This document shows positions 1-37,257 of a stretch of DNA of 37,257 nt, piece by piece. Every line of letters begins with the position of its first letter. Position 1 is the stretch's first letter. The notes under the pieces are model-generated. The model was not told the DNA's origin. It was given only the letters and a program-made list of their open reading frames with translations, and did not search any database. The DNA comes from an uncultured Oscillospiraceae bacterium (GTDB taxonomy: Bacteria; Bacillota; Clostridia; Oscillospirales; Oscillospiraceae): assembly GCA_900763685.1 (NCBI GenBank), contig CAAFLF010000039.1, positions 1 to 37,257 of the forward strand, read 5' to 3'. The translations under genes and the position numbers were made by a program.

Positions 1-288
1 CACACCCGGAGGCGTGTACAAATGCGATGAACCGGGAGATTGCTCCGAGAGGAGGTAACTTCCGGGGAGTATGTCCGATAATCGGGCGGCTGAGAAGGAT
101 TCTGTACGTCGCGTAGATCGCTGCGCCATGACAGTTTTACCGGCCGTAGTATGCAGTCAGTGCAAATTGCGGGCGGTATTTTCATGAGCCGGAATGATAC
201 GCACGGTTCAGCGTATAGACAAATTCTCTCGCCGTACGGAGTGGAGGACCCAAAGAAACTACGTACGAAATTCAGGAGGAAAACAACC
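1..288 (+). promoter_or_regulatory. structured 5' leader of the S10 operon (candidate)
   Basis: The 288 bases before rpsJ hold no convincing gene but can fold. A hairpin at 32-65 pairs CCGGGA (32-37) with TTCCGG (60-65) and has an inner helix CTCC/GGAG (43-46/51-54) closed by a GAGA (GNRA) loop. A second hairpin pairs ATACGC (197-202) with GCGTAT (211-216). CCGGC (140-144) can pair with GCCGG (188-192). S10 operons are often autoregulated through a leader bound by L4, so an r-protein leader is likely, but I cannot match it to a specific known motif. No promoter is clear inside the window, so transcription may start upstream. Confidence 0.4.
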
Positions 289-600
289 ATGGCACAGAAG
301 CAAATGATCCGCATCCGTCTCAAGGCCTATGACCACCAGGTCATCGACCAGAGCGCCGAGAAGATCGTCGAGACCGCCAAGCGCACCGGCGCCGAGGTCT
401 CCGGCCCCATCCCTCTGCCCACCAAGAAGGAAGTCGTCACCATCCTGCGCGCCGTTCATAAGTACAAGGATTCCCGCGAGCAGTTCGAGCGCCGCACCCA
501 CAAGCGCCTCATCGACATCACCAAGTCCACCCCCAAGACCGTGGAAGCCCTGATGGCCCTGGAGCTGCCCGCCGGCGTCGAGATCGAGATCAAGCTCTAA
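289..600 (+). CDS. rpsJ: 30S ribosomal protein S10
   Basis: S10 is part of the 30S head and, as NusE, also joins antitermination complexes. The 103-residue product matches the usual family length, with the [10 protein letters not shown] start and the THKRLIDI segment typical of S10. The start at 289 is set by AGGAGG at 274-279. The frame stays open upstream to 151, but that extension has no matching ribosome binding site and would be unusual for S10. It is the first gene of the S10-spc-alpha cluster, followed by an unusually long 148-base structured gap before rplC. Confidence 0.97.
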
Positions 601-633
601 TCCCCAGCGTTTACCCCTGCGATTTTAGTTCGT

Positions 634-720
634 TTGCTCTACCCAAAGCCCATCGACTTGCGTGAGACGGGCTTAGGTCAAGTCGGCAGAGCAATGTGGA
701 AAACCTTCCGCAACTAAGCC
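634..720 (+). ncRNA. candidate pseudoknotted cis-regulatory RNA between rpsJ and rplC
   Basis: Complementary segments seen directly: TTGCTCT (634-640) with AGAGCAA (688-694) forms an outer 7-bp helix. Inside it AAGCCC (646-651) pairs with GGGCTT (669-674), and CGACTTG (654-660) pairs with CAAGTCG (679-685). These two helices cross, as in an H-type pseudoknot, with connecting loops of 2, 8 and 4 bases. A hairpin at 695-701/706-712 stacks directly after the outer helix. GGCTTAG (670-676) can instead pair with CTAAGCC (714-720), a competing helix. The rplC ribosome binding site follows at 736-741. Autoregulation by an r-protein is inference; I do not recognise the motif as a described family. 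Confidence 0.55.
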
Positions 721-748
721 GACCAATAACCTTTTAGGAGGAAAATAC

Positions 749-1468
749 ATGAAAGCAATCATCGGCAAGAAGGTCGGGATGTCCCAGATCTTCGATGAGA
801 ACGGTCACGTGATCCCCGTTACCGTGATCGAGGCGGGCCCCTGCGTGGTCACCCAGAAGAAGACCGCTGAGAAGGAAGGCTACGCCGCCGTCCAGCTGGG
901 CTTCGAGGATGTGGCCGAGCGCAAGCTCACCAAGGGCGAGCTGGGCCATCTGAAGAAGGCGGACGTGGCTCCCAAGAAGTATCTCCGTGAGTTCGACCTG
1001 GAGAACGCCGCCGAGCTGAACATCGGCGACCTCGTGAAGGCCGACACCTTCAAGGTGGGCGACTTCGTGGATGTCACCGGCACCAGCAAGGGCCATGGCT
1101 ACCAGGGCGTCATCAAGCGCTGGGGCGCTCAGCGCACTCCCACCTCCCACGGCGGCGGCCCCGTGCACCGTCACGCCGGTTCCATGGGCTCTTCCACCGA
1201 TCCCTCCCGCATCTTCAAGGGTAAGATCGGCGCCGGCCACATGGGCGTGGATCAGGTCACTGTCCAGAACCTCAGCGTTGTCAAGGTCGACCCCGAGCTG
1301 AACATGCTGGTCGTCTGCGGTGCCGTTCCCGGCCCCAAGGGCGGTCTCGTCACCGTGAAGACCACCGTCAAGACCCACAAGGTCAAGCAGGCTGGCGCCG
1401 ACATCAGCAAGAACCCGCAGAAGGCTTCCGGCCGCAACCCGCAGAAGGCTTCCGCCAGAAACAAGTAA
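749..1468 (+). CDS. rplC: 50S ribosomal protein L3
   Basis: L3 is an early-assembly 50S protein whose loop reaches the peptidyl transferase centre. The 239-residue product has the family start MKAIIGKKVGMSQIF and the central segment VTGTSKGHGYQGVIKRW with its HGGGPVHRHAGSMG loop. It is about 30 residues longer than most bacterial L3 proteins. The extra part is a basic tail ending in a doubled NPQKAS repeat. The start is set by AGGAGG at 736-741. rplD follows after 18 bases. Confidence 0.97.
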   Translation: MKAIIGKKVGMSQIFDENGHVIPVTVIEAGPCVVTQKKTAEKEGYAAVQLGFEDVAERKLTKGELGHLKKADVAPKKYLREFDLENAAELNIGDLVKADTFKVGDFVDVTGTSKGHGYQGVIKRWGAQRTPTSHGGGPVHRHAGSMGSSTDPSRIFKGKIGAGHMGVDQVTVQNLSVVKVDPELNMLVVCGAVPGPKGGLVTVKTTVKTHKVKQAGADISKNPQKASGRNPQKASARNK

Positions 1469-1486
1469 GAAAGGGGTGCGTGAGAA

Positions 1487-2110
1487 ATGTCTACCATCAA
1501 TGTTTTGAACATGGCCGGCGAGACCGTCGGTACCGTGGAGCTCAGCGACGGGATCTTTGGCATCGAGCCCAATACCGCCGTTGTGCATGAGGTCGTCAAG
1601 AACCACCTCGCCAACTGCAGACAGGGCACCCAGAGCGCCCTCACCCGCGCCGAGGTTTCCGGCGGCGGCAAGAAGCCCTGGCGTCAGAAGGGCACCGGCC
1701 ACGCCCGTCAGGGCAGCACCCGCGCTCCCCAGTGGACCCACGGCGGCATCGTGTTCGCCCCCAAGCCCCGGGATTACAGCTACGTCCTGAACAAGAAGGT
1801 CAAGCGCCTGGCCCTGAAGTCCGTCCTCTCCGCCAAGGCCGCCTCCGGCGAGCTCATCGTGGTGGACGCCATCGAGCTGCCCGCCATCAAGACCGCCGAT
1901 TTCCAGAAGTTCCTCACCGCCGTGAAGGCTGACGGCAAGGCCGTGGTCGTCACTCCGGAGAAGAACGATACCATCGTCAAGAGCGCCCGGAACATCCCCG
2001 GCGTGCTGACCACCACCGCCACGATCCTCAGCGTTTACGATCTGCTGAACGCCAAGTACCTGGTTCTGGATCAGCGTGCGCTCGCTACCATTGAGGAGGT
2101 GTTCGCGTAA
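1487..2110 (+). CDS. rplD: 50S ribosomal protein L4
   Basis: L4 lines the 50S exit tunnel with an extended loop and in many bacteria represses its own S10 operon by binding the leader RNA. The 207-residue product carries the signature loop around VSGGGKKPWRQKGTGHARQG at about residues 49-68, followed by the TRAPQW segment, and is family length. Its stop codon shares one base with the rplW start (TAATG at 2108-2112), suggesting translational coupling. As a known autoregulator it is one candidate ligand for the leader at 1-288 or the pseudoknot before rplC; that link is inference. Confidence 0.97.
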   Translation: MSTINVLNMAGETVGTVELSDGIFGIEPNTAVVHEVVKNHLANCRQGTQSALTRAEVSGGGKKPWRQKGTGHARQGSTRAPQWTHGGIVFAPKPRDYSYVLNKKVKRLALKSVLSAKAASGELIVVDAIELPAIKTADFQKFLTAVKADGKAVVVTPEKNDTIVKSARNIPGVLTTTATILSVYDLLNAKYLVLDQRALATIEEVFA

Positions 2111-2403
2111 TGACCGCTTACGATATCATCATCCGCCCGATCATCACCGAGCGTGCCATGTCCGGCTCCGCCGATAAGAAGTACGTCTTCGAGGTCGCCA
2201 AGACCGCCGGCAAGGTCGAGATCAAGAAGGCCGTCGAGGAGGCCTTCGGCGTGAAGGTCGCTTCCGTCAACACCCTGACGGTCCACGGCAAGAAGAAGCG
2301 CATGGGCGCCGGCCGCCCCGGCATGACCAAGACCTGGAAGAAGGCCTATGTCCAGCTCAGCGCGGATTCCAAGACCATCGAGCTCTTTGAGGGCATGGTC
2401 TGA
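2110..2403 (+). CDS. rplW: 50S ribosomal protein L23
   Basis: L23 sits at the exit of the 50S tunnel and is the docking site for trigger factor and the signal recognition particle. The 97-residue product has the family core YDIIIRPIITERAM and VNTLTVHGKKKRMG, and a normal length. The ATG overlaps the last base of the rplD stop codon, and an upstream GAGGAGGTG at about 2094-2102 within rplD serves as ribosome binding site. rplB follows after 24 bases. Confidence 0.96.
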   Translation: MTAYDIIIRPIITERAMSGSADKKYVFEVAKTAGKVEIKKAVEEAFGVKVASVNTLTVHGKKKRMGAGRPGMTKTWKKAYVQLSADSKTIELFEGMV

Positions 2404-2427
2404 TAACGGAAGGAGTGTAACGGAATA

Positions 2428-3261
2428 ATGTCTATCAAAACTTTTAAGCCGACGACCCCTTCCAGACGTCAGATGACCGTCTCCGGGTTCGACGGGATCG
2501 ACAAGAAGGCTAAGCCCGAGCCCAGCCTCACCGAGGTTCTGAAGAAGTCCTCCGGCCGCAACAACACCGGCCGCATCACCGTCCGCCACCAGGGCGGCGG
2601 CAACAAGCGCAAGTACCGCGTCATCGACTTCAAGCGCGACAAGGAAGGTTTCGCCACCGTCCTGCGCCTGGAGTATGACCCCAACCGCAGCGCCAACATC
2701 GCTCTCGTGGAGTATGAGGACGGCGAGCGCCGTTACATCCTCGCTCCCGTGGGCCTGAACGCCGGCGACAAGGTGGAGTCCGGCGCCGGCGCCGACATCA
2801 AGGTTGGCAACGCCCTGCCCATCGCCAACATCCCCGTGGGCACCGTGATCCACAACATCGAGCTCCATCCCGGCAACGGCGCCCAGCTGGTCCGCTCCGC
2901 CGGCGCCGCCGCGCAGCTGATGGCCAAGGAGGGCGGCGACGCTCAGATCCGTATGCCCTCCGGCGAGGTCCGCATCGTGCGCACCAACTGCTACGCCTCC
3001 ATCGGTCAGGTGGGCAACATCGAGCACGAGAACATCAACATCGGCAAGGCTGGCCGTAAGCGCCACATGGGTTGGCGTCCCACCGTCCGCGGCTCCGTCA
3101 TGAACCCCAACGACCATCCCCACGGCGGCGGCGAGGGCCGCGCGCCCATCGGCCGCTCCGGCCCTGTGACGCCTTGGGGCAAGCCCGCCATGGGTTACAA
3201 GACCCGCAAGGGCAAGAATCCCACCAACAAGTTCATCGTGAAGCGTCGCAACGAGAAGTAA
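2428..3261 (+). CDS. rplB: 50S ribosomal protein L2
   Basis: L2 binds 23S rRNA near the peptidyl transferase centre and helps subunit association. The 277-residue product has the family hallmarks: a basic N-terminal part with [16 protein letters not shown], the central OB-like and SH3-like segments, and the near-invariant C-terminal [13 protein letters not shown] block containing the functionally important histidine. Length and start (GGAAGGAGTG at about 2408-2417) are normal. It sits between rplW and rpsS as in other Gram-positive S10 operons. Confidence 0.97.
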
Positions 3262-3276
3262 GGGAGGCAAGGAAAT

Positions 3277-3540
3277 ATGAGCAGATCTGTGAAAAAAGGC
3301 CCGTATGTTGCCCCGGAGCTCCTCAAGCGCGTCGAGGCAATGAACGAGAAGAACGAGAAGAAGGTCCTGAAGACCTGGAGCCGCAGCTCCACCATCTTCC
3401 CCGCCTTCGTCGGTCACACCATCGCCGTCCATGACGGCCGCAAGCACGTTCCCGTGTATATCCAGGAAGACATGGTCGGTCACAAGCTGGGCGAGTTCGC
3501 TCCCACCCGCACGTTCCGCGGCCATGCGAAGAAGGGTTAA
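3277..3540 (+). CDS. rpsS: 30S ribosomal protein S19
   Basis: S19 forms a complex with S13 in the 30S head near the A-site tRNA. The 87-residue product starts [11 protein letters not shown] and contains [29 protein letters not shown] and the closing GEFAPTRTF segment, all diagnostic of S19. It is slightly shorter at the C-terminus than the common 92-residue form. GGGAGG at 3262-3267 precedes the start. rplV follows after 14 bases. Confidence 0.96.
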
Positions 3541-3554
3541 GGAGGATGCCGAAC

Positions 3555-3899
3555 ATGGAAAATAACGTTGCAAAGGCCTACCTGCGCTATGTCCGCATCT
3601 CCCCTCGCAAGATCCAGATCGTCTGCGATCTGATCCGCGGCAAGGATGTCGGCACCGCTATGGCCATCCTGATGCAGACCCCCAAGGCCGCGTCTGAGCC
3701 CCTGATGAAGCTGCTGAAGAGCGCCGCCGCCAACGCGGAGAACAACTTCAGCATGGACCCCGCCAAGCTGTACGTCTCTGAGGTCTACGCCACCCCCGGC
3801 CCCATCCTCAAGCGCATCATGCCCCGGGCCCAGGGCCGCGCGTACCGTATCAACAAGCGCACTTCTCACGTCACCATCGCCGTGGCGGAAAAGGCATAA
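3555..3899 (+). CDS. rplV: 50S ribosomal protein L22
   Basis: L22 lines the exit tunnel with a beta-hairpin and is a site of macrolide-resistance mutations in other species. The product has the family core [13 protein letters not shown] and the C-terminal hairpin region [15 protein letters not shown]. Two ATGs are possible. The one at 3546 touches AGGAGG (3540-3545) directly, which is too close, while the one at 3555 lies nine bases after it, so 3555 is chosen, giving 114 residues, close to the family norm. rpsC follows after 18 bases. Confidence 0.95.
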
Positions 3900-3917
3900 G
3901 GAAAGGGAGGCAGTTTT

Positions 3918-4847
3918 ATGGGACAGAAAGTTAATCCCCACGGCCTTCGCGTGGGCGTCATCAAAGACTGGGATTCCCGTTGGTATGCCAGCGAAGAGAA
4001 GGTCGGCGACCTGATCGTGGAAGATCAGAAGATCCGCAAGTACCTGAAGGCCCTCGTCTACGGCGCGGGCGTTCCCAAGATCGAGATCGAGCGCAGCGGT
4101 GAGGGCGCCAACGAGGTCGTCACCATCTTCCTGCACTGCGCCCGTCCCGGTGTGGTCATCGGCAAGGGCGGCGAGCAGATCGAGCAGTATCGCCAGAACG
4201 TCGAGAAGCTCATCGGCAAGAAGGTCAAGCTGAACATCGTCGAGGTCAAGAACCCCGACATGGACGCCCAGCTGGTGGCCGAGAACATCGCCCAGCAGAT
4301 CGAGAAGCGTATCTCCCACCGCCGCGCCATGAAGAACGCCATGGCCCGCGCCATGCGCGCCGGCGCCAAGGGCATCAAGGTCTGCTGCTCCGGCCGACTG
4401 GGCGGCCGCGAGATCGCCGGCGTTGAGCACTATCACGAGGGCACCATCCCCCTGCAGACCATCCGTGCCGACATCGAGTACGGCTTCACCGAGGCCGCCA
4501 CCACTTACGGCCGCATCGGCGTGAAGGTCTGGATCTACAAGGGCGAGGTCCTCTCTCAGACCCTGCGCACCACTCCCCGCACCATGGACACCTCCAAGCC
4601 CTATCAGGAGCGTCGTGAGCGTCGTCCCCGCCGTGACGGCGATCGCCGCGGCGGCTTCAACCGCGACAACCGCGGCGGCTTCAACCGCGGCGGCCAGGGC
4701 GGCGGCTTCAACCGCGATAACCGCGGTGGCCAGGGCGGCTTCAACCGCGCCGGTGGCCAGGGTCGTCCCCAGGGCGGCTTCAACCGCAGCAACAACACCC
4801 GTCCGGCTGCCCCCGCAGCCCCCGCTAAGGAAGGAGGAGCCAACTAA
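3918..4847 (+). CDS. rpsC: 30S ribosomal protein S3 with long RGG-like C-terminal tail
   Basis: S3 lies at the mRNA entry tunnel of the 30S subunit. The first roughly 220 residues are a normal S3: [13 protein letters not shown] start, a KH domain with VVIGKGG, and the second domain with [10 protein letters not shown] and [11 protein letters not shown]. The protein then runs on to 309 residues, about 85-90 longer than usual. The tail is rich in Gly, Arg, Asn and Phe with five copies of GGFNR and ends in an Ala/Pro stretch. It resembles RGG-box disordered RNA-binding regions. The tail is in frame and flows into rplP by a one-base overlap (TAATG), so it is not a frameshift artefact. Confidence 0.95.
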
Positions 4848-5284
4848 TGCTTCTGCCGAAGAGAGTCAAGTATCGTCGCGTCCACCGCGGCCGGATGACC
4901 GGCAAGGCGCTGCGCGGCAACACCGTTTCCTACGGTGAGTTTGGCCTGGTGGCCACCGAGCCCGCCTGGATCACCAGCAACCAGATCGAGGCGGCCCGTG
5001 TCGCCATGACCCGTTACACCAAGCGCGGCGGCCAGGTCTGGATCAAGATCTTCCCCGACAAGCCCGTTACCAAGAAGCCCGCCGACACCCGCATGGGTTC
5101 CGGTAAGGGCTCCCCCGAGTACTGGGTCGCCGTTGTCAAGCCCGGCCGTGTCATGTTTGAGATCGCCGGTGTCTCCGAAGAGATCGCCCGCGAGGCGCTG
5201 CGTCTGGCCAGCCACAAGCTGCCCATCAAGACCAAGATCGTCGCCGCGGACGCCGCCCCCGAAGCAGAGGAAGCAGGTGAGTGA
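4847..5284 (+). CDS. rplP: 50S ribosomal protein L16
   Basis: L16 helps position A-site tRNA on the 50S subunit. The 145-residue product starts [19 protein letters not shown] and carries [19 protein letters not shown], both family signatures. Its start overlaps the rpsC stop by one base, with GGAGGAG at 4833-4839 inside the end of rpsC as ribosome binding site. The acidic end (EAEEAGE) slightly extends the core. rpmC follows after only two bases. Confidence 0.96.
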
Positions 5285-5286
5285 AG

Positions 5287-5487
5287 ATGAAGGCAACTGA
5301 AATTCGGAAAATGTCCGCCGAGCAGCTCAACGAGAAGCTGGCCGGCCTGAAGAAGGACCTGTTCCTCCTGCGGATGCAGCACGCCACCAACCAGCTGGAC
5401 AATCCGCTGAAGATCAGAGAGACCAAGCGGGATATTGCCCGAGTCATGACCGTTATGCGGGAGCTCCAGGCTTCCGATAAGCAGTAA
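5287..5487 (+). CDS. rpmC: 50S ribosomal protein L29
   Basis: L29 is a small helical protein beside L23 at the tunnel exit. The 66-residue product starts [14 protein letters not shown], the usual L29 beginning, and has the [17 protein letters not shown] segment. A GTG at 5281 is in frame, but the ATG at 5287 gives the family start and has AGGTGA at 5275-5280 at suitable distance. The gene is nearly fused to rplP, suggesting coupled translation. Confidence 0.95.
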
Positions 5488-5504
5488 GAAGGAGGGAAAC
5501 GAAA

Positions 5505-5768
5505 ATGAGTGAGATGAGAACTTCCTCCCGTAAGACCCGGGTCGGTAAGGTCGTTTCCGACAAGATGGACAAGACCGTGGTCGTCGCCATCGAGGACCGC
5601 GTGGCCCATCCTCTGTACAAGAAGATCGTTGGCCGCACCTATAAGCTGAAGGCCCATGACGAGGAGAACGCCTGCGGCATCGGCGATAAGGTGAAGGTCA
5701 TGGAGACCCGCCCCCTGTCCAAGGACAAGCGTTGGCGCGTGGTCGAGATCGTTGAGAAAGCAAAGTAA
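5505..5768 (+). CDS. rpsQ: 30S ribosomal protein S17
   Basis: S17 is a primary 16S rRNA-binding OB-fold protein. The 87-residue product contains [22 protein letters not shown] and a C-terminal [18 protein letters not shown], both standard for S17. AAGGAGGG at 5489-5496 precedes the ATG. Spacing to rpmC (17 bases) and rplN (15 bases) is typical of this operon. Confidence 0.96.
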
Positions 5769-5783
5769 GGAGGTGCCGAGTAT

Positions 5784-6152
5784 ATGATTCAGCAGGAAAC
5801 TTTTCTGAAGGTCGCCGATAATACCGGCGCCAAGGAGATCAAGTGCATCCGTGTTCTGGGCGGCTCCACCCGGAAGTACGGCAACATCGGTGATGTCATC
5901 GTCGCCTCTGTTCGCAAGGCTGCCCCCGGCGGCACCGTGAAGAAGGGTGAGGTGGTCAAGGCCGTCATCGTCCGCTCCGCCAAGGGCGTGCGCCGCAACG
6001 ACGGTACCTATGTCCGCTTCGACGACAACGCCGCCGTCCTGATCAAGGACGATAAGAACCCCAGAGGTACCCGTATCTTTGGGCCTGTGGCTCGTGAGCT
6101 GCGCGACAAGGACTACATGAAGATCCTGTCCCTGGCTCCCGAAGTGATTTGA
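5784..6152 (+). CDS. rplN: 50S ribosomal protein L14
   Basis: L14 lies at the subunit interface of the 50S particle. The 122-residue product starts [19 protein letters not shown] and contains the [12 protein letters not shown] signature region and [19 protein letters not shown] at the end, matching the family over its full usual length. AAGGAGGTG at 5767-5775 precedes the start. First gene of the spc-type section of the cluster. Confidence 0.97.
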
Positions 6153-6165
6153 GGAGGGCGCCAGA

Positions 6166-6477
6166 ATGTCTATGAATGTGAAGAAGGGCGACACCGTTGT
6201 CGTCCTGTCCGGTAAGGACCGCGGCAAGCAGGGCAAGGTGCTGGGCACCGTCCCCGCCGACGGCAAGGTCGTCGTGGAAGGCATCAACATGGTCACCTGC
6301 CATGTCAAGCCCCGCAAGCAGGGCGAGCAGGGCGGCATCGTCAAGCGCGAGGCGGCTCTCGCCGCCTGCAAGGTGCAGGTCGTCTGCCCCAAGTGCTCCA
6401 AGGCCACCCGTGTCGCCCACAAGGTCGAGAACGGCAAGAAGACCCGCGTCTGCAAGCACTGCGGCGCAGAACTGTAA
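6166..6477 (+). CDS. rplX: 50S ribosomal protein L24 with C-terminal zinc ribbon
   Basis: L24 starts 50S assembly and lies near the tunnel exit. The 103-residue product has an N-terminal KOW motif (VKKGDTVVVLSGKDRGKQGKV) followed by VEGINMVTCHVKPRKQGEQGG. The C-terminal third has paired cysteines, CPKC and CKHC, about 26 residues apart, which should bind zinc. Many clostridial L24 proteins carry this ribbon, while the Bacillus protein lacks it. rplE follows after 19 bases. Confidence 0.96.
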   Translation: MSMNVKKGDTVVVLSGKDRGKQGKVLGTVPADGKVVVEGINMVTCHVKPRKQGEQGGIVKREAALAACKVQVVCPKCSKATRVAHKVENGKKTRVCKHCGAEL

Positions 6478-6496
6478 GAAAGGAGCGTAACGAATT

Positions 6497-7036
6497 ATGG
6501 CAAGACTGAAAGAGAAGTACAATGCCGAGGTCGCTCCCGCTCTGATGAAGCAGTTCGGCTACAAGTCCGTCATGCAGATCCCCAAGATCGACAAGGTCGT
6601 CGTCAACGTCGGCTGCGGCGAGGCCCGTGAAAACGCCAAGGTCCTGGACAACGTCGTGGGCGATCTCTCCAAGATCACCGGCCAGAAGCCCGTGATCACC
6701 CGCGCCCGCAAGTCCATCGCGAACTTCAAGCTCCGTGAGGACATGCCCATCGGCGCCAAGGTCACCCTCCGGGGTGAGAAGATGTGGGAGTTCCTGGACC
6801 GCCTCTTCAACGTGGCTCTGCCCCGCGTCCGTGACTTCAACGGCATCAATCCCAACGCCTTCGATGGCCGCGGCAACTACGCCCTGGGCATCAAGGAGCA
6901 GCTGATCTTCCCCGAGATCGAGTACGATAAGATCGACAAGATCCGCGGCATGGACATCATCATTGTCACTACCGCGCAGACCGACGAGGAAGCCAAGTAC
7001 CTGCTCAGCCAGGTCGGCGCTCCCTTCGCCCGCTAA
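6497..7036 (+). CDS. rplE: 50S ribosomal protein L5
   Basis: L5 binds 5S rRNA and contacts P-site tRNA and the 30S head. The 179-residue product has the start region [22 protein letters not shown], the block [27 protein letters not shown] and the [18 protein letters not shown] signature. Length is normal. AAAGGAG at 6479-6485 precedes the ATG, and rpsZ follows after 14 bases. Confidence 0.97.
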
Positions 7037-7050
7037 GGAGGAGAAGAACG

Positions 7051-7236
7051 ATGGCTAAGAAATCCATGATCCTGAAGCAGCAGGCTCCCGCCAAGTACTC
7101 CACCCGGAGATACAACCGCTGCAAGCTCTGCGGCCGTCCCCACGCTTACCTGCGTGACTACGGCGTGTGCCGTATCTGCTTCCGTGAGCTGGCCTACAAG
7201 GGCCAGATCCCCGGCGTCCGCAAGGCTTCCTTCTAA
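7051..7236 (+). CDS. rpsZ: 30S ribosomal protein S14, zinc-binding type Z
   Basis: S14 is a late-assembling 30S head protein. This 61-residue form is the short zinc-binding type, with CKLC and CRIC motifs at about residues 24-27 and 40-43. It is usual in Gram-positive spc operons; the long zinc-free form is a separate gene in some species. AAGGAGG at 7036-7042 precedes the start. The gene is followed by an unusual 264-base gap before rpsH. Confidence 0.96.
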
Positions 7237-7500
7237 TTAAGGATTCTTTCATCCCCGGCGGCCTGCCGCGCCACGCCGCGCGGCAGCGCCCCCGTTGGGA
7301 GACGCCGCCCCCCGGCGGGGAAGGACCCCCGCCCCCCAACTTCCATCACCCGGCCTTTGATATGGGGCCTTGTGATATCGGATAGCGAAAGGTCACTGTG
7401 AATTGTGCGCCACGCGCGAGCGGACCGTTCCATTCATAGTGATACCTCGCTGCCGCAACGGCCAAAAGCGCCGTAACTCTAAAATAGGAGGAAACACAGT
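7237..7500 (+). promoter_or_regulatory. structured spacer / candidate leader before rpsH
   Basis: This gap breaks an otherwise tight operon and holds no gene. Three hairpins are visible: CTGCCGCG/CGCGGCAG (7263-7270/7279-7286), GGCGGGG/CCCCGCC (7314-7320/7327-7333), and a long stem pairing 7391-7403 with 7432-7446 (13 pairs including one G-T, with a two-base bulge at 7442-7443). The ribosome binding site of rpsH (AGGAGG, 7487-7492) follows. S8 is the known translational repressor of spc operons, so an S8-responsive leader is possible. The C- and G-rich first half looks compositionally unlike the coding flanks. Function is inferred only from position and folding. Confidence 0.4.
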
Positions 7501-7899
7501 ATGCATATCACCGATCCTGTTGCGGATATGCTGACCCGCATCCGCAACGCCAACAGCGCCAAGCATGATACCGTCGATGTCCCCGCCTCCAACATGAAGA
7601 AGAGCATCGCTCAGATCCTGCTGGATGAGGGCTACATCAAGGGCTTCACCGTGGTGGACGATGGCCTCCAGGGCATGATCCACATCACTCTGAAGTACAA
7701 CGCCGGCAAAGAGCGTGTCATCACCGGTCTTCGCCGCGTCTCCAAGCCCGGCCTTCGCGTCTACGTGGGCGCCGATGAGCTGCCCCGCGTGCTCCGCGGC
7801 CTGGGTATCGCCATCATCTCCACTTCCAAGGGCGTCATGACCGACAAGGCTGCCCGCGCGGCCCATGTCGGTGGCGAAGTCCTGGCATTCGTTTGGTAA
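7501..7899 (+). CDS. rpsH: 30S ribosomal protein S8
   Basis: S8 is a primary 16S rRNA binder and a known regulator of spc operons. The 132-residue product starts [20 protein letters not shown] and ends with the family motif [27 protein letters not shown]. Length is normal. Preceded by AGGAGG at 7487-7492 and a long structured spacer, followed by rplF after 16 bases. Confidence 0.97.
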
Positions 7900-7915
7900 G
7901 GAGGGTATTTGAACA

Positions 7916-8461
7916 ATGTCTAGAATTGGCAGAATGCCCATTACCGTCCCCGCCGGCGTCACCGTGAATGTCGCCGAGGGTAATGTGGTTACCGTGAAGG
8001 GCCCCAAGGGCGAGCTGACCCGTGCGCTTCGCCCCGAGATGATCATCAAGCAGGAAGGCAATACGATCACGGTGGAGCGTCCCTGCGAGGATAAGCTGCA
8101 CCGCAGCCTCCACGGCCTGACCCGCACCCTGCTCCACAACATGGTCGTCGGTGTCACCGATGGCTTCAAGAAGGAGCTGGAGGTCAACGGCGTCGGCTAC
8201 CGTGTCGCCAAGGACGGCAAGAACCTGGTCATGAACCTGGGTTATTCCCACCAGGTGATCGTTCCCGAGATCGAGGGCATCACCATCGATGTCCCCGCTC
8301 CCAATAAAATCGTCATCAATGGCTGCGACAAGCAGGCCGTGGGCCAGTTTGCCGCGGAGGTCCGCGAGAAGCGTCCTCCCGAGCCTTACAAGGGCAAGGG
8401 CATCAAGTATGCTGACGAAGTCATCCGTCGCAAGGTCGGCAAGACCGGCGCGAAGAAGTAA
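7916..8461 (+). CDS. rplF: 50S ribosomal protein L6
   Basis: L6 sits near the factor-binding site of the 50S subunit. The 181-residue product has the standard [15 protein letters not shown] start, duplicated fold regions, the [11 protein letters not shown] block, and the C-terminal signature [19 protein letters not shown]. Length is normal. AAGGAGGG at 7898-7905 precedes the start; rplR follows after 14 bases. Confidence 0.97.
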
Positions 8462-8475
8462 GGAGGTGTGCCGAA

Positions 8476-8835
8476 ATGATTACCAGACCCAATACCAATA
8501 AGCAGCGCCTGAAGCGCCACAAGAGAGTGCGTGCCAAGATCTCCGGCACTCCCGAGACCCCCCGTCTGAACGTTTTCCGCAGCGAGGCCAACATCTACGC
8601 CCAGGTCATCGATGATGTCAACGGCGTGACCCTGGCTTCCGCTTCCTCCCTGGACAAGGCCATCGAGGGTTACGGCGGCAACGTCGCCGCCGCCACCGCC
8701 GTTGGCAAGCTGGTGGCCGAGCGTGCCCTGGCCAAGGGCATCGAGAACGTGGTCTTCGACCGCGGCGGCTATCTGTACCACGGCCGTGTCCAGGCCCTGG
8801 CCGAGGGCGCCCGTGAAGGCGGCCTGAAGTTTTGA
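8476..8835 (+). CDS. rplR: 50S ribosomal protein L18
   Basis: L18 binds 5S rRNA and brings it to the 50S particle with L5. The 119-residue product has the [21 protein letters not shown] start region and the C-terminal [28 protein letters not shown] block. Length is normal. AAGGAGGTG at 8460-8468 precedes the ATG. rpsE follows after 20 bases. Confidence 0.96.
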
Positions 8836-8855
8836 TCGGAGGAGGAACAAGGAAA

Positions 8856-9356
8856 ATGCCTAGATTTGAAAGAGAGCCCAGTGAGTACACTGAGAAGGTC
8901 GTGTCCCTCAACCGTGTTTCCAAGACCGTCAAGGGCGGCCGCGTCATGAAGTTCGCCGCTCTGGTCGTCGTCGGCGACGAGAAGGGCAAGGTCGGCTACG
9001 GCCTGGGTAAGGCCGCGGAAGTTCCCGAGGCCATCCGCAAGGGCCTGGAAGCCGCCAAGAAGAACATGATCACCATCACCACTTCCGGCACCACCATCCC
9101 CCACGAGGTCATCGGTGAAGCCGGCGCCGGCCGCGTGCTGATGAAGCCCGCCGCCCCCGGTACCGGCATCATCGCCGGCGGCGCCGTGCGTGCCGTGGTG
9201 GAAGCCGCCGGCATCAAGGACATCCGCGCCAAGTGCCTGCGCTCCAACAACCCCAACAACGTTGTGGCCGCTACCTTTGAGGGCCTCAAGTCCATGCGCG
9301 GCCCCGCTGAGGTCGCCCGCATCCGCGGCAAGAACGTGGATGAGATTCTCGGTTAA
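8856..9356 (+). CDS. rpsE: 30S ribosomal protein S5
   Basis: S5 shapes decoding accuracy at the 30S body. The 166-residue product has the dsRBD-like N-terminal part with [27 protein letters not shown] and the [14 protein letters not shown] segment, then the S5 C-terminal fold. An in-frame TTG at 8832 lies inside the end of rplR; the ATG at 8856 is preferred because AGGAGG at 8840-8845 precedes it and it yields the normal length. rpmD follows after 15 bases. Confidence 0.96.
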
Positions 9357-9371
9357 GGAGGAGCTTAAGAG

Positions 9372-9554
9372 ATGGCAAATTTAACGATTAAGCTCGTCAA
9401 GAGCCTGAACGGCCGCCTGGAGAAGCAGGTCGCCACCGCGAATTCCATGGGCCTGCGCAAGATCGGTGACGTCACCGTGCAGCCCGACAACGACCAGACC
9501 CGCGGCAAGATCGCCAAGATCGGCTACCTGCTGCAGGTCACGGAAGAGAAGTAA
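9372..9554 (+). CDS. rpmD: 50S ribosomal protein L30
   Basis: L30 is a small 50S protein. The 60-residue product has the bacterial L30 pattern: an N-terminal strand [11 protein letters not shown], the helix with [13 protein letters not shown], and the closing [12 protein letters not shown]. Length matches the bacterial form. AAGGAGGAG at 9355-9363 precedes the start. It sits between rpsE and rplO as expected. Confidence 0.95.
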
Positions 9555-9567
9555 GGAGGACGGAATT

Positions 9568-10008
9568 ATGAAATTGAGCGAACTGTCTCCCGCTGAAGGC
9601 TCCGTCCGTCAGGCTTATCGCAAGGGCCGCGGCGCTGGCAGCGGCAACGGCAAGACCGGCGGCCGCGGCCACAAGGGCCAGAAGGCCCGTTCCGGCGGCA
9701 AGGTCCGCGTCGGCTTCGAGGGCGGCCAGATGCCCCTGGCCCGCCGTATCCCCAAGCGCGGCTTCAACAACATCTTCGCCAAGCCCCTGGAGATCATCAA
9801 CCTCAGCGCGCTGAACGCCTTCGAGGACGGCGAGACCGTCACCGCCGAGGCGCTCCTGGCCAAGGGCATCCTCTCCAAGTGCGAGTACGGCTATAAGGTT
9901 CTCGGCAACGGCAAGGTCACCAAGAAGGTCACGGTCCAGGCTTCCGCCTTCTCTGCATCCGCCAAGGAGGCTATCGAGGCTGCTGGCGGAAAGGCAGAGG
10001 TGAAGTAA
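9568..10008 (+). CDS. rplO: 50S ribosomal protein L15
   Basis: L15 is a 50S assembly protein. The 146-residue product starts [12 protein letters not shown] and contains the Gly/Arg-rich segment with [20 protein letters not shown], then [18 protein letters not shown], which are family signatures. The start at 9568 is set by AAGGAGGA at 9553-9560; the frame is open further upstream but without a start fitting the family. The stop is directly followed by the secY ATG. Confidence 0.97.
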
Positions 10009-11388
10009 ATGATCCAAACGATTCGCAAAGCGTGGGGCATCCCCGAGCTGCGGAAAAAGATCATCTTCACCCTCCTGATCCTCCTGATCTTCCGGATCGG
10101 CAACGCCATCACGGTGCCCTACGTCAACACGGAGATGCTGGGTCAGTATCTCAACTCCATGAGCACCACCGTTCTGGGCCTCTATAACGTGATGAGCGGC
10201 GGCGCGTTCGCGCAGGCCACGGTCTTTGCCCTGAGCATCCAGCCCTATATCAACAGCTCCATCATCATCCAGCTGCTGACCATCGCCATCCCCGCTCTCG
10301 AGCGGATGGCCCGGGATGGCGGCGAGGAAGGCAAGAAGAAGATCCAGTCCATCACCCGTTACGCCACCGTGGCCATCGCCCTTGCGCAGGGCTTCGGCTA
10401 CTACATGCTGATGAAGAACTACGGCCTGCTCAGCGTCTCCGAGCCTACCATCTGGCACGCCCTGGTCATCATCATCTCCTTCGTGGCTGGCTCCTCCTTC
10501 GTCATGTGGATGGGCGAGCAGGTCACGGAGTTCGGCGTCGGCAACGGCATCTCCATCATCCTCTTCGCCGGCATCCTCTCCCGCGTTCCCACCATGATCT
10601 CCAGCAGCATCGAGAGCGTCCACCGCTACAACGCCATCAAGGACGGCTCCCTCACCCTGGAGAGCGCCATGAGCACCTTCGGCTACACCGAGAAGCAGGC
10701 CCAGTCCTATCTGGACAGCGCCATCTCCCCCGTGGGCGTGGTGCTGCTGATCGTGGGCATGCTGGCCCTCATCATCTTCATTGTCTTCATCAACGACGCC
10801 GAGCGCCGGATCCCCGTCCAGTACGCCAAGCGCCAGGTGGGCCGGAAGATGTACGGCGGCCAGAGCAGCAACCTTCCCATGAAGGTCAACATGTCCGGCG
10901 TTCTGCCCATCATCTTCGCCCAGAGCATCGCGTCCCTGCCCGCCACCATCGCCGCCTTCATGAAGGCTCCCGAGGAGGGCACCTTCGCGTACAGCTTCCT
11001 GCAGGCCATCGACACCAAGTCCATCCTCTACATGGTGGTCTACTTCCTGATGATCATCGCCTTCAGCTACTTCTACGCGACCATCCAGTTCAACCCCGTG
11101 GAGATCGCCAACAACCTGAAGAAGCAGGGCGGCTTCATCCCGGGCTTCCGTCCCGGCAAGCCCACCGTGGACTTCATCAAGAAGGTGCTCAATAAGATCA
11201 CCCTCTTCGGTGCCATCTACCTGGGCATCGTGGCCATCTGCCCCCTGATCGCGGGCAAGTTCGTCAACAACTCGGCCCTCTCCATCGGCGGCACCTCCGT
11301 CATCATCGTGGTGGGCGTCGCGCTGGAGACCGTCAAGGCGCTGGAGACCCAGATGCTGATGCGTCAGTACAAGGGCTTCCTGGAGTAA
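10009..11388 (+). CDS. secY: protein translocase subunit SecY
   Basis: SecY is the channel of the Sec translocon in the cytoplasmic membrane, working with SecE and SecG (a secG gene lies at 18900-19136). The 459-residue product shows the expected series of about ten hydrophobic helices, a start region with LRKKIIFTLLILLIFRIGNAI, and conserved loops such as IPVQYAKRQVGRKMYGG and FNPVEIANNLKKQGGFIPGFRPG. It begins directly after the rplO stop with AGAGG at about 9995-10000 inside rplO as likely ribosome binding site, so translation is probably coupled. Confidence 0.98.
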   Translation: MIQTIRKAWGIPELRKKIIFTLLILLIFRIGNAITVPYVNTEMLGQYLNSMSTTVLGLYNVMSGGAFAQATVFALSIQPYINSSIIIQLLTIAIPALERMARDGGEEGKKKIQSITRYATVAIALAQGFGYYMLMKNYGLLSVSEPTIWHALVIIISFVAGSSFVMWMGEQVTEFGVGNGISIILFAGILSRVPTMISSSIESVHRYNAIKDGSLTLESAMSTFGYTEKQAQSYLDSAISPVGVVLLIVGMLALIIFIVFINDAERRIPVQYAKRQVGRKMYGGQSSNLPMKVNMSGVLPIIFAQSIASLPATIAAFMKAPEEGTFAYSFLQAIDTKSILYMVVYFLMIIAFSYFYATIQFNPVEIANNLKKQGGFIPGFRPGKPTVDFIKKVLNKITLFGAIYLGIVAICPLIAGKFVNNSALSIGGTSVIIVVGVALETVKALETQMLMRQYKGFLE

Positions 11389-11401
11389 GAGAGGGGCTTT
11401 T

Positions 11402-12034
11402 ATGAAGCTGATTCTTTTGGGCGCCCCCGGTGCCGGCAAAGGCACCCAGGCCGAGCGCCTCAGCAAGGAATTGAACATCCCCACCATTTCTACCGGCAAC
11501 ATCCTCCGTGCCGCCATCAAAAACGGCACCCCCACCGGCCTCAAGGCCAAGTCCTTCATGGACGCTGGCCAGCTGGTGCCCGATGAGGTCATCATCGGCA
11601 TCATCACCGAGCGCCTGGCGGAGGATGACTGCGCCAATGGCTACATCCTGGACGGCGTCCCCCGGACCATCGCCCAGGCCGAGGCCATCGAGAGCGCCGG
11701 CATCCACTTTGACGCCGTTGTCTCCATCGAGATCTCTGACGAGACCATCATGGAGCGCATGAGCGGCCGCCGCGTCTGCGAGAACTGCGGCGCCAGCTAC
11801 CATCTGGTGGCGGTGCCCCCCAAGCGGCCCGGCGTCTGTGACAGCTGCGGCGGCAAGCTGGTCCAGCGCAAGGATGATGCCCCCGAGACGGTGAAGAGCC
11901 GGCTCGTGGTCTATCATAAGGAGACGGAACCGCTGAAGGATTTCTACCAGAAGCGGGGCCTCCTGAAGCCTGTGGAGAACCAGCCCACCGTGGATGGCAC
12001 CCTCCAGGCGATCCTCCGCGCGCTGGGGAGATGA
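11402..12034 (+). CDS. adk: adenylate kinase, zinc LID type
   Basis: Adenylate kinase interconverts ATP plus AMP and two ADP. The 210-residue product has the P-loop GAPGAGKGT at about residues 7-15, the AMP-binding STGNILR segment, DGVPRTIAQA, and a long LID with CENC and CDSC motifs at about residues 126-153, which bind zinc in Gram-positive enzymes. It lies between secY and map as in most Firmicutes. GAGAGG at 11389-11394 precedes the start. Confidence 0.97.
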   Translation: MKLILLGAPGAGKGTQAERLSKELNIPTISTGNILRAAIKNGTPTGLKAKSFMDAGQLVPDEVIIGIITERLAEDDCANGYILDGVPRTIAQAEAIESAGIHFDAVVSIEISDETIMERMSGRRVCENCGASYHLVAVPPKRPGVCDSCGGKLVQRKDDAPETVKSRLVVYHKETEPLKDFYQKRGLLKPVENQPTVDGTLQAILRALGR

Positions 12035-12038
12035 GCAT

Positions 12039-12791
12039 ATGATCACGCTCAAATCCCCCCACGAGATCGAACTGATGCGTCGAGCGGGAAAAATTACCGC
12101 GGCGGCCCGTGCCTACGCACAGGGTTTGGTAAGGCCCGGCGTAACAACCCAGGAGATCGACAGCGCTGTGGAACACTTCATCCGCAAGCAGGGCGCGGTC
12201 CCTTCCTTCCTGCACTACAATGGCTACCCGGCCTCTGTGTGCGTCAGCGTCAACGACGAGATCATCCACGGCATCCCCGGCAAGCGGGTGCTGAAGGATG
12301 GCGACATCGTCAGTGTGGACGTGGGCGCCTACATCGGCGGGTTCCATGGGGACTGCGCGGCGACCTTCGCCTGCGGCGCCATCTCCGAGGAGGCCCAGCG
12401 CCTCATTGACGTGACGCGGCAGAGTTTCTTCGAGGGCATCCGCTACGCGAGGGAAGGTCACCGTCTGCTGGATATCTCGGCAGCCATTCAGGAATACGTG
12501 GAGTCGAACGGATTCTCCATCGTTCGGGAGTACGTGGGCCACGGCATCGGAACCCAGATGCACGAGTCCCCGGAGATCCCCAACTATGGCCATCCCGGCC
12601 ACGGTCCCAAGCTGCTGCGCGGCATGACCCTTGCCATTGAGCCCATGGTGAACGCGGGCACCGCCGCCATCCGGCAGATGCCGGACGGCTGGACCGTGCG
12701 CACCCTGGACGGCAAGTACGCCGCGCATTACGAGAACACCATCCTCATCACCGACGGCGAGCCGGAGATCCTCACGGCGCCCGCCATCTGA
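12039..12791 (+). CDS. map: type I methionine aminopeptidase
   Basis: The enzyme removes N-terminal methionine from new proteins. The 250-residue product has the compact type I fold with metal ligands in DVGAYIGGFHGDCAATF (two Asp), GHGIGTQMHESPEIPNYG (His), a Glu in TLAIEPMVN and a final Glu in HYENTILIT. It starts MITLKSPHEIELMRRAG. The frame is open into adk, but the ATG at 12039, four bases after the adk stop, gives the family start and GGGGAG at 12025-12030 as ribosome binding site. Confidence 0.96.
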   Translation: MITLKSPHEIELMRRAGKITAAARAYAQGLVRPGVTTQEIDSAVEHFIRKQGAVPSFLHYNGYPASVCVSVNDEIIHGIPGKRVLKDGDIVSVDVGAYIGGFHGDCAATFACGAISEEAQRLIDVTRQSFFEGIRYAREGHRLLDISAAIQEYVESNGFSIVREYVGHGIGTQMHESPEIPNYGHPGHGPKLLRGMTLAIEPMVNAGTAAIRQMPDGWTVRTLDGKYAAHYENTILITDGEPEILTAPAI

Positions 12792-12804
12792 TAGGGGAAG
12801 CGGC

Positions 12805-13089
12805 ATGGAGATCGCGAAAGCAAACATCGTCCGGTCGGAAGCCGGCAGGGACAAGGGAAACCTCTTCTTCGTCTTGGACGTGGACGGCGAGTACCTCCTG
12901 CTGGCGGACGGCAAAGAACGCAAGGCCGAGAGCCCCAAGCGGAAGAAGCGGCGCCACGCGCGCCTCGTCTCCGCCGGGGCCGGCGGCCTCTGCGAGAAGA
13001 TCCGCAGCGAAGAGCGCGTCACCAACCGCGAGCTTCGCGAAGCCCTCGCGGCCTTCCGCGGGGAGCAAGATCCGAGCCAGGAGGGATAA
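12805..13089 (+). CDS. KOW-domain RNA-binding protein between map and infA
   Basis: A 94-residue protein with an N-terminal KOW-like motif (residues about 8-40, VRSEAGRDKGNLFFVLDVDGEYLLLADG) similar to the eukaryotic L14e/L27e fold, then a basic segment ESPKRKKRRHARL and a charged C-terminal helix. A gene of this type is common between map and infA in clostridia and bacilli. Its role is not established; RNA binding or ribosome association is inferred from the fold and location. AGGGGAAG at 12793-12800 is the likely ribosome binding site. infA follows after three bases. Confidence 0.85.
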   Translation: MEIAKANIVRSEAGRDKGNLFFVLDVDGEYLLLADGKERKAESPKRKKRRHARLVSAGAGGLCEKIRSEERVTNRELREALAAFRGEQDPSQEG

Positions 13090-13092
13090 CGT

Positions 13093-13438
<346 letters not shown>

Positions 13439-13465
13439 GATTGAAAGTGGAGGTGCTTTAAGAGT

Positions 13466-13834
13466 ATGGCACGTATTGCCGGTATTGACCTGCCGAAGGA
13501 TAAGCGCATCGAGATCGGGCTCACTTATATCTACGGCATTGGCAGAAAGACCGCGAAGGATATCATCGCGGAGACGGGCATCAACCCCGACACCCGCGTG
13601 AAGGACCTGACCGAGGCCGAGGAGAACAAGCTCCGTGAGGCCATTGACCGCAACTGCATCGTGGAGGGCGATCTCCGCCGTCAGACCGCGCTTGACATCA
13701 AGCGCCTGACCGAGATCGGCTGCTACCGCGGCCTGCGTCACCGCAAGGGTCTGCCCGTGCGCGGCCAGCGCAGCAAGACCAACGCGAGAACCCGCAAGGG
13801 CCCCAAGAAGACCATCGCGAATAAGAAGAAGTAA
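13466..13834 (+). CDS. rpsM: 30S ribosomal protein S13
   Basis: S13 in the 30S head contacts P-site tRNA and L5. The 122-residue product starts [26 protein letters not shown] and has the helix-two-turn-helix region and a basic tail [24 protein letters not shown]. Normal family length. GTGGAGGTG at 13448-13456 precedes the start. First gene of the alpha-operon part (rpsM, rpsK, rpsD, rpoA, rplQ). Confidence 0.97.
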
Positions 13835-13849
13835 GGAGGGAAGAACGAA

Positions 13850-14257
13850 ATGGCAGGTAAGAACAACGCTGGCGGCAAGAAGGTCGTCCGTCGTCGTCGC
13901 GAAAAGAAGAACATCGAGCGTGGCCAGGTCCACATCCGTTCTTCCTTCAACAACACCATGGTCACCGTGACCGATTCCCAGGGCAACGCCATCTCCTGGG
14001 CTTCCTCCGGTGGTCAGGGCTTCCGCGGCAGCAAGAAGTCCACTCCCTTCGCCGCGCAGACCGCCGCTGAGGTGGCCGCCCGCGCCGCGATGGAGCATGG
14101 CCTGAAGACCGTCGAGGTCTTCGTCAAGGGCCCCGGCCAGGGCCGTGAGGCCGCCATCCGCGCGCTGCAGGCCGTCGGCCTGGAAGTGACCATGATCAAG
14201 GATGTCACTCCCATCCCCCACAACGGCTGCCGTCCCCCCAAGCGTCGCCGCGTGTAA
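13850..14257 (+). CDS. rpsK: 30S ribosomal protein S11
   Basis: S11 lies on the 30S platform near the E site. The 135-residue product has a basic N-terminus with VRRRREKKN, then [30 protein letters not shown] and the C-terminal [18 protein letters not shown] block, all family signatures. AAGGAGGG at 13833-13840 precedes the start; rpsD follows after 24 bases. Confidence 0.97.
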
Positions 14258-14281
14258 TCGAAAGAGGAGGTAAGAAGCAAT

Positions 14282-14884
14282 ATGGCAAGAAATATGCAGC
14301 CGATTGCCAAGCGCTGCAAGGCTCTGGGCATTTCTCCTGCCGTCATGGGTTACGCCAACAAGGAAACCAATCGTAATCCCGGCGGCCAGATGAGAAAGAA
14401 GAAGAGCGAGTACGGCATCCAGCTCAACGAGAAGCAGAAGGTCAAGTTCATCTATGGCATCCTGGAGAAGCAGTTCCGGGATTACTATGAGGCTGCCGCT
14501 GCCGCTCCCGGCAAGACTGGCGACAACCTGCTCATCAACGTTGAGCGCCGCCTTGATAACGTCGTCTATCGCATGGGCTTCGCCATGACCCGCCGTCAGG
14601 CCCGTCAGCTGGTGACCCACGCTCACTTCACCGTCAACGGCAAGAAGGTCAACATCCCCTCTTACCAGGTGAAGGCCGGCGACGTCATCGAGGTCGCCGA
14701 GTCCAGCCGCTCCTCTGAGATCTTCAAGCGCCTGGTGGGCCAGGACGCTCCCATGTTCCTGCTGCCCCCCTGGATGGAGCGCGAGAAGAACACCCTGAAG
14801 GGCACCGTTACCCGCCTTCCCGCCCGCGAGGACATCGATGTTCCCGTGGAGGAGCACCTGATCGTTGAGTTGTACTCCAAGTAA
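14282..14884 (+). CDS. rpsD: 30S ribosomal protein S4, zinc-free type
   Basis: S4 is a primary 16S rRNA binder and in many bacteria regulates its own operon. The 200-residue product has an N-terminal region with a single cysteine (KRCKALG), so it lacks the zinc cluster found in some S4 proteins, then [15 protein letters not shown] and the S4 RNA-binding domain with [29 protein letters not shown] at 14263-14269 precedes the ATG. The 88-base gap to rpoA holds a strong hairpin. Confidence 0.97.
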
Positions 14885-14919
14885 TCGGAGGATACCCTCG
14901 AGGATGTTAGCAACGAAGC

Positions 14920-14944
14920 GCGGCGGGCCGCAAGGCCCCGCCGC
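14920..14944 (+). promoter_or_regulatory. GCAA-capped hairpin in the rpsD-rpoA gap
   Basis: GCGGCGGGCC (14920-14929) pairs with GGCCCCGCCGC (14934-14944), ten pairs with one bulged C, closed by a GCAA tetraloop of the stable GNRA class. No T-run follows, so it is not an intrinsic terminator. It may protect an mRNA end or regulate rpoA translation; the rpoA ribosome binding site (AGGAGGG, 14959-14965) lies 14 bases downstream. Confidence 0.55.
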
Positions 14945-14972
14945 AACGAGAAGATGAAGGAGGGTAAACTGC

Positions 14973-15929
14973 ATGATCGAAATTGAGAAGCCCCAGATTG
15001 AGTGCATCGAGACTCCCGGCGAGGCCAGCTACGGCAAGTACGTCGTGGAGCCGCTGGAGCGCGGTTACGGAACCACGCTGGGCAACGCCCTGCGCCGCAT
15101 CATGCTCTCCTCTCTGCCCGGGACCGCCGCGACCTCCATCAAGATCGCCGGCGTCCAGCACGAGTTCTCCACCATTCCCGGTGTGAAGGAGGATGTGACG
15201 GAGATCGTCCTGAACATCAAGGGCCTTCTGACCAAGCTCCACACCGAGAGCGGCAAGACCGTCTACATTGAGGCCACCGGCCCCTGCGAGGTCACCGCCG
15301 GCGACATCAAGGCGGACGCCGAGGTGGAGGTCCTGAATCCTGAGCTGCACATCGCCACCCTGGACAGCGGCGCCTCCCTGAACATGGAGATCACCCTGAG
15401 CCATGGCCGCGGCTACGTCTCCGCGGACCGCAACAAGGCAGCCCAGCCTCAGACCGTGATCGGCGTGATCCCCGTGGATTCCATCTACACTCCGGTGTAT
15501 AAGGTGAACTTCACGGTGGAGCCCACCCGGGTCGGCGCCTCCAGCGACTTCGACAAACTGACTCTGGAAGTTTGGACCGATGGGACGATTTCTGCCCGTG
15601 ACGCAGTTTCCCTGGGCGCGAAGATCCTTTGCGACCACTTTACCCTGTTTACCGACCTCTCTGAGACCGTGGGCTCTAAGCCCACCGTGGTGGAGAAGCA
15701 GGAGACCGGAGGCAGCAAGATCCTGGACCTCACCATTGAGGAGCTGGATCTCAGCGTGCGCAGCTTCAACTGCCTCAAGCGCGCCAACATCAACACCGTG
15801 GCGGATCTGATCTCCAAGACGGAGGATGAGATGATGAAGGTGCGCAACCTGGGCCGCAAGTCCCTGGAGGAGGTCATCAACAAGCTGGCCATGATGGGTC
15901 TGACCCTGGCCAGTGATGACAACAACTGA
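14973..15929 (+). CDS. rpoA: RNA polymerase alpha subunit
   Basis: The alpha dimer scaffolds RNA polymerase and its C-terminal domain contacts promoters and activators. The 318-residue product has the N-terminal dimerisation part with [23 protein letters not shown] and the C-terminal helix-hairpin-helix domain (from about residue 250) with [20 protein letters not shown] and [12 protein letters not shown]. Length is typical of Firmicutes. AGGAGGG at 14959-14965 sets the start. Confidence 0.98.
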
Positions 15930-15938
15930 TTGACGCCA

Positions 15939-15958
15939 CCCGGCGACACTCCGCCGGG
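15939..15958 (+). promoter_or_regulatory. intercistronic hairpin rpoA-rplQ
   Basis: CCCGGCG (15939-15945) pairs with CGCCGGG (15952-15958) around a six-base loop, in the 61-base gap between rpoA and rplQ. No T-run follows, so termination is unlikely; mRNA stabilisation or processing is possible. Confidence 0.5.
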
Positions 15959-15990
15959 GAGATAAATTCCCGATAAGGAGGAATACCGAA

Positions 15991-16335
15991 ATGCCCGGAA
16001 CTCGCAAACTCGGCAAGACCACCGATCAGCGGATGGCCATGCTGCGCCAGCAGGTCACGGATTTCCTGGATAACGGCAAGATGGAGACCACTCTGACCCG
16101 CGCCAAGGAGATCCAGCCCATGGCGGAAAAGATGATCACCCTCGGCAAGAAGAACGACCCGGCCGCCTATCGTCAGGCCATGAGCTTCATCACCCGTGAG
16201 GACGTCTGCAAGAAGGTCTTCAAGGAGCTGGCCCCCAGCTATGCGGAGCGCAACGGCGGTTACACCCGCATCACCCGCACCGGCGTCCGCCGGGGCGACG
16301 CCGCCGAGACCGCTATGATCGAGCTGGTCAAGTGA
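15991..16335 (+). CDS. rplQ: 50S ribosomal protein L17
   Basis: L17 is a 50S protein near the tunnel exit. The 114-residue product starts [22 protein letters not shown] and contains [22 protein letters not shown] and the C-terminal [25 protein letters not shown], typical of L17. AAGGAGGA at 15975-15982 precedes the start. It is the last gene of the superoperon and is followed by a strong terminator. Confidence 0.97.
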
Positions 16336-16351
16336 TCTGACCCCAAAAAGG

Positions 16352-16390
16352 AAAGAAGTCCATTGCCCAAGGCAATGGACTTCTTTTTCT
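16352..16390 (+). terminator. intrinsic terminator of the ribosomal superoperon
   Basis: A perfect 16-bp stem pairs 16352-16367 with 16371-16386 around a CAA loop (core GTCCATTGCC/GGCAATGGAC), running into TTTTTCTCTTT on the + strand, 17 bases after the rplQ stop. Confidence 0.95.
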
Positions 16391-16426
16391 CTTTCCCCCA
16401 TATCCCCCCATTTTTCCCCATCCCTC

Positions 16427-16456
16427 TTGCCCCCGCCCCCTCCGGTATGCTATACT
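16427..16456 (+). promoter_or_regulatory. promoter of the zinc-ribbon gene
   Basis: TTGCCC (16427-16432), 18 bases, then TATACT (16451-16456) with an extended TG at 16448-16449. This sigma-A-like promoter lies between the rplQ terminator and the gene starting at 16516. Confidence 0.6.
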
Positions 16457-16515
16457 ATCCCCAAAGAGCGTACGCTGCCAGTGACCGCCCCCAGGGCGAG
16501 AGAAAGGATGGTACC

Positions 16516-16986
16516 ATGCGGAGAGTGAAATGCGAGGACTGCGGCAAGGTCTACGACTTCGACGTGGACGATTTCTGCCCCCGCTGCGGCGCCTTCGCCT
16601 TCCCCAAGGGGGACCGGATCGGGGCCGACGGCACCGTCATCCGGGTGGAGGGCATCAGCGAGAGCAACCACAAGGGCTCCTTCCTCCATGAGGAGTACCA
16701 CGCCGAGAACCGCCACCGGAAGGCCACGGGCCTGGACCGGGGCGCGGACCGGAGCCGGGGCGCCCATTGGGCTCCCGCACAGAGCGGTGCGAAGAAGGGG
16801 CTCTCCTGGGCGCCGGGGTCCTCCGGCCCCCGGCCCAACACCGCACGCCCTGCCTCCCAGACCCGGAAGTCTGCCGCCGCCCCGGAGGAGGAGATCAAGA
16901 AGGTCATCGGCTGGCTGGTGGGCATCATTGTGCTGCTGAGCTTCCTCTTTCAGTTTCTGGATGTCATGACCGGCCCCGGCTGGTAA
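16516..16986 (+). CDS. zinc-ribbon protein with C-terminal membrane anchor, function unknown
   Basis: A 156-residue protein. Residues 5-24 form a zinc ribbon (CEDC ... CPRC), rubredoxin-like in spacing. The middle is long, low in complexity and rich in Arg, Ser, Gly and Pro, probably disordered. The end (residues about 130-150) is a single hydrophobic helix, VIGWLVGIIVLLSFLFQFLD, likely anchoring it in the membrane with the ribbon in the cytoplasm. The frame is open far upstream through the rplQ terminator; the ATG at 16516 is preferred because it follows a promoter and GAAAGGATGG at 16502-16511. No specific family recognised. Confidence 0.75.
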   Translation: MRRVKCEDCGKVYDFDVDDFCPRCGAFAFPKGDRIGADGTVIRVEGISESNHKGSFLHEEYHAENRHRKATGLDRGADRSRGAHWAPAQSGAKKGLSWAPGSSGPRPNTARPASQTRKSAAAPEEEIKKVIGWLVGIIVLLSFLFQFLDVMTGPGW

Positions 16987-16990
16987 AAAC

Positions 16991-17022
16991 AAAGCGAGAC
17001 CGCTCACCGCGGTCTCGCTTTT
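16991..17022. terminator. bidirectional terminator shared by convergent genes
   Basis: AAAGCGAGACCGC (16991-17003) pairs with GCGGTCTCGCTTT (17009-17021) around a TCACC loop. Both strands end in T-runs. It lies just after the zinc-ribbon gene stop. The stop codon of the minus-strand gene (17004-17006) sits in the loop, so the last codons of that gene form one arm of its own terminator. Confidence 0.85.
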
Positions 17023-17945
17023 CCGTATTTCCGGGGGAAGAATTCCTTTCCCACCTGCCATAAATAGCGGTCCAGCTCCTTCCAGGAGAATTCGCCCAGT
17101 CCATACCAGTCCCGGAAGTCCCGCAGGACCTCCCGGAACCGCCGGTAGTCTTCCAGCGCTCCGTCCTGGAACGGGGCAAAGGCATCCCGGTCCCGGAAAT
17201 GGCGCAGCGTGACCGCCACATAGTGGTCGTAGATCGGGAATTCCTCCGGCCGGTGATGACTGCAATACTTGGTGGCGAAAGAGTAGAACCGCCGGACCGT
17301 CCCGTTGCCCTCCACCGTTTTCAGGTCCTCCACGAGACTAGGGTCCCCGGCTCGAAGCCGCTGGTCGATGTCCAGCGCCAGGATATGCTCCGCCACCGGA
17401 TAGAGGGAGAAGATATTGGTGCTGTAGAAGGCGTTCAGCGCGGCGGCCTTCAGCAGGATATCCCGGATGTCTTTGTTGCCGGGGGCATAGTCCTGAAACA
17501 GCCGGTCCAGCGCCTCCTCCTGGTTTCGATAGTTTTCCAATTCATGCCACTGGGAGAGATACCGTCGGACCTCCTCTGGGCAGGGCGTCGGAATGTCCGG
17601 TCCCTCCCGACGCTTCCGAGCGGCAGGGCGCTTCTCCGCCTCCTCTGAGAGGGCGAAGCGGCGGAACCGCCGGAGATGGGCCAGATACCCGTTGAGATTC
17701 CCCTCCACATTCCGGGACCCTCTCTGCCGCAGCGTCGCCCGCAGCCGCTCCGCGGCGACGGCCTCAAAATCCTCCCGCTCCAGCAGCGCCCAGAAATCCA
17801 GTGACGGATCATTCTTCCAGAGGTAAAAGGCGCTGTTCCGGGCTGCGGCGACGGTGCCCGCGGCAAAGCCCCGCTCCTCCAGATAGGCGCTGTAGACCCG
17901 CTGCAATTCCCGATAGGGCAGTTTCCGAAGCTCCTCCCGTGTCAT
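17004..17945 (-). CDS. conserved-looking protein of unknown function
   Basis: A 313-residue protein. The first roughly 110 residues (with YSAYLEERGFAAGTV, then a basic helix-rich stretch) resemble the helical core-binding domain at the N-terminus of tyrosine recombinases, but no recombinase catalytic domain with the R-H-R-Y set follows. The second half has a distinctive block, RRFYSFATKYCSHHRPEEFP then IYDHYV, which I have a sense of seeing in uncharacterised proteins but cannot assign. The start at 17945 (MTREELRKLPY) follows AAAGGATGG; a longer in-frame ATG lies at 17978, inside its own promoter region. No function is claimed. Confidence 0.75.
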   Translation of the reverse strand: MTREELRKLPYRELQRVYSAYLEERGFAAGTVAAARNSAFYLWKNDPSLDFWALLEREDFEAVAAERLRATLRQRGSRNVEGNLNGYLAHLRRFRRFALSEEAEKRPAARKRREGPDIPTPCPEEVRRYLSQWHELENYRNQEEALDRLFQDYAPGNKDIRDILLKAAALNAFYSTNIFSLYPVAEHILALDIDQRLRAGDPSLVEDLKTVEGNGTVRRFYSFATKYCSHHRPEEFPIYDHYVAVTLRHFRDRDAFAPFQDGALEDYRRFREVLRDFRDWYGLGEFSWKELDRYLWQVGKEFFPRKYGKARPR

Positions 17946-17968
17946 CCCATCCCATCCTTTCCGCTTCC

Positions 17969-17997
17969 ATTCTACCACAGCTTTCCGCCCATCGCAA
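17969..17997 (-). promoter_or_regulatory. promoter of the 17004-17945 gene
   Basis: Read on the minus strand: TTGCGA (17997-17992), 17 bases, TAGAAT (17974-17969). It lies 24 bases before the chosen start, which argues against the longer start at 17978. Confidence 0.6.
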
Positions 17998-18076
17998 TCC
18001 TTCCGCGAATTCCCAGCGTAAAACCCACCCCTCCGGCGCAGACTAGCCCTATCTGAGAGGCGGGGAGGTCTGCGGA

Positions 18077-18799
18077 TTGCGGCGAAAACACTGGGCGCTC
18101 TGCGCCCTTCTGACCCTGCTCCTGACCCTCCTTCCGGGCCGGGACGCCGCCCGCCCCGCGGCGGGCCCGGCGGAACTTCCGGCGGAGAGCCGCTTCGTGG
18201 CCCTGACCTTTGACGACGGACCCCGCCGGGACACCACCGCCCGCCTGCTGGACGGCCTCCGGGAGCGGGGCGCCAGCGCCACCTTCTTCCTGGTGGGCCA
18301 GCGGATCGCGGGCAGCGAGGACCTCCTCCGCCGGATGCGGGACGAGGGCCACCAGGTGGGCAACCACAGCTGGAGCCACGCCGACCTGAAAAGCGAGAGC
18401 GACTGGGGCCTTCAGCAGGAGGTGGGCCGCACGGACGCCCTGCTGCGCCAGGTCCTGGGGGAGGAGGACTACTGGCTCCGCCCGCCCTACGGCTTCCTGA
18501 CGGCCCGCCAGCGCCAACTCCTGACGGTCCCGGCGGTGAAGTGGTCCGTGGACCCGGAGGACTGGAAGCTCCGGAACACGGAGAAGGACGTGGCCGCCGT
18601 GCTTCGGGCCGTCCAGCCCGGGGACATCATCCTCATGCACGACACCATCCCCGCCACGGTGGACGCCGCCCTCCAGATCGTGGACGCCCTCCAGGCCCAG
18701 GGCTACACCTTCGTCACCGTGGAGGAGCTCCTGGCCCTCTCCGGCGTGGACCCACAGCCCGGCGTCTTCTACCGTTCCGCCTCCGAGACGGAGGGGTAG
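18077..18799 (+). CDS. polysaccharide deacetylase (NodB/CE4 family), secreted
   Basis: CE4 enzymes remove acetyl groups from peptidoglycan or other N-acetylated glycans using a divalent metal. The 240-residue product starts with a basic then hydrophobic segment (residues 3-18, WALCALLTLLLTLLPG) that looks like a signal peptide. Motifs are all present: TFDDGP with D46 and D47, HSWSH with metal ligands H97 and H101, RPPYG, a VDPEDW segment and LMHD near the end. Start codon TTG at 18077 with GGGAGG at 18063-18068. Closest in type to sporulation or peptidoglycan deacetylases; the precise substrate is unclear. Confidence 0.9.
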   Translation: MRRKHWALCALLTLLLTLLPGRDAARPAAGPAELPAESRFVALTFDDGPRRDTTARLLDGLRERGASATFFLVGQRIAGSEDLLRRMRDEGHQVGNHSWSHADLKSESDWGLQQEVGRTDALLRQVLGEEDYWLRPPYGFLTARQRQLLTVPAVKWSVDPEDWKLRNTEKDVAAVLRAVQPGDIILMHDTIPATVDAALQIVDALQAQGYTFVTVEELLALSGVDPQPGVFYRSASETEG

Positions 18800-18849
18800 C
18801 CCCGAAAAAACGCCGGAAAGAACGGAAGAATCCCAAAAGAGCGACAAAA

Positions 18850-18878
18850 ACCCCGGGCATCCACAGGATGCCCGGGGT
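18850..18878 (-). terminator. terminator of secG
   Basis: ACCCCGGGCATCC (18850-18862) pairs with GGATGCCCGGGGT (18866-18878) around a three-base loop. On the minus strand the stem is followed by a T-run (18849-18845), so it ends secG transcription. Confidence 0.85.
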
Positions 18879-18899
18879 CAAACGTCGTATCGCCGGAAA

Positions 18900-19136
18900 T
18901 TACAGGATGTTCAGGATCAGGGTCAGGATGATGAAGACGGCGCCGATCCACTTGGTGGCCCGGGCCAGCTTGGCGTCCGCGGTCTTGGCCTTATTCTTGG
19001 CGAGGAAGGAATCCGCCACGCCGCCGATGGAGCCGGAGAGACCGGCGCTCTTCCCGGACTGGAAGAGGACGACGACCGTCAGCAGGATGCCGCAAAGCAG
19101 CTGAACAATGGTGATAGCAAGCGTAAGACCAGACAT
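18900..19136 (-). CDS. secG: protein translocase subunit SecG
   Basis: SecG assists SecYEG protein export. The 78-residue product has two hydrophobic helices (residues about 5-25 and 60-77) separated by the conserved loop LFQSGKSAGLSGSIGG. Length matches the family. GGAGGG upstream on the minus strand (19150-19145) supports the start. It is a single-gene unit between its own promoter and terminator. Confidence 0.95.
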   Translation of the reverse strand: MSGLTLAITIVQLLCGILLTVVVLFQSGKSAGLSGSIGGVADSFLAKNKAKTADAKLARATKWIGAVFIILTLILNIL

Positions 19137-19204
19137 AAGGAAAACCCTCCAAATTCATGTTATCAGCGCGAAACGCGCGCAAAAGTACCATTTCACAGAT
19201 TTTG

Positions 19205-19233
19205 ATTTTACCATAGCTCACGCCATATTGCAA
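19205..19233 (-). promoter_or_regulatory. promoter of secG
   Basis: On the minus strand: TTGCAA (19233-19228), 17 bases, TAAAAT (19210-19205). It is divergent from the lexA promoter. Confidence 0.65.
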
Positions 19234-19332
19234 GGGAAAAACGGGAGATTTTTTGAAAAACCGCCGAAACCCGGCCACCCTCCGCCCGGAAAGCGCCGGG
19301 GCGGGGAAGCGGCAAAAAAGTGAAAAAATTTA

Positions 19333-19371
19333 GAACAAATGTTTGCTTTCCCAGGAAAGCTGTGCTACAAT
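19333..19371 (+). promoter_or_regulatory. lexA promoter with overlapping LexA operator
   Basis: GAACAAATGTTT (19333-19344) fits the Gram-positive SOS box pattern GAAC-N4-GTTY. It overlaps a promoter formed by TTGCTT (19343-19348), 17 bases and TACAAT (19366-19371) with an extended TG. LexA bound here would block its own promoter, the usual autoregulation. Confidence 0.8.
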
Positions 19372-19421
19372 AGAGAAAATAACTGTGACATCCACATTCG
19401 GCGGCGGAAAGGACGAGGAAG

Positions 19422-20039
19422 ATGCGGAGTTTGTCCAAAATGCAGCAGAAGATCTATGACTACCTGGTGGCCTCCATCCAGGCCCAGGGCTACCCCCCCT
19501 CCGTGCGGGAGATCGGCGAGGCCGTGGGCCTGCGCTCCCCCTCCACGGTGCACTTCCACCTGAAGCACCTGGCGGAGATGGGCTACATCGAGATCGGCGC
19601 CGGCAAGGGCCGGGCCATCAGCCTGATCCAGCAGACCCCGGAAGCCGCCCCGCTGCCGGAGCGGGAGGAGCCGGACCGCGTCCCCATCGTGGGCAACGTG
19701 GCCGCCGGCACGCCTATCCTGGCCCAGGAGTGCGTCGAGGATTACCTGACCTTTGACACCGGCGGCCACAGCGGGGACTACTTCGCCCTCCGGGTCCGGG
19801 GCGACTCCATGATCAACGCCGGTATCCTCAACGGGGATCTGGTGGTGGTCCGTAGCCAGCCCACCGCTAACCAGGGCGAGATCGTGGTGGCCATGATCGA
19901 CGACGAGGCCACCGTCAAGCGCCTCTCCCGGAAGGGCGGTCACGTCTGGCTCCTGCCGGAGAACGAGGACTACGCCCCCATCGATGGCACCTATGCCCAG
20001 ATTTTAGGAAAAGTCGCCGCCGTCGTCCGCAGATACTGA
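19422..20039 (+). CDS. lexA: LexA repressor
   Basis: LexA represses SOS genes and cleaves itself when RecA is activated by DNA damage. The 205-residue product has an N-terminal winged helix with PPSVREIGEAVGLRSPSTVHFHL, a cleavage site AAGTP (A95-G96), the catalytic serine in RGDSM (S129) and lysine in ATVKR (K166). Start ATG at 19422 follows a purine-rich GGACGAGGAAG. It has its own LexA box and terminator, and faces the repeat array at 20750-22093. Confidence 0.97.
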   Translation: MRSLSKMQQKIYDYLVASIQAQGYPPSVREIGEAVGLRSPSTVHFHLKHLAEMGYIEIGAGKGRAISLIQQTPEAAPLPEREEPDRVPIVGNVAAGTPILAQECVEDYLTFDTGGHSGDYFALRVRGDSMINAGILNGDLVVVRSQPTANQGEIVVAMIDDEATVKRLSRKGGHVWLLPENEDYAPIDGTYAQILGKVAAVVRRY

Positions 20040-20043
20040 GAAG

Positions 20044-20079
20044 CGCCCCTCCGGCCCAGCCGCCGGAGGGGCGTTTTTT
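20044..20079 (+). terminator. terminator of lexA
   Basis: CGCCCCTCCGGC (20044-20055) pairs with GCCGGAGGGGCG (20062-20073) around six bases and is followed by TTTTTT (20074-20079), five bases after the lexA stop. Confidence 0.95.
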
Positions 20080-20560
20080 CGCTCGGGCCGGAGACGCCCT
20101 GGAAATGGGGAAAGATGGAAAACGGGGGAAGCGCCTGAAAGATTTTCTTTCGGGGCTTTGCACGCTTTCGCACAAAAAACGCCCCGGTTTCACCCGGCAG
20201 GTAAAGGGGCAAAATCGACGGGAAAGGCAGCCGCCCGAAGGTCTTCCCCCGGAGTTCAGGCCCGGGCCCGCTTCCATCGGAAGGGGGCCTATCCGCCGTC
20301 CCCGGGCGGGGAAGACAGGAAATGGGAATAAAACCCATTGAAAAGGCGGCGATCCTCCCCTCCGGGAGGCGGGGAGGATCGCCCCGCTCTTTCCCCGCCG
20401 GTTTTGCCAAGGCTTGGCCGCTATTTTCCGGGAATCAACTGTTCGCTGAGAAAATCCTCCACCAATTCTGCCGCCATTCGCTTCCGTTCCCCGCGAAAGC
20501 CTGTCATAATGATCCCTGAAGCGTCGGGCGGCAGCCGCCGGTCCTAGGCGCCGGATTCTC
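20080..20560. other. gene-free region with several inverted repeats
   Basis: No ORF here resembles a known protein; the open frames are a by-product of GC richness. Inverted repeats are dense: CGGGGC/GCCCCG (20151-20156/20181-20186), GTCTTCCCC/GGGGAAGAC (20241-20249/20308-20316), CTTCC/GGAAG within 20271-20283, and a perfect 13-bp pair GGCGATCCTCCCC/GGGGAGGATCGCC (20348-20360/20371-20383). The last is followed on the minus strand by GCCTTTT, so it could end minus-strand transcription. Confidence 0.5.
20348..20383 (-). terminator. strong inverted repeat, possible minus-strand terminator
   Basis: A perfect 13-bp stem, 20348-20360 with 20371-20383, around a ten-base loop that itself contains CTCCGGGAG. 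On the minus strand it continues GCC then TTTT (20344-20341), a modest U-tract. No gene directly upstream on that strand is evident except antisense reading through the repeat array, so its partner transcript is unknown. Confidence 0.4.
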
Positions 20561-20564
20561 GCTC

Positions 20565-20593
20565 TTGCGGGTTTCCCCCAGGCCGGGTATAAT
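20565..20593 (+). promoter_or_regulatory. promoter reading into the repeat array
   Basis: TTGCGG (20565-20570), 17 bases, TATAAT (20588-20593). The consensus -10 box with ideal spacing is one of the best promoters in the window, yet no protein gene follows on this strand. A transcript would begin near 20600 and run through an AT-richer stretch into the 42-base repeats. Confidence 0.55.
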
Positions 20594-20749
20594 AGAAATA
20601 GCCCCAAAAACCGAATACAAAACGCAATTCAGAAAGAAAATATTACAGTTAGGATAGGATTTTCGGCATAAAAGCCGCCGAACCCGCAAGGCCTCGCTCC
20701 CCAAAAGCCAACGCCGCCGCCCTTTGGCGGGGCAAACCCGTCCTTCCAG

Positions 20750-22093
20750 CGGCCTTTCCCCATGCCCAAAACGGCGGCGATTTCCCAAAAGTGGGGCCGA
20801 TTTCCCAGCGAAAGGGAGGGATCCCCTCAAAAGTGGGTCCAAACTCCCCTCAAAAACGGGAAAGCTTCCGCAAAGTGGGATCTGCCGCCCCATAGAGCGC
20901 CCCGTTCCACTTGCGAGAGACTTTTTCACCCGTTTACGGGGGGATCGCCCATCCTCAGCCCTCCGCCATACCCCAAAGCGGCGGCGATTCTCCCGCGTAG
21001 ACGCCGCTTTTCGGAAAAGTGGGGTCGCTTACCTAGAAATCGCTGATTCTTCAAGTAAAGTGGGGATTGATTGCGTAATGTTAGCGAGATTCACCCGTCA
21101 AGTGGGGGGAATGCCTCCTGTTTGGGAGGACGATTTCCCTCCCGGGAGCGGCCGTTCCCGCACTCTCAGATACGCCGCGAAGTGGGAGCGTCATCTTGCG
21201 AAATCGGTTATTTTCCGGTGAAAGTGGGATCGATCGTCCGAAAGAATAGTGACCTTCCCGCAAAAGTGGGGATTACTTGTCTGCGCTGGGCGGGGTTCGT
21301 CCGGTGCGTGAGAGCTGTTTTCTATTTGAGAGGATGACTTCCCTCCGGGAGCGGTCACTCTCAAGTTCCCAGCCGCGCCACCGGGGTGGGGCTGATCGAC
21401 TCGGAAAAGCGCGGGTTCTCCCACAAAAGTGGGGGGGCGATTCATCGCCGGAAACACCGTTTCCCCACAAAAGTGGGGGAGGTCCGCTCTTGGGAGCGCT
21501 GGTTTTGCGCAAAAGTGGGGTCGGAGTGTCTGAGGGAACGTCTATTTTTCGATTGAAGTGGGAGCGGATCTCCGGAGGAATGCTGTTTTTCCTGGCCGTG
21601 TGGGGCTTGCTGGCCGGAATAGCGTCGGATTCGGCTGTTGAGTGGGAATTTTGTCCCATCGCGCGGTGGGCGCGCTTGGCGGGGTCTGAGTGCGGAAACG
21701 GGCTTAGTGGGGGCGGATGCGCTTTTTAAGCGGGGAAGCTCGGATGGAGTGGGGGAGAGCATCCATCGCGGAGCCGGGTTTTGCCCGGCAAGTGGGGAAG
21801 GATTCCTTTTTGGCGGCGGATAGTTTTCGTATGGGATCGGCCCGAGGGAGCGGCGAATCCGCCGGAGTGGGGCTGACGCGGACTTGGAGCGGCGCGGTTT
21901 CCTGCCGGAGTGGGGCTGGCGCGGCCTTGGAGCGGCGCGGTTTTAGAGCGGAGTGGGTTTTCGCTTGTGTGGGATCGGCCGGTCTTGGGAGCAGTGCGTC
22001 TGGAAAAGTGGGGGTTTGAGAGCTGCTTGGAAGGCAATTTCCTGTGCCGAGTGGGGACAACTGTGCGACTGGGTGGAGAATTTCGCTGTCAGG
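20750..22093. repeat. degenerate 42-43-base tandem repeat array, core AAGTGGGG
   Basis: About 30 units in register. The first G of GTGGG falls at 20791, 20833, 20875, 21019, 21060, 21102, 21182, 21224, 21266, 21386, 21429, 21473, 21515, 21558, 21600, 21642, 21707, 21749, 21792, 21867, 21910, 21953, 22008 and 22051. Most steps are 41-44; several larger gaps are near multiples of about 40-42 with degenerate cores between. Each unit ends in a T-rich then C-rich stretch such as GATTTCCC or GTTTCCCC just before the next core, so neighbouring units can form hairpins, e.g. CCCCAC-AAAA-GTGGGG (21463-21478) and CCCAC-AAAA-GTGGG (21420-21433). Unit interiors are not conserved. One-base shifts in period move the core through reading frames (KSG, KVG, KWG), so conservation is at the nucleotide level and not of one protein. 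Confidence 0.8.
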
Positions 22094-22733
22094 TAGGGGA
22101 AGCGCCGTCGGAGGGGCCATCCTCCTCCCAGGCGGGGTCGCCGGGAATGAGGCGCATGACGGAGACCTCGTAGGCGGTGCGCTGCTCGGGGCCGGTCTCC
22201 AGGCGCTTGGTGTAGAGCCGGCTCTGGATCCGGCCCTCCAGGGCCAGGATGTCGCCGGTGCGGCGCTGGCTCAGGTCCGAGGCCAGCTGGCCCCAGGCGA
22301 TGAGGGGCAGGTAGTCCGCCCGGCCGTAACGCCGGGAGACCGCCAGCATGAGATCGCAGATGCTCCGCCCCAGGGGCGTGCGGCGGTAAGTCGGGTCCTT
22401 GCAGAGGACGCCCTGGAGCAGGATGCGGTTGCGGTTCTCTCCGGTGGGAGGCGAGAGGGCCAGGGCGTGGGTGCTGAGGACCAGGCGGCTCCCCTGGCCG
22501 CCGCGGTTATTGTAGGAGCGGAGCTGGCCCTGGAGGCGGAGCCGCTCCCCGGGGACGGCGGCGCTTCGCAGCTCCTCCGGCAGGAGGAGGGGCAGGAGGT
22601 CGGCCTGGCCGGAGAGGCGGGGCACCTCCAGCAGGCAGCGGTAAAAGGGCTTGCCGTGGTTTTCATGGGAATAGGCGGGCGGGGTCTGGACCAGACCCTC
22701 CAGCTCCGCTTCGTTGCGGTGGATGTCATTCAT
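22089..22733 (-). CDS. single-stranded DNA-binding-like protein with two OB folds
   Basis: A 214-residue protein with two SSB-like OB-fold halves. The N-terminal half (about 1-95) is divergent, with YSHENHGKPFYRCLLEVPRLSG. The C-terminal half (about 100-200) is closer to SSB, with GVLCKDPTYRRTPLGRSICDLMLAVSRRYGRADYLPLIAWGQLA and a final strand YEVSVMRLIPG. Clostridia often carry such two-domain SSB relatives besides the main ssb gene. The acidic D-D-I-P-F tail of true SSB is absent. GAGGTG upstream (22752-22744 region, minus strand) supports the start. Its 3' end overlaps the last unit of the repeat array. Confidence 0.75.
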   Translation of the reverse strand: MNDIHRNEAELEGLVQTPPAYSHENHGKPFYRCLLEVPRLSGQADLLPLLLPEELRSAAVPGERLRLQGQLRSYNNRGGQGSRLVLSTHALALSPPTGENRNRILLQGVLCKDPTYRRTPLGRSICDLMLAVSRRYGRADYLPLIAWGQLASDLSQRRTGDILALEGRIQSRLYTKRLETGPEQRTAYEVSVMRLIPGDPAWEEDGPSDGASPT

Positions 22734-22828
22734 GGCGCTACACCTCGTTCGCAGGATGGTAGAGCCTATGAACGGCCCGTCCGCGATAGAACAAATCTCT
22801 TCCGCCGCGGGCGGGAAAGGAGCGAACG

Positions 22829-24007
22829 ATGGCCAATATTCTGGATTATCTCAACTGGCGGGGGGACCTGACCCTGGCCCAGTCCCCCTTCAACGAGGTG
22901 GACAACCTGATCCTGGCGGAGCTCTCCTTCGTGAACTTCACGGGGATCGTGCCGGGACCCGGAGAGGGGGAGGGCGTGCCGCTCCATGCGGCGGCGGAGG
23001 CCTTCTTCCGGAGCCATGAGGGCGGGGACATGGGCATGGGCGTGCTGGTGCCGGACGAGATCCCGACGCTGCTGAGAAAGATGGCGGAGTGCCCCCGCTT
23101 CCGAGAGATGAAGGTCAACTGCTTCTGCGACCACCTGGACGTGCGGAAGGCGGAGCAGTTCGCCGCCGTGACGGTCGAGCTGGGGGACGGCAGTATCTAC
23201 CTCTCCTTCCGGGGGACGGACGACACCATCGCCGGGTGGAAGGAGGACTTCCTCCTGGGCTGCCAGCCAGAGGTCCCCGCCCAGAAGAAGGCGGTGGCGT
23301 ATGTGAAGGCCGTGGCGGCGCAGTATCCCCGGCGGAAGCTGATGCTGGGCGGCCACTCCAAGGGCGGGAATCTCGCCGTTTACGGCGGCATCTTCGTGCC
23401 CCTGGCCATCCAGCGGCGGATCAGCGCCGTGTGGAGCAACGACGGGCCCGGCTTCTACGGCGCGGTGCTGGAGACCCCCCAGCACGCCCGGCTGGAGGGC
23501 CGCGTCCACAGCATCGTGCCGAAATCCTCCGTGGTGGGGATGCTCTTAGAGCACGAGGAGAGCTACACCGTGGTGGACAGCGACCAGGTGGGGCTTTGGC
23601 AGCACGACGGCTTTTCCTGGCAGGTGCTGGGGACGGGCTTTGTGACGCTGCGGGAAGTTTCCCGCCAGGGGCGGCGGAACGACCTCGCGTTGAAGGAATG
23701 GGTCCGGCGGCTGCCGGTGGACCAGCGGGAGAAGTTCGTGGACGGCCTTTTCGAGGTGCTGACGGCCTCCGGCGCCACCACCCTGACGGATCTGAAGGAG
23801 GACGGCTTCCGGGCGGCGGGGGCCATGGTCCGGGCCATGAAGGACATGGAGAAGGACACGAGGGACGCCCTCTTCAACGCCATCGCGACCCTCTTCCGCA
23901 GCAACATCCAGGCGGCGGTGGAGGAGGCCCGGGAGGAGGTCCGGGGCGACGGCAGCCCCCTGCGCAAGCTGACGGAACTGACGGAAAAGATCGTCGGGAA
24001 GGAATAA
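22829..24007 (+). CDS. Mbeg1-like (DUF2974) alpha/beta hydrolase
   Basis: A 392-residue protein with the common clostridial start NILDYLNWRGDLTLAQSPFNEVDNLILA and a lipase-like nucleophile elbow GGHSKGGN with S177, matching the DUF2974/Mbeg1-like hydrolase family. A segment LSFRGTDDTIAGWKEDF resembles the oxyanion-hole region of class 3 lipases. No signal peptide is visible, so it is likely cytoplasmic. Substrate unknown. AAAGGAG at 22817-22823 supports the start. The next gene begins 18 bases downstream, so the two are probably co-transcribed. Confidence 0.85.
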   Translation: MANILDYLNWRGDLTLAQSPFNEVDNLILAELSFVNFTGIVPGPGEGEGVPLHAAAEAFFRSHEGGDMGMGVLVPDEIPTLLRKMAECPRFREMKVNCFCDHLDVRKAEQFAAVTVELGDGSIYLSFRGTDDTIAGWKEDFLLGCQPEVPAQKKAVAYVKAVAAQYPRRKLMLGGHSKGGNLAVYGGIFVPLAIQRRISAVWSNDGPGFYGAVLETPQHARLEGRVHSIVPKSSVVGMLLEHEESYTVVDSDQVGLWQHDGFSWQVLGTGFVTLREVSRQGRRNDLALKEWVRRLPVDQREKFVDGLFEVLTASGATTLTDLKEDGFRAAGAMVRAMKDMEKDTRDALFNAIATLFRSNIQAAVEEAREEVRGDGSPLRKLTELTEKIVGKE

Positions 24008-24025
24008 AGAAAGGACAGAGAAACC

Positions 24026-26029
24026 ATGGAAGCCTTGAAACTGAAGGATTTTTTGAGCTATCGCTACCTCTCCGGCGTGCAGTACGCCCCGGACGGGAGC
24101 AAGGCGGCCTTTGTGGTGGCCAACACCAACGAGGAGGAGAGCGGCTATGAGCGGCGGCTCTGGCTCTGGGACGGGCAGCTCCGGCAGCTGACGGACCTGG
24201 GGAAGGAGGGGAGCTTCCTCTGGGAGGACGGGGACACCCTCCTCTTCCCGGCGGACCGCTCCGCCAAGGAGAAAAAGCGCCGGGAGGCCGGGGAGGAGTT
24301 CACGGCCTACTACCGCCTCTCCCTCTCCGGCGGCGAGGCACTGCCGGCCTTCACCCTGCCCTTTTCCGTTTCCAGCCTGAAGCCCCTGGGGGAGGGGAAG
24401 TACCTCGCCATCGGCAGCGTGGACGCTCAGCGGCCGGACTACTTCGAGATGACGGAGAAGGCCCGGGCGGAGGTGGCCAAGGAGTACGCCGAGGACAAGG
24501 ACTATGAGGTCTTTGACGAGATCCCCTTCTGGCTGAACGGCGGGGGCGTCATCAACAAGCGGCGGCAGGCGCTGTTCCTCATCACGGCGGAGCCCTGGGA
24601 GATCCGGAAGGTGACGGAGGACCCCTACTTCAGCGTGGACAGCGCGGCGGTGCTGGGGGACTACGTGTTCTTCAGCGGCCGGCGCTACGAGAGCCGGATG
24701 CCCCTGGCGGCGGACGCCCTCTGCCGCCTGAACTGGAAGAGCGGGGAGCTGGTCCGCTTCCCCCTGCCGGAGAAGTGCGACCTCGCGCCGCTGGCCGTGG
24801 GGGACGAGCTTTGGGCCATGGCCACCATCGATCCCGCTCACGGCGGCAACCAGAACAGCGACCTCTACCGGGTGGACCGGGAGACCGGGGAGCTGACGCT
24901 GCTGCGGCGGGAGGAGTACAGCATGTACTCCTCCGTGGGCAGCGACTGCCGCCTGGGCGGCGGACGCCAGGGCGAGGCCAAGGGCGGGAGCTACTACCAT
25001 CTCACCACCCGGGAGGGGAGCTCCCATCTCTACCGGGTGGACGGGGATGGGCAGTCCCACCCGGTGGTGACGAAGGAGGGCAGCATCGACTGCGTCACCG
25101 TGTCCCCCGCGGAGGAGAAGGCCCTGATGGTGGCCATGTACGACGGGCGCCTCCAGGAGCTCTACCAGGCGGACCTCAAGACCGGGAAGGTGAAGCGCCT
25201 GAGCCACTTCAACGACGCCGCCCTGAAGGGCAAGTACATCGCCCCCTTCCGCACTCTCAGCGTGGAGAGCGAGGGCCTGACCATCGGCGGCTGGGTGCTG
25301 GAACCCAAGGACTATGACCCCAGCAAGACCTATCCCGCCGTCTTCGACGTCCACGGCGGGCCGAAAACGGTCTATGGGCCGGTCTTTTACCACGAGACGC
25401 AGCTCTGGGCCAACATGGGTTACTTCGTGTTCTTCTGCAATCCCAAGGGCAGCGACGGCCGGGACAACGACTTCATGGACATCTTCGGCCACTACGGCGA
25501 GACGGATTACCGGAACCTCATGGACTTCGCCGACGCCGTGCTGACGGCCTATCCCCAGATCGACCCCAAGCGGGTCTGCCTCACCGGCGGCAGCTATGGC
25601 GGCTTCATGACCAACTGGATCATCGGGCACACGGACCGCTTCTGCTGCGCGGCGTCCCAGCGGTCCATCTCCAACTGGCTGAGCTTCTACGGGGTCTCGG
25701 ACATCGGGTACTTCTTCGCCCCGGACCAGTGCCATGGGGACATCTTCACCCCGGAGGGGCGGGAGATCCTGCTGCGGCAGTCCCCCCTCTGCTACGCCGG
25801 GAACGTGACGACGCCCACGCTCTTCATCCACTCCGACGAGGACTACCGCTGCCCCATGGCGGAGGGGCTGCAGATGTACACGGCCCTGGTCGCCCGGGGC
25901 GTGCCCGCCCGGCTCTGCCTCTTCCACGGGGAGAACCACGAGCTCTCCCGCTCCGGCAAGCCCAAGCACCGCATCCGGCGGCTGCGGGAGATCACGGACT
26001 GGTTTGAGAAGTACAGCCGTGGGGAGTGA
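24026..26029 (+). CDS. S9 family peptidase (prolyl oligopeptidase / acylaminoacyl peptidase type)
   Basis: Serine peptidases of family S9 cut short peptides. The 667-residue product has an N-terminal beta-propeller-like region (about 1-400) and a C-terminal alpha/beta hydrolase domain. The catalytic triad is visible: S523 in GGSYGGF, an Asp in HSDEDYRCP (probably D606) and H638 in ENHELSRSG. No signal peptide, so intracellular. It follows the DUF2974 hydrolase by 18 bases and overlaps the GNAT gene, forming a three-gene unit. AAAGGACAG at 24010-24018 is a modest ribosome binding site. Confidence 0.93.
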   Translation: MEALKLKDFLSYRYLSGVQYAPDGSKAAFVVANTNEEESGYERRLWLWDGQLRQLTDLGKEGSFLWEDGDTLLFPADRSAKEKKRREAGEEFTAYYRLSLSGGEALPAFTLPFSVSSLKPLGEGKYLAIGSVDAQRPDYFEMTEKARAEVAKEYAEDKDYEVFDEIPFWLNGGGVINKRRQALFLITAEPWEIRKVTEDPYFSVDSAAVLGDYVFFSGRRYESRMPLAADALCRLNWKSGELVRFPLPEKCDLAPLAVGDELWAMATIDPAHGGNQNSDLYRVDRETGELTLLRREEYSMYSSVGSDCRLGGGRQGEAKGGSYYHLTTREGSSHLYRVDGDGQSHPVVTKEGSIDCVTVSPAEEKALMVAMYDGRLQELYQADLKTGKVKRLSHFNDAALKGKYIAPFRTLSVESEGLTIGGWVLEPKDYDPSKTYPAVFDVHGGPKTVYGPVFYHETQLWANMGYFVFFCNPKGSDGRDNDFMDIFGHYGETDYRNLMDFADAVLTAYPQIDPKRVCLTGGSYGGFMTNWIIGHTDRFCCAASQRSISNWLSFYGVSDIGYFFAPDQCHGDIFTPEGREILLRQSPLCYAGNVTTPTLFIHSDEDYRCPMAEGLQMYTALVARGVPARLCLFHGENHELSRSGKPKHRIRRLREITDWFEKYSRGE

Positions 26030-26504
26030 GATCCTTTGCGCGGAGGGCGCTCTCACGGTCCGGCGCTTCCGGGAGGGGGACCTTCCGGCGCTTGCGGCGC
26101 TGCTGGCGGATCCGGAGGTGATGCGCTGGCTGGAGCCGCCCTTTGACCGGGCGAGGGCGGCGGAATTCCTGCGGGTGGCGGGGCTCTCGGAGCCGCCCCT
26201 CATCTACGCCGCGGAGGAGGACGGGGCCTTCCTGGGCTACGTCATCTTCCACCGCTACGGCGGCGAGGACGCGGCGGAGCTGGGCTGGGTGCTGCGGCGC
26301 TCCGCCTGGGGCCGGGGCTATGCCGGGCGCTTGACGGCGCTGCTGCTCTCCGCCGCGGAAGGGAAGTGGGCCGAGGCCGTCATCGAGTGCGCGCCGGAGC
26401 AGCGGGCCAGCGCCCGCGTCGCGGAGAGGCTGGGCTTCCGGGAGGAAGGGATGGCCGATGGCTGCCGGGTCTTCCGCCGGACGGTCCCCCGGGACGGAAC
26501 ATGA
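26019..26504 (+). CDS. GNAT family N-acetyltransferase
   Basis: A roughly 161-residue GNAT protein of the RimJ/RimL-like class that acetylates an amino group with acetyl-CoA. Visible parts: LTVRRFREGDLPALAALLADPEVMRWLEPP at the start, GYVIFHRYGGEDAAELGWVLRRSAWGRGYAG with the acetyl-CoA-binding R/Q-x2-G-x-G/A-like loop, then ARVAERLGFREEG. It overlaps the S9 peptidase gene. The start is uncertain: GTG at 26019 is chosen over TTG at 26004; neither has a strong ribosome binding site, suggesting coupling. Substrate unknown. Confidence 0.85.
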   Translation: MGSEILCAEGALTVRRFREGDLPALAALLADPEVMRWLEPPFDRARAAEFLRVAGLSEPPLIYAAEEDGAFLGYVIFHRYGGEDAAELGWVLRRSAWGRGYAGRLTALLLSAAEGKWAEAVIECAPEQRASARVAERLGFREEGMADGCRVFRRTVPRDGT

Positions 26505-26509
26505 AAAAC

Positions 26510-26579
26510 CCGTCCGTGCAAGGCATGGACGGTCGTAAAACAGGGAAACCGACCTATGCCGCGATCATAGGTCGGTTTC
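26510..26579 (+). terminator. two hairpins after the GNAT gene, probable terminator
   Basis: First stem: CCGTCCGTGC (26510-26519) with GCATGGACGG (26523-26532), including one G-T pair. Second stem: GAAACCGACCTATG (26545-26558) with CATAGGTCGGTTTC (26566-26579), 14 perfect pairs, then ATTGTC. The U-tract is weak (GGTTTCATT), so termination is probable but not certain. Confidence 0.55.
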
Positions 26580-26725
26580 ATTGTCGCGCGTTGGCGTCAA
26601 GGCTCCCTTCGCGCGAGGAAGGGTTTTGCTGCCGCGCGAGATCACGGATCGCACCATACACCGAAAGGGGGATCGAAGCGCGGCCAGGATCCGCTCGGCG
26701 AACTGGAATTTGTCGACAACTCCAC
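26580..26725. other. spacer between the GNAT gene and the AT-rich gene
   Basis: I see no gene, promoter or repeat here. Base composition changes from GC-rich to AT-rich near 26705, which marks one edge of the probable acquired segment. Confidence 0.4.
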
Positions 26726-27175
26726 TTATTTTACCCCTTGCATATCTCCATATTTATCTTTCAGACTTTCTATTCCGCTAATTACAGAGAGGAAACATGA
26801 TTGATCTGTATCCATTTCAAAAGAGAGAACATTATTAATGTCATGCCTTTCCTGAAATTTACCCTTTACCGTTGCATGTCCAGAAGAGCCCATTGTTACG
26901 GTAAATATTAAATCGTTTTCTAAGAGCAGTGCATACTTTGCTTCTCCTTCCAATCTTTCGTAGCATTCCTTTAATTGATTCGAAAAACTATACAAAGCAC
27001 CTGTTGCTGAATAGTATCTATCAAATTTCGCCTTATAACAGCCAACATCAATTTCCAATGAGCAAATTATATCGTAGCCACCTTCATAGCTTGTTGAATC
27101 AGGAAATCCTATGACTTCTTTTAATTTCAGTGCTATTTTTTCTCCATCATAGCCGTTAAAAGTAAATATCTCCAT
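26726..27175 (-). CDS. AT-rich orphan gene, possible WapI-type immunity protein
   Basis: A 149-residue acidic, soluble protein with no signal or membrane segment. A block in the second half (GHATVKGKFQERHDINNVLSFEMDTDQSCF and a final FLSVISGIESL) resembles small immunity proteins of the WapI/polymorphic-toxin type; this is recalled similarity, not a search result. The gene is strongly AT-rich with A/T-ending codons, unlike every neighbour, and its ribosome binding site is weak. No toxin gene is beside it. It is most simply read as a recently acquired orphan immunity gene. Confidence 0.6.
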   Translation of the reverse strand: MEIFTFNGYDGEKIALKLKEVIGFPDSTSYEGGYDIICSLEIDVGCYKAKFDRYYSATGALYSFSNQLKECYERLEGEAKYALLLENDLIFTVTMGSSGHATVKGKFQERHDINNVLSFEMDTDQSCFLSVISGIESLKDKYGDMQGVK

Positions 27176-27260
27176 AATTATTTCTCGCTTTCATTCCGTC
27201 AAATTTCGATTTGCAGGTCTGTTTCATTCCATGTTAGCACAAAATGGGATAGGACACAAG

Positions 27261-27292
27261 AACAGCCACAGCGGTTCACCGCTGTGGCTGTT
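27261..27292 (-). terminator. terminator after obgE
   Basis: AACAGCCACAGCGG (27261-27274) and CCGCTGTGGCTGTT (27279-27292) form a perfect 14-bp stem with a TTCA loop. On the minus strand it lies about 50 bases after the obgE stop and is followed by CTTGTGTCC, a modest U-rich end. Confidence 0.75.
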
Positions 27293-27340
27293 AACGGTTT
27301 TACGACCACCCGCTTTTTGCGCGGAGGGGGGTTCGCGTGG

Positions 27341-28624
27341 TCACTTCTGGTACTCGAACTCGAAGTCGTAGAGGGAGACGGTGTCGCCGTCCTGGATGCC
27401 CATCTCCTCCAGGCGCTCATAGAGGCCGGAGTCCCGGAGGGCCTTCTCAAACCACATGCGGCTCTCGTAGTCGTTGAAGTTGACGTTGCCCATGAGGCGC
27501 TGGAGCCAGGGGCCCTCGATGAGCCAGGTGCCGTCGTCGGTGCGCTGGATGTCCAGGGGGGCGGAGGTGTCCACCACCGGGGGCTTGGGGACGTACTCAG
27601 GCTCGTAGACCGTGACGGGGGGGAGGGTGGAGAGGAGCTCGGCGGCCTTATTGACGAGCTCCTGGGTGCCCATGTGGGCGGCGGCGGAGATCTCCAGCAG
27701 CTGATAGCCCTGGGATTCCACATGGGAGCGGAGGCGCTCCAGATTCTCCGGGTCCTCCAGGATGTCCACCTTGTTGGCGGCCACGATCTGGGGGCGGGTG
27801 GCAAGCTCCGGGCTGTACTGCCGGAGCTCCTGGTTGATGGCGTCGAAGTCCGCCACGGGGTCCCGGCCCTCGCTGCCGGAGACATCCACCACGTGGATGA
27901 GGAGGCGGCAGCGGTCGATGTGGCGGAGGAAGTCGTGGCCGAGGCCGGCGCCCTCGCTGGCGCCCTCGATGATGCCGGGGATGTCCGCCATCACGAAGCT
28001 GACGCCCTCCTCCACCCAGACGACGCCGAGATTGGGGTAGAGGGTGGTGAAGTGGTAGTTCGCGATCTTGGGCTGGGCCTTGGAGACCACGCTGAGGAGG
28101 GTGGACTTGCCCACGTTGGGGAAGCCGATGAGGCCCACGTCCGCGAGGAGCTTCAGCTCCAGGATGACATCGTGGCTCTCGCCGGGGAGGCCCGCCTTGG
28201 CGAAGCGGGGGACCTGGCGGGTGGGGGTGGCGAAATGCATATTGCCCCAGCCGCCCCGGCCTCCCTTACAGAGGACGTGGGGCTCGGAGGAGGACCTATC
28301 CTTGATGGTCTCGCCGGTCTCGGCGTCCCGCACCAGGGTGCCCCGGGGGACCCGGATCACGAGGTCCTGGCCGTCCTTGCCGGATTTGCGGGCGCCCTGG
28401 CCGTCCACGCCGTTGGGGGCCACGTATTTGCGCTTGTAGCGGAAGTCCATCAGGGTGGACATGTTGTCATCCACCTTCAGGATGACGCTGCCGCCCCGGC
28501 CGCCGTCGCCGCCGTCCGGGCCGCCGGCGGCCACGTATTTCTCCCGGTGGAAGGCCACGACGCCGTTGCCGCCGTTGCCGGCCTTCACGGTGATCCGGGC
28601 CTTGTCGATGAAAGAGCTTGCCAT
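27341..28624 (-). CDS. obgE: GTPase Obg (CgtA)
   Basis: Obg is an essential GTPase that acts in 50S assembly and stress signalling. The 427-residue product has the Gly-rich Obg domain (1-158, FIDKARITVKAGNGGNGVVAFHRE), the GTPase domain with GFPNVGKSTLL, the switch segment DIPGIIEGASEGAGLG and NKVD, and a C-terminal OCT domain (about 345-427). Position just after the rplU-prp-rpmA operon is conserved in many bacteria. A terminator and a separate promoter lie between, so it is transcribed on its own at least in part. Confidence 0.97.
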   Translation of the reverse strand: MASSFIDKARITVKAGNGGNGVVAFHREKYVAAGGPDGGDGGRGGSVILKVDDNMSTLMDFRYKRKYVAPNGVDGQGARKSGKDGQDLVIRVPRGTLVRDAETGETIKDRSSSEPHVLCKGGRGGWGNMHFATPTRQVPRFAKAGLPGESHDVILELKLLADVGLIGFPNVGKSTLLSVVSKAQPKIANYHFTTLYPNLGVVWVEEGVSFVMADIPGIIEGASEGAGLGHDFLRHIDRCRLLIHVVDVSGSEGRDPVADFDAINQELRQYSPELATRPQIVAANKVDILEDPENLERLRSHVESQGYQLLEISAAAHMGTQELVNKAAELLSTLPPVTVYEPEYVPKPPVVDTSAPLDIQRTDDGTWLIEGPWLQRLMGNVNFNDYESRMWFEKALRDSGLYERLEEMGIQDGDTVSLYDFEFEYQK

Positions 28625-28674
28625 ATTCGTATCCTCACAGTTCTAAGATGAAACTAGTTTCTCCCATTTCATCC

Positions 28675-28703
28675 ATTTTACCGGAATGTTTCGCCGCCGT
28701 CAA
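28675..28703 (-). promoter_or_regulatory. promoter of obgE
   Basis: On the minus strand: TTGACG (28703-28698), 17 bases, TAAAAT (28680-28675), directly after the rpmA terminator and 50 bases before the obgE start. Confidence 0.7.
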
Positions 28704-28711
28704 GGCAGAAA

Positions 28712-28741
28712 GAGTCCCCGTTCCCATGGGAACGGGGACTC
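28712..28741 (-). terminator. terminator of the rplU-prp-rpmA operon
   Basis: GAGTCCCCGTTCCC (28712-28725) pairs with GGGAACGGGGACTC (28728-28741), a near-perfect palindrome with a tiny loop. The minus strand then reads TTTCTG. It lies 10 bases after the rpmA stop. Confidence 0.85.
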
Positions 28742-28751
28742 CGGTGAAAAC

Positions 28752-29030
28752 TCACTGCACCTCGATGGAGACCTGCTTGCGGTCCTTGCCCAGGTGGGAG
28801 AAACGCACCACGCCGTCAGCCTTGGCGAACAGGGTGTCGTCGGTGCCGATGCCGACATTCACACCGGGATGGATGTGAGTGCCGCGCTGGCGGACGAGAA
28901 TGTTGCCGGCCTTGACGAACTGGCCGTCCGCCCGCTTGGGACCGAGACGCTTGGCGTTGGAATCACGGCCGTTCTTGGTGGAGCCGCCGCCCTTCTTGTG
29001 GGCGAAGAACTGCAGACCAATATAGATCAT
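28752..29030 (-). CDS. rpmA: 50S ribosomal protein L27 with cleavable N-terminus
   Basis: L27 reaches the peptidyl transferase centre with its N-terminus. The 92-residue product begins MIYIGLQFF and then [15 protein letters not shown]. In Firmicutes the first nine residues, ending in FF, are removed by the protease Prp to expose the functional end; the motif LQFF-AHKKG is clear here. prp lies directly upstream in the same operon. Otherwise family length and sequence. Confidence 0.97.
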
Positions 29031-29075
29031 GTTAGCGAACCATCCTTTCTTCAGATTTTTAGAATGGGGAGGAAG

Positions 29076-29408
29076 TCAATCTTCCTCCAGGACCTCGATA
29101 TTGTCGGGGAACTCGTCGCGGAGCTGGGTGAGGTAGACCATGAGGCCCGTCAGGAGGGCCTGACAGGTGCTCTCGGCGCTGGCGGAGAGCCCGCCGGGGA
29201 GCCGGAAGCTGATCCTGGTCTCCCGCTCATCGACGCGCACGGCCGCCGCGAGACCCAGGACATCGTTGACGGTGGCCTCCACCAGGCGGATGGCGCTGGT
29301 GATGGCGGCGCAGACGATATCCTCGCCCTCCTCTGCGTAGCCGCTGTGGCCCGCGGAGTCAAAGCCGGTGACGCGGTTCCCCTCCGTGCGGAAGCGAACG
29401 GTGGTCAT
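29076..29408 (-). CDS. prp: ribosomal-processing cysteine protease Prp
   Basis: Prp cleaves the N-terminal extension of L27, an essential step in Firmicutes studied so far. The 110-residue product has the family signature GHSGYAEEGEDIVCAAITS with the catalytic pair H21 and C33. It lies between rplU and rpmA, the usual place, and its start follows the rplU stop with one base between. L27 in this window has the matching cleavage motif. Confidence 0.95.
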   Translation of the reverse strand: MTTVRFRTEGNRVTGFDSAGHSGYAEEGEDIVCAAITSAIRLVEATVNDVLGLAAAVRVDERETRISFRLPGGLSASAESTCQALLTGLMVYLTQLRDEFPDNIEVLEED

Positions 29409-29409
29409 A

Positions 29410-29721
29410 TCAGACGGAGATCTTGGTGATGGTCACCTTGGTGTAAGGCTGACGATGGCCCTGACGCTTGCGGTAACCCTTCTTGGCGTTGTACTTGAAG
29501 ATGCGGATCTTCTTGCCCTTGCCGTTCTTCTCGACGGTGGCTTCCACGGAAGCGCCCTCCACCACGGGGGTGCCGAAGGTGGCGTTCTCGCCGTCGATGA
29601 TGGCCAGCACCTGGTCAAACTTGACGGTGTCGCCGGCGTTCTGATCCAGCTTCTCGATGAAGACCACGTCGCCCTCGCTCACCTTGTACTGCTTGCCGCC
29701 GGTCACGATGATTGCGTTCAT
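29410..29721 (-). CDS. rplU: 50S ribosomal protein L21
   Basis: L21 is a 50S protein bound near L20. The 103-residue product starts [25 protein letters not shown] and ends with the basic [22 protein letters not shown] block, both family features. The start follows AAGGAGTTG on the minus strand. It leads the rplU-prp-rpmA operon. Its 86-base leader contains a GCGCGC...GGGCGC-type hairpin and could be an L21-type leader, but that is weakly supported. Confidence 0.97.
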
Positions 29722-29807
29722 TCTCTGATTTCAACTCCTTCATTACGGGCTCGCTGTCGGGGGTGGCGCCCGGGGGCGCGCTTGGACCCATTCAAAGCGG
29801 CTCTATT

Positions 29808-29836
29808 AGTATAGCGGGGAGAGGCGGGCTTGTCAA
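29808..29836 (-). promoter_or_regulatory. promoter of rplU-prp-rpmA
   Basis: On the minus strand: consensus TTGACA (29836-29831), 17 bases, TATACT (29813-29808). This strong sigma-A-type promoter fits a ribosomal protein operon. Confidence 0.85.
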
Positions 29837-29912
29837 CTGGTTTTCGGGGAAAAATCGGGGAAAGGGCGAAAAAATTCGCCGGGGGACGGGAGGAAATCGG
29901 AAAATTTGGGAA

Positions 29913-29940
29913 TTGCCAAGGGCGGGGACTGTGGTATAAT
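29913..29940 (+). promoter_or_regulatory. promoter of the GntR gene
   Basis: TTGCCA (29913-29918), 16 bases, TATAAT (29935-29940), 33 bases before the ATG at 29974. Confidence 0.65.
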
Positions 29941-29973
29941 GGAGGGGAAAATGAGGTAAGGAGCAGGGAAGAA

Positions 29974-30633
29974 ATGGCGAGAACGGCGTACAGCAAGGCG
30001 GAGATCTACCGAGAGCTGAATGAGAGGATCATGTTTCTGGAGCTGCCCCCGGGCACCGTTATCACGGAGGAGGGACTGGCGGCGGAGTTCGGCGTCAGCC
30101 GGACGCCCATCCGGGAGGTGCTGAAGGAGCTGGCCGGGGTCCGGCTGGTGCGGATCCAGCCCCAGAACAAGACCTACGTCTCCTATATCAATGTGGCGGA
30201 CATCAAGGAGTACGTCTTTTTCCGCCGGACCATGGACATCGCCATTCTGACGGACCTGGCCGCCAGCGGCCGGAAGGTGGGACAGCAGGCGGAGGAGTGT
30301 ATCCTGCTGCAGGAGCTGGCCGCCAAGAGCGGGAACTACAAGTCCTTCCTGAAGTACGGCGAGGAGTTCCACAAGCGGCTGGTGACCCTGGCGGGGCACG
30401 AGCTGATGGGCCGCTTCATGCAGGAGGCCCGGGACCACATCAACCGCTACAACGCCCTGCTCTACAACAACAGCGGCTACATGGGGGACTCCTTTCAGGA
30501 GCACCGGCAGATCGTGGAGTATATCGACGCCGGGGAGCCGGAGAAGCTGGAGGCCCTGCTGCGGCGGCATCACGACATTGACCTGAAGCACTTTGAGGAC
30601 GTGTTCGACAAGCACAGGGAGTATTTCGAGTGA
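29974..30633 (+). CDS. GntR family regulator, FCD subfamily
   Basis: A 219-residue transcription factor. The N-terminal winged helix (about 8-75) contains TEEGLAAEFGVSRTPIREVLKELAG, the GntR DNA-binding signature. The C-terminal helical part (about 85-215) has HKRLVTLAGHELMGRF and a final HHDIDLKHFEDVF and fits the FCD ligand-binding domain, which often binds organic acids via a metal. The start at 29974 follows AAGGAG and a promoter; the frame is open upstream without support. It likely controls the transporter gene downstream, which has palindromic sites. Confidence 0.92.
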   Translation: MARTAYSKAEIYRELNERIMFLELPPGTVITEEGLAAEFGVSRTPIREVLKELAGVRLVRIQPQNKTYVSYINVADIKEYVFFRRTMDIAILTDLAASGRKVGQQAEECILLQELAAKSGNYKSFLKYGEEFHKRLVTLAGHELMGRFMQEARDHINRYNALLYNNSGYMGDSFQEHRQIVEYIDAGEPEKLEALLRRHHDIDLKHFEDVFDKHREYFE

Positions 30634-30653
30634 GCGGATAAGGGAAAGCTTTT

Positions 30654-30694
30654 GCCCGGAGCGCGGGGATGACCGGCGCTCCGGGCGGTTTTTT
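30654..30694 (+). terminator. terminator of the GntR gene
   Basis: GCCCGGAGCGC (30654-30664) pairs with GCGCTCCGGGC (30676-30686) around 11 bases, then GG and TTTTTT. It separates the regulator from the transporter promoter. Confidence 0.92.
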
Positions 30695-30746
30695 ACCGTC
30701 AGAAGAGACAAAAACGAGGGGTTTGATTTTGCGTTTTCGCTGAATA

Positions 30747-30818
30747 TTGTATACTAGGGTACAAAATGGCGAAAAGGGTTTGACTTTGGCGAACTCTAAT
30801 TGTATCCTTGTATACAAG
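30747..30818 (+). promoter_or_regulatory. transporter promoter with two GntR-type operators
   Basis: Promoter: TTGACT (30780-30785), 17 bases, TATCCT (30803-30808). Operator-like palindromes flank it: TTGTATACTA (30747-30756) upstream, and CTTGTATACAAG (30807-30818), a perfect 12-base palindrome overlapping the -10 end and start point. TTGTATACAA-like sites are typical for FCD GntR regulators, so the regulator encoded just upstream is the likely ligand; repression is expected from the overlap. Confidence 0.7.
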
Positions 30819-30889
30819 CTACAGCGCATGAGACTCTGACCCGTAGGTTCGGGACCCCACGCGATCAAATATGTTTGGGAGGGAATTCA

Positions 30890-32212
30890 ATGACTAGCTA
30901 CACCGTGGCGATCATCCTTTCGATCCTGATTTTCGTGATGTTCGCCCTCAATAAACTGACACCCGGTACCATCAGCCTTCTGGGCGCCCTGGCGCTGACC
31001 ATCCTGATCCCGGAAGTGACGCTGAAGAGCGCCTACTCCGGCTTCGGCTCCAACGTCATCCCCATGGTGGCGGGCATGAGCATCGTCAGCGACGCGCTCT
31101 TTGAGACCGGCATCGGCCAGCGCATCGGCGCTTCCCTGGCGAGACTGCCCTTCGCCAAGAACGAGCGGGTGTTCTGCGCATTTGTGGCGACGGTCTGCAC
31201 CATTCAGTCCGCCTTCATGAGCAACACCGGCACCATCATCATGTGGATGGCTCTCATCGCCACCATCGCCGCCGGCTCCAACGGCCGCATCCGCTCCAAG
31301 ATGGCCATCTTCCCCGCGGCCACCGGCGCCATCATCGGCGGCGCGCAGACCCTGATCGGCGTTTCCAACAACGCGGCGGCCAACGCCTTCATCCAGACCA
31401 TCCCCGGCTTTGAGAGCGGCATGGGCCTCTTTGACATGACGGTCTACGCCTGGCCCCTGGCGGTGGTGCAGATCCTCTTCTGGATGACCATCGGCTACAA
31501 CATCGAGCTGAAGGTGCTGAAGCCCGAGAGCCCCGACTTCGACAAGGACAACGTGTACGCCGTGGCCCCCGCGGAGGCGGAGACCAAGGCGGATGTCCCC
31601 GCCTGGAAGGGCTACTTCGCGGCGGCGGTGATGCTGGGCTGCCTGGTGGCCTTCGTTCTCAGCGGCTTTGAGCCCTTCAAGCAGTATCTGGACATGGGCA
31701 ACATCCCCATGATCGGCACGGCGCTGCTCTTCGTCTTTAAGGTCATGCCGGTGAAGAAGTCCCTGGCCAACCTGCCCTGGGATACCCTGGTGCTGGTGGG
31801 CACCATCAATGTCATCGGCACGGCGCTGACCGCCACCGGCGCGGGCGAGCTGCTGGCCAACGGCCTCATCAACCTGCTGGGCGAGAACGCGACGCCCATG
31901 GTGTTCATGATCGCCTTCGTGGTGCTGGGCGGCTTCCTCACCACCTTCCTGCAGAACTCCGGCACCTTCGCCTTCCTGGCCCCCATCGCCATTCCCATCG
32001 CGCAGGCTCTGGGCGCGAGCCCCTTCGTCTTCTGCGTGGTGCTGGCGGTGACCACCAACATGGCCATCTGCACGCCGCTGGGCACTGCGGTGAACCAGCT
32101 CATCCTGCCGGCGGGCTACAAGTTCAGCGACTACGTGAAGATCGGCGGCCCCTGCTGGATCCTGATGATGATCACCCTTTGTATCGCGGTGAAGATCGTC
32201 GGCATTATGTGA
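30890..32212 (+). CDS. SLC13/DASS-type anion transporter
   Basis: A 440-residue membrane protein with about 11-12 hydrophobic helices. It fits the ion-transporter superfamily that includes SLC13/DASS dicarboxylate carriers and CitMHS: N-terminal ILIFVMFALNKLTPGTISLLGALALTI, a re-entrant-type SNNAAANAF motif in the first half and QNSGTFAFLAPIAIPIA in the second. These pseudo-repeats bind Na+ and a carboxylate in the family. An organic acid is a likely substrate, but which one is unknown. The ATG at 30890 follows GGGAGGG at 30877-30883; the longer open frame starting at 30800 overlaps the promoter and is rejected. Confidence 0.85.
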   Translation: MTSYTVAIILSILIFVMFALNKLTPGTISLLGALALTILIPEVTLKSAYSGFGSNVIPMVAGMSIVSDALFETGIGQRIGASLARLPFAKNERVFCAFVATVCTIQSAFMSNTGTIIMWMALIATIAAGSNGRIRSKMAIFPAATGAIIGGAQTLIGVSNNAAANAFIQTIPGFESGMGLFDMTVYAWPLAVVQILFWMTIGYNIELKVLKPESPDFDKDNVYAVAPAEAETKADVPAWKGYFAAAVMLGCLVAFVLSGFEPFKQYLDMGNIPMIGTALLFVFKVMPVKKSLANLPWDTLVLVGTINVIGTALTATGAGELLANGLINLLGENATPMVFMIAFVVLGGFLTTFLQNSGTFAFLAPIAIPIAQALGASPFVFCVVLAVTTNMAICTPLGTAVNQLILPAGYKFSDYVKIGGPCWILMMITLCIAVKIVGIM

Positions 32213-32232
32213 GGACCCCTCTTTGAGACCCT

Positions 32233-32264
32233 GGCGCGACCGGGACAGGCTTCCCGGCCGCGCC
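32233..32264 (+). promoter_or_regulatory. intercistronic hairpin after the transporter
   Basis: GGCGCG-A-CCGGGA (32233-32245) pairs with TCCCGG-C-CGCGCC (32252-32264), 12 pairs and one mismatch. GAGAAAAACC follows, no T-run, so it is more likely a stabiliser or partial attenuator than a full terminator. Whether the downstream genes are co-transcribed with the transporter is open. Confidence 0.5.
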
Positions 32265-32331
32265 GAGAAAAACCACGCGGAAGACCCGCCGAAACGGCAG
32301 AGCGCTTGCGTGAGTGTAATTGGAGAGTACG

Positions 32332-33945
32332 GTGAGTTTTACATTTGATGCCTTGAAGTATTCCTGTCCCTCCCGACGCAGAGTGGTGTTCGGGAAGCGG
32401 GGCATGGTGTGCACGACGCAGCCGCTGGCGGCGCAGGCGGGACTGGATATCCTGAAGAAGGGCGGAAATGCCATTGACGCCGCCATCGCCACGGCGGCGT
32501 GCCTCACGGTCATCGAGCCCAACAACAGCGGCATCGGCGGCGACGCCTTCGCCATCGTTTGGGTGAAGGACCGGCTCTACGGCCTCAACGGCAGCGGTCC
32601 CGCCCCCATGGGCATCGACCTGGAGACTGTCCGGGAGCGGTGCGGGGACACCGTGCCCAAGTACGGCTGGACCCCGGTGACGGTGCCGGGCGCGCCCTCC
32701 ACCTGGGCGGAGCTCTCCGCCCGGTTCGGCAAGCTGCCCTTCCGGGAGCTGCTGCGGCCCGCCATCGACTACGCAGAGGAGGGCTTCCCGGTGGCGCCGG
32801 TGACGGCGAAGCTCTGGAGCAAGTACCACAAGATGTTCCGGGAGGCGTTCCACGAGGACTACCTCGAGCATTGGTTCGAGACCTTTACCCCGGAGGACCG
32901 GGGGCCCCGGCCCGGCGAGATCGTCCGGCTGCCCAACCACGCCGAGACGCTGCGGGAGCTGGCGGAGACCAACTGCGAGTCCCTGTACCGGGGAGCGCTG
33001 GCGGAGCGGATCGACGCCTTCTCCCGGGAGACCGGCGGGTATCTCCGCAAGGAGGACCTGGCCGCCTACCGGGCGGAGTGGGTGGACCCCATCAGCATCG
33101 ATTACCGGGGCTACACCGTCTCGGAGATGCCGCCCAACGGCAACGGCATCGTGGCGCTGATGGCCCTGAAGACCCTGAGCCAGTTCGAGTTCACCAACCG
33201 GGACTGCGCGGACACCTACCACAAGCAGCTGGAGGCCATGAAGATGGCCTTCGCCGACGGGCAGGAGTATGTGGCGGACCCCGCCAGCATGCGGGTGACG
33301 GTGGAGCGGATGCTCTCTGACGAGTACGCCGCGAAGCGGGCGGCCCGGATCGGCGAGACGGCGCTGGAGCCCCAGTACGGCGACCCCTCCTGCGGCGGGA
33401 CGGTCTACCTCTGCGCGGCGGACGGGGAGGGGAACATGATCTCCTTCATTGAGAGCAACTACATCGGCTTTGGCTCCGGCGTGGTGGTGCCCGGCACGGG
33501 CGTGGCCTTCCAGAACCGGGGCAACAACTTCAGCCTGGATCCCAAGAGCGCCAACTGCCTGGCGCCGGGGAAGAAGTCCTATCACACCATCATCCCGGGC
33601 TTCCTCTCCAAGGACGGGAAGCCGGTGGGGCCCTTCGGCGTGATGGGGGGCTTCATGCAGCCCCAGGGCCACGTGCAGGTGGTGATGAACACGGTGGACT
33701 TCCACATGAACCCCCAGGAGGCGCTGGACGCCCCCCGCTGGCAGTGGACCGGCGGCATGGAGGTCCAGGTGGAGCGGGATTTCCCCGCGGCGGAGGCCGA
33801 GCGGCTGATGCGCATGGGGCACCAGATCACGGTCCCGCCGGAGAACTACTTCTTCGGCCGGGGGCAGATCATCTGGCGGGATGACGATGGCGTCCTCTGC
33901 GGCGCGACGGAACCCCGCTCGGACGGTACCGTCGCGGTCTGGTGA
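32332..33945 (+). CDS. gamma-glutamyltransferase family enzyme, cytoplasmic type
   Basis: GGT-family N-terminal nucleophile hydrolases are made as one chain and cut themselves before a catalytic Thr. The 537-residue product has GMVCTTQPLAAQAGLDILKKGGNAIDAAIA, typical of GGT, IEPNNSGIGGDAF, and CGGT at 354-357, where T357 is the predicted nucleophile. C-terminal parts include FIESNYIGFGSGVVVPGTG. No signal peptide, unlike classical periplasmic GGT, so it resembles intracellular GGT-like acylases. The start is GTG at 32332 after GGAGAG; the TTG at 32320 is less likely. True substrate unknown. Confidence 0.88.
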   Translation: MSFTFDALKYSCPSRRRVVFGKRGMVCTTQPLAAQAGLDILKKGGNAIDAAIATAACLTVIEPNNSGIGGDAFAIVWVKDRLYGLNGSGPAPMGIDLETVRERCGDTVPKYGWTPVTVPGAPSTWAELSARFGKLPFRELLRPAIDYAEEGFPVAPVTAKLWSKYHKMFREAFHEDYLEHWFETFTPEDRGPRPGEIVRLPNHAETLRELAETNCESLYRGALAERIDAFSRETGGYLRKEDLAAYRAEWVDPISIDYRGYTVSEMPPNGNGIVALMALKTLSQFEFTNRDCADTYHKQLEAMKMAFADGQEYVADPASMRVTVERMLSDEYAAKRAARIGETALEPQYGDPSCGGTVYLCAADGEGNMISFIESNYIGFGSGVVVPGTGVAFQNRGNNFSLDPKSANCLAPGKKSYHTIIPGFLSKDGKPVGPFGVMGGFMQPQGHVQVVMNTVDFHMNPQEALDAPRWQWTGGMEVQVERDFPAAEAERLMRMGHQITVPPENYFFGRGQIIWRDDDGVLCGATEPRSDGTVAVW

Positions 33946-33950
33946 CGGAA

Positions 33951-33970
33951 GGCCGGAGGAATTTCCGGCC
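33951..33970 (+). promoter_or_regulatory. intercistronic hairpin before the chromate transporter pair
   Basis: GGCCGGA (33951-33957) pairs with TCCGGCC (33964-33970). No T-run follows. Similar hairpins sit in two other gaps of this gene row (32233-32264 and 35135-35155). Confidence 0.45.
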
Positions 33971-33989
33971 ATCACTTTGAGGTAGCAAG

Positions 33990-34553
33990 ATGAAAGAACT
34001 GTTTGAGATCTATTTTTCCTTTCTGAAAATGGGTGCCGTGACCTTCGGCGGAGGCTACGCCATGCTGCCCATCCTCCAGCGGGAGGTGGTGGAGAAGAAG
34101 CAATGGCTGGCCAACGAGGACATCATGGACTACTACGCCCTGGCCCAGGGACTGCCGGGCATCATCGCGGTGAACGTGGCGGTCTTTATCGGCTACGCCC
34201 GGCGGAAGACCGCCGGCGGTGTGGCGGCGCTGGGCGTGGTGTCCCCCTGCGTCGTCATCATCTCGATCATCGCGGCGTTCCTCTCCAACTTCCAGAATGA
34301 CCCCTATGTCCGGCACGCCTTCGCGGGGATCTCCGTCTGCGTCTGCGCGCTGATCCTGAACTCGGTGCTGGACCTCTGGAAGAAGGGCGTGAAGGACGCG
34401 GTGGGGCTCATCCTCTGTGTCGGCACCTTCGCCCTGATGGAGCTGAGCAGCGTTTCCCCGGTGCTCATCATCGTGGCGGCGGCCCTCATCGGCGTGGCCG
34501 CCGGGACCTTCCAGGCGGCCCGGAAGAGCGGAAGCGGGGAGGGACAGGCATGA
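33990..34553 (+). CDS. chromate transporter (CHR) family protein, first half-size subunit
   Basis: A 187-residue membrane protein of the short-chain CHR family, with FGGGYAMLPILQREVVEKKQWL near the N-terminus and about five to six helices. Short CHR proteins occur as adjacent pairs that together equal one long CHR protein. The next gene overlaps by four bases (ATGA at 34550-34553). Family members were named for chromate efflux, but in a gut-type anaerobe within a metabolic operon the natural substrate is probably another oxyanion or organic anion; that is inference. Confidence 0.88.
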   Translation: MKELFEIYFSFLKMGAVTFGGGYAMLPILQREVVEKKQWLANEDIMDYYALAQGLPGIIAVNVAVFIGYARRKTAGGVAALGVVSPCVVIISIIAAFLSNFQNDPYVRHAFAGISVCVCALILNSVLDLWKKGVKDAVGLILCVGTFALMELSSVSPVLIIVAAALIGVAAGTFQAARKSGSGEGQA

Positions 34554-35113
34554 TAGAGCTGCGGCTTTTCTGGGAGTTCTTCCAGATCGGTCTTTTCGCC
34601 GTGGGCGGCGGAATGGCAACGCTGCCCTTTCTGCGGGCCCTGGCGGAGAAGACCGGCTGGTTCACCACGGCCCTCATCACCGATATGATCGCCATCTCGG
34701 AGGCGACGCCGGGCCCCATCGGCATCAATATGGCGACGTACGTGGGCTATCAGGTGGCGGGCGTCTTAGGCGGCGTTGTGGCGACGCTGGGGACCATCCT
34801 GCCGGCCATGATCATCGTGACCATTGTGTCCCGGTACCTGGAGAAATTCCGGGGAAATCCCATGGTGGACCGGGCCTTCTACGGCCTGCGGCCCGCGGTG
34901 ACCGGCCTTATCGCGGCGGCGGGCTTCGACGTGATGAAGGTCTCGCTGCTGAACCTGGAGGCCCTGGCCGCCGGAGGGGACCTTCTGACGCTGGTGGCGC
35001 CGCTGAAGCTCTGCCTCTTCGCGGTGGCCTTCGTGGCCATCCGGAAGCTGAAGCTGCACCCGGTGCTGTGCATCGCCTGCGCGGCGGCGGTGGGTGTGGT
35101 CTGCGGCCTGTGA
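34550..35113 (+). CDS. chromate transporter (CHR) family protein, second half-size subunit
   Basis: A 187-residue partner of the preceding CHR protein, with FFQIGLFAVGGGMATLPFLRALAEKTGW and then EATPGPIGINMATYVGYQVAG, the CHR signature in its second form. About six hydrophobic helices. Translation is probably coupled to the first subunit through the ATGA overlap. The two likely form a heterodimeric carrier. Confidence 0.88.
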   Translation: MIELRLFWEFFQIGLFAVGGGMATLPFLRALAEKTGWFTTALITDMIAISEATPGPIGINMATYVGYQVAGVLGGVVATLGTILPAMIIVTIVSRYLEKFRGNPMVDRAFYGLRPAVTGLIAAAGFDVMKVSLLNLEALAAGGDLLTLVAPLKLCLFAVAFVAIRKLKLHPVLCIACAAAVGVVCGL

Positions 35114-35134
35114 GGCTCCGCGGAACAGAAATCG

Positions 35135-35155
35135 GGGGAAGCCCGGGGCTTCCCC
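35135..35155 (+). promoter_or_regulatory. hairpin just before the dehydratase ribosome binding site
   Basis: GGGGAAGCC (35135-35143) pairs with GGCTTCCCC (35147-35155) around three bases. It ends three bases before AGGAGG (35159-35164) of the next gene, close enough to influence initiation. No T-run follows. Confidence 0.5.
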
Positions 35156-35171
35156 GTGAGGAGGCATGCTT

Positions 35172-36851
35172 ATGTTGAAGAGTCAAGCCACCCGGAAGGC
35201 GGGACCGGAGGTGGACCCCCTGTGGCTGGGGACCGGACGGCGCGTCCCGGATCTCAGCAAGCCGCAGATCCTGATCGATTCCACCTACGGCGACAGCCAT
35301 CCCGGCAGCAAGCATCTGATGGGCCTGGCGGAGAGCGCCAGGAACGCCCTTTACGCCGGGGGGATGATGCCGGTGCTCTATACGGTCACGGATATCTGCG
35401 ACGGCGTGGCCACCGGCCACTGCGGGATGAACTACTCCCTGGTGTCCCGGGACCTCATCGCGGCGATGGTGGAGATCCACGCGAGGACCTCCGGCTTTGA
35501 CGGGCTCATCACCATCTCCTCCTGCGACAAGGCGACGCCGGGCCACCTGATGGCCCAGGCGAGACTGGACCTGCCGGGCATCCACGTCTGCGGCGGGTCC
35601 ATGATGCCGGGACCGGGCTTCCTCAGCGCGGACAGCTGCTACGCCACCAACCTGCGGGTGGCGGAGGGCGCCATGACGGCGGAGGAGGAGTGGTACTACA
35701 AGCGCAACGCCTGCCCCAGCTGCGGCGCCTGCCAGTACATGGGCACCGCCAGCACCATGCAGGCCATGGCGGAGGCCCTGGGCATGGCCCTGCCGGGCAA
35801 CGCCATGATGCCCGCCAACACCAACTATCTCCCCCAATTGGCCGCGGAGGCGGGCGCGGGTATCCCCCTGCTGATGGAGCGGGACCTGCGGCCCAGCCAG
35901 ATCATGACCCGGGCGGCCTTTGAGAACGCCATCAAGGTCCACGCCGCCATCGGCGGCTCCACCAACGCGGTGCTGCACCTGCCCGCCATCGCGGCGGAGC
36001 TGGGCATCCAGCTGACGCTGGAGGATTTCCAGCGGGTCTCAGCGGGTATCCCGCTGCTGACCAGCGTGCTGACGGCGGGCAAGTGGCCCACCCAGTATTT
36101 CTGGCTGGCGGGCGGCGTGCCCCGGGTGCTCTGGGAGCTGCGGGAGGTCCTGGACCTGGACCTGCCCACGGTGACGGGGAAGACCATCCGGGAAAACCTG
36201 GAGGATCTGCGCGCCGCCGGGTACTTCCGCCGGAGCGAGGAGCTCCTGCGGGCTTACTCCCTGGCGCCGGAGGACATCATCAAGTCCCCGGAGGCGCCGG
36301 TGGACGCCGACAGCGGCATCACCGTCCTCCACGGCAATCTGGCGCCGGAGGGCGCCGTGGTGAAGCACTGCGCCATGGACAAGTCCATGTATCATTTTGT
36401 GGGCCGGGCCCGGACCTTTGACACGGAGGAGGAGGCGGTGGCCGCCATCTATGAGGACCGGGTCCAGCCCGGCGAGGTGGTGGTCATCCGGTACCGGGGA
36501 AAGCACGCCGCGGGGATGCCGGAGATGCTGAAGGCCACGGACGCCATCTGCAACAAGCCGGCCCTCTGCCGGAGCACGGCCCTCATTACGGACGGGCGCT
36601 TTTCCGGCGCGTCCCGGGGGCCATGCGTAGGCTATCTGCTGCCGGAGGCGGCGGACGGCGGGCCCATCGGCCTTGTGCGGGACGGGGACCTCATCGAGAT
36701 CGACGTTTTACGGCGGAGCCTGGAGCTGGTGGGCCTGGAAGGGCAGCGCCGGGATCCCCGGGAGATCGCCGCGGAGCTGAGCGCGCGGAAGCGGAAGACA
36801 CCGGTGAAGACCTTCCGGCATCAGGGCGCGCTGCGGTATTTGAGTAACTGA
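35172..36851 (+). CDS. IlvD/Edd family dehydratase
   Basis: Members remove water from 2,3-dihydroxy acids or sugar acids to give 2-oxo acids, using an Fe-S cluster and Mg. The 559-residue product has CDGVATGHCGMNYSL, SSCDKATPGH and CPSCGACQYMGTASTMQAMAEALG, the three cysteine-bearing blocks of the family, and the late GRFSGASRGPCVGYLLPEA region. The CPSCGAC block departs from the usual IlvD form (CPGAGAC or CPTCGSC), so it may not be the valine/isoleucine enzyme. The ATG at 35166 is one base from AGGAGG (35159-35164); the ATG at 35172 is correctly spaced and is chosen. Confidence 0.9.
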   Translation: MLKSQATRKAGPEVDPLWLGTGRRVPDLSKPQILIDSTYGDSHPGSKHLMGLAESARNALYAGGMMPVLYTVTDICDGVATGHCGMNYSLVSRDLIAAMVEIHARTSGFDGLITISSCDKATPGHLMAQARLDLPGIHVCGGSMMPGPGFLSADSCYATNLRVAEGAMTAEEEWYYKRNACPSCGACQYMGTASTMQAMAEALGMALPGNAMMPANTNYLPQLAAEAGAGIPLLMERDLRPSQIMTRAAFENAIKVHAAIGGSTNAVLHLPAIAAELGIQLTLEDFQRVSAGIPLLTSVLTAGKWPTQYFWLAGGVPRVLWELREVLDLDLPTVTGKTIRENLEDLRAAGYFRRSEELLRAYSLAPEDIIKSPEAPVDADSGITVLHGNLAPEGAVVKHCAMDKSMYHFVGRARTFDTEEEAVAAIYEDRVQPGEVVVIRYRGKHAAGMPEMLKATDAICNKPALCRSTALITDGRFSGASRGPCVGYLLPEAADGGPIGLVRDGDLIEIDVLRRSLELVGLEGQRRDPREIAAELSARKRKTPVKTFRHQGALRYLSN

Positions 36852-36866
36852 GAAAGGATGACAGCC

Positions 36867-37070
36867 ATGTTTGTGGTCAAGATCGATTTTGACCGGTGCA
36901 AGGAGTGCGGATACTGCATCCGCTTCTGTCCGAAGGGCGTCCTTAGCAAGGGCACCAAGGTCAACAAGAAGAGTTACTACCCACCGGTGGTAGGCGAGGG
37001 CTGCATCGGCTGCGGCACCTGCGGCCGGGTATGTCCCGACTCCGCCATCGCGGTGTACCGGGAAGATTGA
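36867..37070 (+). CDS. ferredoxin-type delta subunit of a 2-oxoacid:ferredoxin oxidoreductase
   Basis: A 67-residue protein with two 4Fe-4S sites, [12 protein letters not shown] and [12 protein letters not shown], each a C-x2-C-x2-C-x3-C-P motif. In KOR/VOR operons such a protein precedes the alpha subunit and passes electrons to ferredoxin. The start is ATG 36867, not 36858, because AAAGGATG at 36853-36860 is better placed. It lies 15 bases after the dehydratase and 11 bases before the alpha subunit gene. Confidence 0.9.
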
Positions 37071-37081
37071 GGAGGTCAAGT

Positions 37082-37257
37082 ATGGGAAATCAGGTTTTCA
37101 TGCAGGGCAACCAGGCCATGGCGGAGTCCGCCATCCGGGCCGGGTGCAAGCTGTTCTTCGGCTACCCCATCACCCCCTCCAGCGAGGTCCCAGAGTATTA
37201 CGCCCGGGCCATGCGGGAGCGGCCTGAGGAGGGCATCACCTTCATCCAGGCGGAGAC
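37082..37257 (+). CDS. 2-oxoacid:ferredoxin oxidoreductase alpha subunit (partial, cut by window end)
   Basis: The first 58 residues of the alpha subunit are visible: [44 protein letters not shown], typical of KorA/VorB-type proteins that decarboxylate a 2-oxo acid to an acyl-CoA with thiamine diphosphate in anaerobes. GAGGTC at 37071-37076 precedes the ATG. The gene runs off the window. Which 2-oxo acid (2-oxoglutarate, 2-oxoisovalerate or other) cannot be told from this part; the adjacent dehydratase makes 2-oxoisovalerate possible. Confidence 0.88.

Follow-up and report, generated by a model that had tools for sequence, protein, structure and literature searches.

Introduction

In datA-type titration loci and in iteron arrays, clustered binding sites serve to titrate a protein or to assemble it. 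The repeat array described in this work may be a cluster of that general sort, but it differs from datA loci and iterons in the core, the spacing and the number of its sites, and it is not known to have an initiator protein.

Two other systems come closer in detail. In the pac regions of the phages SPP1 and SF6, direct repeats lie at the start of the gene of the small terminase, a ring protein, and phased AT/GC runs were proposed to favour wrapping of the DNA (PMC4737164). Our comparison with pac is one of descriptions: in that article it contains three sets of direct repeats, not a 42-bp array. The second system is the operator of MraZ. The MraZ box of Mollicutes was given as (AAAGTGKN3)3 (PMC5282649), and MraZ boxes were also described as AAAGTG[T/G] repeats (PMC8475190). 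The operator shares with the array the AAAGTGG core, helical phasing and a ring-shaped protein partner (an octamer), the last of which would be a likeness only if such a protein binds the array. It differs from the array in having a 10-bp period and lying in a promoter, whereas the repeats studied here follow each other at about 42 bp between convergent genes.

The array is located in a 37,257-nucleotide stretch of DNA from an uncultured Oscillospiraceae bacterium, the whole of which was analysed and is called here the window. A first-pass annotation, made from the sequence alone, had stated that no described element with this core and period was known to it. This statement holds in part. The core is that of the MraZ box, and core and period recur together beside phage terminase genes; on the other hand, we found no description of these phage clusters. 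AAAGTGGGG was absent from the open-access literature on terminases, pac and cos among the matches listed, and neither a chromosomal array of such repeats nor the repeat itself was described there, again among the matches listed. We consider it most probable, with a probability of roughly 35%, that the locus is a phased array of binding sites of the phage-packaging (cos/pac-like) type, which may serve as a sponge.

Results and discussion

Structure of the array

The array extends from about 20768 to about 22070, is non-coding and lies in chromosomal DNA (feature limits 20765-22093, plus strand). Autocorrelation of 20750-22093 gave peaks at lags 42 (z 8.7) and 43 (z 8.0), further peaks at 20, 21, 41, 84 and 85, and no peak at 126-128; the maximum over lags 15-129 was reached by none of 500 dinucleotide shuffles, thus the 42-43-base periodicity reported by the first-pass annotation is real. 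The array contains 26 GTGGG, 22 AGTGGG, 15 AAGTGGG, 10 AAGTGGGG and 8 AAAGTGGGG. For 14 of the 22 AGTGGG another copy follows at a distance of 41-44 bases (the shuffled sequences yielded at most 0), and 18 of the 25 steps between successive GTGGG measure 41-44 bases. The statement that about 30 units keep AAGTGGGG was too strong, as only 10 copies are exact. The strand bias is extreme: in the rest of the 37-kb window AGTGGG occurs twice on the plus strand and not once on the minus strand.

We count about 23 strong AAAGTGGGG-type sites, all in one orientation and mostly four helical turns apart. Between many of them stand weaker sites resembling GAGCGG or AAAGCGG, so that sites occur about every 21 bp and the basic beat appears to be about 21 bases, i.e. 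two helical turns; the test of this strong/weak alternation by 21-bp segmentation is partly circular, because the strong cores were already known to be 42 apart. The alternation slips in phase between 20875 and 21019, and again around 21642-21707. The first block (20788-20881, plus strand, as all blocks) has strong cores at 20791, 20833 and 20875 with AAAACGG or AAAGGG at the half-steps, and is followed by the first slip. The second block (21016-21272) has strong cores at 21019, 21060, 21102, 21182, 21224 and 21266. The third (21383-21648) includes the longest unbroken run of GTGGG, from 21386 to 21642 in steps of 42-44. Further on lie two adjoining 43-bp units (21861-21943, plus strand) with 95% matches by TRF, a recent tandem duplication, and finally the last two strong cores, at 22008 and 22051 (22005-22055, plus strand), some 35 bp short of where the ssb-like gene ends. 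When the array was searched with TRF, only this 43-bp pair (in two rows), an adjoining stretch of period 16 and a stretch of period 20 (20765-20807) were detected.

The view that the region is free of genes holds in the sense that the cores fall in all three reading frames (8/8/6) and each of the six frames contains 5-10 stops. A degenerate gene for a repetitive protein, in which 42 bases would represent 14 codons, is for these reasons extremely improbable, even if a 165-aa open reading frame (20724-21221) recurs at full length with 96% identity in another assembly, since copies of the array in other assemblies shift frame within it. A continuous repetitive protein gene can be ruled out on the same grounds of frames, stops and frame shifts. 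The protein search with the spurious minus-strand ORF returned no candidate.

An array of RNA hairpins had been another suggestion, with CCCCAC-AAAA-GTGGGG pairing at the ends of adjacent units. The CCCAC-AAAA-GTGGG hairpin is present at 2 of the 26 cores, and a possible arm of any kind precedes 5 of 26, which gives the suggested pairing little support. Folding of eight 300-nt windows, four per strand, gave uneven z-scores between -3.7 and +0.4: two of the four plus-strand windows (-2.4 and -3.7) and one of the four on the minus strand (-3.0) would agree with a multi-hairpin non-coding RNA, the other five (-1.5 to +0.4) would not. Terminator-like stems occur at single places (6 in 19900-22900 compared with 4.8 in shuffles). 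The promoter scan found no promoter above threshold in 19900-22900, and Rfam, at gathering scores, had no match in the array, its only match in the window being the S10 leader at the window start. With arms at so few cores and such uneven folding, we regard an RNA of this kind as very improbable. Taken as a whole, the first-pass account was partly confirmed: the periodicity is there, while the core is looser than it had stated and hairpin arms are confined to few cores.

Genomic context and occurrence in relatives

The window is a piece of a bacterial chromosome. Its genes, recognized by eye and by Pfam, include those of the S10 ribosomal operon, then rpoA and rplQ, one for a polysaccharide deacetylase, and lexA; beyond the array come genes resembling ssb and Mbeg1. 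The left neighbour, lexA (19422-20039, plus strand; Pfam LexA_DNA_bind and Peptidase_S24), and the right neighbour, the ssb-like gene (22089-22733, minus strand; Pfam SSB), both point at the array. Since it is flanked by convergent genes, the array is not an ordinary promoter operator. Neither the eight window proteins scanned with Pfam nor the gene list inspected by eye included a terminase or a phage structural family. Two other genes of the window may be mentioned here: a member of the WapI-like immunity protein family is encoded at 26733-27175 (minus strand, Pfam), and a 324-aa protein without a Pfam match at E 0.001 at 17004-17978 (minus strand), between rplQ and the deacetylase gene.

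The closest LexA matches, among the best 80 of 160 relatives, came from Oscillibacter and other Oscillospiraceae and were at most 78% identical, thus the species of the window seems to be absent from the genomes scanned. None of the 80 lexA loci carries an array beside lexA, although some of the contigs concerned stop a short way past this gene. The triple-core pattern was found in 0 of 86 genomes of the genus Oscillibacter, and BLAST of the array against these 86 genomes gave nothing better than a 29-base match (E 0.002), so no phage-host pairing can be drawn. In the order the pattern occurred in 10 of 394 genomes, by eye as coding-type repeats with the exception of genome G780, and in the phylum in 2 of 299, both of them 40-bp satellites. 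The combined window pattern had 0 matches in the pattern scan, and BLAST found no match either for the array in phages and plasmids or for the left flank (20040-20770) in phages. The search of related genomes, which the first-pass annotation had proposed, accordingly revealed no such array in the lexA loci or in the 86 genomes of the genus; core and spacing were found together again in phage contigs.

The order rpoA-rplQ-deacetylase-lexA is present at 5 of the 80 lexA loci, and deacetylase-lexA at five more. Of 14 relatives, 13 have the ssb-like gene (57-63% identity) and the remaining one has just a weak ssb match, but the gene stands near lexA at 0 of 80 loci (E 1e-8). As the left neighbours have the order of the relatives, whose lexA loci lack the ssb-like gene, the array is located at a break in gene order (20040-22090).

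Probable conservation of the cores and the satellite alternative

The array could be an old minisatellite, produced by slippage, possibly from the packaging site of a prophage, that is now decaying without a present function. We think this is almost as probable as the packaging-type binding array. It would account for the 95% identical unit pair at 21861-21943, for the location of the array where the gene order breaks and for its absence from the relatives searched. Neighbouring spacers are, moreover, more alike (their mean score falls from -2.8 at separation 1 to -5.4 at separations of at least 5, with -6.9 when shuffled), although these scores, and the identities given below, stem from a 42-bp segmentation whose path ran partly on the half-step. 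Satellites with similar words exist elsewhere: a Bacillota genome (G1024) has a 27-copy, 40-bp repeat with AAAAGTGGG cores, and G780, of the same order as the window, has 3.9 copies of a 42-bp repeat with AGTGGGG. Like the array, the G1024 repeat consists of tandem G-rich units with AAAAGTGGG, but there the match is 92% over the whole unit, while in the array the cores alone have lasted. The first unit of the G1024 repeat agrees weakly with the phage spacer profile (z 1.2, n=1).

As to their own structure, the G1024 repeat (L321:3150-4219) is a young satellite whose unit is composed of two halves of 20 bp each, with AAAAAGTGGG and AAAACGAGTGGG, and the G780 repeat (L127:1471-1635) shows 95% matches, has AGTGGGG on both strands and overlaps a 125-aa ORF.

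Identity of the spacers within the array is near random (0.28-0.30, with 0.26 expected), while GTGGG reaches 0.69, on a segmentation path that ran partly on the half-step; position counts chosen by the core look like this contrast. A protein search with the spurious ORF at 20724-21218 retrieved one 96% identical copy from another assembly; with that at 21277-21726, nine incomplete copies were retrieved, which covered 45-88% of the query at 79-99% identity and lay in different frames. In the locally well aligned stretches the residues differed in 134 of 1268 spacer comparisons, 6 of 99 edge comparisons and 4 of 137 core comparisons; for core versus spacer Fisher's test gave p 0.002, the comparisons being not independent. 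Counted by codon sites, 3 of 50 core sites and 62 of 484 spacer sites were changed, which was not significant (p 0.25) before inspection. Inspection showed that no change within GTGGG is needed at any of the three core sites, two being explained by the base that precedes GTGGG and one lying at a shifted frame, which leaves 0 of 50 (p 0.002). An unfiltered comparison, mixing shifted frames, gave mismatches at 93 of 320 core and 1077 of 2637 spacer residues, or 34 of 96 and 371 of 827 sites (p 0.08). All these comparisons were made with protein letters, in which silent changes are not seen.

From these sequence comparisons we conclude with moderate confidence that the cores are kept relative to the spacers in diverged copies. 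A neutral satellite should lose cores and spacers together. Furthermore, as a satellite the array would share core and spacing with the phage repeats by coincidence, unless it was seeded from a phage cluster. The suggestion of a decayed satellite thus agrees with the 95% unit pair and with the existence of a young 27-copy satellite elsewhere, and disagrees with the cores outlasting the spacers.

Repeats with the same core and spacing in phage contigs

IMG/VR was searched with the pattern AAAGTGGGGN{31,36}AAAGTGGGG, whose spacing range had been set from the period of the window. Pairs of AAAGTGGGG 40-45 apart were found in 44 contigs, 33 of which had them at 41-43 and outside long ORFs (160 codons or more in these counts). 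The reversed motif, used as a control, equalled the true motif in the total number of contigs (45) but occurred at other spacings and mostly within ORFs: 23 were at spacing 45, 11 were outside long ORFs and 3 of these 11 were at 41-43. In an open-range scan, which covered spacings of 21-51, 100 contigs matched. Pairs outside long ORFs numbered 11, 12 and 12 at spacings 41, 42 and 43, and 0-6 at any other spacing between 21 and 51; these counts come from 88 of the 100 contigs, spacings besides 40-45 being under-sampled by about 12 contigs of 56. A scan for three cores matched 54 contigs, with many triples stepping 42 and 43, and also with coding repeats. We think that the agreement in core plus spacing between the array and the phage packaging regions is unlikely to be due to chance, because the phage peak recurs in the open-range scan.

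The phage clusters hold 2-6 cores, have a single orientation per cluster and lie mostly outside long ORFs. Like the array, they thus combine the AAAGTGGGG core with a spacing of 41-43 bp outside ORFs; unlike it, they are short and lie by packaging genes, whereas the array has about 23 strong cores beside lexA and no phage genes were seen in its window.

The neighbours of the phage clusters were surveyed in 29 contigs (81 ORFs of at least 130 aa within 2 kb; 13 of the 44 contigs were omitted as coding or near-duplicate). Nine terminase families were among the 25 Pfam families listed of 62: Terminase_6C (4), Terminase_6N (3), GpA_ATPase (2), Terminase_3 (2), GpA_nuclease (2), TerL_nuclease (2), TerL_ATPase (2), Sf6_terminase (1) and Terminase_2 (1). 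For comparison, ORFs lying over 3 kb from the repeats were sampled at random (81 of 128), and they had no terminase among the 25 Pfam families listed of 74. Chosen neighbours in 28 contigs were then tested with PHROGs: 19 contigs had a terminase subunit at most 1 kb away from the repeats, and in the other 9 no terminase was found next to them; one contig besides the 19 showed portal and scaffold only. The proportion 19/28 is not a blind rate, because contigs and neighbours were chosen by position, some of the terminases had already been seen by eye, and in 6 of the 28 the repeat lay inside a stop-to-stop frame of 171-459 codons. A bacterial counterpart was found in one of 400 genomes of the family, G178, which is among the 21 with a 41-45 pair: here a smaller array with the same core directly follows a gene that resembles those of terminases (matches to PHROG terminase at E 1e-13 and 2e-12). 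We infer from their position that the phage clusters are most simply recognition elements for the initiation of packaging, of the cos or pac type.

There is a second spacing class, in which AAAGTGGGG pairs are 30 bp apart with a TATAT element between them (contigs L187, L220, L230, L240 and L245); in L220, L230 and L245 the pair sits between an HNH endonuclease gene and the genes of the terminase small and large subunits.

The spacers of array and phage repeats were compared as well. A profile built from 37 phage spacers with the core masked scored z 4.7 (shuffle) and 4.1 (rotation) on 13 window spacers, and the reverse test, the window profile on phage spacers, gave z 6.3 and 5.8; the core-masked version replaced a profile that included core letters (z 6.6). 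Addition of a second phage set of 42 spacers gave z 4.35 on the window, and three usable spacers of G178 gave z 5.1. Random 42-mers of the window had a mean z of 0.07 (sd 1.02), with 3.67 as the largest of 300 sets. The phage profile also fits eight related pairs from the promoters of G5-3D-domain genes (z 4.8), six other pairs of the family (z 3.0) and even the window array itself when its frame is moved by 12 or 21 bp (z 4.4 and 3.7), therefore the likeness beyond core and spacing is mainly an AT/GC phasing of about 10.5 bases. Such phasing would be expected for DNA bent around a protein. Window and phage units also share a GC box and a T-tract before the next core.

These results suggest how the array might work. 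We propose that it is a platform for a ring-forming, DNA-wrapping protein of the phage-packaging type, and that the clusters beside phage terminase genes are built from the same sort of unit, with the core, the 42±1 spacing, a GC box and a T-tract. Of the functions put forward in the first-pass annotation the phased protein-binding array fits best, as the cores lie on one face of the DNA, vary least and recur in phages, from which binding of a protein may be surmised. Located in the chromosome, away from promoters and phage genes, the array could soak up a packaging protein of phages, as a sponge or decoy. In its most specific form, a chromosomal decoy of about two dozen packaging-initiation sites would rob incoming or induced phages that use AAAGTGGGG at 42 bp of their packaging protein, or would cause host DNA to be packaged from this locus; this we find unlikely. 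A decoy, a hub for the packaging of host DNA, an array for a host protein and a relic of slippage cannot be told apart from sequence. The packaging interpretation must also face the difference in core number, about 23 in the array against 2-6 in the phage clusters, and the variety of families among the neighbouring terminases, which would not be expected if they all recognized a single core.

If the link to phage packaging holds, one short DNA word at a spacing of four helical turns marks packaging regions across terminase families, and a bacterium bears a several-fold longer array of this phage signal in its core genome. It could then be tested what reads the signal across the terminase families, and whether plain DNA can serve as a decoy or transduction hub. 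A true decoy would be an anti-phage device made of DNA only, without a protein, or else a built-in hub of transduction. Even without a decoy, the terminase-side repeat could help to locate packaging sites in phage genomes.

Relation to MraZ boxes and other host operators

It is also conceivable that MraZ, or a similar ring-forming host protein, binds the cores, in which case the array might titrate a regulator or organize the nucleoid. The core of the array equals the MraZ box core AAAGTG(G/T), and 42 is four times 10.5. Of 35 mraZ loci processed, 15 were set aside because the frames read showed no N-terminal motif, and another because of its short length, which left 19 usable upstream regions, 17 from the genus Oscillibacter and two from other genomes of the family. 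The motif [AG]GTGGG, typically as GTGGGGAAAAGTGGG, was present in 18 of the 19 (17 of 17 in Oscillibacter, the sole exception being from Pseudoflavonifractor), compared with 14% of 2553 background windows. In two further mraZ promoters (L100 and L102) AAAGTGGG boxes stand 41 bp apart, and a AAAGTGGG pair at 42-43 bp is conserved at nine loci in the promoters of genes with G5 and 3D domains.

Against a host regulator of the MraZ type speaks that MraZ boxes repeat every 10 bp, whereas the cores of the array are single, about 42 bp apart and, by position counts, without AAAGTGG at +10. The array, moreover, lies in a convergent intergenic region and not in front of mraZ or at any other promoter; the phage clusters adjoin terminase genes, and the mraZ gene of the window's species was not seen. 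We therefore judge binding by MraZ or a relative to be unlikely, and prefer the phage-packaging type of array as the interpretation of the locus.

In the 400 genomes of the family there were 39 AAAGTGGG pairs in 34 genomes, 22 of them at 41-44, many being copies of one promoter; the search at 41-45 gave 22 pairs for the motif and 11 for the reversed control, a difference that alone proves little. The conserved pair at the G5-3D-domain genes, which we take to be rpf/YabE-like, belongs to nine loci in Oscillospiraceae genomes (L081-L083 and L104-L109, at about position 1501-1551), and the G5 and 3D domains were checked in 3 of the 9. In these promoters one AAAGTGGG comes right after the TTGACA box and the second lies 42-43 bp upstream, with an unconserved spacer between them. 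To judge from this layout, the pair is likely a two-site operator of some regulator. An arrangement closer to that of an MraZ operator was noticed in the viral contig L217, where four AAGTGGG-type boxes stand 10 bp apart (335-373).
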